Source: Pseudomonas putida
GTDB taxonomy: Bacteria; Pseudomonadota; Gammaproteobacteria; Pseudomonadales; Pseudomonadaceae
Direction: 5' to 3'
Assembly: GCF_025905425.1 (NCBI RefSeq)
Contig: NZ_CP109603.1
Coordinates: 4,232,501 to 4,296,500 of the forward strand
DNA length: 64,000 bases
The notes below the pieces were generated by a model. It did no database searches and was not told where the DNA came from. It saw only the letters and a list, made by a program, of their open reading frames with translations. Positions 1 to 64,000 of the stretch are shown in pieces (position 1 is the first letter of the stretch; each line of letters opens with the position of its first letter). Position numbers and translations under genes: made by a program.

Positions 1-183
1 GGCCATGGTCACTTTAGCTCTGACCGTCAAACCGGCGATATTGTCGAAGTACGCATAAACTTTATAGGTGTCGCTGCTCGGGCTGGCCGACAGCCCGCTG
101 ACACGCAGGGCCAGCAGCAACAGCGCCAGGATCCCGGCCAGGAGGAACAGGCCGACACCGATTTCCAGGGTGCGGTTTTGCAT
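1..183 (-). CDS. mlaD: MlaD, phospholipid transport periplasmic binding subunit (5' part only)
   Basis: Only the first 61 codons are present; the gene runs off the left edge of the window. MlaD is the MCE-domain, inner-membrane-anchored lipid-binding subunit of the Mla system, which moves phospholipids between the outer and inner membranes. The visible part shows a single N-terminal membrane anchor (about residues 8-28, LFLLAGILALLLLALRV) followed by the start of the MCE domain (VYAYFDNIAGLTVRAKV, where family members read FxNxxGLxxGAxV). The ATG overlaps the mlaE stop codon by one base (TGATG), so it is translationally coupled in the mlaF-mlaE-mlaD order. Confident from context and motif despite truncation. 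Confidence 0.93.
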   Translation of the reverse strand, partial: MQNRTLEIGVGLFLLAGILALLLLALRVSGLSASPSSDTYKVYAYFDNIAGLTVRAKVTMA

Positions 184-980
184 CAGAAATCTCCAAACAT
201 CAAGGCGGTCAGAATAAAGTCCAGACCCAGGACTGCCAACGAGGCGTAGACCACGGTCTTGGTGGTGGCACGGCTGATCCCTTCTGAGGTGGGCTCACAG
301 TCGTACCCCTGGAATACGGCAATCCAGGTCGTGACGAAGGCGAACACCAGGCTCTTGATCAACCCGTTCAACACGTCGTCGGTAAAGGAAACACTGTTCT
401 GCATATTGGCCCAGAACGAGCCTTCGTAGACGCCCAGCCAGTCCACTGCAACCCAGGAACCACCCCAGATACCAACCACGCTGAAGATCAGCGCCAGCAG
501 CGGCAGCGAGATGAACCCGGCCCACAGGCGCGGCGCGACGATGTACTTGAGCGGGTCGACGCCGATCATTTCCAGGCTCGACAGCTGTTCAGTGGATTTC
601 ATGTTGCCGATCTCGGCGGTCAGCGCAGAACCCGCGCGGCCGGCAAACAGCAAGGCGGTCACCACCGGCCCGAGTTCACGCAGCAGGGTCAGGGCAACCA
701 TCTGCCCGACCGCCTGCTCGGAGCCGTATTTGGTCAGGATGCTGTAACCCTGCAGGGCCAGCACCATGCCAATGAACACGCCGGAGACGACGATAATCGC
801 CAGCGACAGCACGCCCACCGAGTACAACTGCTTGGTCAGCAGCTGGAAACCACCGCCAATGCCGCCACGCCCGATCAGCGCGTGGAACAGGAACAGACAG
901 GAACGCCCGAGCACTGCCAGCACGTCGATCGCCGAGCGACCGAGCAGGCGAACCCGTTCGAGTAAGGATTTTCTGCGCAT
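183..980 (-). CDS. mlaE: MlaE, phospholipid ABC transporter permease
   Basis: Inner-membrane permease of the MlaFEDB complex that maintains outer-membrane lipid asymmetry. The 265-aa protein has several long hydrophobic segments and the family's conserved centre ([18 protein letters not shown], then [17 protein letters not shown]). A TTG codon sits directly before the ATG; the ATG at 980 is chosen because GGGAG lies 7 nt upstream of it. It overlaps the mlaF stop by one base, and mlaD starts on its own stop, so the three genes are coupled. Length is typical of the family (about 260-266 aa). Confidence 0.96.
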
Positions 981-1789
981 CAACGCGCTCCCAGCAGGTC
1001 GGCGCGGTAATCAGGCGCAGGAAAGTGGAAGGGAACCGGGCCGTCCGGATCGCCCTTCATGAACTGGCGAATACGCGGGTTGTCCGAGCCCATCAGTTCG
1101 TCGGGGGTGCCCTGCCCCAGCACCTGGCCATCACCGACCACGTAAATGTAGTCGGCAATGCTGGCGGTTTCGGCCAGGTCGTGGGAAACCACAATGCTGG
1201 TGATGCCCAACGCATCGTTGAGCAGGCGGATCAGGCGCACCAGCACACCCATGGCGATCGGGTCCTGGCCGACGAACGGTTCGTCGTACATGAGGATCTG
1301 CGGGTCCAGGGCAATCGCACGGGCGAGCGCCACCCGGCGCTTCATGCCGCCGGACAGCTCGTCTGGCATCAGGTCGATGGCGCCGCGCAGGCCGACGGCC
1401 TGCAGTTTCATCAACACGATGTCACGGATCATTTCTTCCGACAGCTGGGTATGCACGCGCAACGGGAAGGCGACGTTCTCGAACACATCAAGGTCGGTGA
1501 ACAGCGCGCCACTCTGGAACAGCACGCCCATCTGCTTGCGCGCATCGAACAGATCGCTGCGCGACAGCGTCGGCAGGTTCTGCCCGGCGACCCATACCTC
1601 GCCACCGGACGGGCGCAGCTGCGCGCCCATCAGGCGTAGCAAGGTGGTCTTGCCGCAACCCGATGGCCCCATGATGCCGGTGACCTTGCCGCGCGGGATA
1701 CGTATGTCGACATTGCTGAAAATGCTGCGCGAACCGCGCTTGAAGGTAAGCCCCTTCAACTCGACCGCGTAGGCGCTATCCACACTCAT
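980..1789 (-). CDS. mlaF: MlaF, phospholipid ABC transporter ATPase
   Basis: Cytoplasmic ATPase that powers the Mla phospholipid transporter. The 269-aa protein carries Walker A (GPSGCGKTT, about residues 41-49), the signature LSGGMKRR, and Walker B followed by the catalytic Glu (ILMYDEPF). It is the first gene of the minus-strand mlaFED run, and AAGGAG lies 6 nt before its ATG. It is divergent from kdsD across a 248-bp gap. The signature LSGGM rather than LSGGQ is usual for MlaF. Confidence 0.97.
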
Positions 1790-1998
1790 CTAGACTCCTT
1801 GCTAGTGCAGCCTCGTCCTAATTGACGCCGGCCCTCTTCTTGAAGGCACACGCGCCCCTGGCAGGCCGAATAGCGGCGAACTATAGCACCGCTGACAGCG
1901 CCGCCCCAAGGCCGGGGAACGAGTCGTTCAGCCCTCAGACAGGCTTTGATGACATTCGTCACAGCAATCGAAAGGGTGAGGGTTTCTTTCATTGCGGC

Positions 1999-2004
1999 TA
2001 TAAT
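1999..2004 (+). promoter_or_regulatory. Candidate -10 box for the kdsD operon
   Basis: A perfect TATAAT hexamer lies 33 nt before the kdsD ATG in the mlaF/kdsD divergent gap. It is flanked by GCGGC and GCCGC, an inverted repeat of 5-bp arms around the hexamer. No good -35 hexamer is visible 16-18 bp upstream, so the call rests on the -10 alone. Confidence 0.45.
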
Positions 2005-2037
2005 CGCCGCCTTTTCATCAGGCATTGCTTTTTCGAC

Positions 2038-3012
2038 ATGAGCCAATCCAGCGAGCTGATCCAATCCGCCCAACGCACCCTGCGCCTGGAACTCGAGGCC
2101 GTAGAGGCCCTGCTTGCGCGCATCGACGACAATTTCGTCAAGGCCTGCGAACTGATCCTGGCAAGCAAGGGCCGGGTCGTCGTGGTTGGCATGGGCAAGT
2201 CCGGGCACATCGGCAACAAGATCGCCGCCACCCTGGCCAGCACTGGCACGCCTGCGTTTTTCGTACATCCGGCCGAGGCCAGCCATGGCGACATGGGCAT
2301 GATCACCCGCGACGATGTCATCCTGGCCCTGTCGAATTCCGGCAGCACTGCCGAAATCGTCACCCTGCTGCCCTTGATCAAACGCCTGGGCATCAAGCTG
2401 ATCAGCCTCACCGGCAACCCGGACTCACCCCTGGCCCAGGCCGCCGAGGTCAACCTCGACGCCCGTGTGGCCCAGGAAGCCTGCCCGCTGAACCTGGCGC
2501 CGACCTCCTCCACCACGGCATCGCTGGTACTGGGCGATGCCCTGGCGATCGCCCTGCTCGAAGCCCGCGGCTTCACCGCCGAGGACTTTGCCTTCTCGCA
2601 CCCCGGTGGCGCGCTGGGCCGTCGCTTGCTGCTCAAGGTCGAGAATGTCATGCACAGCGGCGACGAGCTGCCTCAGGTGCCACGCGGTACCCTGCTCAAG
2701 GACGCCCTCCTTGAGATGTCTCGCAAAGGCCTGGGCATGACCGTGATCGTGGAGCCGAACGGCACACTGGCGGGGATTTTCACCGACGGCGACCTGCGCC
2801 GCAGCCTTGATCGCAACATCGACGTGCACACCACCCTGATCGACGAGGTGATGACCGTGCATGGCAAGACTGCCCGCGCCGAAATGCTCGCCGCCGAGGC
2901 CCTGAAAATCATGGAAGACCACAAGATCGGCGCCCTGGTGGTGGTGGACCGCGACGACCGGCCGACCGGTGCCCTCAACATGCATGACCTGCTGCGCGCC
3001 GGAGTGATGTAA
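2038..3012 (+). CDS. kdsD: KdsD, D-arabinose 5-phosphate isomerase
   Basis: Converts ribulose 5-phosphate to arabinose 5-phosphate, the first committed step toward the LPS sugar KDO. The 324-aa protein has an N-terminal SIS sugar-phosphate isomerase domain (GMGKSGHIGNKIAATLAST near residues 50-68; SHGDMGM; LSNSGST) and two C-terminal CBS domains (from about residue 205, VMHSGDELP and VMTVHGKTAR). The frame is open 216 nt further upstream, but the ATG at 2038 (MSQSSELIQSA) is the conserved start and lies just behind the TATAAT box. The kdsC ATG follows its stop with no gap. Confidence 0.95.
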   Translation: MSQSSELIQSAQRTLRLELEAVEALLARIDDNFVKACELILASKGRVVVVGMGKSGHIGNKIAATLASTGTPAFFVHPAEASHGDMGMITRDDVILALSNSGSTAEIVTLLPLIKRLGIKLISLTGNPDSPLAQAAEVNLDARVAQEACPLNLAPTSSTTASLVLGDALAIALLEARGFTAEDFAFSHPGGALGRRLLLKVENVMHSGDELPQVPRGTLLKDALLEMSRKGLGMTVIVEPNGTLAGIFTDGDLRRSLDRNIDVHTTLIDEVMTVHGKTARAEMLAAEALKIMEDHKIGALVVVDRDDRPTGALNMHDLLRAGVM

Positions 3013-3537
3013 ATGAACCAGAATCTGATGCAACGCGGCAAGGCCATCAAGCTCGCCGTATTCGACGTCGATGGCGTGCTCACCGACGGTCGCCTGTATT
3101 TCCTCGAAGATGGCAGCGAGTTCAAGACCTTCAACACCCTCGACGGCCAGGGCATCAAGATGCTCATGGCCTCGGGTGTGACGACGGCGATCATCAGCGG
3201 GCGCAAGACGCCAGTGGTCGAGCGCCGGGCGAAGAACCTCGGTATTCCTCACCTTTACCAGGGCCGCGAGGACAAATTGGTGGTGCTTGACGGCCTGCTC
3301 GCCGAACTGGGCCTAAGCTATGATCAAGTCGCCTACCTGGGCGACGACCTGCCTGACCTGCCGGTGATTCGTCGCGTGGGCCTGGGCATGGCGGTGGCCA
3401 ATGCCGCGCCGTTCGTTCGCCAGCACGCCCAAGGCGTAACCCAGGCTCGCGGCGGCGAAGGCGCCGCCCGTGAATTCTGCGAACTGATCATGCAGGCCCA
3501 GGGCACCCTGGACGCTGCCAACGCCAACTACCTGTAA
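3013..3537 (+). CDS. kdsC: KdsC, KDO 8-phosphate phosphatase
   Basis: HAD-superfamily phosphatase that removes phosphate from KDO 8-phosphate in LPS core synthesis. The 174-aa protein starts its HAD core with FDVDGVLTDG (nucleophile Asp18 and general acid Asp20). ISGRK is motif II, and the late GDDLPDLP is the Mg-binding motif IV. The size is that of the small tetrameric KdsC enzymes without a cap domain. Its ATG abuts the kdsD stop exactly, and lptC begins 9 nt after its own stop. Confidence 0.96.
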   Translation: MNQNLMQRGKAIKLAVFDVDGVLTDGRLYFLEDGSEFKTFNTLDGQGIKMLMASGVTTAIISGRKTPVVERRAKNLGIPHLYQGREDKLVVLDGLLAELGLSYDQVAYLGDDLPDLPVIRRVGLGMAVANAAPFVRQHAQGVTQARGGEGAAREFCELIMQAQGTLDAANANYL

Positions 3538-3545
3538 GGCTGCCC

Positions 3546-4118
3546 ATGTTCAGCAAGAAAGTCCGCAACGTTGCGCTGCTCGGGGTCATCGCCGCCCTGC
3601 TGGTGGCGATCGGCTACTGGAACGTCAGCCCGGAGAGCTTCCTCGACAAGCCGGTGAGCCAGGTCGATGACAGCGCCATCGACTACTACGCGACCAACGC
3701 CCACAGCCTGCAATTTCTGCCCGATGGCAAGCTGCAGTATGAAATGACCGCCGACAAGGTCGAGCACCTCAAGGCCAGCGAGATCACCCTGCTGACCACC
3801 CCCGACCTGCACATGTACCGTGGCACCGAGTACCCGTGGCACGTGCAGAGCGCCCGCGCCGAGGTCAACCCGGACGGCACCGAGGTCGAACTGATCGATA
3901 AGGTCCGCGTTGCCCGCATCGACGAAAAGCAGCGTGAGACCATCATTACCAGCTCACGCATGACTGTGTTCCCGCAGAAGCAATATGCGCAGACCGAGCA
4001 AGCCGTTAGAATCGACGGCGCCGGTGGCACAACTACGGGCAAAGGAATGAAAGCGTATTTGAAAGAAAGCAGGATGGACCTGCTCTCTAACGTAAGAGGA
4101 CAGTATGAGGCTCGTTAA
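3546..4118 (+). CDS. lptC: LptC, LPS export inner-membrane anchor protein
   Basis: Bitopic component of the Lpt bridge that takes LPS from LptB2FG and hands it to LptA. The 190-aa protein has one N-terminal membrane helix (VALLGVIAALLVAIGYW, residues 8-24) followed by a periplasmic beta-jellyroll region (DYYATNAHSLQFLPDGKLQYEM, shown here only as a landmark; then TAEKV-like TADKVEHL). The start lies in the usual kdsC-lptC-lptA-lptB order. Its 3' end overlaps lptA by 14 bases, implying coupled translation. Confidence 0.94.
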   Translation: MFSKKVRNVALLGVIAALLVAIGYWNVSPESFLDKPVSQVDDSAIDYYATNAHSLQFLPDGKLQYEMTADKVEHLKASEITLLTTPDLHMYRGTEYPWHVQSARAEVNPDGTEVELIDKVRVARIDEKQRETIITSSRMTVFPQKQYAQTEQAVRIDGAGGTTTGKGMKAYLKESRMDLLSNVRGQYEAR

Positions 4119-4629
4119 AACCCTCCCCCTTTTGCTCAGCCTGAGCGCAGCACTGGGAAGCGCGAGCGCCTTCGCACTGCCGAACGACCGTGATCAGCCG
4201 ATCCGCATCCAGGCCGACCAGGCCCACCTGGATGACAAGCAAGGCGTAGCCACCTACACCGGCGACGTGGTCATTACTCAGGGCTCGATGATGATCAAAG
4301 GCAACACCGTGACCATCACCCGCTCCGCCTCCGGCGACATCGATGTGGTGACCTCGGTGGGCAACCTGGCCTACTTCGAGCAGCAGCAGAGCGCAGCCAA
4401 GCCGGACAAGATGAAAGGCTGGGGCGTGACTATCCAGTACCAGTCGCAGAAGGACCTGGTGATTCTCACCGACCGCGCCAAGGTCGAGAACGAAGGCAAC
4501 ACCACCGAAGGCGAGAAGATCGTCTACAACACCCAGACCCAGGTGGCAACCGCCGGCCGTGGTGGCAACGTGACTACACCGCGTCAGCGTATCGACATGG
4601 TGATCCAGCCCAAGAAGAAGGCCGAGTAA
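4105..4629 (+). CDS. lptA: LptA, periplasmic LPS transport bridge protein
   Basis: Forms the periplasmic filament that carries LPS from LptC to LptD at the outer membrane. The 174-aa protein has a cleavable signal peptide (MRLVKTLPLLLSLSAALGSASAFA, cleavage near residue 24) and one OstA/LptA beta-jellyroll domain (ADQAHLDDKQGVATYTGDV; VTSVGNLAYFEQ). The ATG lies inside the lptC 3' end. A lysine-rich tail (PKKKAE) ends the protein one base before the lptB ATG. Confidence 0.95.
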   Translation: MRLVKTLPLLLSLSAALGSASAFALPNDRDQPIRIQADQAHLDDKQGVATYTGDVVITQGSMMIKGNTVTITRSASGDIDVVTSVGNLAYFEQQQSAAKPDKMKGWGVTIQYQSQKDLVILTDRAKVENEGNTTEGEKIVYNTQTQVATAGRGGNVTTPRQRIDMVIQPKKKAE

Positions 4630-5355
<726 letters not shown>

Positions 5356-5430
5356 CCCCGGGACGCACCTGGAGCACTGGCAAATCGCCCGTATTGGGGT
5401 TTAAGTTGTTACGGTGCTCTAGGCAAACGC

Positions 5431-5436
5431 TACAAT
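5431..5436 (+). promoter_or_regulatory. Possible rpoN promoter -10 box
   Basis: TACAAT (5 of 6 matches to the sigma-70 consensus) lies about 94 nt before the rpoN ATG in the lptB/rpoN gap. The nearest -35-like hexamer, TTGTTA at 5406-5411, is 19 bp away, which is longer than ideal. Read-through from lptB is equally possible. Confidence 0.3.
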
Positions 5437-5529
5437 TTAAGGCATAAAACTTGCTTGAAATGGCGCTCCGGCGCCCTCGTGTAGTGGATGGCGCATGCGC
5501 GCCGGCGAACAAGGTATTAAGCCCCTGCC

Positions 5530-7023
5530 ATGAAACCATCGCTCGTCCTAAAAATGGGCCAGCAACTGACGATGACTCCTCAGTTGCAACAGGCCATCCG
5601 CCTCCTCCAGCTCTCCACCCTGGACCTCCAACAGGAAATCCAGGAAGCGCTGGAGTCCAATCCGATGCTCGAACGTCAGGAAGACGGCGAAGACTTCGAC
5701 AACAGCGACCCGATGGCGGACAACGCCGAAAACAAGCCGGCCGCCGAAGTCCAGGACAACAGCTTCCAGGAAAGCACTTCAAGTGCCGAAAACCTGGAGG
5801 ACGGTGAGTGGAGCGAGCGAATCCCCAACGAGTTACCCGTCGATACCGCCTGGGAAGACATCTACCAGACCAGCGCCAGCAGCCTGCCAAGCAACGATGA
5901 TGACGAGTGGGACTTCACCACCCGCACATCGGCCGGCGAGAGCCTGCAAAGCCACCTGTTGTGGCAACTGAACCTGGCACCGATGTCCGACACCGATCGC
6001 CTGATCGCCGTCACCCTGATCGACAGCATCAATGGCCAGGGCTACCTGGAAGACACCCTCGAAGAAATCTGCGCCGGTTTCGACCCTGAACTGGATATCG
6101 AGCTGGACGAGGTCGAAGCGGTGCTGCACCGCATCCAGCAATTCGAGCCTGCCGGCATTGCTGCACGCAACCTTGGCGAATGCCTGCTGCTGCAACTGCG
6201 CCAGCTACCGGCCAGCACACCTTGGATGGCCGAGGCCAAACGCCTGGTCACCGACTTCATCGACTTGCTTGGCAGCCGCGATTACAGCCAACTGATGCGG
6301 CGCATGAAGATCAAGGAAGACGAGCTGCGCCAAGTCATCGAACTGGTGCAAAGCCTCAACCCGCGCCCCGGCTCACAGATCGAATCGAGCGAGCCCGAGT
6401 ACGTGGTGCCCGACGTCATCGTGCGCAAGGACAGTGACCGCTGGCTGGTGGAACTGAACCAGGAAGCCATCCCGCGGCTGCGCGTCAACCCGCAGTACGC
6501 AGGCTTTGTCAGGCGCGCCGACACCAGCGCCGACAACACCTTCATGCGCAACCAACTGCAGGAAGCGCGCTGGTTCATCAAGAGCCTGCAGAGCCGCAAC
6601 GAAACCCTGATGAAGGTCGCCACGCAGATCGTCGAGCATCAACGCGGCTTCCTCGACCATGGCGACGAAGCGATGAAGCCTTTGGTCCTGCATGACATTG
6701 CCGAAGCCGTGGGCATGCACGAGTCGACCATTTCGCGGGTTACCACGCAGAAATACATGCACACGCCTCGCGGCATCTACGAACTGAAATACTTTTTCTC
6801 AAGCCACGTCAGCACCGCCGAAGGCGGAGAATGCTCGTCCACGGCGATCCGCGCGATCATCAAGAAACTGGTTGCGGCGGAAAATCAGAAAAAGCCATTG
6901 AGTGACAGCAAGATCGCTGGTTTACTGGAGGCACAAGGCATCCAGGTAGCCCGTCGCACCGTCGCCAAGTACCGCGAGTCTCTCGGCATTGCACCGTCGA
7001 GCGAGCGCAAGCGACTGATGTAG
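5530..7023 (+). CDS. rpoN: RpoN, RNA polymerase sigma-54 factor
   Basis: Alternative sigma factor for GG/GC (-24/-12) promoters that need AAA+ activators; it governs nitrogen use, flagella and many catabolic operons. The 497-aa protein shows the Gln/Leu-rich region I ([17 protein letters not shown]), an acidic region II (residues 52-100), the core-binding and HTH regions, and near the C-terminus the RpoN box [10 protein letters not shown] (residues 474-483), which reads the -24 element. The Shine-Dalgarno site is weak. It is followed by hpf, ptsN, rapZ and ptsO as in most gammaproteobacteria. Confidence 0.98.
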
Positions 7024-7055
7024 CCCCTGGGGTGTGCCACAGCGTTTTTGGGGCA

Positions 7056-7069
7056 GGTGCAAGACTTGC
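7056..7069 (+). promoter_or_regulatory. Candidate sigma-54 promoter upstream of hpf
   Basis: The sequence GG-N10-GC has the exact -24/-12 spacing. The -12 part, CTTGCC, fits the TTGC consensus, while the -24 part, AGGTGC, is a weaker fit to TGGCAC. It lies 34 nt before the hpf ATG, directly behind rpoN, so sigma-54 could drive the gene next to its own. A chance match cannot be excluded. Confidence 0.3.
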
Positions 7070-7102
7070 CTCTTTATGCACGGGCAATAAAGGAGAAGCT
7101 GT

Positions 7103-7411
7103 ATGCAAGTCAATATCAGTGGACAGCATGTAGAAGTCACCCAGCCGCTGCGCGAATACGTGCTTGAAAAGCTCGCCCGCTTGGAGGGTCACTTCGACAA
7201 GATCACCAATGTGACTGTCATCATGAAAGTCGAGAAGCTGCAGCAAAAGGTCGAAGCGACCCTGCAGATTCCAGGCGGCGAAGTGGTTGCCAACGCCGAA
7301 CACGAAGACATGTATGCAGCAATTGACGCCTTGACCGACAAGCTCGACCGCCAACTGAAAAAACACAAGGAAAAACAGCAAAGCCTGCTGCAAGGTGCAG
7401 CTGCTCGCTGA
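7103..7411 (+). CDS. hpf: Ribosome hibernation promoting factor HPF (short form)
   Basis: Binds the 30S decoding and tRNA sites in stationary phase and promotes formation of inactive 100S ribosomes. The 102-aa protein is the single-domain S30AE form: MQVNISGQHVEVTQPLREYV at its start, the basic helix VEKLQQKVEATL, and the conserved DMYAAIDALTDKLDRQL, ending in a Lys/Gln-rich tail (KKHKEKQQ). AAAGGAG sits 6 nt before the ATG. It has 79 nt of leader after rpoN and is 12 nt from ptsN, so it could be expressed both from the rpoN transcript and from a promoter of its own. Confidence 0.95.
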   Translation: MQVNISGQHVEVTQPLREYVLEKLARLEGHFDKITNVTVIMKVEKLQQKVEATLQIPGGEVVANAEHEDMYAAIDALTDKLDRQLKKHKEKQQSLLQGAAAR

Positions 7412-7423
7412 TCCCCCTCATCC

Positions 7424-7888
7424 ATGATCCGACTTGAAACCATCCTGACCCCCGGCCGTTCCCTCGTGAACGTGCCGGGCGGCAGTAAGAAGCGCGCCCT
7501 CGAAAAGGTCGCCACCGTCATCGCCGAACAAGTGCCAGAGTTGGAGATGCAAGACGTCTTCGAAAAACTGGTCGCCCGTGAAAAACTCGGTTCGACCGGG
7601 TTCGGCAACGGCATCGCCATCCCCCACTGCCGTCTCCACGGATGTACCGCTCCGGTCAGCGCATTGCTGCACCTGGAAGCGCCGATCGAATACGACGCCA
7701 TCGATGGCGCGCCTGTGGACCTGCTGTTTGTCCTGCTGGTGCCCGAAGCTGCCACCGATGCGCACCTGGAACTGCTGCGCCAGATCGCCAGCATGCTCGA
7801 TCGCAAAGAGGTTCGTGATCGTCTGCGTGCCGCCAGCAGTAACGAGGCCCTGTACCAGGTTGTCCTGGACGTACAGAACGAGCACTGA
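7424..7888 (+). CDS. ptsN: PtsN, nitrogen-regulatory EIIA protein (EIIA-Ntr)
   Basis: Last phosphoacceptor of the PtsP-PtsO-PtsN chain; it works as a regulator of nitrogen and carbon balance and potassium uptake rather than in sugar transport. The 154-aa protein is a PTS EIIA type-2 domain with the phosphorylated histidine in IPHCRLHG (His68). No EIIB or EIIC partner is nearby, as expected for the Ntr branch. rapZ begins 2 nt after its stop. Confidence 0.96.
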
Positions 7889-7890
7889 AC

Positions 7891-8745
7891 ATGCGCCTGA
7901 TCATCGTCAGCGGCCGGTCCGGCTCCGGCAAGAGCACCGCCCTCGATGTCCTGGAAGACAACGGTTTCTATTGCATCGACAACCTGCCCGCCGGGCTGCT
8001 ACCGCAGTTGGCGGAAAATGCGTTGATCAATACCGAATTGCTGCAACCCAAGGTGGCCGTGTCGATTGACGCGCGCAACCTGCCCAGCCACCTGACGCGT
8101 TTCCCCGAGCTGCTCGAAGAAGCGCGTGCCCGGCATATCAAGTGCGACGTTCTGTACCTGGACGCCGACGAAGACACGCTGCTCAAACGCTTCTCCGAGA
8201 CCCGTCGGCGCCACCCGCTGACCAATGCCAACCGCTCCCTGGCAGAAGCGATCCGTGTGGAAAGCGATATGCTGGGGCCGATCTCGGACCTGGCTGACCT
8301 GAAGATCGACACCACCAGCCTCAATCTTTATCAACTGCGTGATTCGATCAAGCTGCGCCTGCTCAACCAGCCCGAGCCCGGTACCGCGTTCCTGGTCGAA
8401 TCGTTCGGCTTCAAGCGTGGCATGCCGGTCGATGCTGACCTGGTGTTCGACGTGCGCTGCCTGCCCAACCCGTACTGGAAGCCCGAGCTGCGCGAGCACT
8501 CCGGCCTCGATCAACCCGTGATCGACTACCTCGCCGCCCAGCCGGATGTCGAAGACATGTTCAACGACATTTCCAGCTACCTGCTCAAATGGCTACCCCG
8601 CTTCGCCGCCAGCAACCGCGCCTATGTCACCATCGCCATCGGCTGCACCGGCGGCCATCACCGGTCGGTGTACCTGACCGAACGCCTTGGCCAGTTGCTG
8701 CAGCAATCACTGAAAAACGTCCAGGTCCGCCACCGCGACCTCTAG
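7891..8745 (+). CDS. rapZ: RapZ, RNase adaptor / nucleotide-binding protein
   Basis: P-loop protein of the YvcJ/RapZ family. In E. coli RapZ binds the small RNA GlmZ and directs RNase E cleavage, linking cell-wall sugar supply to glmS expression; whether the same sRNA circuit works in pseudomonads is not shown by the sequence. The 284-aa protein has Walker [10 protein letters not shown] (residues 8-16), a Walker-B-like [11 protein letters not shown], and the C-terminal family block [13 protein letters not shown]. It lies between ptsN and ptsO in the conserved operon. Confidence 0.95.
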
Positions 8746-8765
8746 CCCACAGGATCTGCCTCACG

Positions 8766-9038
8766 ATGCCCGCCCGCGAAATCACCATCATCAACAAGCT
8801 GGGCCTGCATGCCCGGGCGGCGGCCAAGTTCGTCGGCGTGGCCGGGCGTTTTCCTTGCCAGGTCCGGGTAGGCCGTGCGCCAGACAAGCTGGTGGACGGC
8901 AAGAGCATCATGGCGGTGATGATGCTCGCGGCGGGTAAAGGCACCCAGGTGCACCTGCTGACCGAAGGCGAACAGGACAATGACGCGCTGGACGCATTGG
9001 TTGAACTGATCAACAACTACTTCGACGAAGGCGAGTAA
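8766..9038 (+). CDS. ptsO: PtsO (NPr), HPr-like phosphocarrier of the nitrogen PTS
   Basis: Relays phosphate from PtsP (EI-Ntr) to PtsN. The 90-aa HPr-fold protein has the phospho-histidine in GLHARAAAKF (His15) and the conserved serine in DGKSIMAVMML (Ser47). The longer open frame starts at 8589 inside rapZ, but the ATG at 8766 gives the exact HPr N-terminus and normal length. It is the last gene of the kdsD-ptsO run. Confidence 0.96.
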   Translation: MPAREITIINKLGLHARAAAKFVGVAGRFPCQVRVGRAPDKLVDGKSIMAVMMLAAGKGTQVHLLTEGEQDNDALDALVELINNYFDEGE

Positions 9039-9099
9039 GCCCCTCCTCGCAGCAACATCCCTTGCCATTTTTCAGGATGACCATGAGTGCGTTTGTCTT

Positions 9100-9117
9100 T
9101 ATACCTATATAGGTATA
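9100..9117. promoter_or_regulatory. 18-bp perfect palindrome, likely operator of the TA pair
   Basis: TATACCTATATAGGTATA reads the same on both strands. It lies 16 bp before the toxin ATG and overlaps the most A/T-rich stretch of the gap, where -10-like hexamers (TATAGA, TAGATT) sit at its right edge. This is the position expected for autoregulation by the HTH antitoxin of the pair. Confidence 0.65.
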
Positions 9118-9132
9118 GATTAGGACGATGTC

Positions 9133-9504
9133 ATGGATGCATACAAAGGTGTCAAACCGCTGTACTGGGTAGGGAGCAGCAAGAAGGATCTGCAGGGTGC
9201 TCCAAGGGATGTGCAAGATGTATTTGGCTTTGCCTTGTATCTGGCACAGGAAGGCGGAAAGCATTATCAAGCGAAAAGCCTGAGGGGCTTTGCCGGTGCA
9301 GGGGTATTGGAGGTAGTTGAAAACCACGATAGTGATACCTATCGCGCCATCTACACCGTGAACCTGGGCGGCGCAGTCTACGTACTGCATTGTTTCCAGA
9401 AAAAATCCAGCACGGGCATCAAAACCCCCAAACATGAAGTGGACTTGATCAAATCGAGACTCAAGCTCGCAATGGCTCACGCAAAAGGAACAAAACATGA
9501 TTGA
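9133..9504 (+). CDS. Toxin of a HigBA-type pair (phage Gp49-like / RelE superfamily)
   Basis: The 123-aa protein resembles the Gp49-like (COG4679/DUF891) family of RelE/HigB-fold mRNA interferases: LYWVGSSKKDLQGAPRDVQDVFGFAL, given here only as position 10-35, then an AKSLRGFAGAGVLEVVE core, a beta strand with YRAIYTVNLG, and the closing FQKKSSTGIKTP followed by a helical tail. The toxin precedes the antitoxin and overlaps it by 8 bases, the order typical of HigBA. It sits between ptsO and a convergent operon whose neighbours are core genes, so the pair looks like a recent small insertion. mRNA cleavage activity is inferred from family only. Confidence 0.8.
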   Translation: MDAYKGVKPLYWVGSSKKDLQGAPRDVQDVFGFALYLAQEGGKHYQAKSLRGFAGAGVLEVVENHDSDTYRAIYTVNLGGAVYVLHCFQKKSSTGIKTPKHEVDLIKSRLKLAMAHAKGTKHD

Positions 9505-9817
9505 GATCGAAGAAGGCAGCACAAACGTCTATGCCGACCTCAACAGCCCAGACGCCAGCGAGATGCTGATCAAGGCTCACCTGGCCAGCAAGATCTGCAG
9601 CATCATCAAGGCACGCCACCTGACTCAAGTCCAGGCCGCGGCGGTACTCGGGCTCCCCCAACCCAAAGTCTCCGAAATGATGCGAGGGAAGTTTCGCGGC
9701 ATCAGCGAAACCAAAATGATTGATTGCCTGGCACGCCTTGGCCGCGATATTCAGATTGTAGTGAAGGCAGCACCTCGTTCCCGGCGCGAAGGCCGCGTAG
9801 AAGTCATCTTTGCCTGA
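9497..9817 (+). CDS. HTH antitoxin of a HigBA-type pair (XRE family)
   Basis: The 106-aa protein has a helix-turn-helix of the XRE type in its middle (LTQVQAAAVLGLPQPKVSEMMRG, residues 39-61). It should bind and neutralise the upstream RelE-like toxin and repress the pair from the palindrome at 9100-9117. Its ATG lies inside the toxin gene with AAAGGA 6 nt upstream. The C-terminal basic stretch (PRSRREGRVEV) is short. It is convergent with the ZIP transporter gene, with 26 bp between their stops. Confidence 0.82.
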   Translation: MIEIEEGSTNVYADLNSPDASEMLIKAHLASKICSIIKARHLTQVQAAAVLGLPQPKVSEMMRGKFRGISETKMIDCLARLGRDIQIVVKAAPRSRREGRVEVIFA

Positions 9818-9843
9818 AAGCCGGCGAACGCCCTCGCGCATAC

Positions 9844-10748
9844 TCAAGACATCGCCGTATCCATCACCATCATCAGGCAAAAGCCGATACATAGCCCCAG
9901 ACTGGCCAAGCGGTGATGCCCATTGCTGCGCGACTCGGGGATGATTTCCTGGGTCACCACCAGCAGCATCGCCCCTGCGGCACACGCCAAACCCAACGGC
10001 AGCAGCAGCTCGGCAATGTTGACCAGCCAAGCGCAGATCACCGCCGCCACGGGTTCGACCAGGCCTGAGGCGGCACCGATCAGGAATGCCTTGAATCGCG
10101 GCATGCCCGCCCCCGCCAACACCAGCGCAATCACCAGGCCCTCGGGCACATCCTGTAAGGCGATGCCCATGGCCAGGCTGTCGGCATCGGCCATGCCACC
10201 ACCCGCTGACACGCCAATGGCCATGCCTTCAGGAATGTTGTGGGCGATGATGGCGATGACGAACAGCCAGATTCGCGCGGCGATCACTGGCTGGTTATCC
10301 GTGCCAACCAAGGCTTCCGGCGAGGCGCCGGAGACCTTGAGGTCGACCAGAAACAGGCACAAGGCGCCGAACATCAGGCCAAAGCTGATCAGCCCTCCCG
10401 CGCCCCAGGGGCTGAAGCCGATGCCCTGGGCCGCTTCCAGCCCAGGAATGATCAGGGAGAATGCAGTAGCCGCAAGCATCACACCCGCGCCAAAACCCAG
10501 CAGCGTGTCGGCCAAAGCCACCGGCATGTTACGAATGACCAACACCGGTACCGCGCCCAGGGCTGTCCCCAACGCGCACAGTGCGCCCCCCTCGAGGGCG
10601 CGCAGCATACGTGGTTCCAGGCCCAGCCAGGCAATGCCCTGCGCCAGCAGCAATGCTGTGCCAACCAGCAGCAGCAAGGTTCCTATCGCCAGGCGAAACA
10701 GACGCACGCTGCTGACGGACAACACCTGTGAACGCATACCGGATCGAC

Positions 10749-10752
<4 letters not shown>
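9844..10752 (-). CDS. ZIP-family metal transporter
   Basis: Inner-membrane importer of divalent metals (zinc, iron or manganese; ZupT/ZIP family). The 302-aa protein has about eight hydrophobic segments and the two family metal-site motifs HNIPEG and DVPEG in the fourth and fifth core helices. A GTG at 10752 gives a 4-base overlap with the sodA stop (GTGA); an in-frame ATG at 10737 would shorten it by 5 residues. Overlap with sodA places it in the iron-starvation operon, which suggests metal supply for the Mn-type superoxide dismutase. The actual substrate cannot be read from sequence. Confidence 0.85.
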
Positions 10753-11360
<608 letters not shown>

Positions 11361-11361
11361 G

Positions 11362-11823
11362 TCAGTGGATTCCGTAAGCATGGGTTCTGGGCGTCACGTC
11401 TGCCTTGGCGGCCAGTTCGCTGGCCTCGGGTGCGTGACGGTTGAGCAGGCGCTCGGTACGCGGGTACTGACCGTACTCGTCGATAAAATTCAGCAATTCG
11501 GTGTAGGTGCGCCCACTGTGGCGCAGCGCCGCATCCCGCAGCGCCTGGGGCAGGCGAGCCTCCTGGCTGGCCTGAAGCAAGCGCTGATGCGCAGCGCACA
11601 GGTAGTCGGCGCTCTCGTGCGGCTGGTTCAGGCGCAGGTGCAGGTCGGCCAGGTTGTGATGGGCGATGACAAACACCGCCACCGCTTCGTCGACGTCATG
11701 CCAGCGCTCGAACAGCACCTGGGCCAACGCCAAGGCCTGCAGGTAGTGTTCCCGTGCATCGACCCACTCACCCTGCTCGAACAGGCGATTGGCAGTTTCC
11801 GTGGTACGTTTCCAGTGCTGCAT
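11362..11823 (-). CDS. OrfX, conserved protein between fumC and sodA
   Basis: A 153-aa, mostly helical soluble protein with TPR-like spacing of small and aromatic residues ([34 protein letters not shown]). It corresponds by position and size to the uncharacterised orfX of the pseudomonad fagA-fumC-orfX-sodA operon. AGGAG is well placed before its ATG. No catalytic motif is visible and its role is unknown. Confidence 0.8.
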
Positions 11824-11851
11824 GGCTTATCTCCTGGGCGGTGACGCAGGG

Positions 11852-13220
<1,369 letters not shown>

Positions 13221-13228
<8 letters not shown>

Positions 13229-13613
13229 CGTCTAATCCTTGCATCAGTTCATCGGGAGAAATCGAAGGCAGCAGCACGCAGTTGGCCAATTGCAGGGCGT
13301 AGGGCTGCCAGCGCTGGTTTTGTTCGCGGCGGTCGAGGTTGCGCAAGTCCAGTAATGGTCGCCAGGCCTGGTCCAGGCACAAGCAGCGCCAGTGCCAGGG
13401 CAACATGCGATCGCAGGCGGTATCCAGCAGCAGGCGGAAGGCGGTCAGGGCCACCGTCCATGGCGAGGTTTCGGTGCAGCACACCAGGTAGCGGCCTTCG
13501 GCCAGGTAATGCTCGATCAGACGTGGCTCATCGGGCTCGAGCGCGCAGCGAATGCGCCGGCTGAGCCAGCGCCAGTTTTCCAGGTAGGGCAACTCGTGGA
13601 GGACAGATTTCAT
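13221..13613 (-). CDS. fagA: FagA, Fur-associated small protein
   Basis: First gene of the iron-regulated fagA-fumC-orfX-sodA operon; no enzymatic function is known. The product from the ATG at 13613 is 130 aa (MKSVLHELPYLENWRW at its start), rich in Trp, Leu and Arg, with no signal peptide or clear domain. Alternative starts at 13622 (ATG) and 13628 (TTG) are in frame; none has a strong Shine-Dalgarno site. The Fur-box candidate lies 23 bp upstream. Identification is by operon position and length. Confidence 0.8.
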
Positions 13614-13635
13614 GAACACCATCGCCAAGCAACTG

Positions 13636-13654
13636 GGTAATGATATTCATTATT
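13636..13654 (-). promoter_or_regulatory. Fur box of the fagA operon
   Basis: GGTAATGATATTCATTATT matches 16 of 19 positions of the Fur consensus GATAATGATAATCATTATC. It overlaps the -10 region of a plausible promoter (minus strand TTGAAG, 17-bp spacer, TAATAA). This fits repression by iron-loaded Fur and expression of the non-iron enzymes FumC and SodA during iron starvation. Confidence 0.85.
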
Positions 13655-13675
13655 AAGTGATAAATAGAATCACTT
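13655..13675. promoter_or_regulatory. Inverted repeat next to the Fur box
   Basis: AAGTGAT-N7-ATCACTT (7-bp perfect arms) directly abuts the Fur box and spans the spacer between the putative -35 and -10. It may be a second Fur dimer site or the site of another regulator. Confidence 0.45.
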
Positions 13676-13713
13676 CAAGTGGGCATCGACCAAAGCAGGG
13701 AGGTATGGCGCAT

Positions 13714-13742
13714 AAAAAACCCGGCGCTAGGGCCGGGTTCTC
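13714..13742 (-). terminator. Rho-independent terminator behind pmbA
   Basis: An 8-bp G/C-rich stem (AACCCGGC / GCCGGGTT) with a short loop is followed on the minus strand by six T. It lies about 120 nt after the pmbA stop and between pmbA and the fagA promoter, where it insulates the two minus-strand units. Confidence 0.8.
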
Positions 13743-13773
13743 TCAATCAGTTTGAAACAAACGGTGGCTATAC

Positions 13774-13806
13774 CGCCCTCTTCGGGGCAAGCCCGCTCCC
13801 ACAGGG
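13774..13806 (+). repeat. REP element (single)
   Basis: One copy of the P. putida-type REP (CTCTTCGGGGCAAGCCCGCT then CCCACAGG). It holds an intact AGCCCGCTCCCACA core at 13790-13803. It lies between the pmbA stop and the terminator. Confidence 0.85.
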
Positions 13807-13863
13807 ATCGCACCACATGCGAAAAATGTGCAGTACCCGCAAGCGGCCAGTGCAGGTTACCTG

Positions 13864-15210
13864 TCAGCTCCCGGCAACGGTCATCCGCTCGATCAACACA
13901 GAGCCTGTGTGAATGTTGCTTCGCGTCTCAAGATCGTTACCGATCGCGACAATTTGCTGGAACATGTCCTTCATGTTCCCGGCGATGGTCACTTCCTGAA
14001 CCGCATGCTGGATCTCGCCATTTTCGACCCAGAAGCCTGCGGCACCGCGCGAGTAATCGCCCGTCACCATGTTCAGGCCATGCCCCATCAGTTCGGTCAC
14101 CAGCAAGCCACGCCCCATGCGGCGGATCAGGGCAGCCTGGTCTTCGATGCCGTGGGTAACATACAGGTTGTGCACGCCGCCGGAGTTGGCCGTGCTCGGC
14201 AGGCCGAGCTTGCGCCCAGAATAAGTGCCCAGCAGGTACGACACCAGCTCGCCTTTGTCGACGAACGGCTTGGCGTAAGTCGCCAAGCCGTCACCGTCGA
14301 ACGCAGCACTGCCCAACGCGCGAGGAATAAGTGGGCGCTCATCCAGCGTCAGCCAGCTTGGGAACAGGCGCTGGCCAAGGGTGCCTTCGAGGAACGACGA
14401 CTTGCGGTACAGATTGCCGCCGGAAATGGCCGACAGGAAGCTGCCGAACAGGCCGCCGGCGAGCTCTGCAGAGAACAGCACCGGCACTTCGCACGTTGGC
14501 ACCGGGCGCGCCCCGAGGCGGCTGGCCGCACGCTGGGCTGCACGCTGGCCGATGCTGCGCGGATCGGCCAGCAAGTTGCCCTGACGGTTCACGTCATACC
14601 AGTAGTCGCGCTGCATCTGCCCTTCGCCCTCGGCGATCATCACGCAGCTCAGGCTGTGTCGGGTCGATGCATAGCCACCGATGAAACCGTGGCTGTTGCC
14701 ATACACCCGGCACCCTTGATGGGTGTTGAGCGTGGTGCCATCGGCGTTGAGGATGCGCGGATCGGCGTCGAACGCCGCAGCCTCGCAGGCCAGGGCCATC
14801 TCGATCGCCTTCTCGGGTTCGATATCCCAGTCGTGGTAAAGGTCCAGGTCCGGGATGTCGCGGGCCATCAGCGCCGCGTCGGCCAGACCGGAGCATTCGT
14901 CTTCAGACGTGTGTTTGGCGATAGCCAGGGCTGCGGCAACGGTCTCGCGGATCGCCTCGGGGCCACTCGCCGAGGTACTGGCCGAGCCTTTGCGCTGGCC
15001 GACATAGAGGGTGATGCCAAAGCCCTGGTCACGGTTGAACTCGACCGTTTCGACCTCGCGCTGGCGCACCGTGGTGGACAGGCCCTGCTCCAGCGACACC
15101 GCCACTTCGCAGGCACTGGCCCCCTGGCGACGCGCTTCGGCGATGATCGCTTCGACCTGCTCCTGCAATGCTGGCAGGTCTTTGGGGCCTACGCTCTGGA
15201 CTGCACTCAT
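13864..15210 (-). CDS. pmbA: PmbA (TldE), metalloprotease partner subunit
   Basis: Forms the TldD-TldE heterodimer that degrades unfolded peptides and matures some modified peptides and antitoxins (CcdA, microcin B17 in E. coli). The 448-aa protein is the non-catalytic TldE subunit, with no HExxH motif; conserved blocks include GQRKGSASTS, the central RKSSFLEGTLGQRLFP and the C-terminal GDYSRGAAGFWVENGE. ATG at 15210 is used because GGAGAG precedes it by 5 nt; an in-frame GTG at 15222 overlaps that site. It is divergent from yjgA, and tldD lies on the same strand 0.7 kb upstream. Confidence 0.93.
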   Translation of the reverse strand: MSAVQSVGPKDLPALQEQVEAIIAEARRQGASACEVAVSLEQGLSTTVRQREVETVEFNRDQGFGITLYVGQRKGSASTSASGPEAIRETVAAALAIAKHTSEDECSGLADAALMARDIPDLDLYHDWDIEPEKAIEMALACEAAAFDADPRILNADGTTLNTHQGCRVYGNSHGFIGGYASTRHSLSCVMIAEGEGQMQRDYWYDVNRQGNLLADPRSIGQRAAQRAASRLGARPVPTCEVPVLFSAELAGGLFGSFLSAISGGNLYRKSSFLEGTLGQRLFPSWLTLDERPLIPRALGSAAFDGDGLATYAKPFVDKGELVSYLLGTYSGRKLGLPSTANSGGVHNLYVTHGIEDQAALIRRMGRGLLVTELMGHGLNMVTGDYSRGAAGFWVENGEIQHAVQEVTIAGNMKDMFQQIVAIGNDLETRSNIHTGSVLIERMTVAGS

Positions 15211-15318
15211 GGTTCTCTCCACTCAAATTCTGCGTTCGGCGAGGGTCATTCTACGACCGGGCCGGACAAGCGGCCCCCGACTGGTTATCATGGCGGCGAT
15301 TTCTAGCGGACTGCCACC

Positions 15319-15837
15319 ATGGTTGATTCAAACGACGCCTACGACGGCGAAAAAAGCAAAACCCAGATCAAGCGCGAACTGCATGAGCTGGTTGAACTCG
15401 GCGAGCGCCTCACGACGCTCAAGGCCGACACTCTGGCGCGTCTGCCGTTGACCGACGAGCTACGCAAGGCGCTGGCCGAGGCCAGCAAGCACACCGCTCA
15501 CGGCGCCCGTAAACGCCACATGTCGTTCGTCGGCAAGCTGATGCGTGTCCAGGACCTGGACGCTATCCATGCCCTGCTCGAACAGATGGACAGCTCGACC
15601 CGCCAGTACAACGAGCGTTTCCACGGCCTGGAACGCTGGCGCGACCGGCTCATCGACGGTAATGACGAAGACCTCGAGCGTTTCGTCAATGAATACCCCG
15701 ATACCGATCGCCAGCAACTGCGCTCGCTGATCCGCCATGCCCAGCACGAAAAAGCGCGGAACAAACCGCCTGCTGCTGCGCGCAAGGTGTTCAAGTACAT
15801 CCGCGACCTCGACGAGTTACAGCGCGGGCTACGTTGA
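15319..15837 (+). CDS. yjgA: DarP/YjgA, ribosome-associated protein of 50S assembly
   Basis: DUF615 family; the E. coli protein (DarP) binds late 50S intermediates and assists maturation of the peptidyl transferase centre. The 172-aa protein is highly charged and helical, starts with an acidic stretch ([19 protein letters not shown]) and has the family blocks [13 protein letters not shown] and [10 protein letters not shown]. It lies alone on the plus strand between pmbA and tldD. Confidence 0.93.
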
Positions 15838-15845
15838 TCGGCCTG

Positions 15846-15948
15846 GGGCCGCTTTGCGGCCCATTCGCAGCGCAAGGCTGCTCCCACAAGGAGCGTGTGC
15901 ACCTGTAGGAGCAGCCTAGTGCTGCGAAAGGACCGCACGCGGTCCCCA
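15846..15948. repeat. REP-type inverted pair between yjgA and tldD
   Basis: Two convergent units (TTCGCAGCGCAAGGCTGCTC then CCACAAG, and GTAGGAGCAGCCTAGTGCTG then CGAAAGG), each next to a small GC hairpin (GGGGCCGCTTTGCGGCCC; GGACCGCACGCGGTCC). It sits between convergent stops and may protect both transcripts. Confidence 0.75.
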
Positions 15949-15954
15949 AAGCCA

Positions 15955-17394
15955 TCACGCCCCGGTACCGCCAACCGTGATCGCGTCCAGCTTCAATGTC
16001 GGCTGCCCTACCCCTACCGGTACCGACTGCCCATCCTTGCCACACGTGCCCACGCCACTGTCCAATGCCAGGTCGTTACCGACCATCGACACCCGGCTCA
16101 TGGCCTCCGGCCCGTTGCCAATCAGGGTCGCACCCTTGACCGGCGCGGTGATCTTGCCGTCCTCGATCAGGTAGGCCTCACTGGTTGAGAACACGAATTT
16201 GCCGCTGGTGATATCCACCTGGCCACCACCCAGGTTGGCGCAGTAGATGCCTTTTTTCACCGAGGCGATGATTTCTTGCGGGTCGCTTTCACCGGCGCGC
16301 ATGTAGGTGTTGGTCATGCGTGGCATCGGCAGATGGGCGTAGGATTCGCGGCGGCCGTTACCGGTCACGGCCATGCCCATCAGGCGGGCGTTCAATTTGT
16401 CCTGCATGTAGCCTTTGAGCACGCCATTCTCGATCAGGGTGGTGCACTCGGTCGGGGTGCCTTCGTCATCCACGCTCAGCGAACCACGGCGGCCCTCAAG
16501 GGTGCCGTCGTCGACGATGGTGCACAGCTTCGACGCCACGAGCTCACCCATGCGGCCACTGAACGCCGAGCTGCCCTTGCGGTTGAAGTCGCCTTCCAGG
16601 CCATGGCCAACCGCCTCATGCAACAGCACGCCCGACCAGCCTGACCCCAGCACCACTGGCAAGGTGCCCGCCGGCGCAGGGATCGCCTCCAGGTTCACCA
16701 GCGCCTGACGCAACGCTTCACGGGCATAGCCCATGACTTTCTCTTCGGTGAAGAAGCGGTAGTCGGTACGCCCACCGCCCCCCTGGCCACCGCGCTCGCG
16801 GCGGCCATTCTGTTCGACGATGACGCTGACGTTGAAGCGCACCAGCGGGCGCACGTCGGCGGCCAGGCTGCCATCGGCGGCGGCGATGAGAATCCGCTCC
16901 CAGACCCCGGCCATGCTCACGCTGACCTGCTGGATACGCGGGTCCAACGCGCGGGTTGCGGCGTCGACACGCTTGAGCAGGTCGACCTTTTCAGCGCGGC
17001 TGAGCACGTCCAAGGGGTTGTCCGGCGCATACAGGGCCGTCACATCCTGGCTGCGGAACGCCTGGACTTTACCGTTCTGCCCGGCACGCGAGATGGAACG
17101 CGCGGCGCGGGCCGCCGAGGTCAGGGCTTCCAGGTTGATGGCGTTGCTGTAGGCGAAGCCGGTCTTTTCACCGGACTGGGCACGCACGCCCACGCCTTGG
17201 TCGAGGTTGAAGCTGCCCTCTTTGACGATGCCGTCCTCCAGCGCCCAGGTTTCAGAGATCTGGCCCTGGAAATACAGGTCGGCGGCATCGATGCCCGGGC
17301 CTGCCAACTCACCCAGCACAGCCTGCAGGCTGTCCAGGGTCAATCCGCCTGGGGCCAGGAGCTGCTCGCTGACGGTGGATAACATCTGGCTCAT
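15955..17394 (-). CDS. tldD: TldD, metalloprotease catalytic subunit
   Basis: Zinc-dependent catalytic partner of PmbA/TldE. The 479-aa protein has the metal motif [11 protein letters not shown] (HExxxH class), then [16 protein letters not shown] and the C-terminal glycine-rich [19 protein letters not shown]. The ATG at 17394 is preferred because CGGAG lies 5 nt before it; a GTG at 17400 would overlap that ribosome site. It begins 2 nt after the stop of the nitrilase-family gene, so the two are co-transcribed with yhdP upstream. Confidence 0.94.
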
Positions 17395-17396
17395 AG

Positions 17397-18248
17397 TCAC
17401 TCCGAGGTGTGCGCAGGCCGCAAGGCGTCCTGCGAGAAAAAGCGCCGGTGCGAAACCACCGGCATGCGCGCCCGAATGGACGCTTGTTCATCAATGTCGC
17501 GCTCGGCGAGCAATACCGCTTCGCCCTGCGCCTGTTGCGCAACGATCCGCCCCCAGGGGTCGACGATCGCTGCATGGCCGTGGGTTTCCCGTGGCCCTGG
17601 ATGGGTGCCGCCCTGCGCTGCGGCCAACAGGTAACACTGGGTCTCGATGGCACGCGCGCGAATCAGCACGTCCCAGTGCGCCGCACCCGTCACCGCGGTA
17701 AACGCGGCAGGCGCGGTGATCAGCTCTGCCCCAGCTGCGCGCAATGCACTGTACAGCTCGGGGAAGCGCAGGTCATAGCATACGCTCAGGCCCAGGCGCC
17801 CCACCGGGGTATCGGCCACCACCACCTGCGCGCCATGGGCATAGTCGTCGGACTCACGGTAGCGCCCCCGGTTGTCGGCGACGTCCACGTCGAACAGGTG
17901 CAATTTGTCGTAGCGCGCCGCCACTTCACCCTGTTCATCGATCAGCAGCGAGCAGGCATGGGCCTTGGCATCAGGCTGGCCGACCGGTGGCAGAGGCAAG
18001 GTGCCGGCAACAATCCATAACCTGAGGTCACGAGCGGTGCGTTTCAACCAGGGCAGGATCGGCCCCTCTCCCAACGCTTCGGCCCGCCCGATCGCGGCGG
18101 CATCCTTGCGCCCCATCGCGGCGAAGTTTTCTGGCAGCACGGCCAGCCGCGCGCCACCGAACGCCGCCTGCTCAAGCAGGGCGCCGGCACGCTGGAGGTT
18201 GGCCAGCACGTCGTCCTGGCTGACCATCTGGATCACCGCTGCCTTCAT
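17397..18248 (-). CDS. Carbon-nitrogen hydrolase (Nit1-like amidase)
   Basis: Nitrilase-superfamily amidase, closest in motif to the NIT1 class that hydrolyses deaminated glutathione. The 283-aa protein shows the catalytic triad: Glu in [10 protein letters not shown], Lys in [11 protein letters not shown], and Cys in [14 protein letters not shown]. It lies between yhdP (8 nt upstream) and tldD (2 nt downstream), a conserved order. The substrate is inferred from the CYDLRFPE motif; omega-amidase activity is an alternative. Confidence 0.88.
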
Positions 18249-18256
18249 GGAGACTC

Positions 18257-21200
18257 CTAGCGCGATTTCTCGAAAGGTTTCACAAATGTGATTCTAGGCT
18301 CTTTCCACGGCCCTTCGACGCGGTAGTGCACACTGGCAAAGCGCGATACCCGGTCACCGATCAACCGATCGACCAGAAACAGCGCGCCCCCCACCGCTGG
18401 CGCCCCGACGATCAACGCCGCCAGGGGCAGGTTGTTGGTCACCGGCAGACTAACCTGCAAGTTGGCATCCACCCGGTCACGGACCAGGTCCAGGGTGCCG
18501 TCGAGCTCAAAATTGCTCGAAGGGCCGGTTACGGTAATCGGCTCGCGGGTCACGTACACACCATTGCTGGCCACCAGTAGGCCCTTGACCCGGTCATAGG
18601 CAAGGCCTTTGTCGAACAGGTCGGAGAAGTCCAGGCGCAGGCGGCGGCCAATGGAGTTGAAGTTGAGCAGGCCGAACACACGCAAGGCCTGGGCACTGCC
18701 CTCGACCTCGACGAACTGGCCGGTACGCAATGCGGCGTCCATGCTCCCGGAGAAGCGGTTCAGGCCCACCCAGGCAGGCGACCCCGGCCAGCGGCCATCG
18801 ACATCCAGGCGGAAATCGCGGCTGGTCACGGTAGGCGCGAAGCCCCAGGCCTTGAGCACATCGGCCAGATTCTTGCCGTCCAGGCGCCCTTTGTACCAAC
18901 TGCTGCTGCTGCCTGGCTCGCCTTCCCAGCCACCCCCGCCGTCAATACGCAGGCCTTTGAAATCAAGGTCGATATCATCTGCCGAAACGCCACGTGCGGT
19001 CGGGCGCAGCTTGATCGATGCACTACCGAACAAATCGTCGCCGCGATAAAGCTTGTCAATGGTCAGGTCCAGGGCAGGCACCTTGCGGGGGTCGAACGAT
19101 GCCAGCGGGTCGGGCCCCTCCTCGGCCTGCGCCTGGGCCGGGTCGGCCGCCGGCAGGCGCAAGGTCTGCAAGCGAACCGACATAGGCGCGGCCTTGGCGT
19201 CAGGCACGCGCGCATTGCCGATGACTTCCTTGCTGTCCAGGCGCAGGTCCCACGCCGGGCCACCACGGGCCAGGCGCACCACCGCCTGGTTCAGGTCCAT
19301 GCCGAAGGCCTTGAGCTGACCAATGCTCAGGTCAACGCTTTGCAGGTTCTGCCGGGCACTGCCTCCGGGGTCATCGCCGCCCAGGCTGGCCATTTGCGCC
19401 TGCCAAGGCGCGAGGTCCAGGGTTTCCAGGCGACCGCGCACCCGCAGCCCCTGGCACGCCGGCACTTGCGCCTGGCCTGCACCCAGCAGCAGCTCACCAC
19501 GGCCTTGGGCCAGTTTGTCGGCGGGCGCGGCATAGGCGAAGCGCGCAAGGCCGGCATAGCTGGCGTCGAAACGCCGCTCCTGGCCTTCGAGGTTCATGCT
19601 GAAACGGCTGTCGCGGGTATCCGCCGCGGCCTTGCCGAAAGGTGCCGGCAAGTCGATGGCCAAGCCCTTGAGCGACGAGTTGACGCTGAGGCTGTTGTCC
19701 CGGCTACCCAGGTTGACCTGCAACTGATAGGGCAGCTCGCCCGAGGCAGGCAACGCCTGCTTGAACTGCAGCCAGTCGGTCAGCGCTTTCAACGCAACCT
19801 GGCCATTGGCGTTGATCCGGGTCTGCATCTGCCCAGGCCCGCCCTCGGCGACGATCTGTGCGGTTACCGGCTTGCCGAATGCCTGCAGGCTGATGCCCTT
19901 GCCGCTCAGGCCCTTGTCGAAATCGAAGTTGAAGTCCCCCTTCAGGCGGCTCAGTTCCAGGCTCGGGGGGGCCACCTTGAGGCGGGCGTCAGCGGTGGCG
20001 AACGCCACCTCAACCTTGGGCCGCTCCCCGTGTGCCAGGGGGATATCGAGCTTGACCTTGCCCTTGAGCGGGCCCTCGCCCTCCCAGCCAGCGAAGATTT
20101 CGCCCGTGCCAATCGGGGCTTCCTTGAGAATTTTCAGGCCATCACCCAGGCTGCCGTCGAAATCGCCATCGAGGTACAGGTGGCTGTGCTGGTCGCCGTC
20201 GACGTGGGGGATATCGACACTGACGTCACTGACCTTGGTGTCGAGCAACAGGCCATGGTGGGCCTTGATGCGCACACCGCTGTCCTCAATCAGCACATCG
20301 CCATCAACCTGCTGCACTTGCGGCCAGCCGGGCTGGAAGTCCAGCGCCGCATCGCGCACCTTGAAGAACAGGCTGATACTGCGGGCCTGCGGGGCGGCGC
20401 CGTGGTTCAGCGAACCCTGGTACTGGAAGTAGCCCTCATCCACGGTGCCCTTGACGATCGCACTGCGCAGCCATTCGTCGAGGGCCGGGCTCAGCACTTC
20501 GGGCAAGTACTTAGCCGTGTAGCGACCATCGCCGTCGGTCAAGCCGACCCGCAGGTCCATGTAGTCCTCGCGGCCCTCTTCGAACAGCAGGCGGATAAGG
20601 AAGTCACCGGCGATCTTGCCCTCCTCGCCCAGCACCTTGAGGTAGGGCGCGACGAGGGTGAAGCCTTCCTTGTCGAGGGCCCAGGTCAGGCGGGCATTGG
20701 CCTGCAGGTAATGCCAAGGTTTGGCGAAAATCGGGTACAGGTGCAGCATGAAGGCGTCAGTATCGAGCCGCAGTTCTCCATGGCCCAGGTCGCCACTGAT
20801 GCTGCCACTGACGTTACCGGCCGCCGGGGCACCGTGATAGGCATTGAAACCGACCTTTTCCAGGTTGGCGGCAAATTGCAGACGCTGGTCGCCCTCGGCC
20901 TTGGGCCGCGCCTCCAGGCGTACGTTGCGCAGCGCACCGGTGACCTTCAGGCCATCGACCACCGCCATGAGGTTGTCCGGCAGCGGCGCCAGGGCATCGA
21001 TCACCGGGGTCAAAGGGGTGAGGTCGAGGCGGTCGGCCTGCACTTCCCAGCGCTCTTCCGCGGGATTCTGGCCTGGGCGCTGACGCAACTGAAGGTGGGA
21101 TTCCCATCGGGTCTTGCCGATATTCATGGCCAGGGAATCGACCACCACGTCAAAACCTTGTTCGTTGCGCTGGAACCAGGCGGCCAGCGCCAGGTTGTCC

Positions 21201-22078
21201 AGGGTGGCGGCCTTGCGCTCGGCATAGGCACCTTTAAGCTGGGGAGCATTGAGCCGGACCACCGCTTGTTGCAATTGGCCTTTGCGCCAATCGACCCAGA
21301 ACTCGCCACCCGCACGCAGCGCCTCGGCATGCCACTGGCCTAGCAGGCGCGGCGGCAGCCAGCGTGCCCAATCACTCTGTGGCAGGCTCAGGTAGGCTGC
21401 AACCTCACCGTCGCGCCAGGCTTCGGCCGACGCGCGGCTGCGCAGGTTCAATGCCAGGGGCTGGCCGTCAGGCAGGGTTGCGCGCAGGTCCAGGGCCTGA
21501 CGCGAAGCACCGGCCTGCAGGCCCGCGCTCACATAGGTCAAGGTCAAAGGGTCGCGCTGCCAGGGGTGCAAGGTAACCTGGCTGTCGAAGACATCGATAC
21601 GCCCCAGTTGGCGCAAACGCTGCAACAACTCGGCGGGGTCGAGCGGGGCATCGTCCTTCTTCGGCAGGCCTTCGAGGTTCCAGGCGCCTTGGGCGTCTTC
21701 GCGCAGGATCAGTTGCAAGCCGCCCAGTTGAATACGGGCCAGACGTACCTGGCGGGAGGTCAGGCTGGCCCAGAGGTCCGGCACCAGCTTGACGTCGTCC
21801 AGGCGCAAGGCGGTGGCGCCTTCGCCCACTTGCAGGTCGCGCACGCGCAACACCGGCGCCAGCCCGCTCCAACGCCCCTCCAAAGCACCGACATGCACCG
21901 GCAGGCCCAGCGCCTGCTCGGCCTTGCTTTGGACATCGGCGCGGTATTCGGCCACCAGCGGCACCAGTTGCCGGCCGAGGCTGACATACAGCGCCACCAG
22001 AACCGACAGCAGTGCGCACAAGCCCAACCCCCAGCGGGTCAAGGCGACAAGAACGCGGTTCAGACGTCCCATGGCCAT
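18257..22078 (-). CDS. yhdP: YhdP-family AsmA-like inter-membrane lipid transport protein
   Basis: Very large (1273 aa) inner-membrane-anchored periplasmic protein of the DUF3971/AsmA-like group. In E. coli YhdP works with TamB and YdbH as a hydrophobic bridge that carries phospholipids to the outer membrane. It has one N-terminal membrane helix (about residues 15-35, WGLGLCALLSVLVALYVS), a long beta-rich body, and the AsmA C-terminal block with FNSIGRRLRLDFSDLFDKG. ATGs at 22078 and 22072 are both possible; GGAGG precedes them. It sits downstream of rng, as in related genomes. Confidence 0.92.
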   Translation of the reverse strand: MAMGRLNRVLVALTRWGLGLCALLSVLVALYVSLGRQLVPLVAEYRADVQSKAEQALGLPVHVGALEGRWSGLAPVLRVRDLQVGEGATALRLDDVKLVPDLWASLTSRQVRLARIQLGGLQLILREDAQGAWNLEGLPKKDDAPLDPAELLQRLRQLGRIDVFDSQVTLHPWQRDPLTLTYVSAGLQAGASRQALDLRATLPDGQPLALNLRSRASAEAWRDGEVAAYLSLPQSDWARWLPPRLLGQWHAEALRAGGEFWVDWRKGQLQQAVVRLNAPQLKGAYAERKAATLDNLALAAWFQRNEQGFDVVVDSLAMNIGKTRWESHLQLRQRPGQNPAEERWEVQADRLDLTPLTPVIDALAPLPDNLMAVVDGLKVTGALRNVRLEARPKAEGDQRLQFAANLEKVGFNAYHGAPAAGNVSGSISGDLGHGELRLDTDAFMLHLYPIFAKPWHYLQANARLTWALDKEGFTLVAPYLKVLGEEGKIAGDFLIRLLFEEGREDYMDLRVGLTDGDGRYTAKYLPEVLSPALDEWLRSAIVKGTVDEGYFQYQGSLNHGAAPQARSISLFFKVRDAALDFQPGWPQVQQVDGDVLIEDSGVRIKAHHGLLLDTKVSDVSVDIPHVDGDQHSHLYLDGDFDGSLGDGLKILKEAPIGTGEIFAGWEGEGPLKGKVKLDIPLAHGERPKVEVAFATADARLKVAPPSLELSRLKGDFNFDFDKGLSGKGISLQAFGKPVTAQIVAEGGPGQMQTRINANGQVALKALTDWLQFKQALPASGELPYQLQVNLGSRDNSLSVNSSLKGLAIDLPAPFGKAAADTRDSRFSMNLEGQERRFDASYAGLARFAYAAPADKLAQGRGELLLGAGQAQVPACQGLRVRGRLETLDLAPWQAQMASLGGDDPGGSARQNLQSVDLSIGQLKAFGMDLNQAVVRLARGGPAWDLRLDSKEVIGNARVPDAKAAPMSVRLQTLRLPAADPAQAQAEEGPDPLASFDPRKVPALDLTIDKLYRGDDLFGSASIKLRPTARGVSADDIDLDFKGLRIDGGGGWEGEPGSSSSWYKGRLDGKNLADVLKAWGFAPTVTSRDFRLDVDGRWPGSPAWVGLNRFSGSMDAALRTGQFVEVEGSAQALRVFGLLNFNSIGRRLRLDFSDLFDKGLAYDRVKGLLVASNGVYVTREPITVTGPSSNFELDGTLDLVRDRVDANLQVSLPVTNNLPLAALIVGAPAVGGALFLVDRLIGDRVSRFASVHYRVEGPWKEPRITFVKPFEKSR

Positions 22079-22160
22079 GGCCCTCCAGGTCGTTTATCCA
22101 TGATGGCCCCAAGTACCGGTTTTGCCAGCCCGACCATCCTGTGATGCGTTTTGGAATGCC

Positions 22161-23618
22161 TCAGAGCAGCACCACATCGTATTGTTCCTGCGAGTACATC
22201 GACTCGACCTGGAAGCGAATAGTTCGACCGATGAAGGTTTCAAGCTCCGCCACGTTGCCGGACTCCTCGTCTAGCAGCCGATCGACCACCTTCTGGTTGG
22301 CCAGCACGCGGTAGCCCTCGGCCTGGTAGGCACGGGCCTCGCGGAGGATCTCACGGAAGATTTCGTAGCAGATGGTCTCGGGTGTTTTCAGCTTGCCACG
22401 GCCCTGGCACGCCAGGCAGGGTTCGCACAGCACCTGTTCGAGGCTCTCGCGCGTGCGCTTGCGGGTCATCTGCACCAGGCCCAGCTCGGTGATGCCGATG
22501 ATGTTGGTCTTGGCGTGATCACGTTCGAGCTGTTTTTCCAGGGTGCGCAGCACCTGGCGCTGATGCTCTTCATCTTCCATGTCGATGAAGTCGATGATGA
22601 TGATGCCGCCGATGTTGCGCAGGCGCAGTTGCCGGGCAATGGCGGTGGCGGCCTCAAGGTTGGTCTTGAAGATGGTCTCTTCAAGGTTGCGATGGCCGAC
22701 GAAGGCACCGGTGTTGACGTCGATGGTGGTCATCGCTTCAGCGGGGTCGACCACCAGATAGCCACCGGACTTGAGCGGCACCTTGCGCTCCAGGGCGCGC
22801 TGGATCTCGTCTTCGACACCGTACAGGTCAAAGATCGGCCGCTCGCCTGGGTAATGCTCTAGGCGGTCGGCAATCTCCGGCATCAATTCGCCGACGAACT
22901 GCGTGGTTTTCTGGAACGTTTCCCGCGAGTCGATGCGGATTTTCTCGATCTTCGGATTGACCAGGTCGCGCAGGGTACGCAGGGCCAGCCCGAGGTCTTC
23001 GTAGATCACCGTGGGCGCGCCGCAGCTCTGGATCTGGCTGCCGATCTGCTCCCACAGGCGGCGCAGGTAACGAATGTCTTGCAGGATCTCTTCGGCACGG
23101 GCGCCCTCGGCGGCAGTGCGCAGGATGAAGCCGCCAGCGTCCTTGATGTTCTCGCTGTCCATGCAGCTGCTGACCACCTGTTTGAGGCGGTCACGCTCGG
23201 CTTCGTCTTCGATCTTCAGGGAAATACCCACATGGCTACTGCGCGGCATGTACACCAGGTAGCGCGAAGGGATCGACAGCTGGGTGGTCAGGCGAGCGCC
23301 CTTGGTGCCGATCGGGTCCTTGGTCACCTGCACCACCAGGGCTTGGCCTTCATGCACCAGCGCAGTGATGTTCTCTACCGCCGAGCCTTCACGCTGGGAG
23401 ATCTCCGAGGCATGGATGAACGCGGCCCGTTCCAGGCCGATGTCGACGAACGCCGCCTGCATGCCCGGCAGCACGCGCACCACCTTGCCCTTGTAGATAT
23501 TGCCGACGATGCCACGACGCAGGGTGCGTTCGACGTGCACTTCCTGCAGCACCCCGTTTTCCACCACCGCCACACGTGACTCCATCGGGGTGATGTTGAT
23601 CAGGATCTCTTCACTCAT
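22161..23618 (-). CDS. rng: RNase G
   Basis: Single-strand endoribonuclease that matures the 5' end of 16S rRNA and degrades some mRNAs. The 485-aa protein has an S1 domain at the N-terminus (VGNIYKGKVVRVLPGMQAAF region, residues 37-60), the RNase E/G core with DVNTGAFVGHRN and IIIDFIDMEDEEHQ (Mg-binding aspartates) and the zinc-link cysteines CEPCLACQGRG. It lacks the long C-terminal scaffold of RNase E, which marks it as RNase G. It lies between maf and yhdP. Confidence 0.96.
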   Translation of the reverse strand: MSEEILINITPMESRVAVVENGVLQEVHVERTLRRGIVGNIYKGKVVRVLPGMQAAFVDIGLERAAFIHASEISQREGSAVENITALVHEGQALVVQVTKDPIGTKGARLTTQLSIPSRYLVYMPRSSHVGISLKIEDEAERDRLKQVVSSCMDSENIKDAGGFILRTAAEGARAEEILQDIRYLRRLWEQIGSQIQSCGAPTVIYEDLGLALRTLRDLVNPKIEKIRIDSRETFQKTTQFVGELMPEIADRLEHYPGERPIFDLYGVEDEIQRALERKVPLKSGGYLVVDPAEAMTTIDVNTGAFVGHRNLEETIFKTNLEAATAIARQLRLRNIGGIIIIDFIDMEDEEHQRQVLRTLEKQLERDHAKTNIIGITELGLVQMTRKRTRESLEQVLCEPCLACQGRGKLKTPETICYEIFREILREARAYQAEGYRVLANQKVVDRLLDEESGNVAELETFIGRTIRFQVESMYSQEQYDVVLL

Positions 23619-23672
23619 GGCAGGCTCTCGTCAAAGGTCTTGGATAATGATGGATCGCGCAGGCAGCGCTGG

Positions 23673-24284
23673 CTACCGCTGCTTTGTTACCTCTGGAGAA
23701 CACGCGGGCAGTTGCCAGCAGGCGATGCCGAACGCAGCGAGCAGTTCGGCGGTTTCGCTCAGCGGCAAACCGACCACGGCGGAGTAACTGCCTGTCAGGC
23801 CGGTGACAAACACCGCGCCCAACCCCTGGATCGCATAGCCACCGGCTTTGTCCGCAGGTTCGCCGCTGGCCCAGTAGCGTGCTGCTTCATCGGCACTGAT
23901 GGCGCGAAAGCGCACGCTGCTGGAGACGCACAGGCTTTGCGTACGCACGCCGTCGCTCAGGGCGACAGCGGTCAGCACCTGATGCTCGCGGCCAGACAGC
24001 TCAGCCAGCATGGCCAAGGCATGTTCGCGGTTTTCCGGTTTTCCGAGAATACGACCATCGAGGACCACCGCCGTGTCTGCGCCAAGCACCACAGCCGGGC
24101 CCTGGAGGCCGGCAAGGCCAGCCTGCGCCTTGGCCCGGGCAAGGCGCTCGACATAGGCTTGAGCGCCTTCAGCGGCGAGCGGCGTTTCATCAATGGGGGC
24201 GCTGAGCGTGGTGAACGGTACGCCGATCTGGGTCAGCAATTCACGACGACGTGGCGAGCCAGAGGCCAGGTAAAGCGGGTTCAT
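23673..24284 (-). CDS. maf: Maf-family nucleotide pyrophosphatase (YhdE type)
   Basis: Hydrolyses non-canonical or modified nucleoside triphosphates (dTTP/UTP and methylated forms in the YhdE subgroup). The 203-aa protein begins with the family motif [12 protein letters not shown] and contains [15 protein letters not shown] and the [10 protein letters not shown] block. It is 33 nt from mreD and 54 nt from rng, in the usual mreBCD-maf-rng cluster. Confidence 0.94.
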
Positions 24285-24317
24285 GTAGACATCTCCCTGT
24301 CAGTCGCGGCAACGCCG

Positions 24318-24809
24318 TCAATTTATATGCAAGCGTCGGCGCAGGTCGCGCAGGGCAAAACTGATCCATGGCCAGAGCAAGGCGCTGATAACCGCCGACC
24401 ACACCAGCGCCAGGGTCGGCAGGCGGTTGCCGGTCAGCGCGCTGAGCCACAGCTGGATCAACTGGGCAATGCCGAAGATCACCAAGATCACCAGGCTCTG
24501 CTGCCACATGGGGAACATGCGCAGGCGCTGCTGCAGGGACAACACCAGGAAGGTGATCAAGGTCAGGATCAACGCATTCTGCCCGAGCAACGTGCCATAC
24601 AGCACATCCTCGGCCAGCCCCAGCACGAAGGCCGTGGTCATGCCGACCTTGCTCGGCACCGCGAGCGTCCAGAACGACACCAGCAACGCCAGCCACATGG
24701 GCCGGAACACTTCCATGAACTGGGGCATCGGCGAGACGCTGAGCAACAGGCCAATGGCGAAAGTCAGCCAGATGACCCAGCCGTTGTTGCGGCGTGATGC
24801 AGCCATCAT
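24318..24809 (-). CDS. mreD: MreD, rod-shape-determining membrane protein
   Basis: Integral membrane part of the elongasome that links MreB filaments to peptidoglycan synthesis. The 163-aa protein has about five hydrophobic segments (for example VIWLTFAIGLLLSVSP and ALILTLITFLVLSLQQRLR). Its ATG overlaps the mreC stop by 4 bases. Position after mreC and length are typical. Confidence 0.93.
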   Translation of the reverse strand: MMAASRRNNGWVIWLTFAIGLLLSVSPMPQFMEVFRPMWLALLVSFWTLAVPSKVGMTTAFVLGLAEDVLYGTLLGQNALILTLITFLVLSLQQRLRMFPMWQQSLVILVIFGIAQLIQLWLSALTGNRLPTLALVWSAVISALLWPWISFALRDLRRRLHIN

Positions 24810-25849
24810 TGCCTCCGGGGTTGGGCGGGCACTGCCGCCGGTACAACGGGTGCCGCTGGCGCTACAGGTGCAGCAGCGGGCGGCGTGGCAGGGGCGACAG
24901 AGGCAGGTGCCGTGGCAGCTGGGACGCCTGGCACGCCATTGGCGCCAGGCTGAGCAGCGATCGACGTGCCCTTGCGATCGGCCTCTTCCTGCGCAATCGC
25001 AGCGTCCGTGGCGCGCTGCTCCGGGCTGCGCCGGTCACTGAACACCAGCAGCATGTAGCGGCTGCGGTTGAGTGCGGCAGTGGGGATGGCGCGGACAATG
25101 GCAAACGGCTGGCCGGAGTCGTGAATCACTTCGTTGACCGTGGCCACCGGGTAACCGGCCGGGAAGCGCTGGCCCATGCCGGAGCTGACCAGCAGGTCGC
25201 CTTCTTTGATGTCGGCGGTGTCGGCCACATGGCGCAGCTCCAGGCGCTCCGGATTACCGGTACCGCTGGCGATGGCGCGCAGGCCGTTGCGGTTGACCTG
25301 CACCGGAATGCTGTGGGTGGTGTCGGTCAGCAACAATACCCGCGAGGTGTAGGGCATCAATTCGACCACCTGGCCCATCAGGCCACGGGCATCGAGCACC
25401 GGCTGGCCAAGGAACACGCCATCGCGCTCACCCTTGTTGATCAGGATGCGGTGGGTGAACGGGTTGGGGTCGACGCCGATCAGCTCGGCCACTTCGACCT
25501 TCTCGTTGACCAGGGCCGAAGAATTGAGCAACTCACGCAAGCGCACGTTCTGCTCGGTCAGGGCCGCCAGCTTCTGCAGGCGCCCCTGCAACAGCAGGGC
25601 CTCGGTCTTGAGCTTCTCGTTTTCAGCGATCAGTTCGGTACGGCTGCCGAACTGGCCGGCCACACCTTGCCACATGCGCTGTGGCAGGTCGGTGATCCAG
25701 TACGACTCCATCAGCACCATGCCCATCTGGCTGCGCACGGGCTTGAGCATGTCAAAGCGCGCGTCGACCACCATCAGCGCGACCGACAGCACTACCAATA
25801 CGAGCAGGCGAACGCCCAGCGAAGGGCCCTTGGAGAAAAGCGGTTTAAT
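24806..25849 (-). CDS. mreC: MreC, rod-shape-determining periplasmic protein, probable ATT start
   Basis: Bitopic elongasome protein that activates PBP2. The frame from 25849 encodes 347 aa beginning (M)KPLFSKGPSLGVRLLVLV-like sequence, with the membrane anchor at residues 13-28, a coiled coil (ENEKLKTEALLLQGRLQKL) and the MreC beta domain; the last 70 residues are a Pro/Ala-rich tail. Between the preceding in-frame TGA and this point there is no ATG, GTG or TTG. The codon at 25849-25847 is ATT, with GAGGAA 6 nt before it. The first canonical alternative is a TTG at 25798, which would cut into the membrane anchor and has no ribosome site. A lesion of an ancestral ATG is the other explanation. 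Confidence 0.88.
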   Translation of the reverse strand: MKPLFSKGPSLGVRLLVLVVLSVALMVVDARFDMLKPVRSQMGMVLMESYWITDLPQRMWQGVAGQFGSRTELIAENEKLKTEALLLQGRLQKLAALTEQNVRLRELLNSSALVNEKVEVAELIGVDPNPFTHRILINKGERDGVFLGQPVLDARGLMGQVVELMPYTSRVLLLTDTTHSIPVQVNRNGLRAIASGTGNPERLELRHVADTADIKEGDLLVSSGMGQRFPAGYPVATVNEVIHDSGQPFAIVRAIPTAALNRSRYMLLVFSDRRSPEQRATDAAIAQEEADRKGTSIAAQPGANGVPGVPAATAPASVAPATPPAAAPVAPAAPVVPAAVPAQPRRQ

Positions 25850-25956
25850 GGGCCGTTCCTCGTGGACGACTCAGGAGGTCATTGGACATGGGACAACGCA
25901 CCAGCCTGGTTGCGGGTTGACGGAAACGACGCCCGAACGGACGCCAGCCCAGCGCA

Positions 25957-25985
25957 TACAGGTAGCACTGCGCGTGCTACCTGTA
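25957..25985 (-). other. Intercistronic hairpin between mreB and mreC
   Basis: TACAGGTAGCAC and GTGCTACCTGTA form a perfect 12-bp stem with a 5-nt loop. It begins 27 nt after the mreB stop. No T-run follows, so it looks like an attenuator, processing site or mRNA-stabilising structure rather than a full terminator. Confidence 0.75.
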
Positions 25986-26011
25986 AACCGGGCGCTCAGA
26001 TGCAGCGGGTA

Positions 26012-27208
<1,197 letters not shown>

Positions 27209-27254
27209 TCATCACGGACCCTAATTCCGTTCTTTGTTTCCCTTGGAGATCCCC

Positions 27255-27542
27255 ATGGCGCTTGAACGCTGCGACGTGGAAAAGATCGCCCATCTGGCCC
27301 GTCTGGGGCTGAATGATGGCGAACTGCCACGTATTACCGATGCACTGAACAGCATTCTCGGGCTGGTCGACCAGATGCAAGCGGTCGACACCACGGGCAT
27401 CGAGCCCCTGGCCCACCCCCTGGAGGCCAGCCAGCGACTGCGTCCTGACCAGGTCACCGAACGCAACCAGCGCGAGGCCTATCAGGCCATCGCACCCTCG
27501 ACCGAAAGCGGTCTGTACCTGGTTCCCAAAGTCATCGAGTAA
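27255..27542 (+). CDS. gatC: GatC, Asp/Glu-tRNA amidotransferase subunit C
   Basis: Small clamp subunit of GatCAB, which amidates Asp-tRNA(Asn) or Glu-tRNA(Gln). The 95-aa protein has the family pattern [12 protein letters not shown] and the C-terminal [11 protein letters not shown] that inserts between GatA and GatB. ATG at 27255 ([10 protein letters not shown]) follows TTGGAG by 6 nt; an upstream in-frame ATG at 27234 lacks one. It is first in gatCAB. Confidence 0.95.
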
Positions 27543-27557
27543 GGGATAGAGCCTGCC

Positions 27558-29009
27558 ATGCATCAATTGACCCTGGCCGAGATCGCCCGCGGACTCGCCG
27601 ACAAGTCGTTTTCCTCCGAAGAGCTGACCGGCGCCCTGCTGGCGCGCATCAAACAGCTCGACCCACAAATCAACAGCTTCATCAGCGTCACCGAGGAGCT
27701 GGCCCTAAGCCAGGCCCGTGCCGCTGACGCCCGTCGCGCCGCAGGCGAGAGCGGTGCACTGCTGGGCGCCCCCATCGCCCACAAAGACCTGTTCTGCACC
27801 AACGGCGTACGCACCAGCTGCGGCTCGAAGATGCTCGACAACTTCAAGGCGCCGTATGACGCCACCGTGGTCGCCAAGCTGGCCGAAGCCGGCATGGTCA
27901 CCCTGGGCAAGACCAACATGGACGAATTCGCCATGGGTTCGGCCAACGAATCCAGCCACTATGGCCCGGTGAAGAACCCGTGGAACCTCGAGCACGTCCC
28001 TGGCGGCTCGTCGGGTGGCTCGGCTGCGGCAGTCGCCGGTCGCCTGCTGCCGGCCGCCACCGGCACCGACACTGGCGGCTCGATCCGACAGCCGGCAGCG
28101 CTGACCAACCTCACCGGCCTAAAACCGACGTACGGTCGTGTTTCGCGCTGGGGCATGATCGCTTACGCCTCCAGCCTCGACCAGGGCGGCCCCCTGGCCC
28201 GCACCGCTGAAGACTGCGCGCTGCTGCTGCAAGGCATGGCCGGTTTCGACGCCAAGGACTCCACCAGCATCGAAGAGCCGGTGCCGGACTACAGCGCCAA
28301 CCTCAACGCCTCGCTGCAAGGTCTGCGCATCGGCCTGCCGAAGGAATACTTCGGCGCCGGCCTCGACCCACGCATCGCTGAGCGGGTGCAAGCCAGCGTC
28401 AAGGAGCTGGAAAAGCTCGGCGCCGTGGTCAAGGAAATCAGCCTGCCGAACATGCAGCACGCCATCCCGGCGTACTACGTGATCGCGCCGGCTGAAGCCT
28501 CCTCCAACCTGTCGCGTTTCGACGGCGTGCGCTTTGGCTACCGCTGCGAAGACCCGAAAGACCTGACCGACCTGTACAAGCGTTCCCGTGGCGAAGGCTT
28601 CGGCGCCGAAGTGCAGCGCCGCATCATGGTCGGCACCTACGCCCTGTCGGCCGGCTACTACGACGCCTACTACGTGAAGGCGCAGCAGATCCGCCGCCTG
28701 ATCAAAAACGACTTCATGGCCGCCTTCGAAGGCGTCGACCTGATCCTCGGCCCGACCACGCCTAACCCGGCCTGGAAGCTTGGTGCCAAGAGCAGCGACC
28801 CAGTCGCCGCCTACCTTGAAGACGTGTACACCATCACCGCCAACCTGGCGGGCCTGCCGGGCCTGTCGATGCCTGCTGGCTTTGTCGATGGCCTGCCGGT
28901 CGGCGTGCAGCTGCTGGCGCCATACTTCCAGGAAGGCCGCCTGCTCAACGTCGCGCACCGCTACCAGCAAGTGACCGACTGGCACACCCGTGCCCCCAAC
29001 GGCTTCTGA
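27558..29009 (+). CDS. gatA: GatA, Asp/Glu-tRNA amidotransferase amidase subunit
   Basis: Releases ammonia from glutamine for tRNA amidation. The 483-aa amidase-signature protein has the Ser-cisSer-Lys triad: Lys76 (PIAHKDLFC), Ser151 ([12 protein letters not shown]) and nucleophile Ser175 ([10 protein letters not shown]). It lies 15 nt after gatC and 11 nt before gatB. Confidence 0.97.
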
Positions 29010-29020
29010 GGAGTTCACAC

Positions 29021-30466
29021 ATGCAATGGGAAGTTGTGATCGGGCTGGAAATTCATACTCAGCTCGCCACCCAGTCGAAGATCTTCTCCGGCAGCGCCAC
29101 CACCTTCGGCTCCGAGCCGAACACCCAGGCCAGCCTGGTTGATCTGGGCATGCCCGGTGTACTGCCGGTGCTGAACCAGGAAGCCGTGCGCATGGCCTGC
29201 ATGTTCGGCCTGGCGATCGATGCCGAGATCGGCAAGCGCAACGTGTTCGCGCGCAAGAACTACTTCTACCCCGACCTGCCCAAGGGCTACCAGATCAGCC
29301 AGATGGAGTTGCCGATCGTCGGCAAGGGCCACCTGGACATCGCCCTGGAAGACGGCACCATCAAGCGCATCGGGGTAACCCGTGCGCACTTGGAAGAAGA
29401 CGCCGGCAAGAGCCTGCACGAAGACTTCAGCGGCTCCACCGGCATCGACCTGAACCGTGCCGGCACGCCACTGCTGGAAATCGTCTCCGAGCCGGACATG
29501 CGCAGCGCCAAGGAGGCCGTGGCCTACGTCAAGGCCATCCACGCCCTGGTGCGCTACCTGGGCATCTGCGACGGCAACATGGCCGAAGGTTCGCTGCGTT
29601 GCGACTGCAACGTGTCGATCCGGCCCAAAGGCCAAACCGAGTTCGGTACCCGCTGCGAGATCAAGAACGTCAACTCGTTCCGCTTCATCGAACGTGCGAT
29701 CAACAGCGAGATCCAGCGCCAGATCGACCTGATCGAGGACGGCGGCAAGGTCATCCAGGAAACCCGCCTGTACGACCCGAACAAGGACGAGACCCGTTCC
29801 ATGCGCAGCAAGGAGGAAGCCAACGACTACCGTTACTTCCCCGACCCGGACCTGCTGCCGGTGGTCATCGAGGACAGCTTCCTCGAAACCATCCGCGCCG
29901 GCCTGCCGGAGCTGCCGCCACAGAAGGTCGAACGCTTCCAGAGCCAGTACGGCCTGTCGGCCTACGACGCCAACGTGCTGGCCTCCAGCCGCGAACAGGC
30001 GAACTACTTCGAAGAAGTGGTGAAAATCGGTGGCGATGCCAAGCTGGCAGCCAACTGGGTCATGGTCGAGCTGGGCAGCCTGCTGAACAAGCTGGGCATC
30101 GAGATCGACCAGGCGCCGGTGAGCGCAGAGCAGCTTGGTGGCATGTTGCTGCGTATTCGCGACAACACCATCAGTGGCAAGATTGCCAAGACCGTGTTCG
30201 AGGCCATGGCCGCCGGTGAAGGCGATGCCGACAGCATCATCGAGAGCAAAGGCCTGAAACAGGTTACCGATACCGGTGCAATCGAGAAGATGCTCGACGA
30301 GATGCTGGCAGCCAACGCCGAGCAGGTCGAACAGTACCGCGCCGCCGACGAGGCCAAGCGCGGCAAGATGTTTGGCTTCTTTGTCGGCCAGGCGATGAAG
30401 GCGTCGAAGGGCAAGGCCAACCCTGGGCAAGTGAACCAATTGCTCAAGGCCAAGCTCGAAGGTTGA
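29021..30466 (+). CDS. gatB: GatB, Asp/Glu-tRNA amidotransferase subunit B
   Basis: Activates the misacylated aminoacyl-tRNA and transfers ammonia to it. The 481-aa protein starts with the GatB core ([13 protein letters not shown]), has the MEEDAGK-type motif as [11 protein letters not shown] and the [12 protein letters not shown] block, and ends in the YqeY tRNA-binding tail ([11 protein letters not shown]). GGAGTT lies before its ATG. A REP cluster follows its stop. Confidence 0.97.
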
Positions 30467-30475
30467 GCTGAAAAA

Positions 30476-30690
30476 TGCGGCGAGGGCTGCGCCCTCGTTC
30501 GCGGGGCAAGCCCGCTCCCACAGGTATTCCACAGCTTCAAAGCCAGTGAAATACCTGTGGGAGCGGGCTTGCCCCGCGAAGGGCCGCACAGCGGCCCCAA
30601 TGGCAGCTATTCCACAGCTTCAAAGCCAGTGAAATACCTGTGGGAGCGGGCTTGCCCCGCGAAGGGCCGCGCAGCGGCCCCAATGGCAGC
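30476..30690. repeat. REP cluster with an 83-bp tandem duplication
   Basis: A forward REP (core 30509-30522) is followed by two inverted REPs (cores 30556-30569 and 30639-30652). The two inverted ones lie in a direct 83-bp repeat, 30525-30607 and 30608-30690, that differs at one base. It fills the gatB to rlpA gap and ends 15 nt before the rlpA-like start codon. Confidence 0.93.
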
Positions 30691-30705
30691 ACCGGAGCAT
30701 CAGAC

Positions 30706-31080
30706 TTGCTAAAACGATCCCTCAGCACCCTCGCTCTTTTCTCCCTGCTGGCCGGCTGTGCCAGCCACGATATCGACCCCCGCGGTTACGACAAGACCGG
30801 CACCGCGTCCTATTACGGCTCCCGTCACCACGGCAAACGCACCGCCAGTGGCGAGCCCTTCAACCAGCACGGCCTTACCGCCGCCCACCGCAGCCTGCCG
30901 TTCGGCAGCCGCGTGCTGGTCACCAACCTCGCCAACCAACGCAGCGTGGTGGTGCGCATCAACGACCGCGGCCCGCACACACGTGGCCGACTGATCGACC
31001 TGTCACGCGCTGCAGCAGAAAAAATCGGCATGCTCCGTAGCGGAACGGCGCGCGTCCGGGTACAAGGTCTGAGCGACTGA
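30706..31080 (+). CDS. RlpA-like septal ring lipoprotein (short)
   Basis: Lipoprotein with a double-psi beta-barrel like RlpA, a lytic transglycosylase acting on peptidoglycan that lacks stem peptides. Starting at TTG 30706 (GGAG 8 nt upstream), the 124-aa product has a lipoprotein signal ([18 protein letters not shown], lipobox LAGC at residues 15-18) and one DPBB domain ([36 protein letters not shown] with the catalytic-type Asp). It lacks the SPOR domain of full RlpA, so septal targeting is uncertain. The CaCA antiporter follows 18 nt later. Confidence 0.85.
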
Positions 31081-31098
31081 CCGACTGGAGCCCCGACC

Positions 31099-32184
31099 AT
31101 TTTCGACCTGGCCACCCTTCCCACCTTCAGCCTCCTGCAACTGGGCGTCGCCTTACTGCTGCTGGTCTGCGGTGCCGAGCTGCTGGTACGCATGGCCCTG
31201 CGCCTGGCCCTGCGCTTGCACGTGCGCCCTCTCATCATCGGCCTGAGCCTGGTGGCCTTCGGCAGCACCGCACCGCAGCTCACCGTGAGCCTGCAGGCCG
31301 CCTATCAGGGGGCACCGGATGTCGCGGTCGGCAGTGTGATCGGCAGCAACATCTTCAACGTGTTGGTGATTCTCGGCCTGGCCGCGCTGATCATCCCGCT
31401 GCGCGTATCACGCCAGCTGGTGCGCCTGGACCTTCCCCTGATGATCGTCGCCAGCGCACTGGTGTACGCGCTTGCCGCCAATGGCCACTTGAGCCGCTGG
31501 GCGGGTTTGCTGCTGTTGCTGGCGCTGCTGGGCTATCTGGCGATGCTCTGGCATCAATCGCGTCATTACGCCCGCACCTACCCTGCCCCCAGCGGCATCA
31601 CGATCAGTGGCGCACGCTTCTGGTCAGGCACGCTGCTGCAGATTGCCCTCGGCCTGGGTCTATTGAGCCTGGCCGGGCACCTGCTGCTGGAGGCCGCCGT
31701 CGAGGTGGCCACCGACCTGGGCCTGTCCGAACGCATCATCGGCCTGACCGTGGTCGCGGTGTGCACGTCACTGCCAGAGCTGGCCGCCGCGATGATCGCC
31801 GCCCTTCGTGGCGAGCGGGAAATCGCCGTGGGCACGGTAATCGGCAGCAACCTGTTCAACCTGCTGGGTGTGCTGGGCCTGACCGCACTGATCACCCCTG
31901 AACCGCTGTCGATCTCACCCAACGCACTGGCCTTCGACCTGCCCGTGATGCTGGGCGTCGCCGTCTTGAGCCTGCCGGTGTTCTATTCGGGCTACCGAAT
32001 CACCCGCGCCGAAGGCCTGGTGTTTCTCTGCCTGTACCTGGCCTATGGGCTGCACGTGGTGGCCTTTACCACCGGCATGCCCTTGGCCGGCCGCCTGGAG
32101 CGGCTCATGCTGTTCTACGCACTGCCAGTGCTCGCGGTGGTGTTGCTGTACACCACCGTGCGCGCCTGGCGGCGGCAGCACTGA
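31099..32184 (+). CDS. CaCA-family Na+/Ca2+ antiporter (YrbG-like), probable ATT start
   Basis: Inner-membrane cation/calcium exchanger. From the ATT at 31099 the product is 361 aa with about ten hydrophobic segments and the two alpha repeats (GLSLVAFGSTAPQL with VGSVIGSNIFN; GLTVVAVCTSLPEL with VGTVIGSNLFN). In this frame, after the TGA that also ends the rlpA-like gene, no ATG, GTG or TTG occurs until ATG 31192. Starting there would lose the first membrane helix (LQLGVALLLLVCGAELLV). GGAG lies 8 nt before the ATT, and the next residues (FDLATLPTFSLLQL) look like a normal N-terminus after an initiator Met. Confidence 0.85.
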   Translation: MFDLATLPTFSLLQLGVALLLLVCGAELLVRMALRLALRLHVRPLIIGLSLVAFGSTAPQLTVSLQAAYQGAPDVAVGSVIGSNIFNVLVILGLAALIIPLRVSRQLVRLDLPLMIVASALVYALAANGHLSRWAGLLLLLALLGYLAMLWHQSRHYARTYPAPSGITISGARFWSGTLLQIALGLGLLSLAGHLLLEAAVEVATDLGLSERIIGLTVVAVCTSLPELAAAMIAALRGEREIAVGTVIGSNLFNLLGVLGLTALITPEPLSISPNALAFDLPVMLGVAVLSLPVFYSGYRITRAEGLVFLCLYLAYGLHVVAFTTGMPLAGRLERLMLFYALPVLAVVLLYTTVRAWRRQH

Positions 32185-32211
32185 GGTCGGTAGAGGGCGC
32201 TAGGGTACGCC

Positions 32212-33573
32212 TTAGCCCCTGGCCTGCCGAGCCTTCTTCAAGCGGAACGCCACCCACAGCACCGCAATCCAGCCCGGAATCAGCATCACCGAGATGCGAA
32301 TCGGCGGCGTCAGGTACATCACCACCAGAATCAGCACGATGAACGCCAGGCACAGGTAGTTGGTCACCGGGTGCCCCCAGCTCTGGTAGAACGGCGCAAT
32401 GCCCGCCGCCAGCTTGGCTTTGCGGAACTTGAGGTGGGTGATACTGATGCTCGCCCAGTTGATCACCAGCGCCGACACCGCCAGGGCCATCAGCAAGCCG
32501 AAGGCTTCACCCGGCATCAAATAGTTGATCAGTACGCACATGCCCGTGGCGAACGCCGAAACACCCAGCGCCGTCAGCGGTACGCCACTGCGGCTGACCT
32601 TGAGCAACTGACGCGGCGCATCGCCCTGGCTGGCCAGGCCGAACAGCATGCGGCTGTTGGCGTACACGCAGCTGTTGTAGACCGACAACGCAGCCGTCAG
32701 CACCACGATGTTGAGGATGGTCGCCACCAGGTCGCTGTCCAGCTCGTGGAAGATCATCACGAACGGGCTGCCCCCCTGCACCACCTTCTGCCACGGGTAC
32801 AGCGACAACAGCACCGCCAAGGCACCGATGTAGAAAATCAGGATGCGGTAGACCACCTGGTTGGTGGCTTTGGGAATGCTCTGGCGCGGGTTGTCCGCCT
32901 CGGCTGCGGTAATACCCACCAGCTCCAGCCCGCCGAAGGAGAACATGATCACCGCCAGGGCCATGACCAGCCCGGTAACCCCATTCGGGAAGAAGCCGCC
33001 GTACTGCCACAGGTTGGCCACGCTGGCATCCGGGCCGCCATGGCCACTGCTCAGCAGCCAGGCACCAAAGCCGATCATGCTGACGATGGCCACCACCTTG
33101 ATCAAGGCGAACCAGAACTCCATCTCACCGTAGACCTTCACCTGCGTCAGGTTGATGAGATTGATCACCACGAAGAAGATCGCCGCCGTCGCCCAGGTGG
33201 GGAAGTCTGGCCACCAGTACTGCACATAGATGCCCACGGCCGTCAGCTCGGCCATGCCCACCAGCACATACACCACCCAATAGTTCCAGCCCGAGACAAA
33301 ACCTGCGAACTCGCTCCAGTACTGGTGAGCGAAGTGGCTGAAGCTGCCGGCGACCGGCTCTTCGACCACCATTTCGCCAAGCTGGCGCATGATGAAGAAA
33401 GCCATCAGGCCGGCAATGGCGTAGCCCAGCAAAACGGAGGGGCCAGCCAGCTGAATGGTCTGGGCGATGCCCAGGAACAGCCCGGTGCCGATGGCCCCAC
33501 CCAGCGCGATCAGCTGGATATGGCGGTTCTTCAACCCTCGCTGCAAACGCTCGGGCGTGCTCTGGTCTTGCAT
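32212..33573 (-). CDS. Amino acid permease, APC superfamily (AroP/ProY type)
   Basis: Proton-driven inner-membrane amino acid importer. The 453-aa protein has 12 predicted membrane helices and begins with the AAT-family block LKNRHIQLIALGGAIGTGLF; ELVGITAAEADNPRQSIPKA is the other family hallmark. Proline, aromatic residues or GABA are all possible substrates; sequence alone does not decide. It is convergent with the CaCA antiporter gene. Confidence 0.88.
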   Translation of the reverse strand: MQDQSTPERLQRGLKNRHIQLIALGGAIGTGLFLGIAQTIQLAGPSVLLGYAIAGLMAFFIMRQLGEMVVEEPVAGSFSHFAHQYWSEFAGFVSGWNYWVVYVLVGMAELTAVGIYVQYWWPDFPTWATAAIFFVVINLINLTQVKVYGEMEFWFALIKVVAIVSMIGFGAWLLSSGHGGPDASVANLWQYGGFFPNGVTGLVMALAVIMFSFGGLELVGITAAEADNPRQSIPKATNQVVYRILIFYIGALAVLLSLYPWQKVVQGGSPFVMIFHELDSDLVATILNIVVLTAALSVYNSCVYANSRMLFGLASQGDAPRQLLKVSRSGVPLTALGVSAFATGMCVLINYLMPGEAFGLLMALAVSALVINWASISITHLKFRKAKLAAGIAPFYQSWGHPVTNYLCLAFIVLILVVMYLTPPIRISVMLIPGWIAVLWVAFRLKKARQARG

Positions 33574-33629
33574 GAAGTGTCCTTTAGCTCAGTGAGGCAG
33601 TGTTATTGCTGTTATTTGCAGTCAAGGAT

Positions 33630-34571
33630 CTAGATCCATCCGCCCCACTGCAATATGAAAATACCGATATTGGTGGTGATCGCCGCCATTAGCGTAGTGA
33701 TCACGATGATCGATGCCGCCAATTCATGGTTGCCGTTGGCCGCCCGCGCCATGACGTAGCTGGCCGCCGCTGTGGGGCTGCCGATGTACAGGAACAGGAT
33801 GCCCAACTCGGCACCGCGAAAACCGCAGAGCCAGGCACCCAACGTGCCGACCAGCGGCAACCAGACCATCTTCACCAGGCTGGCATCGATGGCCAGCCTG
33901 CCACTGTCACGCAGCGCCGCCAGTGACAAGGTGCCACCGATGCACATCAGCGCCAGCGGCAGGGTCATCTGCGCCAGGTAGTCGCCCGAGGTGAGCAACC
34001 AGTTGGGCAACGGCACCTGCCCATAGGCCATGGGTGTCGCCACCAGCACGCTGATGATCAACGGGTTGCTGAAGATGCTCTTGCAGATACTCCACGGGTC
34101 GGACTTGAGGTCCGGGCTGTACACCGCCAGCACCACCGCAGACAGCGAGTTGTACAGGAGGATCACCAGGCCTGCCAGCACCGCGCCTAACGAGATACCG
34201 TAGTCGCCGTACAAGCTGGCGGCCAGGGCCAGGCCGATCACGCCGTTGTTGCCGCGAAACGCGCCTTGGGTGTAGATGCCGCGATCCGCTGGCGGGCAAC
34301 GCCAGATGGCCAAGCCCCAGGCCACGCCGAAACCGACCAGGGTGGCAACGACGAAATACAGGAGCACGCCAGGTTTGACCGCTGTTGCCAGGTCGGCGTG
34401 ATAGATGCCCAGGAACAGCAGGGCCGGCATGCAGACATTGAATACCAGCTGCGACGCAACACGGTTGAAGTTGTCGTCGATCAGGTGGATGCGTTTGAGC
34501 AGTACGCCCATGAACAACATGGCGAAGACTGGTGCCGTGATGTTCAGCGTCTGGATAAGAAGGGCGAGCAT
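33630..34571 (-). CDS. AEC-family transporter (auxin efflux carrier fold)
   Basis: Membrane carrier of the AEC/BASS fold, a family that includes malonate (MdcF-like) and other organic acid permeases. The 313-aa protein has about ten hydrophobic segments and the N-terminal pattern LNITAPVFAMLFMGVLLKR. The ATG at 34571 is used; a TTG at 34577 adds two residues. It is transcribed away from the IS110 element. Substrate unknown. Confidence 0.85.
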   Translation of the reverse strand: MLALLIQTLNITAPVFAMLFMGVLLKRIHLIDDNFNRVASQLVFNVCMPALLFLGIYHADLATAVKPGVLLYFVVATLVGFGVAWGLAIWRCPPADRGIYTQGAFRGNNGVIGLALAASLYGDYGISLGAVLAGLVILLYNSLSAVVLAVYSPDLKSDPWSICKSIFSNPLIISVLVATPMAYGQVPLPNWLLTSGDYLAQMTLPLALMCIGGTLSLAALRDSGRLAIDASLVKMVWLPLVGTLGAWLCGFRGAELGILFLYIGSPTAAASYVMARAANGNHELAASIIVITTLMAAITTNIGIFILQWGGWI

Positions 34572-34678
34572 GCGCAAGCGATCCTGCAGGGAGTTGCCGT
34601 CAGGGGGCTAATGATACGTCAACGGCTGCGAGTTGCGGGGATCGGGGTGTGATTAAGGGAAGTCTCCGACAGGTAAGG

Positions 34679-34701
34679 CCCTTTCGCGGGGCAAGCCCGC
34701 T
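34679..34701 (+). repeat. Left part of the REP arm split by the IS110 element
   Basis: CCCTTTCGCGGGGCAAGCCC plus GCT is the first part of a REP. It stops at the CT core (34700-34701), where the insertion sequence begins. The missing CCCACA resumes at 35945 on the other side of the element. Confidence 0.88.
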
Positions 34702-34737
34702 TGTGTCTTGGAGAGGGAATAGAATCTGAAGTGAGAG

Positions 34738-34890
34738 CGGTGAATGGCAAGCTGATAGCCCGAGGTGCCCAGAGCACGTGTGGGAGCAAAAGCTGCCATT
34801 CACCGTTCCACTTTGGCGAGAGCCCGAACAGTTGGATGAGGGGCGTAATCTCGAATCACAAGCGTGGGCCAAGCCAAAGCGCTCTCACTC
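34738..34890 (+). ncRNA. Bridge RNA of the IS110 element (target and donor loops)
   Basis: Target loop: a 15-bp stem with one bulged A (34738-34753 with 34791-34805) closes a loop. In it AGCCCG (34757-34762) equals the target left of the core, and TGTGGGAGC (34779-34787) is complementary to G-CT-CCCACA. Donor loop: CTTTGGC (34811-34817) pairs with GCCAAAG (34873-34879) and encloses two guides. ACAGTTG (34828-34834) equals the last seven bases of the element, and CACAAG (34857-34862) is complementary to CT plus the first four bases of the element (TGTG). Order and guide polarity match the bridge RNA described for IS621. The 5' and 3' ends of the RNA are approximate. Confidence 0.85.
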
Positions 34891-34913
34891 CTTGAGTTTA
34901 AGAGGGTTTGGCC

Positions 34914-35849
34914 ATGTCTTCCTCTGTCGGCATCGATGTTTCCAGTGCCACACTTGCTGTTCACATCCGTCCTGAGGGGGTGAACTTCAGTGTTTCCAAT
35001 GACTTGAAGGGATTCCAACTGCTCGTCGAAAAGCTTGGCGAGTATGCAATTTCAATGGTCTTGCTCGAAGCTACCGGTGGCTACGAGTGCAATGTCCTCA
35101 AAGCGCTGCAGGATGCCGATTTTCCGGTTTGCCGGATCAATCCCAGTCGTGCCCGGGACTTTGCCAAGTCGATGGGTAAACGCGCCAAGACCGATCCCAT
35201 TGACGCAGCTGTTTTGGCTCACCTGGCTGAAGTTATGCCCCCACGGCCTTGCCAGGTGATGACACCCGAGCGGGCTTTGCTGCGCGAACTGCTTATGCAG
35301 CGGGATCGCTTCGTCCAACAGCGCGACGATGACAAGCGGCGCCTGAAGCAGGCGCGGGCTCCCAGTGTTTGTTTGCGGTTGGAACAACACATCGCCTATC
35401 TGAAGGGTGAAATTCGAGCGCTGGAACAAGAGATCGCACAGCAGGCAGCAGCTTTGCCTGATGATCGGGTTAAACAGCTCACTCAAGTCAAAGGAATTGG
35501 TCTGATTACTGCCGGAAAGCTGATGGCCTTGCTGCCAGAGCTGGGCCAGGTGGATAAGAAGGAAATTGCCGCCTTGGTCGGTGTTGCGCCGTTCAACCAG
35601 GACAGCGGCAAGCAGTCGGGCAAGCGTTCAATCTGGGGGGGACGCTCACAAGTCAGGCGGGCGCTCTATATGGCCTGCTGGGTGGTGATACGGCACAACA
35701 AGGACTTCTGCGAGCGCTACAAAGCACTGCGAGCCCAGGGGAAGTGCGCGAAAGTATCGGTGGTGGCGTGTATGCGAGTATTGATAGTGAGGCTAAATGC
35801 GATGCTCAAGACCGGAACGCCCTGGAAGGAGCAAATAGCTCATTCGTAG
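34914..35849 (+). CDS. IS110-family transposase (bridge-RNA-guided recombinase)
   Basis: The 311-aa enzyme has the RuvC-like DEDD acidic residues at Asp8 (GIDVS), Glu52 (LLEATGGYE), Asp94 and Asp97 (KTDPIDA), a helical middle section (residues 110-185), and the C-terminal Transposase_20 domain with QVKGIGLITAGKL and the serine-bearing FNQDSGKQSGKR. ATG 34914 has AGAGGG 7 nt upstream; a TTG at 34908 is too close to that site. It appears complete, so the element may be active. Confidence 0.95.
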   Translation: MSSSVGIDVSSATLAVHIRPEGVNFSVSNDLKGFQLLVEKLGEYAISMVLLEATGGYECNVLKALQDADFPVCRINPSRARDFAKSMGKRAKTDPIDAAVLAHLAEVMPPRPCQVMTPERALLRELLMQRDRFVQQRDDDKRRLKQARAPSVCLRLEQHIAYLKGEIRALEQEIAQQAAALPDDRVKQLTQVKGIGLITAGKLMALLPELGQVDKKEIAALVGVAPFNQDSGKQSGKRSIWGGRSQVRRALYMACWVVIRHNKDFCERYKALRAQGKCAKVSVVACMRVLIVRLNAMLKTGTPWKEQIAHS

Positions 35850-35930
35850 GAGCAAGCCTTGCTGGCGATGCCCGGCACAGCCGGGCCTGGGGCGCTACGC
35901 GCCCCATCGCCGGCAAGGCCAGCTTCCACA
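35848..35930. repeat. REP-like inverted pair inside the right end of the IS
   Basis: GTAGGAGCAAGCCTTGCTGG and CATCGCCGGCAAGGCCAGCT (then TCCAC) are inverted relative to each other around two small GC hairpins. This is a different REP class from the one the IS sits in. It lies between the transposase stop and the right end, inside the boundary set by the donor guide. Confidence 0.75.
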
Positions 35931-35942
35931 AGAAGACAGTTG

Positions 35943-36012
35943 CTCCCACAAGAACACTGTCGCCGGTTTGTGCGGCGCTTTTCTGTGGGAGCGGGCTTGC
36001 CCCGCGAAAGGG
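35943..36012. repeat. Right part of the split REP plus its intact inverted partner
   Basis: CTCCCACA completes the REP begun at 34679. After a 34-nt spacer comes the intact opposite copy (TGTGGGAGCGGGCTTGCCCC then GCGAAAGGG), ending 12 nt before the roxR stop. The two arms are perfect inverses once the IS is removed. Confidence 0.9.
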
Positions 36013-36023
36013 TCAACGCCGAT

Positions 36024-36587
36024 TCAGCGCCGAACCGGCCGCTTCTGCAGTTTGCGCTGCAAGGTCCGCCGGTGCATGCCCAGCGCACGCGCCGTTGCCG
36101 AGATATTGCCCTCGTGCTCGGTCAGCACGCGCTGGATGTGCTCCCACTGCAGGCGGTCGACCGACATCGGGTTTTCCGGCACCAAGGCGTCCAGGTCGGC
36201 ATGCTCGGACAGCAGAGCAGCGAGTACATCGTCAGCATCGGCCGGCTTGCACAGGTAATTGCAGGCACCGCGCTTGACCGCCTCCACCGCCGTGGCGATG
36301 CTGGAGTAACCCGTCAGGATCACCACGCGCATCTCCGGGTCCAGCTCCAGCAGCTTGGGCAGCAGCACAAGCCCCGAGTCGCCTTCCATCTTCAGGTCCA
36401 GCGTGGCGTAGTCCGGCAAGTCCTGCTGGGCCAGGATCAGCCCCTCCTCGGCGGAGCCTGCGGTGCTCACGCGAAAGCCCCGACGGCTCATGGCGCGCGC
36501 CATGACTCGGGTAAAGGTGGCATCGTCATCCACCAGCAGCAGGTGCGGCAGCTCTTCGCTTTCAACCTGGGATTCTTCGCTCATCAT
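36024..36587 (-). CDS. roxR: RoxR, response regulator of the RegA/ActR/PrrA type
   Basis: Redox-responsive regulator that controls terminal oxidases and cyanide tolerance in pseudomonads. The 187-aa protein has a receiver domain (acidic pocket LLVDDDATF, phospho-Asp64 in ATLDLKMEG, Lys in LCKPADADD) and a C-terminal Fis-type HTH (GNISATARALGMHRRTLQRK). ATGs at 36587 and 36584 are adjacent, with AGGAG upstream. It overlaps the end of roxS by 4 bases. Confidence 0.92.
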   Translation of the reverse strand: MMSEESQVESEELPHLLLVDDDATFTRVMARAMSRRGFRVSTAGSAEEGLILAQQDLPDYATLDLKMEGDSGLVLLPKLLELDPEMRVVILTGYSSIATAVEAVKRGACNYLCKPADADDVLAALLSEHADLDALVPENPMSVDRLQWEHIQRVLTEHEGNISATARALGMHRRTLQRKLQKRPVRR

Positions 36588-37840
36588 TCATCTCCTCGCT
36601 TGCCATGGGGCAGGCGCAGTTCGGTCAGGGTGCCACCCTGCTCATGACTATAGAGTTTCACCGAACCGCCCGCACGCGTCACGCTGGCCTTGCTCAAGAA
36701 CAGGCCCAGGCCGAAGCCTTTGCCCTTGGTGGTAATAAAGGGTTTGCCAATCGCTTCGGCGATAGACGGGGGTACACCGGGGCCATGGTCACGGATACTG
36801 ATGACAATGTCCTGGGCATCCCAGTCCAGGCGCACCTCAAGATCGTCCGGGCACGCGTCGGCTGCATTGTTCAACAGGTTCAGCAGGGCCTGGGTCAGGT
36901 CAGGCGGCGGCGTTAGGCGCGGTACCTGGCCGTCTCTGAGCCGCTGGAAGCGGTAGCTGGCCTCGGGCCGCATCAGGTGCCAACGGTTGAGCGCCTCGTC
37001 CAGCCAGGCAGTGACGTCCTGCTCGACCATGGCCAGGCGGCGGTTGGCCTCGGCGGCACGCACCAGTTGCTGCAAGGTTTCCTTGCACAGTTTGACCTGG
37101 TCCTGAAGGATCTGCAGGTCTTCCTGCAACAGCGGGTCGGGGTGGTCCTGGCGCATTTCGTTGAGCAGCACGCTCATGGTCGCCAGCGGAGTACCCAGCT
37201 CATGGGCAGCGCCAGCGGCCTGGGTGGCCACGGCCAGCAACTGCTCATCGCGCAGGCTCTCTTCGCGGCGCTCGGACCGCAGTTGCTCCTGGCGTCGCAG
37301 CTCTTCGGCCATGCGCGCGGCAAAGAAGGTGATCACCGCAGCCGCCAGGGCGATGCTCAGCCACATGCCGTAGACCTGCATCTTGTCCCGCGCCATCGGC
37401 AGCCCCTCAAGCGGGTAGAACTGCACCAGCAGCAGGCTGTAGGCGGTCAGGGCAATGCCCGAGAGAATCAGCGAATAGAGCCACGGCAAGGTCACCGCAG
37501 CAATGGCCAGCGGCACCAGGTAATAAGAAACGAACGGGTTGGTCGAACCGCCGGAGTAATACAGCAAGGCACTGTGGATCAGCAGGTCACAGGCAAGCTG
37601 CAGCGCATATTCCAGTTCGGTGACGGGCAGCGACAGGCGCAGGCGCAATGCGGTGAACGCGCACAGGATCGACGACAGGGCCAGCGTCGCCGCCAGCGAA
37701 AACCACGGCAGGGGCAGCAGGTCGGTCCAGTAGGCGACGCCCACGGAGCCTGCCTGGGCAGCCAGGACCAGCACGCGGATGACAGTCAGGCGCCAGAGGT
37801 TCTGACGGGTAGCGGACAACGGTTGTACGGCAGCGAGCAT
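36584..37840 (-). CDS. roxS: RoxS, membrane sensor histidine kinase
   Basis: Partner kinase of RoxR; the RegB/PrrB/ActS family senses quinone or redox state. From ATG 37840 (AGGAG 5 nt upstream) it is 418 aa: six hydrophobic segments in residues 15-180, then the H-box GAAHELGTPLATMS, N-box LLNLLNNAADA, and G-boxes DHGPGVP and GFGLGLFLSKA. The frame is open 64 codons further upstream from a TTG, but that region lacks a start signal and reads as noncoding. Confidence 0.92.
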   Translation of the reverse strand: MLAAVQPLSATRQNLWRLTVIRVLVLAAQAGSVGVAYWTDLLPLPWFSLAATLALSSILCAFTALRLRLSLPVTELEYALQLACDLLIHSALLYYSGGSTNPFVSYYLVPLAIAAVTLPWLYSLILSGIALTAYSLLLVQFYPLEGLPMARDKMQVYGMWLSIALAAAVITFFAARMAEELRRQEQLRSERREESLRDEQLLAVATQAAGAAHELGTPLATMSVLLNEMRQDHPDPLLQEDLQILQDQVKLCKETLQQLVRAAEANRRLAMVEQDVTAWLDEALNRWHLMRPEASYRFQRLRDGQVPRLTPPPDLTQALLNLLNNAADACPDDLEVRLDWDAQDIVISIRDHGPGVPPSIAEAIGKPFITTKGKGFGLGLFLSKASVTRAGGSVKLYSHEQGGTLTELRLPHGKRGDE

Positions 37841-38042
37841 GAGCTCTCCTGATGAGTGCTCCAGAAAATCGGCTGGAGTATACCGAAGCCGGGCGCCTCG
37901 CTGCAGCGATGCGGCAAAGCGCCACACTTTGTCACAGGTGCATAGTGGCACTTTTGAACCCACTACACTGTTCCCGGTCTGATGGGCCATGCGTGGAATG
38001 GATGACCAAAACCCACGCCCTTTTATTGCCAAGGAGTCTTAC

Positions 38043-38759
38043 ATGCAAATCCCTCGTCGCGGCACTGCCCTGATCCTGTCTTGCGGCCTGCTCGCCAGCC
38101 TGCCCGCGCTAGCGGCCGATGAGCCGCGCTTCAACCAGGTGTCGCTGCGTGCCGAAGTCAGCAAGGAAGTGCCGCGCGACCTGATGGTCGTGACCCTCTA
38201 CAGCGAAGCGCAGAACACCGACCCGGGCAAACTCGCCAAAGAGATCACCGAGACCATGAACAAGGCTGTGCAACAGTCGCGTCAGGTCAAGGATGTGAAG
38301 ATCAGCCAGGGCAGCCGCAACAGCTACCCGGTCTACGACAGCAAAGGGCAGAAGATCACCGGCTGGCGTGAACGCGCCGAGCTGCGCCTGGAAAGCGCCA
38401 ACTTCCCGGCCCTGTCGCAACTGACCGCCGACCTGCTGCAAGAACTGAAAATGGGCGGCATGGACTTCTCCATTGCCCCGGCCACGCGCAAGGCCAGCGA
38501 AGACGACTTGCTCAAGGACGCTGTCAATGCCTTCAAGGCACGCGCCCAGTTGGCCACCGAGGCGCTGGGTGGCAAGGGCTATAAAGTGGTCAACCTGAAC
38601 CTCAACAGCAGCGGTTATCCACGCCCTTACCTGCGCAGCGCACCGATGGCCATGAAAGCCATGGGCGCTGACGAAGCGGCGCCAGCGCCGGATATCGAGG
38701 CGGGTACCAGCGAAGTGAGCATGAATGCCGATGGCTTGATCGAAATTCAGATGCCCTGA
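38043..38759 (+). CDS. Periplasmic SIMPL-domain (DUF541) protein
   Basis: The 238-aa secreted protein has a signal peptide (MQIPRRGTALILSCGLLASLPALA, cleavage near residue 24) and one SIMPL/DUF541 domain (residues 30-225). Members bear on oxidative-stress tolerance or signalling in a few organisms, but the biochemical role is not known. The ATG at 38043 is preceded by AAGGAG. It is divergent from roxS with a 202-bp gap. Confidence 0.85.
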   Translation: MQIPRRGTALILSCGLLASLPALAADEPRFNQVSLRAEVSKEVPRDLMVVTLYSEAQNTDPGKLAKEITETMNKAVQQSRQVKDVKISQGSRNSYPVYDSKGQKITGWRERAELRLESANFPALSQLTADLLQELKMGGMDFSIAPATRKASEDDLLKDAVNAFKARAQLATEALGGKGYKVVNLNLNSSGYPRPYLRSAPMAMKAMGADEAAPAPDIEAGTSEVSMNADGLIEIQMP

Positions 38760-38765
38760 TGACGC

Positions 38766-38879
38766 TGGGGGCGCTTTGCGCCCCTTTCGCGGCGCAAGGC
38801 AGCTCCCACAAACAGCGACGCGAGCGCCTTCCCCTGTGGGAGCGGCCTTGCGCCGCGATGGGCTGCAAGGCAGCCCCAA
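38766..38879. repeat. REP-type inverted pair behind the SIMPL gene
   Basis: TTCGCGGCGCAAGGCAGCTC then CCACA, and TGTGGGAGCGGCCTTGCGCC then GCGA, are inverted copies with flanking GC hairpins (GGGGGCGCTTTGCGCCCC). The core differs from the IS110 target (GGCAGCTCCCACA), so it is a variant class. Confidence 0.8.
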
Positions 38880-39149
38880 TTACGCAACTTAAGATATTTC
38901 CTACGCACTTTTAAGGTGCAGCTTACAAACCCCGCCTCTTCGAAACATCCCGCAATTGCCATCATTTTGCCCGCGCAAACGTTCAACTTCGCCGAAAGTT
39001 ATACCAATGCGACATCCATGTACGCCCGTACCACCTTTCTGGCGCCAACTATCCTTGTGAGTGTTGCATTGGGAATAGCCCCTGCATAAGTATCCTCAGG
39101 TCGGCTCACGAGGCCGCCTCAATCGAAAAATGACAACAATGAGGCCACC
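38880..39149. other. Leader region of the dpp cluster
   Basis: This 270-bp gap separates the REP pair from the first solute-binding gene and should hold the operon promoter. No convincing -35/-10 pair or operator could be fixed by eye; TTGCAT at 39064 with TAAGTA 17 bp later is only weakly like a promoter. Confidence 0.4.
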
Positions 39150-40775
39150 ATGCTCAAACACGCAGTCATTCCGTTCCTGCTCGGCGCAGGTTTGCTCGCT
39201 GGCGCACCGCTCGCCCACGCGGCGTCCAACCTGGTGTTCTGCTCCGAAGGCAGCCCGGCAGGCTTCGACCCAGGGCAGTACACGACGGGAACCGACTTCG
39301 ACGCCTCGGCCGAGACCGTGTTCAACCGCCTGACCCAGTTCGAGCGCGGTGGTACCGCTGTGATCCCGGGCCTGGCGACAAAATGGGAAGTGTCCGACGA
39401 CGGCAAGACGTACACCTTCCACCTACGCGAAGGGGTCAAGTTCCACACCACTGACTACTTCAAGCCCAGCCGCGAATTCAATGCCGACGACGTGCTATTC
39501 ACGTTCAACCGCATGCTCGACAAGAACCACCCGTTCCGTAAGGCCTACCCCACCGAATTCCCCTACTTCACCGACATGGGCATGGACAACAACATCGCCA
39601 AGGTGGAGAAAGTCGACGACCACACCGTCAAGTTCGGCCTCAACGAAGTGGACGCCGCGTTCATCCAGAACCTGGCGATGAGCTTTGCCTCCATCCAGTC
39701 CGCCGAGTACGCCGACCAGTTGCTCAAGGGCGGCAAGGCCGCCGACCTCAATCAAAAACCGATCGGCACCGGCCCGTTCGTGTTCAGCAAGTACCAGAAA
39801 GACGCGCAGATCCGCTTCAAGGGCAACAAGGACTACTGGAAACCCGAGGACGTGAAGATCGACAACCTGATCTTCGCCATCACCACCGATGCCTCGGTGC
39901 GCATGCAAAAGCTGAAGAAGGGCGAGTGCCAGGTCACGCTGTTCCCGCGCCCGGCCGATATCGAGCCGCTCAAGGCTGACAAGAACCTGCAAATGCCGCA
40001 GCAGGCCGGCTTCAACCTCGGCTACATCGCCTACAACGTAATGGACAAGATCAAGGGCAGCAACGAGCCCAACCCCATGGCCAAACTCGAAGTGCGTCAG
40101 GCACTGGACATGGCAGTGGACAAAAAAAAGATCATCGAGTCGGTTTACCAGGGTGCCGGCCAACTGGCAGTGAACGGCATGCCGCCCACCCAGTGGTCCT
40201 ATGACGACACCATCAAGGACGCCGCCTTTGATCCGGAGAAGGCCAAGCAGCTGCTCAAGCAAGCCGGCATCAAGGAAGGCACCGAGATCACCCTGTGGGC
40301 CATGCCGGTGCAACGCCCGTACAACCCCAATGCCAAGCTGATGGCCGAGATGCTGCAAGCGGACTGGGCCAAGATCGGCATCAAGGCGAAGATCGTCAGC
40401 TATGAATGGGGCGAGTACATCAAGCGCTCCAAAGGTGGCGAACAGGGCGCCATGCTGATCGGCTGGAGCGGCGACAACGGTGACCCGGACAACTGGCTGG
40501 GCACCCTGTACGGCTGCGATGCCGTTGACGGCAACAACTTCTCCAAGTGGTGCTACAAGCCCTACGACGACCTGATCAAACAGGCCAAAGCCACCTCGGA
40601 CCAGGCCAAGCGCACCGAGCTGTACAAGCAGGCGCAGCACATCCTCAAGGAGCAGGTACCGATCACCCCGATCGCCCACTCCACCGTCTACCAACCCATG
40701 AGTGCCAAGGTGAAGGACTTCAAGATCAGCCCATTTGCGCTGAACGCCTTCTACGGCGTCAGCGTGGACAAATAG
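39150..40775 (+). CDS. dppA: Peptide ABC transporter solute-binding protein 1 (DppA-like)
   Basis: Periplasmic binding protein of SBP family 5 that captures di/tripeptides for DppBCDF. The 541-aa protein has a signal peptide (MLKHAVIPFLLGAGLLAGAPLAHA) and the DppA landmark VFCSEGSPAGFDPGQYTTG, and ends ALNAFYGVSVDK. Very similar to the second binding protein 150 bp downstream, so the two arose by tandem duplication. First gene of the cluster; a hairpin follows its stop. Confidence 0.92.
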   Translation: MLKHAVIPFLLGAGLLAGAPLAHAASNLVFCSEGSPAGFDPGQYTTGTDFDASAETVFNRLTQFERGGTAVIPGLATKWEVSDDGKTYTFHLREGVKFHTTDYFKPSREFNADDVLFTFNRMLDKNHPFRKAYPTEFPYFTDMGMDNNIAKVEKVDDHTVKFGLNEVDAAFIQNLAMSFASIQSAEYADQLLKGGKAADLNQKPIGTGPFVFSKYQKDAQIRFKGNKDYWKPEDVKIDNLIFAITTDASVRMQKLKKGECQVTLFPRPADIEPLKADKNLQMPQQAGFNLGYIAYNVMDKIKGSNEPNPMAKLEVRQALDMAVDKKKIIESVYQGAGQLAVNGMPPTQWSYDDTIKDAAFDPEKAKQLLKQAGIKEGTEITLWAMPVQRPYNPNAKLMAEMLQADWAKIGIKAKIVSYEWGEYIKRSKGGEQGAMLIGWSGDNGDPDNWLGTLYGCDAVDGNNFSKWCYKPYDDLIKQAKATSDQAKRTELYKQAQHILKEQVPITPIAHSTVYQPMSAKVKDFKISPFALNAFYGVSVDK

Positions 40776-40785
40776 GGTAGCCCCC

Positions 40786-40809
40786 GGCACCCGCCGCGCA
40801 GCGGGTGCC
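40786..40809 (+). other. Hairpin after solute-binding gene 1
   Basis: GGCACCCGC and GCGGGTGCC form a perfect 9-bp stem with a 6-nt loop, 10 nt after the stop. No T-run follows. Likely a 3'-end stabiliser or partial attenuator. Confidence 0.75.
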
Positions 40810-40923
40810 TGCCCCTCCACAGCCTTAACCCTCCCGCCGCCCGCTGCTACCCGCAGCGGGATAGGCACCCTGTTGCCGCCATTCGTACCCCGAGGCGGCC
40901 AAACAGACGAACAAGGACTTGCC

Positions 40924-42516
40924 ATGCGCCATGCCACCGCCCTTTCGACCCTGCTTGCGCTGGGCCTGATGAGCCAATCCCCTGCGTTGCTCGCAAAAAA
41001 CCTGGTGTTCTGCTCCGAAGGCAGCCCGGCCGGGTTCGACACCGCCCAGTACACCAGCGCCACCGACAACGATGCTGCCGAACCGATCTACAACCGCCTG
41101 GCCGAATTCGAACGCGGCGGCACCGCCGTGCACCCGGCCCTGGCCACGAAATGGGACATCTCCGAAGATGGCCTGCGCTACACCTTCCACCTGCGCGAGG
41201 GCGTCAAGTTCCACGCCAACAAGGCGTTCACCCCAAGCCGCGACTTCAATGCCGACGACGTGCTGTTCACCTTCAACCGCATGCTCGACAAGGGCCACCC
41301 GTTCCGGTTGGCCTACCCCACCGAATTCCCCTACTTCATCAGCATGGGCCTGGACAAGAACATCGCCCGCATCGAGAAGGCTGGCCCACTGACCGTGGTG
41401 TTCACCCTGAACACGGTCGACGCCGCGTTCATCCAGAACATTGCCATGAGCTTCGCCTCCATCCTTTCCGCCGAGTACGCCGAGCACCTGATGGCCAGTG
41501 GGCGACCCAGCGACATCAACCAACAACCCATCGGCACCGGCCCGTTCGTGTTCCAGCGCTACCAGAAGGATTCGCAAATCCGCTTCAAGGGCAACAAAGA
41601 CTACTGGGCACCGGAAGAGGTAAAGATCGATAACCTGGTGTTCTCGATCAACATCGACCCCTCGGTGCGCATCCAGAAACTGCGCCGCAACGAATGCCAG
41701 GTCACCTTGCACCCGCGACCGGCTGACTTGCCGGCGCTCAAGGCCGATACAAAACTCGACGTGCTGCAACAACCCGGCTTCAACCTCGGTTATATCGCCT
41801 ACAACACCCAGCACCCCCCCTTCGACCGCCTGGAAGTACGCCAGGCGATGGACATGGCGGTGAACAAGCAGGCGATCCTCCAGGCGGTGTATCAGGATTC
41901 CGGGCAGTTGGCGGTGAACGCCATGCCCCCCACCCAGTGGTCCTATGACGACAGCCTCAAGGACGCCCCCTTCGACCCCGATAAAGCCACGCAGTTGCTC
42001 AAGCAGGCCGGGGTCAAGGAAGGCACCGAAGTCACCCTTTGGGCCATGCCGGTACAGCGCCCGTACAACCCAAACGCCAAGCTCATGGCCGAAATGCTTC
42101 AAGCCGACTGGAGCAAGCTGGGCTTCAAGGTGCGGATCGTCAGTTACGAATGGGGTGAATACCTCAAGCGCATGAAAAGCGGCGAGCACGACATTGCCCT
42201 GATCGGCTGGACCGGTGACAACGGCGACCCGGACAACTGGCTCGGCACCCTCTACAACTGCGACGCCATCGGCAGCAACAACTACTCCCTGTGGTGCGAC
42301 CCGCAGTACGACAACCTGGTCAAACAAGCCAAGCAAGTGACCGACCGCGCACAACGCACGGCCCTCTACCAGCAGGCCCAGCAGCGGCTCAAGCAGCAGG
42401 TGCCGATTACCCCGGTGGCGCATTCCACGGTGAACCAACCGATCAGTGCAAAGGTTTCCGACTTCAAGGTCAGCCCCTTTGGCCGCAATGATTTTTCCGG
42501 TGTGAGTGTTGATTGA
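40924..42516 (+). CDS. Peptide ABC transporter solute-binding protein 2
   Basis: Second SBP family 5 protein, 530 aa, with signal peptide MRHATALSTLLALGLMSQSP and the same VFCSEGSPAGFDTAQYTS start of the mature chain as the first. The duplicate keeps the cysteine pair region and the closing FSGVSVD. Differences in the pocket-lining regions would let it take other peptides. The ATG at 40924 is used; the frame is open 17 codons upstream without a ribosome site. Confidence 0.92.
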   Translation: MRHATALSTLLALGLMSQSPALLAKNLVFCSEGSPAGFDTAQYTSATDNDAAEPIYNRLAEFERGGTAVHPALATKWDISEDGLRYTFHLREGVKFHANKAFTPSRDFNADDVLFTFNRMLDKGHPFRLAYPTEFPYFISMGLDKNIARIEKAGPLTVVFTLNTVDAAFIQNIAMSFASILSAEYAEHLMASGRPSDINQQPIGTGPFVFQRYQKDSQIRFKGNKDYWAPEEVKIDNLVFSINIDPSVRIQKLRRNECQVTLHPRPADLPALKADTKLDVLQQPGFNLGYIAYNTQHPPFDRLEVRQAMDMAVNKQAILQAVYQDSGQLAVNAMPPTQWSYDDSLKDAPFDPDKATQLLKQAGVKEGTEVTLWAMPVQRPYNPNAKLMAEMLQADWSKLGFKVRIVSYEWGEYLKRMKSGEHDIALIGWTGDNGDPDNWLGTLYNCDAIGSNNYSLWCDPQYDNLVKQAKQVTDRAQRTALYQQAQQRLKQQVPITPVAHSTVNQPISAKVSDFKVSPFGRNDFSGVSVD

Positions 42517-42528
42517 TTTTTAAACCTG

Positions 42529-42568
42529 CACTGGCCTCTTCGCGGGCAAGCCCGCAAAGAGGCCAGTG
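42529..42568 (+). other. Long hairpin (half-REP) after solute-binding gene 2
   Basis: CACTGGCCTCTT-C-GCGGGC-AA-GCCCGC-A-AAGAGGCCAGTG folds into an 18-bp stem with one C/A mismatch and a 2-nt tip. It contains the REP motif TTCGCGGGCAAGCCCGC. It is 13 nt after the stop and lies inside the cluster. Confidence 0.85.
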
Positions 42569-42688
42569 CTGGCAACAGACTCTCCCCCTGATTAGCCCGG
42601 CACCCCCAGGCAACCCTGGCAACACCGCAGCAACACGCCCGGCTCACAAGGCCGGTAATAACTAGAAAAAGGAAAGGGAGCTTTCACC

Positions 42689-44068
42689 TTGAGAATATTC
42701 ACCTCAACCGCACTGGCCTTGACCATCGGCAGCTTCTGCTCCGTGGCCGAGGCCGAACCCCAGAGCCAGGACTACGTCCCCTTCAGCCTCAAAACCAGCA
42801 GCGAACAAGACCAGGCTAAAGGCTTCGTCGACGGCCAGAGCCTGACCGGCTCCACCCGCAACTGGTATGCCCGCGAGCGCGCCACCCGCGCCCCGCTGTG
42901 GAAGTACTACAAAAGCGACGGCACCCGCCACGACACCCACAGCCGCGAGAACTGGCTGCAAGGCACCATTCTGAATTACAGCTCGGGCTTTACCCAAGGC
43001 ACCGTGGGCTTCGCTGTCGAAGCGGCCGGCTACAACGCCGTTGCCCTGCTGCAGGACCGCCAGGCCATCGCTGGCCCCAACAACCGGACACTGACCCACA
43101 GCGACGGCGACCCCATCGGCCAGTGGAGCAAACTGGGCCTGGGCAACATCAAGGCCCGTGTGTCCAACACCACCCTGACCGTCGGCCGCCAGTCGGTGGA
43201 CACACCGATGATCGCCTACATCGGCAATCGCGCCCTGCCTTCGAGCTTCCAGGGCGCCTTCCTGCACAGCGCCGAATTCGACAACCTGTCGTTCGACCTG
43301 GGCACCTTCGACCGCGTCTCACCGCGCACCGAGCAAAGCCTCAGCAAGTTCCGCAGCGAGTACGGCGCCGCTGGCGTCGAGACCGACCGCGCCAGCACCG
43401 CCGGGGTCAACTACCAGCCGTTGCGGAGTTTGAGCACCAGCCTGTACGCCACCAAGGTCGACGACTTCTGGAACCAGTACTACTTCGGCGCCAACCATGT
43501 ACTCGGCGACAGTGGCGTGCTGAGCCTTTCCACCGGCCTGAACTACTACAAGACCGTGGACGCAGGCAGCAAGAAGATGGGCGAGATCGACAACGACACC
43601 TACAGCCTGTCGCTTGCCCTGACACACCAGGCCCACACCCTTTCGGCCGCCTGGCAGCAGGTCAACGGCAACGAGTACTTCGACTACCTGCACGAAACCA
43701 ACGGCATCTACCTGGCCAACTCGCTGCTTTCGGACTTCAACGGCCCGAACGAGAAATCGCTGCAGATTTCCTATGTGCTGAACATGGCGCCGTACGGCGT
43801 GCCGGGCCTGAAGTTCAACCTGTACAACGCGCGCGGCTGGGGTATCGATGGCACGCATTACCGTGGCACCGCCTATGACGTCGCTGGCATGGACGGCGAG
43901 ACCCACTACGAGTGGGGCATCGGCACCAGCTACGCAGTGCAGAGCGGCCCGCTGAAGGACACCAGCATCCGCGCCACCTACACCGCGCACCGCGCGAGCA
44001 AGGCCCAGGCCGATGGCAGCCTGGACGAGTTCCGGGTGGTGACCACCATTCCGTTCAACATCCTCTGA
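42689..44068 (+). CDS. opdP: OprD-family outer-membrane porin (OpdP-like)
   Basis: Substrate-specific porin; in P. aeruginosa the dpp cluster carries OpdP, used for dipeptide and carbapenem entry. The 459-aa protein starts at TTG 42689 with GGAAAGGGAG upstream, has a signal peptide (MRIFTSTALALTIGSFCSVAEA), an OprD N-terminus (FVDGQSLTGSTRNWYARE) and ends in the barrel residue pattern VTTIPFNIL. The symbol is by synteny with OpdP and OprD-family membership. Confidence 0.85.
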   Translation: MRIFTSTALALTIGSFCSVAEAEPQSQDYVPFSLKTSSEQDQAKGFVDGQSLTGSTRNWYARERATRAPLWKYYKSDGTRHDTHSRENWLQGTILNYSSGFTQGTVGFAVEAAGYNAVALLQDRQAIAGPNNRTLTHSDGDPIGQWSKLGLGNIKARVSNTTLTVGRQSVDTPMIAYIGNRALPSSFQGAFLHSAEFDNLSFDLGTFDRVSPRTEQSLSKFRSEYGAAGVETDRASTAGVNYQPLRSLSTSLYATKVDDFWNQYYFGANHVLGDSGVLSLSTGLNYYKTVDAGSKKMGEIDNDTYSLSLALTHQAHTLSAAWQQVNGNEYFDYLHETNGIYLANSLLSDFNGPNEKSLQISYVLNMAPYGVPGLKFNLYNARGWGIDGTHYRGTAYDVAGMDGETHYEWGIGTSYAVQSGPLKDTSIRATYTAHRASKAQADGSLDEFRVVTTIPFNIL

Positions 44069-44076
44069 CCCATGAC

Positions 44077-44118
44077 GCCACGGCCTGCTTCGCCAAACTG
44101 AAAAAATCAGGCCGTGGC
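44077..44118 (+). other. Hairpin after the porin gene
   Basis: GCCACGGCCTG and CAGGCCGTGGC form a perfect 11-bp stem with a 20-nt loop that holds an A-run. It starts 8 nt after the porin stop and ends 36 nt before the next start codon. Confidence 0.8.
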
Positions 44119-44153
44119 GGCTACGCTGGAATCAATGCTTGCAGGGAGTACTC

Positions 44154-45749
44154 ATGAAATCGCTACCGCTTCGCGCTGCCCTGGCAGCGCTCATCCTGGG
44201 CAGCGCCACGCACCTTGCGGCCAAGCCGCTGGTGGTGTGCACCGAAGCCAGCCCCGAAGGCTTCGATATCGTCCAGTACACCACTGCGGTTACCGCCGAC
44301 GCCTCGGCCGAAACGGTGTTCAACCGCCTGGTCGATTTCAAACCCGGCACCACCGACATCGAGCCGGCCCTGGCCGAACGCTGGGACATTTCCGCCGATG
44401 GCCTGACCTACACCTTTCACCTGCGCCAGGGGGTGAAGTTCCACACCACCGACTACTTCACCCCAACCCGCGACTTCAATGCCGACGATGTACTGTGGAG
44501 CCTGCGCCGCCAGCTCGACCCGCAACACCCCTGGCACGCCAAGACCAGCGTCGGCTACCCGTATTTTGAAAGCATGGCCTTTGGCAAATTGCTCAAGTCG
44601 GTGGACAAGACCGACGCACACACCGTGGTGATCACCCTGACCCGGCCAGAAGCGCCGTTTCTGCGCGACATGGCCATGGCCTTCACTTCAATCTACTCGG
44701 CCGAATACGGCGACCAACTGCTCAAGGCCGGCAAAACCGGTGACCTCAACAGCAAGCCGATCGGCACCGGCCCGTTCATTTTCCAGCGCTACAACAAGGA
44801 CGCCCAGGTCCGCTACAAGCCCAACCCGGACTATTTCCGCGGCAAGCCACCGGCCGATGCCCTGATTTTTGCCATCGCCAACGACAGCAATGTGCGCCTG
44901 CAAAAGCTTCGCGCCAACGAATGCCAGGTAGCGCTGTACCCCAAGCCCGACGACGTGCCGTCGATCAAAGTCGACCCTAAGCTCAAGGTCGCCGAAATCG
45001 AAGCGCTGGTCACCGGCTACATCGCCATGAACACCGAGCACAAATACCTCAGCGATGTGCGGGTGCGCAAAGCCATCGACATGGCGTTCGACCGCCAGAC
45101 CCACGTCGACCAGTTGTTCGGAAAAGGCAACGCCGTGGTCGGCATCAACCCCTACCCGCCTGCCATGATCGGCTTCAACAGCAGCAACAAAAACCCGCCC
45201 CGCGACCTCGACAAGGCACGTGCACTGCTCAAAGAGGCCGGCGTGCCGGAGGGTACCGTCATCACGCTGTTCACCCGCAACGGCGGCGGCCCAACCAACC
45301 CCAACCCGCGGCTGTCGGCCGAAATGCTCCAGGCGGACTTAGCCAAGGTCGGCATCAAGCTCGATATCCGTGTCATGGAGTGGGCAGAGATGCTGCGCCG
45401 GGCCAAAAAAGGCGAAGCCGACCTGGTTTCCACCGGTTGGGCCAGCGACAACGGCGACCCAGACAACTTCCTCACCCCGCTGCTCAGTTGCGAGGCGGCG
45501 AAAAATGGCGAGAACTACGCACGCTGGTGCAACTCGAAATTCCAGGCGCTGATCACCCAGGCCCGTGAAGTGACCGACAACGGCGAGCGTGCAAGGCTCT
45601 ATAGCGAGGCATTGAAGGTGTACGATGACGACCAGCCCTGGATCAGCATGGCCCATCCGAAGATGTTTACCGCCATGCGTGACAATGTGGAGGGGTACGT
45701 GATCAACCCTCTGACCAACAACAACTTCGCCACCACTCGGGTGAAGTAG
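44154..45749 (+). CDS. Peptide ABC transporter solute-binding protein 3
   Basis: Third SBP family 5 protein, 531 aa, more divergent from the first two (VVCTEASPEGFDIVQYTTA in place of VFCSEGSPAGF). It has a signal peptide (MKSLPLRAALAALILGSATHLAA). ATG 44154 has AGGGAG 6 nt upstream; an in-frame TTG at 44139 does not. It directly precedes dppB and may be the principal partner of the membrane complex. Confidence 0.92.
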   Translation: MKSLPLRAALAALILGSATHLAAKPLVVCTEASPEGFDIVQYTTAVTADASAETVFNRLVDFKPGTTDIEPALAERWDISADGLTYTFHLRQGVKFHTTDYFTPTRDFNADDVLWSLRRQLDPQHPWHAKTSVGYPYFESMAFGKLLKSVDKTDAHTVVITLTRPEAPFLRDMAMAFTSIYSAEYGDQLLKAGKTGDLNSKPIGTGPFIFQRYNKDAQVRYKPNPDYFRGKPPADALIFAIANDSNVRLQKLRANECQVALYPKPDDVPSIKVDPKLKVAEIEALVTGYIAMNTEHKYLSDVRVRKAIDMAFDRQTHVDQLFGKGNAVVGINPYPPAMIGFNSSNKNPPRDLDKARALLKEAGVPEGTVITLFTRNGGGPTNPNPRLSAEMLQADLAKVGIKLDIRVMEWAEMLRRAKKGEADLVSTGWASDNGDPDNFLTPLLSCEAAKNGENYARWCNSKFQALITQAREVTDNGERARLYSEALKVYDDDQPWISMAHPKMFTAMRDNVEGYVINPLTNNNFATTRVK

Positions 45750-45760
45750 AAAAACAACGA

Positions 45761-45789
45761 CCGCCGGCAGCCCACACGGGGACCGGCGG
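45761..45789 (+). other. Hairpin between solute-binding gene 3 and dppB
   Basis: CCGCCGG and CCGGCGG can form a 7-bp stem around a 15-nt loop. It lies in the 91-nt gap before dppB and may lower expression of the membrane and ATPase genes relative to the binding protein. Confidence 0.6.
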
Positions 45790-45840
45790 CATTGCCGTGA
45801 CGCGCTGACTGCCGCATGGCCTGAAGAGGTAACCCCGACA

Positions 45841-46851
45841 ATGTTGAGTTTTATTGCCCGGCGCCTGGGCCTGCTGATCCCGACCTTCTTCGGTATCACC
45901 TTGCTGACCTTTGCGCTCATACGCCTGATCCCCGGCGACCCGGTGGAAGTGATGATGGGCGAGCGCAGGGTCGACCCCGAAATGCACGCCCAGGCCATGG
46001 AGCGCCTGGGCCTGAACAAGCCGCTGCCGGTCCAGTACCTGGACTATGTGGGCAAGCTCGCCCAGGGTGACCTGGGCGAATCGCTGCGCACCCGCGAAAG
46101 CGTGTGGACCGAGTTCCTCACCCTGTTCCCCGCCACCCTGGAGCTGGCCTTCGCCGCCCTGCTGTTCGCCGGCATCGTCGGCCTGTTGGCCGGGGTGATC
46201 GCCGCGCTCAAGCGCGGCTCGTTGTTCGATCATGGGGTGATGGGCATTTCACTCGCCGGTTACTCCATGCCGATCTTCTGGTGGGGCCTGATCCTGATCA
46301 TGTTCTTCTCGGTAAGCCTGGGCTGGACGCCCGTGTCCGGGCGAATCGACCTGCTTTACGACATCGAGCCGAAAACCGGTTTCATGTTGATCGATACCCT
46401 GCTCAGCGACGAAGAAGGCGCGTTCAAGGACGCGGTGATGCACCTGATCCTGCCGGCCATCGTGCTGGGCACCATTCCGCTGGCGGTGATTGCCCGCATG
46501 ACCCGCTCGTCGATGCTCGAAGTGCTGCGCGAAGACTACATCCGCACTGCCCGCGCCAAAGGCCTGTCGCCGGCCCGCGTGGTGTTCGTGCACGGCCTGC
46601 GCAATGCGCTGATCCCGGTGCTCACCGTGTTCGGCCTGCAGGTCGGCACGCTGCTGGCCGGTGCCGTGCTGACCGAAACCATCTTTTCCTGGCCGGGCAT
46701 CGGCAAATGGCTGATCGAAGCCATCGGTGCCCGTGACTACCCCGTGGTCCAGAACGGCATCCTGTTGATCGCCTGCCTGGTGATTCTGGTCAACTTCGTC
46801 GTGGACATCCTCTACGGCCTGGCCAACCCACGCATCCGTCATCAGCGCTGA
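45841..46851 (+). CDS. dppB: DppB, dipeptide ABC transporter permease
   Basis: Inner-membrane permease of the dipeptide importer. The 336-aa protein begins with the OppB/DppB N-terminus (LSFIARRLGLLIPTFFGITLLTF), has six hydrophobic segments and the EAA-type loop (EDYIRTARAKGLSPARVVF). It is 10 nt from dppC. Confidence 0.95.
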   Translation: MLSFIARRLGLLIPTFFGITLLTFALIRLIPGDPVEVMMGERRVDPEMHAQAMERLGLNKPLPVQYLDYVGKLAQGDLGESLRTRESVWTEFLTLFPATLELAFAALLFAGIVGLLAGVIAALKRGSLFDHGVMGISLAGYSMPIFWWGLILIMFFSVSLGWTPVSGRIDLLYDIEPKTGFMLIDTLLSDEEGAFKDAVMHLILPAIVLGTIPLAVIARMTRSSMLEVLREDYIRTARAKGLSPARVVFVHGLRNALIPVLTVFGLQVGTLLAGAVLTETIFSWPGIGKWLIEAIGARDYPVVQNGILLIACLVILVNFVVDILYGLANPRIRHQR

Positions 46852-46861
46852 GGCCTTCGTC

Positions 46862-47788
46862 ATGACTAGCCCGATTACAAAACCCGTCACACCGGCAAGC
46901 CCGGTGGACCAGAGCCTGCTCTACCCCTCGCCATACAAGGAATTCTGGCACGCCTTCGCGCAAAACAAGGGCGCGGTGATGGGCCTGGCCTTCATGTGCC
47001 TGGTGGTGTTCTGCGCGCTGTTCGCGCCGTGGGTCGCGCCACATGACCCAAGCGAGCAGTACCGCGACTTCCTGCTGACCCCTCCGGTGTGGCTCGAAGG
47101 CGGTACCTGGCAATTCATCCTCGGCACCGACGAACTGGGCCGCGACCTGCTGTCGCGCTTGATCCAGGGCGCCCGGCTGTCATTGCTGATCGGCCTGTCG
47201 TCGGTGGTGATGTCGCTGATCCCAGGGATTCTGCTGGGCCTGCTGGCCGGCTTCTTCCCGAGCTTCCTCGGCCCATCGATCATGCGCCTGATGGACGTGA
47301 TGCTGGCCCTGCCGTCGCTGCTGCTGGCCGTGGCCATCGTCGCCATCCTCGGCCCTGGCCTGATCAACACCGTGATCGCCATCGCCATCGTCTCGCTGCC
47401 CGCCTATGTGCGCCTGACCCGCGCCGCAGTGATGGGCGAACTCAACCGTGACTACGTCACCGCCGCCCGCCTGGCGGGTGCCAGCTTGCCGCGCCTGATG
47501 TTCGTCACCGTGCTGCCCAACTGCATGGCGCCGTTGATCGTGCAGGCCACCTTGAGTTTCTCTTCGGCGATCCTCGACGCCGCGGCCCTGGGCTTCCTCG
47601 GCCTGGGTGTGCAACCGCCGACCCCCGAGTGGGGCACCATGCTGGCCTCGGCCCGCGACTACATCGAGCGGGCCTGGTGGGTGGTGAGCCTGCCGGGGGT
47701 GACCATTCTGCTCAGCGTGCTGGCAATCAACCTGATGGGCGACGGACTGCGCGATGCGCTGGACCCGAAACTCAAGAACGCCGCCTGA
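46862..47788 (+). CDS. dppC: DppC, dipeptide ABC transporter permease
   Basis: Second permease, 308 aa, with the OppC/DppC N-terminal domain ([17 protein letters not shown]), the [21 protein letters not shown] family block and the EAA loop ([19 protein letters not shown]). dppD starts 10 nt after its stop with GAGGAG. Confidence 0.95.
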
Positions 47789-47798
47789 GGAGAACGCC

Positions 47799-48767
47799 AT
47801 GTCACTGTTGCAGATCAACAACCTGAACGTGCGCTTCGGCGACGCCAACGCGGTACCGGTGGTGGACGGCCTGGACCTGGCGGTGGATGCCGGCGAGATC
47901 CTGGCCATCGTCGGCGAATCCGGCTCAGGCAAATCCGTCACTATGATGGCCCTGATGGGCCTGATCGACGCCCCTGGGCGCATCACCGCCGATGCCATGA
48001 CGTTCAACGGCACCGACATGCTCAGGCTCAGCGGCCGTCAGCGGCGCAAGGTGGTGGGCAAGGACATCGCCATGGTCTTCCAGGACCCGATGACCGCGCT
48101 CAACCCCAGCTTCACCGTGGGCTACCAGATCGAGGAAGTGCTGCGCCAGCACCTGGGCCTGAAGGGCAAAGCTGCGCGCCAGCGTGCCTTGGAGCTGTTG
48201 AAGAAGGTCGAGATCCCGGCTGCGGAAAGCCGCCTGGACGCCTACCCGCACCAACTGTCCGGCGGCATGAGCCAGCGCGTGGCGATCGCCATGGCGATTG
48301 CCGGCGAACCCAAGCTGCTGATCGCCGATGAGCCGACCACCGCCCTCGATGTGACCATCCAGGCGCAGATCATGGAGCTGCTGGTCAACTTGCAGAAGGA
48401 GCGCAACATGGCGCTCATCCTGATTACCCATGACCTGGCCGTGGTGGCCGAAACCGCCAAGCGTGTCTGTGTGATGTATGCCGGGCAAGCCGTGGAAGTG
48501 GGCCAGGTGCCCGAGCTGTTCGACGTCCCAGCCCACCCCTACAGCGAAGCACTGCTGGCGGCGATCCCCGAGCACAGCATCGGCGCTGAGCGCCTGGCCA
48601 CCCTGCCCGGCATCGTCCCTGGCCGTTATGACCGGCCGCAAGGTTGCCTGCTGTCACCGCGCTGCCCGTACGTGCAGGACAATTGCCGGCAACAACGCCC
48701 GCCCCTCGCCCCCCAGGCCCACAGCCTGGTGCGGTGCTTCTACCCGCTGAACCAGGAGGTGGCGTGA
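47799..48767 (+). CDS. dppD: DppD, dipeptide ABC transporter ATPase
   Basis: First of the two ATPases. The 322-aa protein has Walker [10 protein letters not shown], signature LSGGMSQR, Walker [14 protein letters not shown], and the C-terminal oligopeptide-ABC extension with cysteines ([15 protein letters not shown]) that in this family can bind an Fe-S cluster. ATG 47799 is preceded by GAGGAG. Its stop overlaps the dppF ATG by one base. Confidence 0.96.
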
Positions 48768-49735
48768 TGGCCGTCGTACTTACCGCACGGGAGCTGACCC
48801 GGCATTACGAAGTCTCCCGTGGCCTGTTCAAGGGCCACGCCCTGGTGCGCGCACTCAATGGCGTATCGTTCGAACTGGAGGCGGGCAAGACCCTGGCCGT
48901 GGTCGGTGAGTCCGGCTGTGGCAAATCGACCCTGGCCCGCGCCTTGACCCTGATCGAAGAGCCATCTTCCGGCTCACTGCAGATCGCCGGCACCGAAGTC
49001 AAAGGTGCCAGCAAGGCCGAGCGCAAGCAGTTGCGCCGCGATGTGCAGATGGTCTTCCAGAGCCCGTATGCCTCGCTCAACCCGCGCCAGAAGATCGGCG
49101 ACCAGTTGGCCGAGCCACTGCTGATCAACACCTCGCTGAGCAAGGCCGAGCGGCGCGAAAAAGTGCAGAAGATGATGGAGCAGGTCGGCCTGCGCCCCGA
49201 GCACTACCAGCGCTACCCGCACATGTTCTCGGGCGGCCAGCGCCAGCGTATCGCCCTGGCCCGGGCGATGATGCTGCAACCCAAGGTGCTGGTGGCGGAC
49301 GAACCCACTTCGGCGCTGGACGTGTCGATCCAGGCGCAGGTGCTGAACCTGTTCATGGACCTGCAGAAAGAATTCAACACGGCCTATGTGTTCATCTCGC
49401 ACAACCTGGCGGTGGTGCGGCATGTGGCGGATCAGGTGTTGGTGATGTACTTGGGAAGGCCGGCGGAGATGGGGCCGAAGGCGGATATTTACGAGAAGCC
49501 GCTGCATCCGTATACCCAGGCATTGCTGTCGGCGACGCCGGCGATTCACCCGGACCCGTTGAAGCCGAAGATCCGCATTGTGGGGGAGCTGCCTAACCCG
49601 CTGAACCCGCCGGATGGGTGTGCGTTTCACAAGCGCTGCCCGTATGCGACGGAGCGGTGTGCTGTTGAAGTGCCGGCCTTCAGGCAGGTGGGGACCCGGC
49701 AAGTCGCCTGCCATTATGCGGAGCAATTTCTCTAG
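48767..49735 (+). CDS. dppF: DppF, dipeptide ABC transporter ATPase
   Basis: Second ATPase, 322 aa, with Walker A GESGCGKST, signature FSGGQRQR, Walker B VLVADEPTSALDV and the C-terminal GCAFHKRCPYATERC cysteine motif. ATG 48767 follows AGGAGGTGG. It ends the dpp cluster; a REP pair lies just downstream. Confidence 0.96.
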   Translation: MAVVLTARELTRHYEVSRGLFKGHALVRALNGVSFELEAGKTLAVVGESGCGKSTLARALTLIEEPSSGSLQIAGTEVKGASKAERKQLRRDVQMVFQSPYASLNPRQKIGDQLAEPLLINTSLSKAERREKVQKMMEQVGLRPEHYQRYPHMFSGGQRQRIALARAMMLQPKVLVADEPTSALDVSIQAQVLNLFMDLQKEFNTAYVFISHNLAVVRHVADQVLVMYLGRPAEMGPKADIYEKPLHPYTQALLSATPAIHPDPLKPKIRIVGELPNPLNPPDGCAFHKRCPYATERCAVEVPAFRQVGTRQVACHYAEQFL

Positions 49736-49750
49736 GTCGGTGTGACATTC

Positions 49751-49854
49751 TTCGCGGGGCAAGCCCGCTCCCACAGATATCTCACTGTTCTTGAGAGCAG
49801 TGGGATATCTGTGGGGGGCGGGCTTGCCCCGCGAAGGGCCGCAAAGCGGCCCCA
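49751..49854. repeat. REP pair behind dppF
   Basis: A forward REP with intact core (49762-49775) and an inverted copy whose core is altered (TGTGGGGGGCGGGCTT) are separated by an inverted repeat ACAGATATC/GATATCTGT-like spacer. It sits between dppF and the convergent 24-aa gene. Confidence 0.85.
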
Positions 49855-49859
49855 TCGTC

Positions 49860-49934
49860 TCAATGCATGAATATCGCGATCAGGATAATCACCGGAATCG
49901 GCACCCCAAGCATCCACAGCAGTAATGAGCGCAT
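49860..49934 (-). CDS. 24-aa hydrophobic membrane peptide
   Basis: ATG at 49934, stop TGA at 49862-49860. The product is 24 aa: MRSLLLWMLG then VPIPVIILIAIFMH, one membrane helix with two prolines and a basic N-terminus. AAGGAG lies 6 nt before the ATG. It starts 15 nt after the stop of the 296-aa membrane protein gene, so both are likely one transcript. A strong ribosome site, a clean helix and the coupling support a real gene; function unknown. Confidence 0.7.
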   Translation of the reverse strand: MRSLLLWMLGVPIPVIILIAIFMH

Positions 49935-49949
49935 GATGTTTCTCCTTCC

Positions 49950-50840
49950 TTAACGTTGAATGCTTCGATGGGTCGTGTAACCCACGCCTTCCCCTTCCAG
50001 CCACACCACGCGGTCGCGCTGACGGCCACCGAACAATGCAGCCAGGCTGGCAAAGAACGCCCCGCAGAGCAGCGCAACGAAGGTCCACAGCGCGGTCCAG
50101 GCCGCCACTTTGGCCGCCGTATCAGCCGCCTGTTTGGCTTGCACCTTGGCCTGCTGCACCTGAGCGTACACTTCGTCCACCCGCGCTTCGGCTTGCGCCT
50201 GGCTCAAGCGAGTACGCTGCGCGACCAATTGTGCGAGGTAGGCGCGATCACCTTCGGCCATTGCGCCACCCTGTGCGATCGACTTGGCCAGGATCCGCGC
50301 CGCTACACCGTTGGCAGCATCGTCGCTGACCGCTGCCGGGCCATCGCTACGGAACAGGCTGTCGACGAAATACCCATGGGCATCAGGCTTGGGCGCCATG
50401 CTCGCAGCAGCCCCGACCGCAGTCGCACCCGCCTGCACGCCTGCACCGGCCAAGCCACCGACGGTGCCCACGATCAACAGGGCGGCAACCAGCGTGGCCA
50501 CTGCCCACGCCAGGAAGCCATGGGCCGTATCGCGGAAATACACTTCATCGCCGTGCAGATTGGCCCACTTCACCCGCAGCCGGCCGGCGATATAGCCGCC
50601 CAGGCCTGAAGCGAGAATCTGCGTCAACAGCAACCAGATGATCGCCGACACGCCCAGGGTCTGGGCGCTGGCGCCTTCATCGGCCCAGGGCGAAGTGGCC
50701 GCGAAGCCCAGGCCCGCACCCAGCACCACAAGGATCAATGACAACGCGGCTGCCGCTGCGGCCCCCGCGAAGATGGCCGCCCAGGACACGCCTGAGCGTT
50801 GCTGTGTATCTACATAGGGGTAATCGGCAGAGGGGATCAT
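49950..50840 (-). CDS. Membrane protein of unknown function (296 aa)
   Basis: Has four hydrophobic segments (about residues 18-48, 64-86, 109-145, 247-268), Ala/Gly-rich. A charged, Ala/Gln-rich helix (QAQAEARVDEVYAQVQQAK) precedes the last segment and looks like a coiled coil. It resembles the conserved Pseudomonas proteins of this type but I do not recognise a named family. A 24-aa membrane peptide gene follows 15 nt later. Confidence 0.75.
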   Translation of the reverse strand: MIPSADYPYVDTQQRSGVSWAAIFAGAAAAAALSLILVVLGAGLGFAATSPWADEGASAQTLGVSAIIWLLLTQILASGLGGYIAGRLRVKWANLHGDEVYFRDTAHGFLAWAVATLVAALLIVGTVGGLAGAGVQAGATAVGAAASMAPKPDAHGYFVDSLFRSDGPAAVSDDAANGVAARILAKSIAQGGAMAEGDRAYLAQLVAQRTRLSQAQAEARVDEVYAQVQQAKVQAKQAADTAAKVAAWTALWTFVALLCGAFFASLAALFGGRQRDRVVWLEGEGVGYTTHRSIQR

Positions 50841-51181
50841 GGTGTTTTCGCCTTTGTAGTGATCAACAAGTCCGTTCGCCCTGTAGCCGGTGCACGGGAT
50901 GTGCCAGTTGTGTCAAAAAATGACATCCAGCGAAATCAATCACTTAATGCGCAGAGCTACTCATTGACCGTGCAAAATGCGGGATTAAAGGCTTACCGAC
51001 GCCGTGTTCTGCAATGCCGGTCGATCTGGCACTATCTGTACATGAGCACCCTGCGCCCAACTGACGGCCCTAAGCAGACGCCATCACCGCCGAAGTTGTG
51101 ATGCGCTACACCTGTGCTGGAAACACCGCGACCTCGACCGGGTGCTCGCGCTCACATTGACCGATTGTGGAGCCGAACCTG
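50841..51181. other. Divergent intergenic region, 341 bp
   Basis: Separates the membrane protein (minus) from the FAD oxidase (plus). It is more A/T-rich than its neighbours. TGTCA-AAAAA-TGACA at 50911-50925 is a small inverted repeat that could be an operator. No gene or clear promoter pair was found. Confidence 0.5.
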
Positions 51182-52588
51182 ATGCAACCCCTGCGAACCC
51201 TCAGCCTGTGGATGGACCAACTCGACGAGCCGCTGTGTGCCCGCCCGGCGCTGCGCGAAGACCTCGACGTAGACGTGTGCATCATCGGTGCCGGCTACAC
51301 CGGCCTATGGACTGCGTATTACCTCAAGCGCCAGGCGCCACACCTGAGCATTGCCGTGATCGAAGCCAACATCGCCGGTTTCGGTGCCTCCGGGCGCAAC
51401 GGCGGCTGGCTGATGGGCAATATGCTCGGCGAAGACCGCCTGCTCGCCACCCTGTCGCCGCAACAACGCCGCGCCAGCATCGACCTGCTGCAGGGCATCC
51501 CCGACCACGTCCACGCCGTGCTGCAGCGCGAAGCCATCGACTGCGACTACCGCAAAGGCGGCGTGCTGTATTGCGCCGCCCGCTACCCGGAACAGGAGCG
51601 CAGCCTGCGCGCCTACCTCGACGACCTGTACCGCCAGGGCATGACCGAGGAGGACTATCGCTGGCTGCGGCCCGAGCAGCTGGATGGGCACCTGCGGGTG
51701 AGCAACGCCTACGGCGCGATCTACAGCCCGCACACTGCAACCATCCAGCCCGCCAAGCTGGCACGCGGCCTGGCCCGGGCGGTTGAGCGCCTGGGTGTGC
51801 CCCTCTACGAAAATTCCCCCGCCATCGACTGGCAGCCTGGTGAAGTGCGTACGCCCCAGGCGCGCATCCGCTGCCAATGGATGGTGCCCGCCGTAGAAGG
51901 GTATGCCGCCAGCCTGCCACCGCTGGGCAAGCATCAACTGCCGGTGCAGAGCTTGCTGGTCGCCACCGAACCACTGCCAGAGTCGACCTGGGAGCAGATC
52001 GGCCTGAGCCAAGGCCAGGCGTTCAGCGAAAGCAGCCGTCAGGTCACCTACGGCCAGCGCACCGCCGACAATCGCCTGGTGTTCGGCGCTCGCGGCGGCT
52101 ACCGCTTCGGCGGCCGGCTACGCGAAGACTTCACCCTGAACGAGGCCGAAGTCGAGCTGCGTCGCTACCTGTTCAGCGAGCTGTTCCCACAACTCAGGCA
52201 TGTGCGCATCACCCACTCCTGGGGCGGCAACCTGGGCATGGCCCGGCGCTTCCGCCCGCACATGCTGTGCGACCGTCAGCGTGGTATTGCACTGGCCGGT
52301 GGTTATGGCGGCGAAGGGGTTGGTGCCACCAACCTCGGCGGGCGGACCTTGGCCGCACTGATCCTCGGCCAGCAGAACGAACTGACCGGCCAACCTTGGG
52401 TACTCGACAACCGCCCATTGTCGAGCCTGGCCAGTTGGCCGCCCGAGCCCTGCCGCTGGCTGGGCTACAACGCGATCATCCAGAGCTTCGTCCACGAGGA
52501 CCGCACCCTCGCCAACCCCGCCAGCGCGCCCTGGAGACGGCGCCTGGCCAGCTCGCTTGCGGACTTCATGGAAGGTTTCATGCATTGA
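51182..52588 (+). CDS. FAD-dependent amine oxidoreductase (DAO family, PuuB-like)
   Basis: Flavoprotein oxidase of the D-amino-acid oxidase superfamily. The 468-aa protein has the FAD-binding Rossmann start VDVCIIGAGYTGLWTAYYL (residues 32-50), the GxSGRNGGWLMGNM motif typical of gamma-glutamylputrescine oxidase relatives, and the C-terminal GGYGGEGVGATNLGGRTLA dinucleotide-end motif. ATG 51182 is chosen over an in-frame upstream ATG at 51167. The substrate (an amine or amino acid) is not determined by sequence. Confidence 0.85.
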   Translation: MQPLRTLSLWMDQLDEPLCARPALREDLDVDVCIIGAGYTGLWTAYYLKRQAPHLSIAVIEANIAGFGASGRNGGWLMGNMLGEDRLLATLSPQQRRASIDLLQGIPDHVHAVLQREAIDCDYRKGGVLYCAARYPEQERSLRAYLDDLYRQGMTEEDYRWLRPEQLDGHLRVSNAYGAIYSPHTATIQPAKLARGLARAVERLGVPLYENSPAIDWQPGEVRTPQARIRCQWMVPAVEGYAASLPPLGKHQLPVQSLLVATEPLPESTWEQIGLSQGQAFSESSRQVTYGQRTADNRLVFGARGGYRFGGRLREDFTLNEAEVELRRYLFSELFPQLRHVRITHSWGGNLGMARRFRPHMLCDRQRGIALAGGYGGEGVGATNLGGRTLAALILGQQNELTGQPWVLDNRPLSSLASWPPEPCRWLGYNAIIQSFVHEDRTLANPASAPWRRRLASSLADFMEGFMH

Positions 52589-52657
52589 GAAGGCGGTAGA
52601 GAGGCGGCGCCCGACAGATCGACTCCATCAGGCCCCGTATCAAAGTCGGAAACTAGC

Positions 52658-52684
52658 GTAGGAGCAGCCTTGCGCTGCTCCTAC
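52658..52684. terminator. Hairpin between convergent oxidase and prfC genes
   Basis: GTAGGAGCAGC and GCTGCTCCTAC form a perfect 11-bp stem with a CTTGC loop. It lies between two convergent stops and could end or stabilise both mRNAs. There is no T-run, so it may be a REP-derived structure rather than a true terminator. Confidence 0.55.
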
Positions 52685-52707
52685 AGGGCTCTAGGCCAAC
52701 TCGACGA

Positions 52708-54291
<1,584 letters not shown>

Positions 54292-54405
54292 GGGAAATCG
54301 CCTGACTGGGGATCGAAAAGGGGCAGTATCATACCTGAAGTAGCACGCGAGACCAAAATGCGTGCCGACCGGACGTGCCCCCCTCTTAATCGCGCCGCTG
54401 GAAAA

Positions 54406-54735
54406 TCAGACGTGTGAAACCGGGTCCTCAGTAAACCCCTCGATTGTGACCGGCGCGCGTCCCGGTAAATGAACCACCAACTCCAGCCTACCGCCCATGG
54501 CTTCCAGATACGTTCGCAGGGTGGAGATCAACATATCACTGCGATTTTCAACCTTCGAAACGTTCCCCTGACGCACGTCGAGACGCTCCGCCATCCCTTC
54601 CTGAGTGATCTCAAGCTGCTTGCGCAGCGCCTGAAGCGTCATTTCTTCGCGGATAAGTTCACGGCCGCGCTTTTCGACTCTCGCTCTACGCTCAGGTGAA
54701 AGCTCGCTCATCACTTCTTCAAGTGTCTTGTACAT
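54406..54735 (-). CDS. XRE-family antitoxin of a second HigBA-type pair
   Basis: The 109-aa protein from ATG 54735 starts MYKTLEEVMSELSPERRARV and carries an HTH (TQEGMAERLDVRQGNVSKVEN). It should neutralise the toxin whose gene ends 4 nt upstream. A longer start (54780) lies inside the toxin gene. It ends 115 nt before the prfC start. Confidence 0.82.
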   Translation of the reverse strand: MYKTLEEVMSELSPERRARVEKRGRELIREEMTLQALRKQLEITQEGMAERLDVRQGNVSKVENRSDMLISTLRTYLEAMGGRLELVVHLPGRAPVTIEGFTEDPVSHV

Positions 54736-54739
54736 GTTT

Positions 54740-55063
54740 TCAACCTCTGGACAGGTGTCGATCAAAGCGCTCATCGGCACGCTCGATCAGGCTTCGGTAA
54801 AACCTATGCTGACTGATGCCGGCTTTATCACCCGCAACCAACAGAAGCGCACAACGTGTCTTGTCGAACGCGAACGCGACTCGCCAAACACCGCCATCGG
54901 CGCTGAAACGCAACTCTTTCATGTTCGAGTGCTTCGAGCCATTCAGGGTATCCACACGAGGTCTCCCAAGAGCAGGGCCTCGGCGTTCAAGCAGATGAAG
55001 TTGGGACAGCAATTCGTCCTGTACTTCATCGGCCAATTGCTCGAACTCGACCATGAATTCCAT
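54740..55063 (-). CDS. Toxin of a second HigBA-type pair (Gp49-like / RelE fold)
   Basis: The 107-aa protein from ATG 55063 (MEFMVEFEQLADEVQDELL) has the Gp49/HigB features: basic LGRPRVDTLNGSKHSNMKELRF, then VWRVAFAFDKTRCALLLVAGDK and a closing helix with YRSLIERADERFD. AGGGA lies 6 nt before this ATG. The toxin comes first, as in the other TA pair, but the two toxins differ in sequence. mRNA cleavage is by family inference. Confidence 0.82.
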   Translation of the reverse strand: MEFMVEFEQLADEVQDELLSQLHLLERRGPALGRPRVDTLNGSKHSNMKELRFSADGGVWRVAFAFDKTRCALLLVAGDKAGISQHRFYRSLIERADERFDRHLSRG

Positions 55064-55486
55064 GCACATCCCTATAGACCACACGGCCAACATACCTCCG
55101 AAGGAATATTCCCTCAAGTGAATATTGAGTTAATTTCAGCGGAGATATTGCCTCTCGTGCAAATCGCTTGATAGCAGGTAATCCAACGCCTTTAGCTAGG
55201 AATTGCGCTGTTTTTTCGTACGAACAATCGATACCTCCAGTGATTAACACTGGCCAAATGCCGCCTCAGATGGGAACCTTTACGCCCACGGAGACGTCCA
55301 CTCCCCTGCAACCCGCTTCGCTTGGGGACTGGTTTCATCAGCATTTTCGGGCCCGACGGGGTTCGGCTCATGGCCTGATCGCAGCCTTCGGTTGCTTCAC
55401 GCTGCTACTCGCGAACACACCACTCGCTGCCAGGTATGGCCGGCCAAAAAGAGAGTGTGCTCGCCGACTACACAAGGAGTCCGCCT
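55064..55486. other. Divergent gap between TA pair and ABC operon, 423 bp
   Basis: Contains the A/T-rich upstream region of the TA pair (55064-55260) and the leader of the OpuB-type operon. The frame that runs into the permease is open from 55436, but the GTG at 55487 is the likely start. No other gene or RNA could be recognised. Confidence 0.5.
55103..55112. promoter_or_regulatory. Palindromic site upstream of the second TA pair
   Basis: GGAATATTCC is a perfect 10-bp palindrome, and a related TGAATATTGA lies 16 bp beyond it at 55119-55128. Both are 40-65 bp before the toxin start, a plausible operator pair for the HTH antitoxin. Confidence 0.45.
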
Positions 55487-56200
55487 GTGGCTACACGCTA
55501 CGGAAAAGGGCTGTTGGGATGCGCCACCGTGCTCGTCATCCTGGCCCTGCTGATCCACTGGATCGGCACTGACACAATCGCGCGTTACCGCGACGATCTT
55601 GGGTTCTACCTGCAAGCGCACCTGGTACTGGTGCTGGCTTCGATGGCGGCGGCGTTGGCCGTGGGCATCCCCGCTGGCATTGCGTTAAGTCGACCGCACC
55701 GGGTCGACAAAGCCGAACGCTTCATGCAGTTTTTCAACGTTGGCAACACCATCCCCCCTCTGGCCGTTCTGGCCATCGCGCTCAGTATCCTGGGCATCGG
55801 CGCCGGGCCCGCGATCTTCGCGCTGTTCCTCGCCTCCCTCCTGCCCATCGTGCGCAACACCTACGAGGGCCTTAAAAACGTCCCCGCCTCGCTCAAGGAA
55901 GCCGCCACCGGCATCGGCATGACCCCGCGCCAGCAACTGTGGCAAGTGGAGCTGCCCAATGCCGTACCGATCATCGTCGGCGGCGTGCGCGTGGCACTGG
56001 CGCTGAACGTGGGTACTGCGCCCCTGGCGTTTTTGATCGGCGCCAACAGCCTGGGCAGCCTGATTTTCCCTGGCATTGCCCTGAACAACCAGCCACAGCT
56101 ACTGCTGGGCGCCGCCTGTACGGCGCTGCTGGCACTGTTGCTCGACGCCCTGGTGAGCTTCTCCAGCAAGCGCTGGCTGGAACGTGGCCTGGCCCAATAA
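55487..56200 (+). CDS. Osmolyte/choline ABC transporter permease 1 (OpuB/YehW type)
   Basis: Permease of a glycine betaine/choline/carnitine-type importer. The 237-aa protein has about six hydrophobic segments and the family blocks NTIPPLAVLAIAL, LPIVRNTYEGLKNVP and the EAA loop EAATGIGMTPRQQLWQVELP. GTG at 55487 is used because AAGGAG lies 7 nt before it. The substrate-binding gene follows 13 nt later. Confidence 0.88.
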   Translation: MATRYGKGLLGCATVLVILALLIHWIGTDTIARYRDDLGFYLQAHLVLVLASMAAALAVGIPAGIALSRPHRVDKAERFMQFFNVGNTIPPLAVLAIALSILGIGAGPAIFALFLASLLPIVRNTYEGLKNVPASLKEAATGIGMTPRQQLWQVELPNAVPIIVGGVRVALALNVGTAPLAFLIGANSLGSLIFPGIALNNQPQLLLGAACTALLALLLDALVSFSSKRWLERGLAQ

Positions 56201-56213
56201 AACGAGGGAACGT

Positions 56214-57125
56214 ATGAAAAAGAGAATCGCCTTGCTGCTGGGCGCGGCCCTGCTGTTCGCAGGTTTTGCCCAGGCAGCGGACAAACCGCTGATTCGCATC
56301 GGTGCGCGGGTGTTCACCGAACAGACCGTGCTCGCCGAAATCACCGCCCAGTACCTGCGCGCCAACGGCTTTGACGTGCGCGTGACCACCGGCCTTGGCA
56401 GCAGCATCGCCCGCCAGGCCCAGGAAACCGGCCAGCTCGACCTGATGTGGGAATACACCGGTGTGTCGCTGGTGTCCTACAACCACATCGACGAGCGCAT
56501 GCCCAACGCCGAGGCCACCTACGCCAAGGTCAAGGCACTGGATGCGAAGAAGGGTCTGATCTGGCTGACGCCATCGAACTTCAGCAACACCTATGCCCTG
56601 GGCCTGCCCCCGCACGTTGCCGAAGCCTACCCACAGGTCAACTCGATCAGCGACCTCAACCGGGTGCTACGTAACGAGAGCGACCGCCCCCATCTGGTGG
56701 CCCTGGACACCGAGTTCGCCAACCGCCCCGATGGCCTGGTAGGCCTGCGTGAGCTGTACGGGTTGCCGCTGGACCGGCGCAACATCCGCCAGATGGACGG
56801 CGGCCTGGTGTACACCGCCATGCGCAACAACCAGGTATTCGCCGGCCTGGTCTACACCACCGACGGCCGTCTGAGCGCGTTCAACCTCAAGCTGCTGAAC
56901 GACGACAAGCACTACTTCCCCGACTACACCGCCGCCCCGGTGGTGCGCAAGGCCGTGCTCGACGCCAACCCGCAACTGGCCACCCTGCTCAAACCGCTGG
57001 CCGAGCAGCTCGACGACGAGACCATGCGCCAGCTCAACGCCAAGGTCGACGTCGAACACCAGAACCCGACCGCGGTGGCCGCAGCCTTCCTGCGTGAACA
57101 CCCTCTGAAGGAGGTACAGCCATGA
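56214..57125 (+). CDS. Osmolyte/choline ABC transporter substrate-binding protein (OpuBC/OsmF type)
   Basis: Periplasmic binding protein for quaternary amines. The 303-aa protein has a signal peptide (MKKRIALLLGAALLFAGFAQA) and the OpuAC-type blocks VFTEQTVLAEI, DLMWEYTGVSLVSY and LVGLRELYGLPL. Its end overlaps the next permease by 4 bases. Confidence 0.9.
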   Translation: MKKRIALLLGAALLFAGFAQAADKPLIRIGARVFTEQTVLAEITAQYLRANGFDVRVTTGLGSSIARQAQETGQLDLMWEYTGVSLVSYNHIDERMPNAEATYAKVKALDAKKGLIWLTPSNFSNTYALGLPPHVAEAYPQVNSISDLNRVLRNESDRPHLVALDTEFANRPDGLVGLRELYGLPLDRRNIRQMDGGLVYTAMRNNQVFAGLVYTTDGRLSAFNLKLLNDDKHYFPDYTAAPVVRKAVLDANPQLATLLKPLAEQLDDETMRQLNAKVDVEHQNPTAVAAAFLREHPLKEVQP

Positions 57126-57775
57126 GCCTGCTCGACACCTTCGCCCACCTCGACTGGGCCCAGGTCCTGCAGCTGACCTGGCAGCACATCATGCTGGTGG
57201 GCATCGCCGTCAGCCTGGCGATCCTCGTCGGCGTGCCACTGGGCATCCTGATGACCCGCTTTCCGGCCGTCGCCGGCCCCCTGCAAGCCAGTGCCACGGT
57301 GCTGTTGACCATCCCGTCGATCGCCCTGTTCGGCCTGCTGCTGCCGTTCTATTCCAAGTTCGGCCAGGGCCTCGGCCCGCTGCCGGCGATCACTGCGGTG
57401 TTCCTTTATTCGCTGCTGCCGATCCTGCGCAACACCTACCTGGCGCTGACCAACGTCGAGCCCGGCATCCGTGAAGCCGCACGCGGCATCGGTATGACCT
57501 TCGGCCAGCGCCTGCGCATGGTCGAGCTGCCCATCGCGGTGCCGGTGATCCTTGCCGGCGTGCGCACTGCCGTGGTGATGAACATCGGCGTGATGACCAT
57601 TGCCGCGACCATCGGTGCCGGCGGCCTGGGTGTGCTTATCCTCACCTCCATCAGCCGCAGCGACATGTCGATGCTGCTGGTCGGCGCCGTGCTGGTCAGC
57701 CTGCTGGCGATCATCGCCGACCTGCTCCTGCAAACCCTGCAACGTGCCCTGACTCCAGAAGGACTGCGCTCATGA
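57122..57775 (+). CDS. Osmolyte/choline ABC transporter permease 2
   Basis: The 217-aa second permease has five to six hydrophobic segments, TIPSIALFGLLLPFYS, LPILRNTYLALTNVEPG and EAARGIGMTFGQRLRMVELP. It overlaps both neighbours by 4 bases (ATGA), giving a fully coupled permease-binding protein-permease-ATPase operon. Confidence 0.9.
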   Translation: MSLLDTFAHLDWAQVLQLTWQHIMLVGIAVSLAILVGVPLGILMTRFPAVAGPLQASATVLLTIPSIALFGLLLPFYSKFGQGLGPLPAITAVFLYSLLPILRNTYLALTNVEPGIREAARGIGMTFGQRLRMVELPIAVPVILAGVRTAVVMNIGVMTIAATIGAGGLGVLILTSISRSDMSMLLVGAVLVSLLAIIADLLLQTLQRALTPEGLRS

Positions 57776-58929
57776 TCGAACTCAAGAACCTCAGCAAAAC
57801 CTTCAACGTCAACGGCAAGGATGTCAAAGCCGTGGACGCCGTCAGCCTGACTGTCAACGAGGGCGAAATCTGCGTGTTCCTCGGCCCCTCGGGCTGTGGC
57901 AAAAGCACCACGCTGAAGATGATCAACCGCCTGATCACGCCGACCTCCGGCCAGGTGTTCATCAATGGCGAAGACACCAGCGCGCTGGACGAAGTGACCC
58001 TTCGCCGCCACATCGGCTATGTGATCCAGCAGATCGGCCTGTTCCCCAACATGACCATCGAAGAGAACATCACCGTGGTCCCGCGGCTGCTCGGCTGGGA
58101 CAAGCAGAAGTGCCACGACCGCGCCCGTGAGCTGATGCACATGATCAAGCTCGAACCCAAGCAGTACTTGCAGCGCTACCCGCGCGAGCTGTCCGGCGGC
58201 CAGCAGCAGCGCATCGGCGTGATCCGCGCGCTGGCGGCCGAGGCCCCGGTGCTGTTGATGGACGAACCGTTCGGTGCGGTCGACCCGATCAACCGCGAGA
58301 TGATCCAGAACGAGTTCTTCGAGATGCAGCGGGCGTTGAACAAGACCGTGATCATGGTCAGCCACGACATCGACGAAGCGATCAAGCTAGGCGACAAGAT
58401 CGCCATCTTCCGCGCCGGCAAGCTGCTGCAGTTGGACCACCCGGACACCTTGCTGGCACACCCGGTGGATGATTTCGTGAGCAACTTCGTCGGCCAGGAC
58501 AGCACGCTGAAACGCCTGCTGCTGGTACGCGCCGAAGATGCGGCGGACAACGCGCCGTCGGTGAGCCCGGAAACACCGGTGAGCGATGCGCTGGAGCTGC
58601 TGGACGAGCACGACCGCCGCTATGTGGTAGTAACCGACGCGCAGAACAAGGCGCTGGGGTATGTGCGCCGGCGCGACATGCACCGCCAGCAAGGGACCTG
58701 TGGCGACTTCCTGCGCCCGTTCAATGCCACGGCTTCGCACGATGAGCATTTGCGCATCCTGTTGTCGCGGATGTACGAGTTCAATCGGGCGTGGTTGCCG
58801 GTGCTGGATGCCGAGCAGGTGTTTTTGGGCGAGGTGACGCAGGAGTCGATTGCGGCTTACTTGAGCTCGGGGCGATCGCGGGGGGCGAAGACCAGTATCG
58901 TTTCGCCGGCTGAGGCGGTGGTTTCCTAG
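57772..58929 (+). CDS. Osmolyte/choline ABC transporter ATPase with CBS domains
   Basis: The 385-aa ATPase has Walker A GPSGCGKST, signature LSGGQQQR, Walker B VLLMDEPFGAVDP and a C-terminal CBS region (about residues 255-370; TPVSDALELLDEHDRRYVVV). CBS modules in this family sense ionic strength or c-di-AMP, so uptake may be gated by osmotic state. It is the last gene of the operon; a REP pair follows. Confidence 0.92.
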   Translation: MIELKNLSKTFNVNGKDVKAVDAVSLTVNEGEICVFLGPSGCGKSTTLKMINRLITPTSGQVFINGEDTSALDEVTLRRHIGYVIQQIGLFPNMTIEENITVVPRLLGWDKQKCHDRARELMHMIKLEPKQYLQRYPRELSGGQQQRIGVIRALAAEAPVLLMDEPFGAVDPINREMIQNEFFEMQRALNKTVIMVSHDIDEAIKLGDKIAIFRAGKLLQLDHPDTLLAHPVDDFVSNFVGQDSTLKRLLLVRAEDAADNAPSVSPETPVSDALELLDEHDRRYVVVTDAQNKALGYVRRRDMHRQQGTCGDFLRPFNATASHDEHLRILLSRMYEFNRAWLPVLDAEQVFLGEVTQESIAAYLSSGRSRGAKTSIVSPAEAVVS

Positions 58930-58933
58930 AAAG

Positions 58934-59030
58934 CTGGGGGCGCTTTGCGCCCCATTCGCGGGGCAAGCCCGCTCCCACAGGTTCTGCGCAGCGCAAAGCC
59001 TGTGGGAGCGGGCTTGCCCGCGAAGAAGGG
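58934..59030. repeat. REP pair between the ABC operon and the TonB receptor gene
   Basis: Forward REP with core 58966-58979 and inverted REP with core 59001-59014, preceded by a GGGGGCGCTTTGCGCCCC hairpin. Both cores are intact targets for the IS110 bridge RNA. The genes on either side are convergent. Confidence 0.9.
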
Positions 59031-59039
59031 GATGCAGTA

Positions 59040-61469
59040 TCAGAACCCTACACTGGCCTGCACATAGAAGGTCCGCGGCTCACCCACATAAATGCCGGCA
59101 TTGTTATCACTGGAGCGGGTGAAGTACTGCTTGTCGAACAGGTTCTTCACCCCCGCCGCCAGCTTCAGGTTGGACAGCTTCGGCCCGAAGTCGTACCCGC
59201 CACGGGCATGCCAGGTCACGTAACCCGGAATGTCGCCATACTGCCCATCGGCGCTCGGCTCGGTGATGTAGTCGCCGTTGAAGCTGCCATCGGCATTGAT
59301 CCCGGTACCCGGCGCGCGCTGCTTGGATTGGGCGTAGGCGTCCAGGTTCCAGGTCCAGTGGTTGATCTCATAGCGCACACCGGCAGTGGCCACCTGGCGT
59401 GAGTAGAACGGCAAATCGCGGCCCTTGAAGCCTGGAATCTCGCCTTCGTACGTAGCGCGGGTGTAGGTGTAGCCGCCATTGATCGACAGGCCTTCCAGAC
59501 GCGGGTCCAGCCCGGCCAGGTCATAGCGCACCGAGGCCTCGATGCCCTGGTGCTGGGTGGCCCCCAAATTGGTCCACCCCACATCGTTGCTGATGTACTG
59601 CAGCTCATCATCGAAGTCGATGTAGAACGCCGTCAGCTCACCAGCGAAGCCGCCGTTGTCATACCGCGTACCGATTTCGTAGGTCTTGGCCTTTTCCGGC
59701 TCCAGGCCGTTGGCCGTGCTGTTGCCGGTGCCGCCCTGGCCCAACTGGAAGTACTGCAGGCTGCCAAACGAGGTCTCGTAGTTGGCGAACACCTTCCAGG
59801 CATCGGAAATGTGGTACATCACACTCAGCGCTGGCAACGGCTCGTTGCTGGTGATGCTGCGTTTCTTCTCCGCCACCGGACGGTTGTTGGCGTCCAGCAC
59901 CGGGCGGTCGCGCCAGTCGGTGTTGATGTGTTCGAAGCGGATGCCCGGGGTGATGGTCCAGTTGCCGACATCGATCTTGTCATCGATGTAGTAGGCGCTG
60001 GCCTCGGTGCCGCCGCTGCGGTCCTGGAACACATGGCCGTCGGAGGTCGGGGTGGGCGTCGGTACGTTGTCGATCAACGCCAGGCGAGTGGACTGCTCGC
60101 GCATGGCTTCTTTGAGGTAGCGGTAGCCAACACTGACTTCCTGGGTGGTCGGGCCGGCGAAGAAGATCCGCGACACCCGTGGCTCGATGGCGAAGGTGTG
60201 GTAGTTGCGCGGGTACGACGACAGGGTCTTCATGTCACGCGAGGCGATGGCGCTGCCGCGAAAGCTGTCGGTGTAGTAGGTCAGCACTTCGAACTGGGTA
60301 GCGTCGTCGAGCTGGCGTTGCCATTTGAACGACACATCCTTGCGCCGGCCAGCGAAGTAGTCGTAGTCACGCAGCGACTGGTACGGATTGCTGTCGTACT
60401 GCGCCTGGGTTAGGCCACCGGGCATGTCGGCACGGCCATCGTAGTAATGGAAGTTGAGCCAGAACTCATCGACGTCGGTCGGCGCCCAGTGGGTCTTGAG
60501 GATGACGTCGTCGATGTCGTTGCCGTTATTGCTCTCACGGTAGCCGTTGCCATTCACCCCGGTGTACAACAGCGCGACGCCCATGCCGTTGTCGGCGGTG
60601 CCGCCGACGAAGGCCGATTCGGTGTGTTTCCAACCACCGTGCTGCGAGGTTTCCAGGGTGGTGGAAAGCGCTGCCGAGGCTTTCTGCGGGATGGCCCGGG
60701 TGACGAAGTTGATCACCCCGCCGACGTTCTGCGGGCCATAGCGTACGGAACCGGCGCCGCGCACCACGTCGATGCTGTCGAGGTTGCCCGAGGAGATCGG
60801 CGCCATCGACAGCTGCGGTTGGCCATAGGGGGCGAAGGCGGCAGGAATGCCGTCAATCAGCACGGTCGAGCGTGGCGACAGCCGCGAGGTCAGGCCACGC
60901 ACGCCAACGTTCAGCGACAGGTCACTGCCACCGGTGCCGTTGGAGTCCTGCACCTGCACGCCGGGGATGCCACGCAGCACGTCGCGCACATTCATCGCGC
61001 CCTTTTCCACCATGGCCTCGCGACGCACCACGGTGCGCGCACCCGGGTGGTTCTGCACCACGGTCTGGTCGGCATCGCCCAGCCAGTCGCCGACCACCTT
61101 GATGTCGGTTGGCGCCAGTTCCAGGCTACCGCTGCCCAGGTCAAGGGTGGTCGGCAGCGGCTTTACCACTACGGTGTCCTGGGACATCTCGAAGGTCAGC
61201 CCGCTGCCTTGCAGCAACTGCTGCAGCGCCTGCACCGGCGCCAGGTTGCCGGACACCGCCGGCGCCTGTTTGCCGGCCACAAGCTCAGGGCTGTAGAACA
61301 GCTGCAGGTTGGTCTGCTGGCCCAGTTGGCTCAGCGCCGAAGCCAACGGTTGCGCTTGGATCTGGATTGCAGCGCCTGCCTGTTCGGCGTGGCTGTTGAC
61401 GGCCACGGCACTGACCGCGAGGGCCAGCGCCAGGGCGCGCAAGCGTGGGAAGGGCTTGTTGTTATTCAC
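59040..61469 (-). CDS. fecA: TonB-dependent transducer, FecA-like siderophore receptor
   Basis: Outer-membrane iron-complex receptor that also signals to a FecR/FecI pair. The 809-aa precursor has a signal peptide (about residues 1-28), an N-terminal STN signalling domain (IQAQPLASALSQLGQQTNLQLF ... residues 34-105), a plug with VLRGIPGVQVQDSNG and SVRYGPQNVGGVINFVTRA, and a 22-strand barrel ending FYVQASVGF. The STN domain together with fecR and fecI upstream indicates cell-surface signalling. Ferric citrate is the substrate of the namesake; it is not proven here. Confidence 0.88.
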   Translation of the reverse strand: MNNNKPFPRLRALALALAVSAVAVNSHAEQAGAAIQIQAQPLASALSQLGQQTNLQLFYSPELVAGKQAPAVSGNLAPVQALQQLLQGSGLTFEMSQDTVVVKPLPTTLDLGSGSLELAPTDIKVVGDWLGDADQTVVQNHPGARTVVRREAMVEKGAMNVRDVLRGIPGVQVQDSNGTGGSDLSLNVGVRGLTSRLSPRSTVLIDGIPAAFAPYGQPQLSMAPISSGNLDSIDVVRGAGSVRYGPQNVGGVINFVTRAIPQKASAALSTTLETSQHGGWKHTESAFVGGTADNGMGVALLYTGVNGNGYRESNNGNDIDDVILKTHWAPTDVDEFWLNFHYYDGRADMPGGLTQAQYDSNPYQSLRDYDYFAGRRKDVSFKWQRQLDDATQFEVLTYYTDSFRGSAIASRDMKTLSSYPRNYHTFAIEPRVSRIFFAGPTTQEVSVGYRYLKEAMREQSTRLALIDNVPTPTPTSDGHVFQDRSGGTEASAYYIDDKIDVGNWTITPGIRFEHINTDWRDRPVLDANNRPVAEKKRSITSNEPLPALSVMYHISDAWKVFANYETSFGSLQYFQLGQGGTGNSTANGLEPEKAKTYEIGTRYDNGGFAGELTAFYIDFDDELQYISNDVGWTNLGATQHQGIEASVRYDLAGLDPRLEGLSINGGYTYTRATYEGEIPGFKGRDLPFYSRQVATAGVRYEINHWTWNLDAYAQSKQRAPGTGINADGSFNGDYITEPSADGQYGDIPGYVTWHARGGYDFGPKLSNLKLAAGVKNLFDKQYFTRSSDNNAGIYVGEPRTFYVQASVGF

Positions 61470-61577
61470 GTCGTCAAGACATCCTGAAGTTCGGGATAAA
61501 CGCCAACCGCATGCAAATGTAAATGCTTGGCAGTTGCAGCTGGCGAGGAAGACGAACGAGCTGAAAAAAACCTGAAT

Positions 61578-62564
61578 CTATTTCGCGATAATTTCGCGAG
61601 AGCCGTCTGCATGGGCCTTGATGGCCACCGGCAGGATGCTCGGCAAGGCCCGCAGCAGCGCATCGGTGTCGTCGGTGCTGAAGGTACTGGACAGGCGCAT
61701 TTGCGCCACCTTGCCGGGGGCTACGCGCAGTGGCTGGGTGCGGTAGCGCGAAGCTTCGGTCACCACGTCGGCCAGCGTTGCGTTGTCGAACACCAGCTTG
61801 CCCTGGCGCCAGGCGGTGAGCGCAGCGGCGTTCACCGCGTAAGGCGCCGCCACGTTACCTTGTGCATCTATATGCGCGCCCAGGCCGGCCGTCAGTTGCG
61901 CCAGCGAAGTATCCTTGCCCTGCACACGTACCGAACCTTGCTCCACTGCCACGCGGGTGGCGCCAGGGTCCAGGCGCACATCGAAGCGGGTACCGGTGAC
62001 GGTCACGCTGCCCTGGGCGGTATCGACCACGAACGGGCGGCTGCTGTCATGGGCGACGATGAACATCGCTTCGCCCGCATCAAGCTGAATGTGCCGCCGC
62101 CCGGCGCTGAAATCGACCTGCAGTTGCGTACCACCGTTGAGCGCCAGCTGCGAGCCGTCCGGCAGTTCGACCTGGCGGCGCTCGCCGAAGGCGGTCTGCA
62201 ACTGGTCTTGGTGGTTGAGGCGCTGGTACTGCCAGCCACTCCACCCCAACCCCAGGGCAACCACCGCCACCCCGGCCGCCAGCGCCTGGCGCATGACGCG
62301 CCGCCGTGGCAATTGCTGGACCAGCTCAGGTTGGCATAGCGCGTCGAGGCGCTGGCGCGGAATGAAGTCGGCGGCGCGCCAAAGGCTGGAAAGCTGCTCA
62401 TATTCTTCGCGATGTCGAGGGTCTGCCTCCAGCCACCCTTGCAAGCGCGCCAGCAGCCCGGCATCCCGCGGCGCATCCTGCACGCGGGCGAACCATTCGG
62501 CCGCCTGCTCGCGGACGGTATCGGCCCCGTGCTGTTTCATCGAAAAGGTCTCCTGACTCATCAT
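61578..62564 (-). CDS. fecR: FecR-like anti-sigma/regulator
   Basis: Inner-membrane protein that relays the receptor signal to the ECF sigma factor. The 328-aa protein has an N-terminal cytoplasmic DUF4880 region (EQAAEWFARVQDAP...), one membrane helix (ALAAGVAVVALGLGWSGW, about residues 95-112) and a periplasmic FecR domain with PFVVDTAQGSVTVTGTRFDVR. Two adjacent ATGs (62564, 62561) are possible; either overlaps fecI by a few bases. Confidence 0.92.
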   Translation of the reverse strand: MMSQETFSMKQHGADTVREQAAEWFARVQDAPRDAGLLARLQGWLEADPRHREEYEQLSSLWRAADFIPRQRLDALCQPELVQQLPRRRVMRQALAAGVAVVALGLGWSGWQYQRLNHQDQLQTAFGERRQVELPDGSQLALNGGTQLQVDFSAGRRHIQLDAGEAMFIVAHDSSRPFVVDTAQGSVTVTGTRFDVRLDPGATRVAVEQGSVRVQGKDTSLAQLTAGLGAHIDAQGNVAAPYAVNAAALTAWRQGKLVFDNATLADVVTEASRYRTQPLRVAPGKVAQMRLSSTFSTDDTDALLRALPSILPVAIKAHADGSREIIAK

Positions 62565-63046
62565 GCCGACACGTCCAGCTGTTCACGCAGGTGTCGGAGC
62601 GTGCGGATCATATACTTTTCGACCATGTTCTTGCTCAACCCCATCCGCTCGGCAATCTCGGCCTGGGTCAGGCCTTCGAGCTTCTGCCAGATGAACACTC
62701 GACGGCAGTTGAGTGGCAGCTCGGCCAGCGCCCGCTCCACGCTGTCAGCAAGTTCCAGGGCATGGACGTAGGCTTCAGGGTCGCCGTTGCTGGCGGCGCT
62801 TTGGTCAAAGGCTTCCAGCTCCAGCGCCTGGCGCCGGTCTTCGCGGCGAAAACCGTCCACGGCAATGTTGCGCGCCGTCTGGTGAAGGTAGGCGCGTGGC
62901 TGCTCGACCTGCTCGCGGGGGTTTTCCAGAACCCTGACGAAGGCATCGTGGGTGAGGTCCTCGGCCTGCTGACGACTGCGCAGCTTGCGCGTCCAGGTGC
63001 CGATCAGCTCATGGTAGTGGTCGAGGAAGCCTTTGGGTCCAGACAC
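62561..63046 (-). CDS. fecI: FecI-like ECF sigma factor
   Basis: Extracytoplasmic-function sigma factor that should activate the receptor gene downstream. The 161-aa protein has sigma region 2 (DLTHDAFVRVLENP, YLHQTARNIAVDGFRRED) and region 4 (LPLNCRRVFIWQKLEGLTQ, AEIAERMGLSKNMVEKYMIR). The start is a GTG at 63046 with no strong ribosome site, so the true start may differ by some codons. A Fur-like site lies 37 bp upstream. Confidence 0.92.
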   Translation of the reverse strand: MSGPKGFLDHYHELIGTWTRKLRSRQQAEDLTHDAFVRVLENPREQVEQPRAYLHQTARNIAVDGFRREDRRQALELEAFDQSAASNGDPEAYVHALELADSVERALAELPLNCRRVFIWQKLEGLTQAEIAERMGLSKNMVEKYMIRTLRHLREQLDVSA

Positions 63047-63082
63047 GGTCGGGGTCGTCAGGGAGGCAGAGAAGGGTGCGAA

Positions 63083-63097
63083 TAGTAATGTTTCTCA
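63083..63097 (-). promoter_or_regulatory. Candidate Fur box of fecI
   Basis: On the minus strand TGAGAAACATTACTA matches 11 of 14 positions of the 7-1-7 Fur site TGATAAT-N-ATTATCA. Its location upstream of an iron-signalling sigma factor fits Fur control. Weaker than the fagA site. Confidence 0.5.
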
Positions 63098-63196
63098 TCA
63101 AAATCGGCAAATCCGCCAGTCGGTAACAAAAAATTTTTGCGGATTTCATGGACGGAAGTACCTGAAGCGTGTGGCCATAAATATGAACACCTTGCG

Positions 63197-63272
63197 CCTT
63201 TTCGCGGGCAAGCCCGCTCCCACATAAGCCATGCAAAGCCTGTGGGAGCGGGCTTGCCCGCGAAGAGGCCGA
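63197..63272. repeat. REP pair upstream of speC
   Basis: Forward REP (core 63211-63224) and inverted REP (core 63241-63254) with a 16-nt spacer. Both cores are intact AGCCCGCTCCCACA sites. Confidence 0.9.
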
Positions 63273-63500
63273 CAGGGTCCTTCCACAATATTTAACGCTT
63301 GAAACATCCCAGGGAACATCTGCCGGTCACACGAGTCGGTTATTCAAACGATGGGGCCTCAATCCACGACGAACACGCCCGGATTGCCTGTTGATCTTGC
63401 ATTCTTCACGCCCTAAAGTGCGCGCCGAACGTCCATGCTGGAAACGATCCATCCGGCTCAAGTACTGAGTAGGCGAACCAAAGTGGGGATACGGAGGACG

Positions 63501-63533
63501 TTCAGTTTGCAGCCACTTATCTTTTCAGTTTGC
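63501..63533 (+). repeat. Direct repeat TTCAGTTTGC in the speC leader
   Basis: TTCAGTTTGC occurs at 63501-63510 and 63524-63533, 23 bp apart start to start (about two helical turns), ending 17 nt before the speC ATG. The position suits a regulator site or a 5' leader element. Confidence 0.5.
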
Positions 63534-63550
63534 CCATGGAGTCCCTGAGC

Positions 63551-64000
63551 ATGTCGATCCAGGTCGAAGACTATTTCGCACGTGACACCTTCCAGAAAAT
63601 GAAGGCGTTCGCCGACAAGCAAGAAACCCCGTTCGTACTCATCGATACCCAGATGATCAGCCAGGCCTATGACGACCTGCGCGCCGGTTTCGAATTTGCC
63701 AAGGTTTACTACGCGGTCAAGGCCAACCCGGCGGTCGAGATCATCGACCTGCTCAAAGAGAAAGGTTCGAGCTTCGACATCGCCTCGATCTACGAGCTGG
63801 ACAAGGTGATGGACCGTGGTGTCAGCGCCGACCGCATCAGCTACGGCAACACCATCAAGAAGTCCAAGGACATCCGCTACTTCTATGAGAAGGGCGTGCG
63901 CCTGTTTGCCACCGACTCGGAAGCCGACCTGCGCAACATCGCCAAGGCTGCGCCGGGCTCCAAGGTTTACGTGCGTATCCTCACCGAAGGCTCCACCACT
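63551..64000 (+). CDS. speC: Ornithine/lysine decarboxylase, PLP fold type III (5' part)
   Basis: Alanine-racemase-fold decarboxylase that makes putrescine (or cadaverine) from ornithine (or lysine). The first 150 residues are present and the gene leaves the window at 64000. The PLP lysine is in VYYAVKANP (Lys57); ISYGNTIKKSKDI is another family block. ATG 63551 has GGAG 9 nt before it; an in-frame ATG at 63536 has no ribosome site. The full protein in this genus is near 390 aa. Lysine versus ornithine preference cannot be told from the N-terminus. Confidence 0.93.
   Translation, partial: MSIQVEDYFARDTFQKMKAFADKQETPFVLIDTQMISQAYDDLRAGFEFAKVYYAVKANPAVEIIDLLKEKGSSFDIASIYELDKVMDRGVSADRISYGNTIKKSKDIRYFYEKGVRLFATDSEADLRNIAKAAPGSKVYVRILTEGSTT

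Follow-up and report, generated by a model that had tools for sequence, protein, structure and literature searches.

Introduction

Bridge RNAs have been described for IS621 and for many other IS110 elements (PMC11208160). In Pseudomonas putida KT2440, insertion of the IS110 elements ISPpu9 and ISPpu10 into REP sequences has been reported since 2006 (PMC1525189), and the REP-targeting ISPpu10 is one of six with a predicted bridge RNA in Extended Data Fig. 10c of PMC11208160. Here we describe an element in a 64,000-nucleotide stretch of a P. putida genome (the window; contig NZ_CP109603.1, positions 4,232,501 to 4,296,500) that an earlier reading of the letters, hereafter the original prediction, had taken for a REP-programmed IS110 bridge RNA recombinase. 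Guide–target covariation, a conserved fold, and exact ends and target all support that reading, and we put at about 0.93 the probability that the element is autonomous, belongs to the IS110 group and encodes an IS621-type bridge RNA in its left end. The exact ends, the target, the orthologous empty site, the fold, the covariation and the handshake complementarity described below are read directly from the DNA.

IS621 of E. coli, as described in PMC11208160 and PMC11208158, resembles the window element in having a recombinase with DEDD and serine residues and a left-end bridge RNA in which a target-binding loop precedes a donor-binding loop. In both elements the 5′ side of each loop is like the top strand and the 3′ side is complementary to it, and both have a CT core, handshake guides and a REP target. 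IS621 differs in its REP and its guides and is only distantly related in its recombinase (E = 1.2e-27); its RNA, as described there, starts with a 5′ stem-loop, whereas the RNA predicted here is closed by an outer stem.

ISPpu10 is like the window element in its family, its occurrence in Pseudomonas and its REP target, and also in its 2-bp duplication and its insertion between REP bases 9 and 10, as given in PMC1525189. Since a bridge RNA has already been predicted for ISPpu10, the present element is an unusually well documented addition to the known bridge RNA elements. The REP half used by ISPpu10 is presumably a different variant, AAACCCG-CT-CCTAC, and on that assumption the two elements are probably siblings and not identical. 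ISPpu9 belongs to the same family and inserts at the same point of the REP. It differs, according to the text of PMC8450116, in its AG duplication, as read beside the 5′ end of tnp, where the window element has CT, and in the region upstream of the start codon, whose length works out from the methods text as about 328 nt (84 + 244), compared with 212 nt here. These two differences set the window element apart from ISPpu9. A plasmid collection searched for the identity of ISPpu9 and ISPpu10 gave no DNA match and no protein match of at least 60% identity.

ISPpu9 also has two small RNAs: Ssr9, which lies between copies of the element ends, is complementary to Asr9 and has orphan copies outside REPs, and Asr9, an antisense of the left-end RNA of ISPpu9 (PMC8450116, in the parts that treat these RNAs). 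Ssr9 might act as a further bridge RNA, directed at a different target, and Asr9 might be a bridge RNA antisense. In the seekRNA systems of IS1111 and IS110, the target is set by an RNA from a non-coding region, as we propose for the window element; in the IS1111 members described in PMC11187229, that RNA lies downstream of tnp, whereas here it would lie in the left end.

Element boundaries and genomic copies

The element occupies positions 34702–35942 of the window, on the forward strand like all features given below, and is 1241 bp long. A DNA search of the whole genome found 27 intact copies of this length with the same ends. To its left lie the REP half AGCCCG (34694–34699), outside the element, and one copy of the CT core (34700–34701); to its right lie the second CT (35943–35944) and the right target half CCCACA (35945–35950). 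CT is present on both flanks of all 27 copies. The left half is AGCCCG in 26 of them and AACCCG in the other (L027), a one-base deviation that makes a G·T wobble at −5, and the right half is CCCACA in 26 and CCCACC in one (L023), an A to C change at +6. Only 13 of the 1241 positions vary among the 27 copies, a single one of which falls in the left end, and no copy differs in its target guides; the near-identity of so many copies points to recent activity of the element.

A search with the joined flanks located the orthologous locus of a relative (G009), which is uninterrupted and holds a single CT within the REP variant AGCCAG-CT-CCCACA. Together, the paired CT of the 27 copies and the single CT of this empty site define a scarless insertion with a short core at the insertion point.

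The right end (35850–35942, 93 nt) contains a REP-like palindrome (35846–35930; GTAGGAGCAAGCC...GGCAAGGCCAGC) that belongs to a different REP class. Five shorter matches in the same genome (L030–L034) cover the second half of this palindrome, which is present too in the elements of P. hunanensis and P. putida W15Oct28 and was not seen in the right-end tails inspected from G156, G010 and G121. At two further loci, near 1364800 (L028) and 4541500 (L029), the last bases of the right end, GGCCAGCTTCCACAAGAAGACAGTTG, are followed by CT-CCCAC without an element. These may be scars of lost copies, left for example by recombination between the REP of the left flank and the REP-like stretch of the right end. 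Right ends also vary among relatives. In one G267 copy (L182) the right CT is followed by TGTGGCGC where CCCAC would stand, perhaps because the end was rearranged or recombined, and in G018 (L124–L126) the right end reads ACAGTTGG-CT, with one G more than in most relatives, as it does in G369 (L191); the exchange point in G018 may be a 3-bp GCT core.

The recombinase gene

The gene at 34914–35849 encodes a DEDD/Ser recombinase of 311 aa, and a TTG start is possible in frame at 34908. A domain scan from 34908 returned PF01548 (3.6e-21) and PF02371 (4.1e-17), so that the features of the IS110 family, a RuvC-like DEDD domain (PF01548), a Tnp domain (PF02371) and a catalytic serine, are present. 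The frame is open in every one of the 27 copies, and all of them keep D8, E52, D94, D97 and S231, whose motifs align with D11, E60, D102, D105 and S241 of IS621; the original prediction of intact DEDD residues is thus confirmed across the whole set. In the protein search, several copies in G010 and G156 (including L037 and L038) appear with one TGA inside the matched transposase frame, although a script found open frames of 309 codons.

Two PDB sequences matched the protein, IS621 (1.2e-27) and ISCro4 (1e-29), and no others did. These matches speak against the idea that the locus is an IS1111-group or other DEDD element with its guide RNA elsewhere, as does the asymmetry of the noncoding ends: the left end is 212 nt and the right end 93 nt, and the guide words and the conserved fold lie in the left end, as in the IS110 group. 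We regard that assignment as very unlikely.

The predicted bridge RNA

The predicted bridge RNA is about 160 nt long (34730–34888). A covariance model (R1) scores it at 171 bits, with this sequence included in the build, and at gathering scores Rfam gave no matches in the window. The consensus fold has three parts: an outer stem in which 34732–34737 pairs with 34882–34887, a target-binding hairpin (34739–34804) and a donor-binding hairpin (34811–34879). The outer stem, which was absent from the original prediction, encloses both loops and has no pair changed on both sides, and the target hairpin has a 13-pair helix with compensatory change in 5 pairs. The guides sit in the two internal loops, except for a possible CCC/GGG pairing between the target guides and two pairs in the donor loop.

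In the target loop, AGCCCG (34757–34762) repeats the left target half and TGTGGGAG (34779–34786) is the complement of CT-CCCACA; in the donor loop, ACAGTTG (34828–34834) matches the final 7 bases of the element (35936–35942) exactly and CACAAG (34857–34862) is the complement of CT-TGTG. Both loops thus match their DNA in the polarity of IS621. All four words lie exactly where the original prediction had placed them. It had extended the right target guide by the C at 34787, a role that is possible for this base; alternatively, the C is a handshake base that would pair with donor G7. Under the latter assignment, the handshake guide of the target loop is CA (34787–34788), complementary to donor T6-G7, and that of the donor loop is CG (34863–34864), complementary to target C6-G7.

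Chance does not readily account for these words. When the letters of the left end were shuffled 200,000 times, single motifs arose at rates of 0.7–5.6% and all four together never; multiplying the four rates gives about 3e-7, or about 1e-8 if the motifs must also stand in the required order. REPs are very common in this genome (674 exact AGCCCGCTCCCACA sites) and the right end does hold a REP-like palindrome, so the REP-like words of the left end could in principle be captured or chance REP sequence with no function. Such an origin is hardly credible, given the odds of about 1e-8, the covariation described below and the layout itself, in which two guides face each other in opposite senses across one internal loop, unlike a REP.

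The fold is more stable than that of dinucleotide shuffles, with z = −4.0 for 34702–34912 (equalled by 1 of 200 shuffles) and z = −5.7 for 34730–34892 (by 0 of 200). Its conservation, on which the original prediction depended, was assessed with RNAalifold in an alignment of 11 left ends (the window element and ten relatives; 168 columns, starting at 34730), which gave the consensus of outer stem, target hairpin and donor hairpin. Standard pairs fill 97.7% of pair cells and 9 of 43 pairs are changed on both sides, values that were each reached in 0 of 500 shuffles; one of the five measures, the number of further pair types, was not above the shuffles (486 of 500 reach it). When partners were slid by 1–3 columns, just 31–47% of cells paired. 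The consensus from this alignment has no 5′ stem-loop ahead of the two loops and has the outer stem instead; because PMC11208160 reports diverse bridge RNA structures in the family, we treat this as variation within the family.

A second AGCCCG stands at 34821–34826, just 5′ of the donor guide. We read it as stem rather than guide, because the consensus fold places it in a stem and because GCCCG is kept at this position in 10 of the 11 aligned sequences while their targets differ. In G337 the second copy reads AGCCAG, which is the target of that element.

These features are consistent with a model in which the target-binding loop (AGCCCG/TGTGGGAG) would pair with the two REP strands around the CT core and the donor-binding loop (ACAGTTG/CACAAG) with the joined ends of the element around the same CT. 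An excised circle would join ACAGTTG-CT-TGTG, the RNA would bridge this donor and the REP, and the DEDD/Ser recombinase would exchange strands at CT, so that insertion would lose no target bases and add one CT. The hexamer TAGAAT (34720–34725) is a possible −10 element; the full promoter would exist only in the excised circle, where TTG (35940–35942), CT and T (34702) would form a −35 TTGCTT at a spacing of 17. This promoter is weak (8 of 12 consensus positions) and would place the RNA start close to the outer stem; among 14 relatives, judged by the two best matches per element, the same form occurs only in G156. We infer the circle intermediate, transcription from the joined ends, RNA binding by the recombinase and its catalysis from IS621.

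Guide–target covariation among relatives

The original prediction expected copies to lie at sites that match their guides. In the genome of the window this is the case for 26 of 27 copies on each side, but the REP itself could explain it. Exact AGCCCGCTCCCACA sites number 674 in this genome compared with 9 that have another base at −6, and A stands at −6 in all 47 exact GCCCGCTCCCACA sites of 21 sampled stretches (20 of 20 kb each and the window). Because nearly all counted REPs carry the same bases, conservation within the genome cannot by itself separate a guide from recognition of the REP, and a test therefore needs relatives with other targets.

Protein contacts might recognise the REP itself, by its sequence or its hairpin, with the structured left end serving only as a leader for transposase translation, a role proposed for ISPpu9 before the discovery of bridge RNAs. 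The left flank is REP-like in 25 of the 27 copies, and the long structured 5′-UTR of ISPpu9 affects translation, as PMC8450116 reports. The remaining two copies differ. One (L026) is inserted in the diverged REP of a REP pair. The other (L023) has flanks without a recognisable REP feature; it has AGCCCG-CT-CCCAC in common with other sites and keeps AGCCCGCTCCCAC, or 13 guide-matched bases, which speaks against recognition of the REP as such and suggests that the guide-matched bases may suffice without a REP hairpin.

Sixteen sets of copies, chosen mostly for at least 3 copies, were taken from among the 73 genomes, of 199, that had a protein match, and two Pseudomonas clades were delimited from multiple copies and model matches. 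Among 24 row types, those that shared a target and had similar guides were merged, as were G158 and G201, to give 22 families with 16 different six-base targets, the window's own family included. With a wobble counted as half, the left guide agrees with its own target at 5.57 of 6 positions, compared with 3.09 for shuffled guide–target pairings, none of which reached the observed value in 100,000; this shuffle controls the pairing of guides and targets, not the choice of families or registers. The result holds within clade A (14 families; 5.39 compared with 4.37, 0 of 100,000) and within clade B (8 families; 5.88 compared with 3.81, 3 of 100,000), whose guide registers were set by eye beside conserved motifs. 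Each target was read in a single copy or a few, and the families, being related by descent, are not independent samples.

Several choices define this set. We dropped G079, where no k-mer was common to the four copies fetched and one ended at a contig end, and a 39%-identity set of G188, whose ends were not resolved. G127, with 4 readable left-target bases, was left out of the left-guide set, the guide of G397 was entered with a one-base shift, G126 was added, and P. hunanensis was entered by its commoner site. Not entered were the L043-type sites (one C short, 3.5), L039 (3.5, or 3 if shifted), L183 (5.5) and L186 (5), so that two of the omitted types fit badly.

The two clades share a layout while their sequences differ. 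Clade A has the donor ACAGTTG-CT-TGTG, with ACAGTTGG-CT in G018 and G369, whereas clade B has donors such as ACGGTAT-CT-TGTAT and targets quite different from those of clade A, for example AGTACGCC-CT-AC (G113) and TGTCCGCC-CT-AC (G041), each of which recurs at the position of the left guide. By eye, the left donor guides ACAGTTG, ACGGTAT, ACAGTAT and AGAGTAT each go with a donor end of the same sequence. The right target guide also changes with its target (7 of 8 bases each), with GTAGGAG facing CTCCTAC in G127 and G369 and AGGAAG facing CTTCCT in P. massiliensis. The sharpest case is P. putida W15Oct28, which differs from the window element at 2 of the first 150 left-end bases, after which its contig has a scaffold join marked by N. 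One of these differences lies in the guide (AGCCCG to AACCCG), and the REP of this element, GTGAACCCG-CT, is changed to match.

Exceptions to the match are of several kinds. In P. hunanensis, 4 of 5 copies lie in AACCCG against the guide AGCCCG, a G·T wobble (the left flank was readable in 5 of 10 copies fetched), and the same wobble occurs in one copy of G313 (L171). In G188 and in one copy from P. palleroniana, the CT is preceded by AAGCCC, which lacks one C relative to the guide, and a truncated element in G117 (L039) fits its site in neither register. The guide is mismatched at −6 in the G121, G201 and G018A types, where the working left guide may be five bases. All three copies in G165 lie in AGCCCC, although the guide reads GCCCG and the genome offers 18 exact AGCCCG sites, which gives a G:G mismatch at −1. 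By position, the natural mismatches are thus G·T at −5, U·G at −4 and G:G at −1.

The insertion of the G165 element into its host's commonest counted REP, against its own guide, is what recognition of the REP by protein would predict. That explanation is nevertheless very unlikely overall, because the bases of the left guide vary with the target at corresponding positions across the 22 families and because eight clade B families combine very different targets with the same layout. A leader function may coexist with a guide role. With these exceptions, the guides follow their targets, and programming by a bridge RNA is the reading that we retain.

Handshake guides

In IS621, bases adjoining the right guides pair with position 7 of the other DNA, as described in PMC11208158. 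Among 17 families entered here, the corresponding base of the target loop is complementary to donor position 7 in all 17 and that of the donor loop to target position 7 in 15, and the second handshake bases pair in 12 and 9 of the 17, respectively. Eight further clade A elements were added (P. hunanensis, G127, G156, G165, G369, L189, L183 and L186). Donor position 7 pairs in all eight, seven by script and L189 by eye, and target position 7 in seven, with G165 failing. All clade A elements examined have C as the donor-loop base, which fails where an examined clade A target has C at position 7, namely in the GCCCC group, P. massiliensis and G165. Because of this constancy, the support from the donor-loop handshake comes from the contrast of clade A with clade B, and, with two states each for donor position 7 and the donor-loop base, the handshake counts reflect mainly that one difference. 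The G337 target carries A at position 6, which is C in the other clade A targets entered, and U takes the place of G as the handshake base.

Guides and host REP sequences

We counted the REP variants AGCCCG, AGCCCC and AACCCG before CTCCCAC in 16 genomes, of which 15 could be judged. In the remaining one, P. massiliensis (G202), the counted variants are nearly absent and the occupied site alone was seen. At −5 to −1, the guide is identical to the commonest of the counted REP variants in 11 of the 15 (G000, G199, G158, G201, G188, G121, G046, G179, G175, G203 and G018). In W15Oct28 (G199), AACCCG outnumbers AGCCCG by 157 to 127, and in G018 AATTCG accounts for 36 of the 50 sites that head a list of 193. 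Guide and REP differ by a wobble in three genomes (G156, G010 and P. hunanensis, G200) and by a real mismatch in one, G165, where the guide reads GCCCG and AGCCCC sites number 343 compared with 18 AGCCCG sites. Several of these genomes carry near-identical elements, so the host counts are not independent, and they are limited to the named variants.

One model for these counts is that the target guide follows the host, being retuned base by base to the commonest local REP, with a wobble or a single mismatch allowing entry first; we hold the chances of this model to be even. Under it, P. hunanensis and G165 would be caught before the guide adapts, and each host would offer hundreds of harmless landing sites. 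We found no work announcing that bridge RNA guides follow species-specific REPs among the papers that our literature search listed, and this is weak evidence of absence. The element provides a readable natural bridge RNA in 27 copies within one genome, with relatives whose guides differ by single bases, and hence a data set on natural mismatch tolerance and on the evolutionary retargeting of a programmable recombinase.

Further IS110 matches

A covariance-model search of 398 Pseudomonas genomes, scoring at most 7 candidates per genome, gave matches in 39, among them many short multi-copy matches and one tandem pair, and 20 matched regions were fetched and inspected. Twelve short matches (L197, L199–L201, L203–L206 and L210–L213) and a poorer full-length one (L198) break off no more than about 55 bases from a contig end; L208 ends 144 bases from one, and L202 and L207 start no more than 9 bases into a contig. 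We rejected these as orphan bridge RNAs and take them as assemblies broken at repeated elements. The tandem pair (L177) was likewise rejected, as it spans a scaffold join marked by N. In four interior matches (L209, L214, L215 and L216), no IS110 frame was noticed among the five longest reading frames, and we take them as probable decayed remnants. Across the 398 genomes and the 20 regions fetched, no mobile element consisting of a bridge RNA only was demonstrated.

A second IS110 family occurs in G188 (L127–L130); its protein is 39% identical to that of the window element, 7 copies are listed, and its left end is different. Its left end contains ACGGTTG, which matches CACGGTTG at its right end as provisionally placed.
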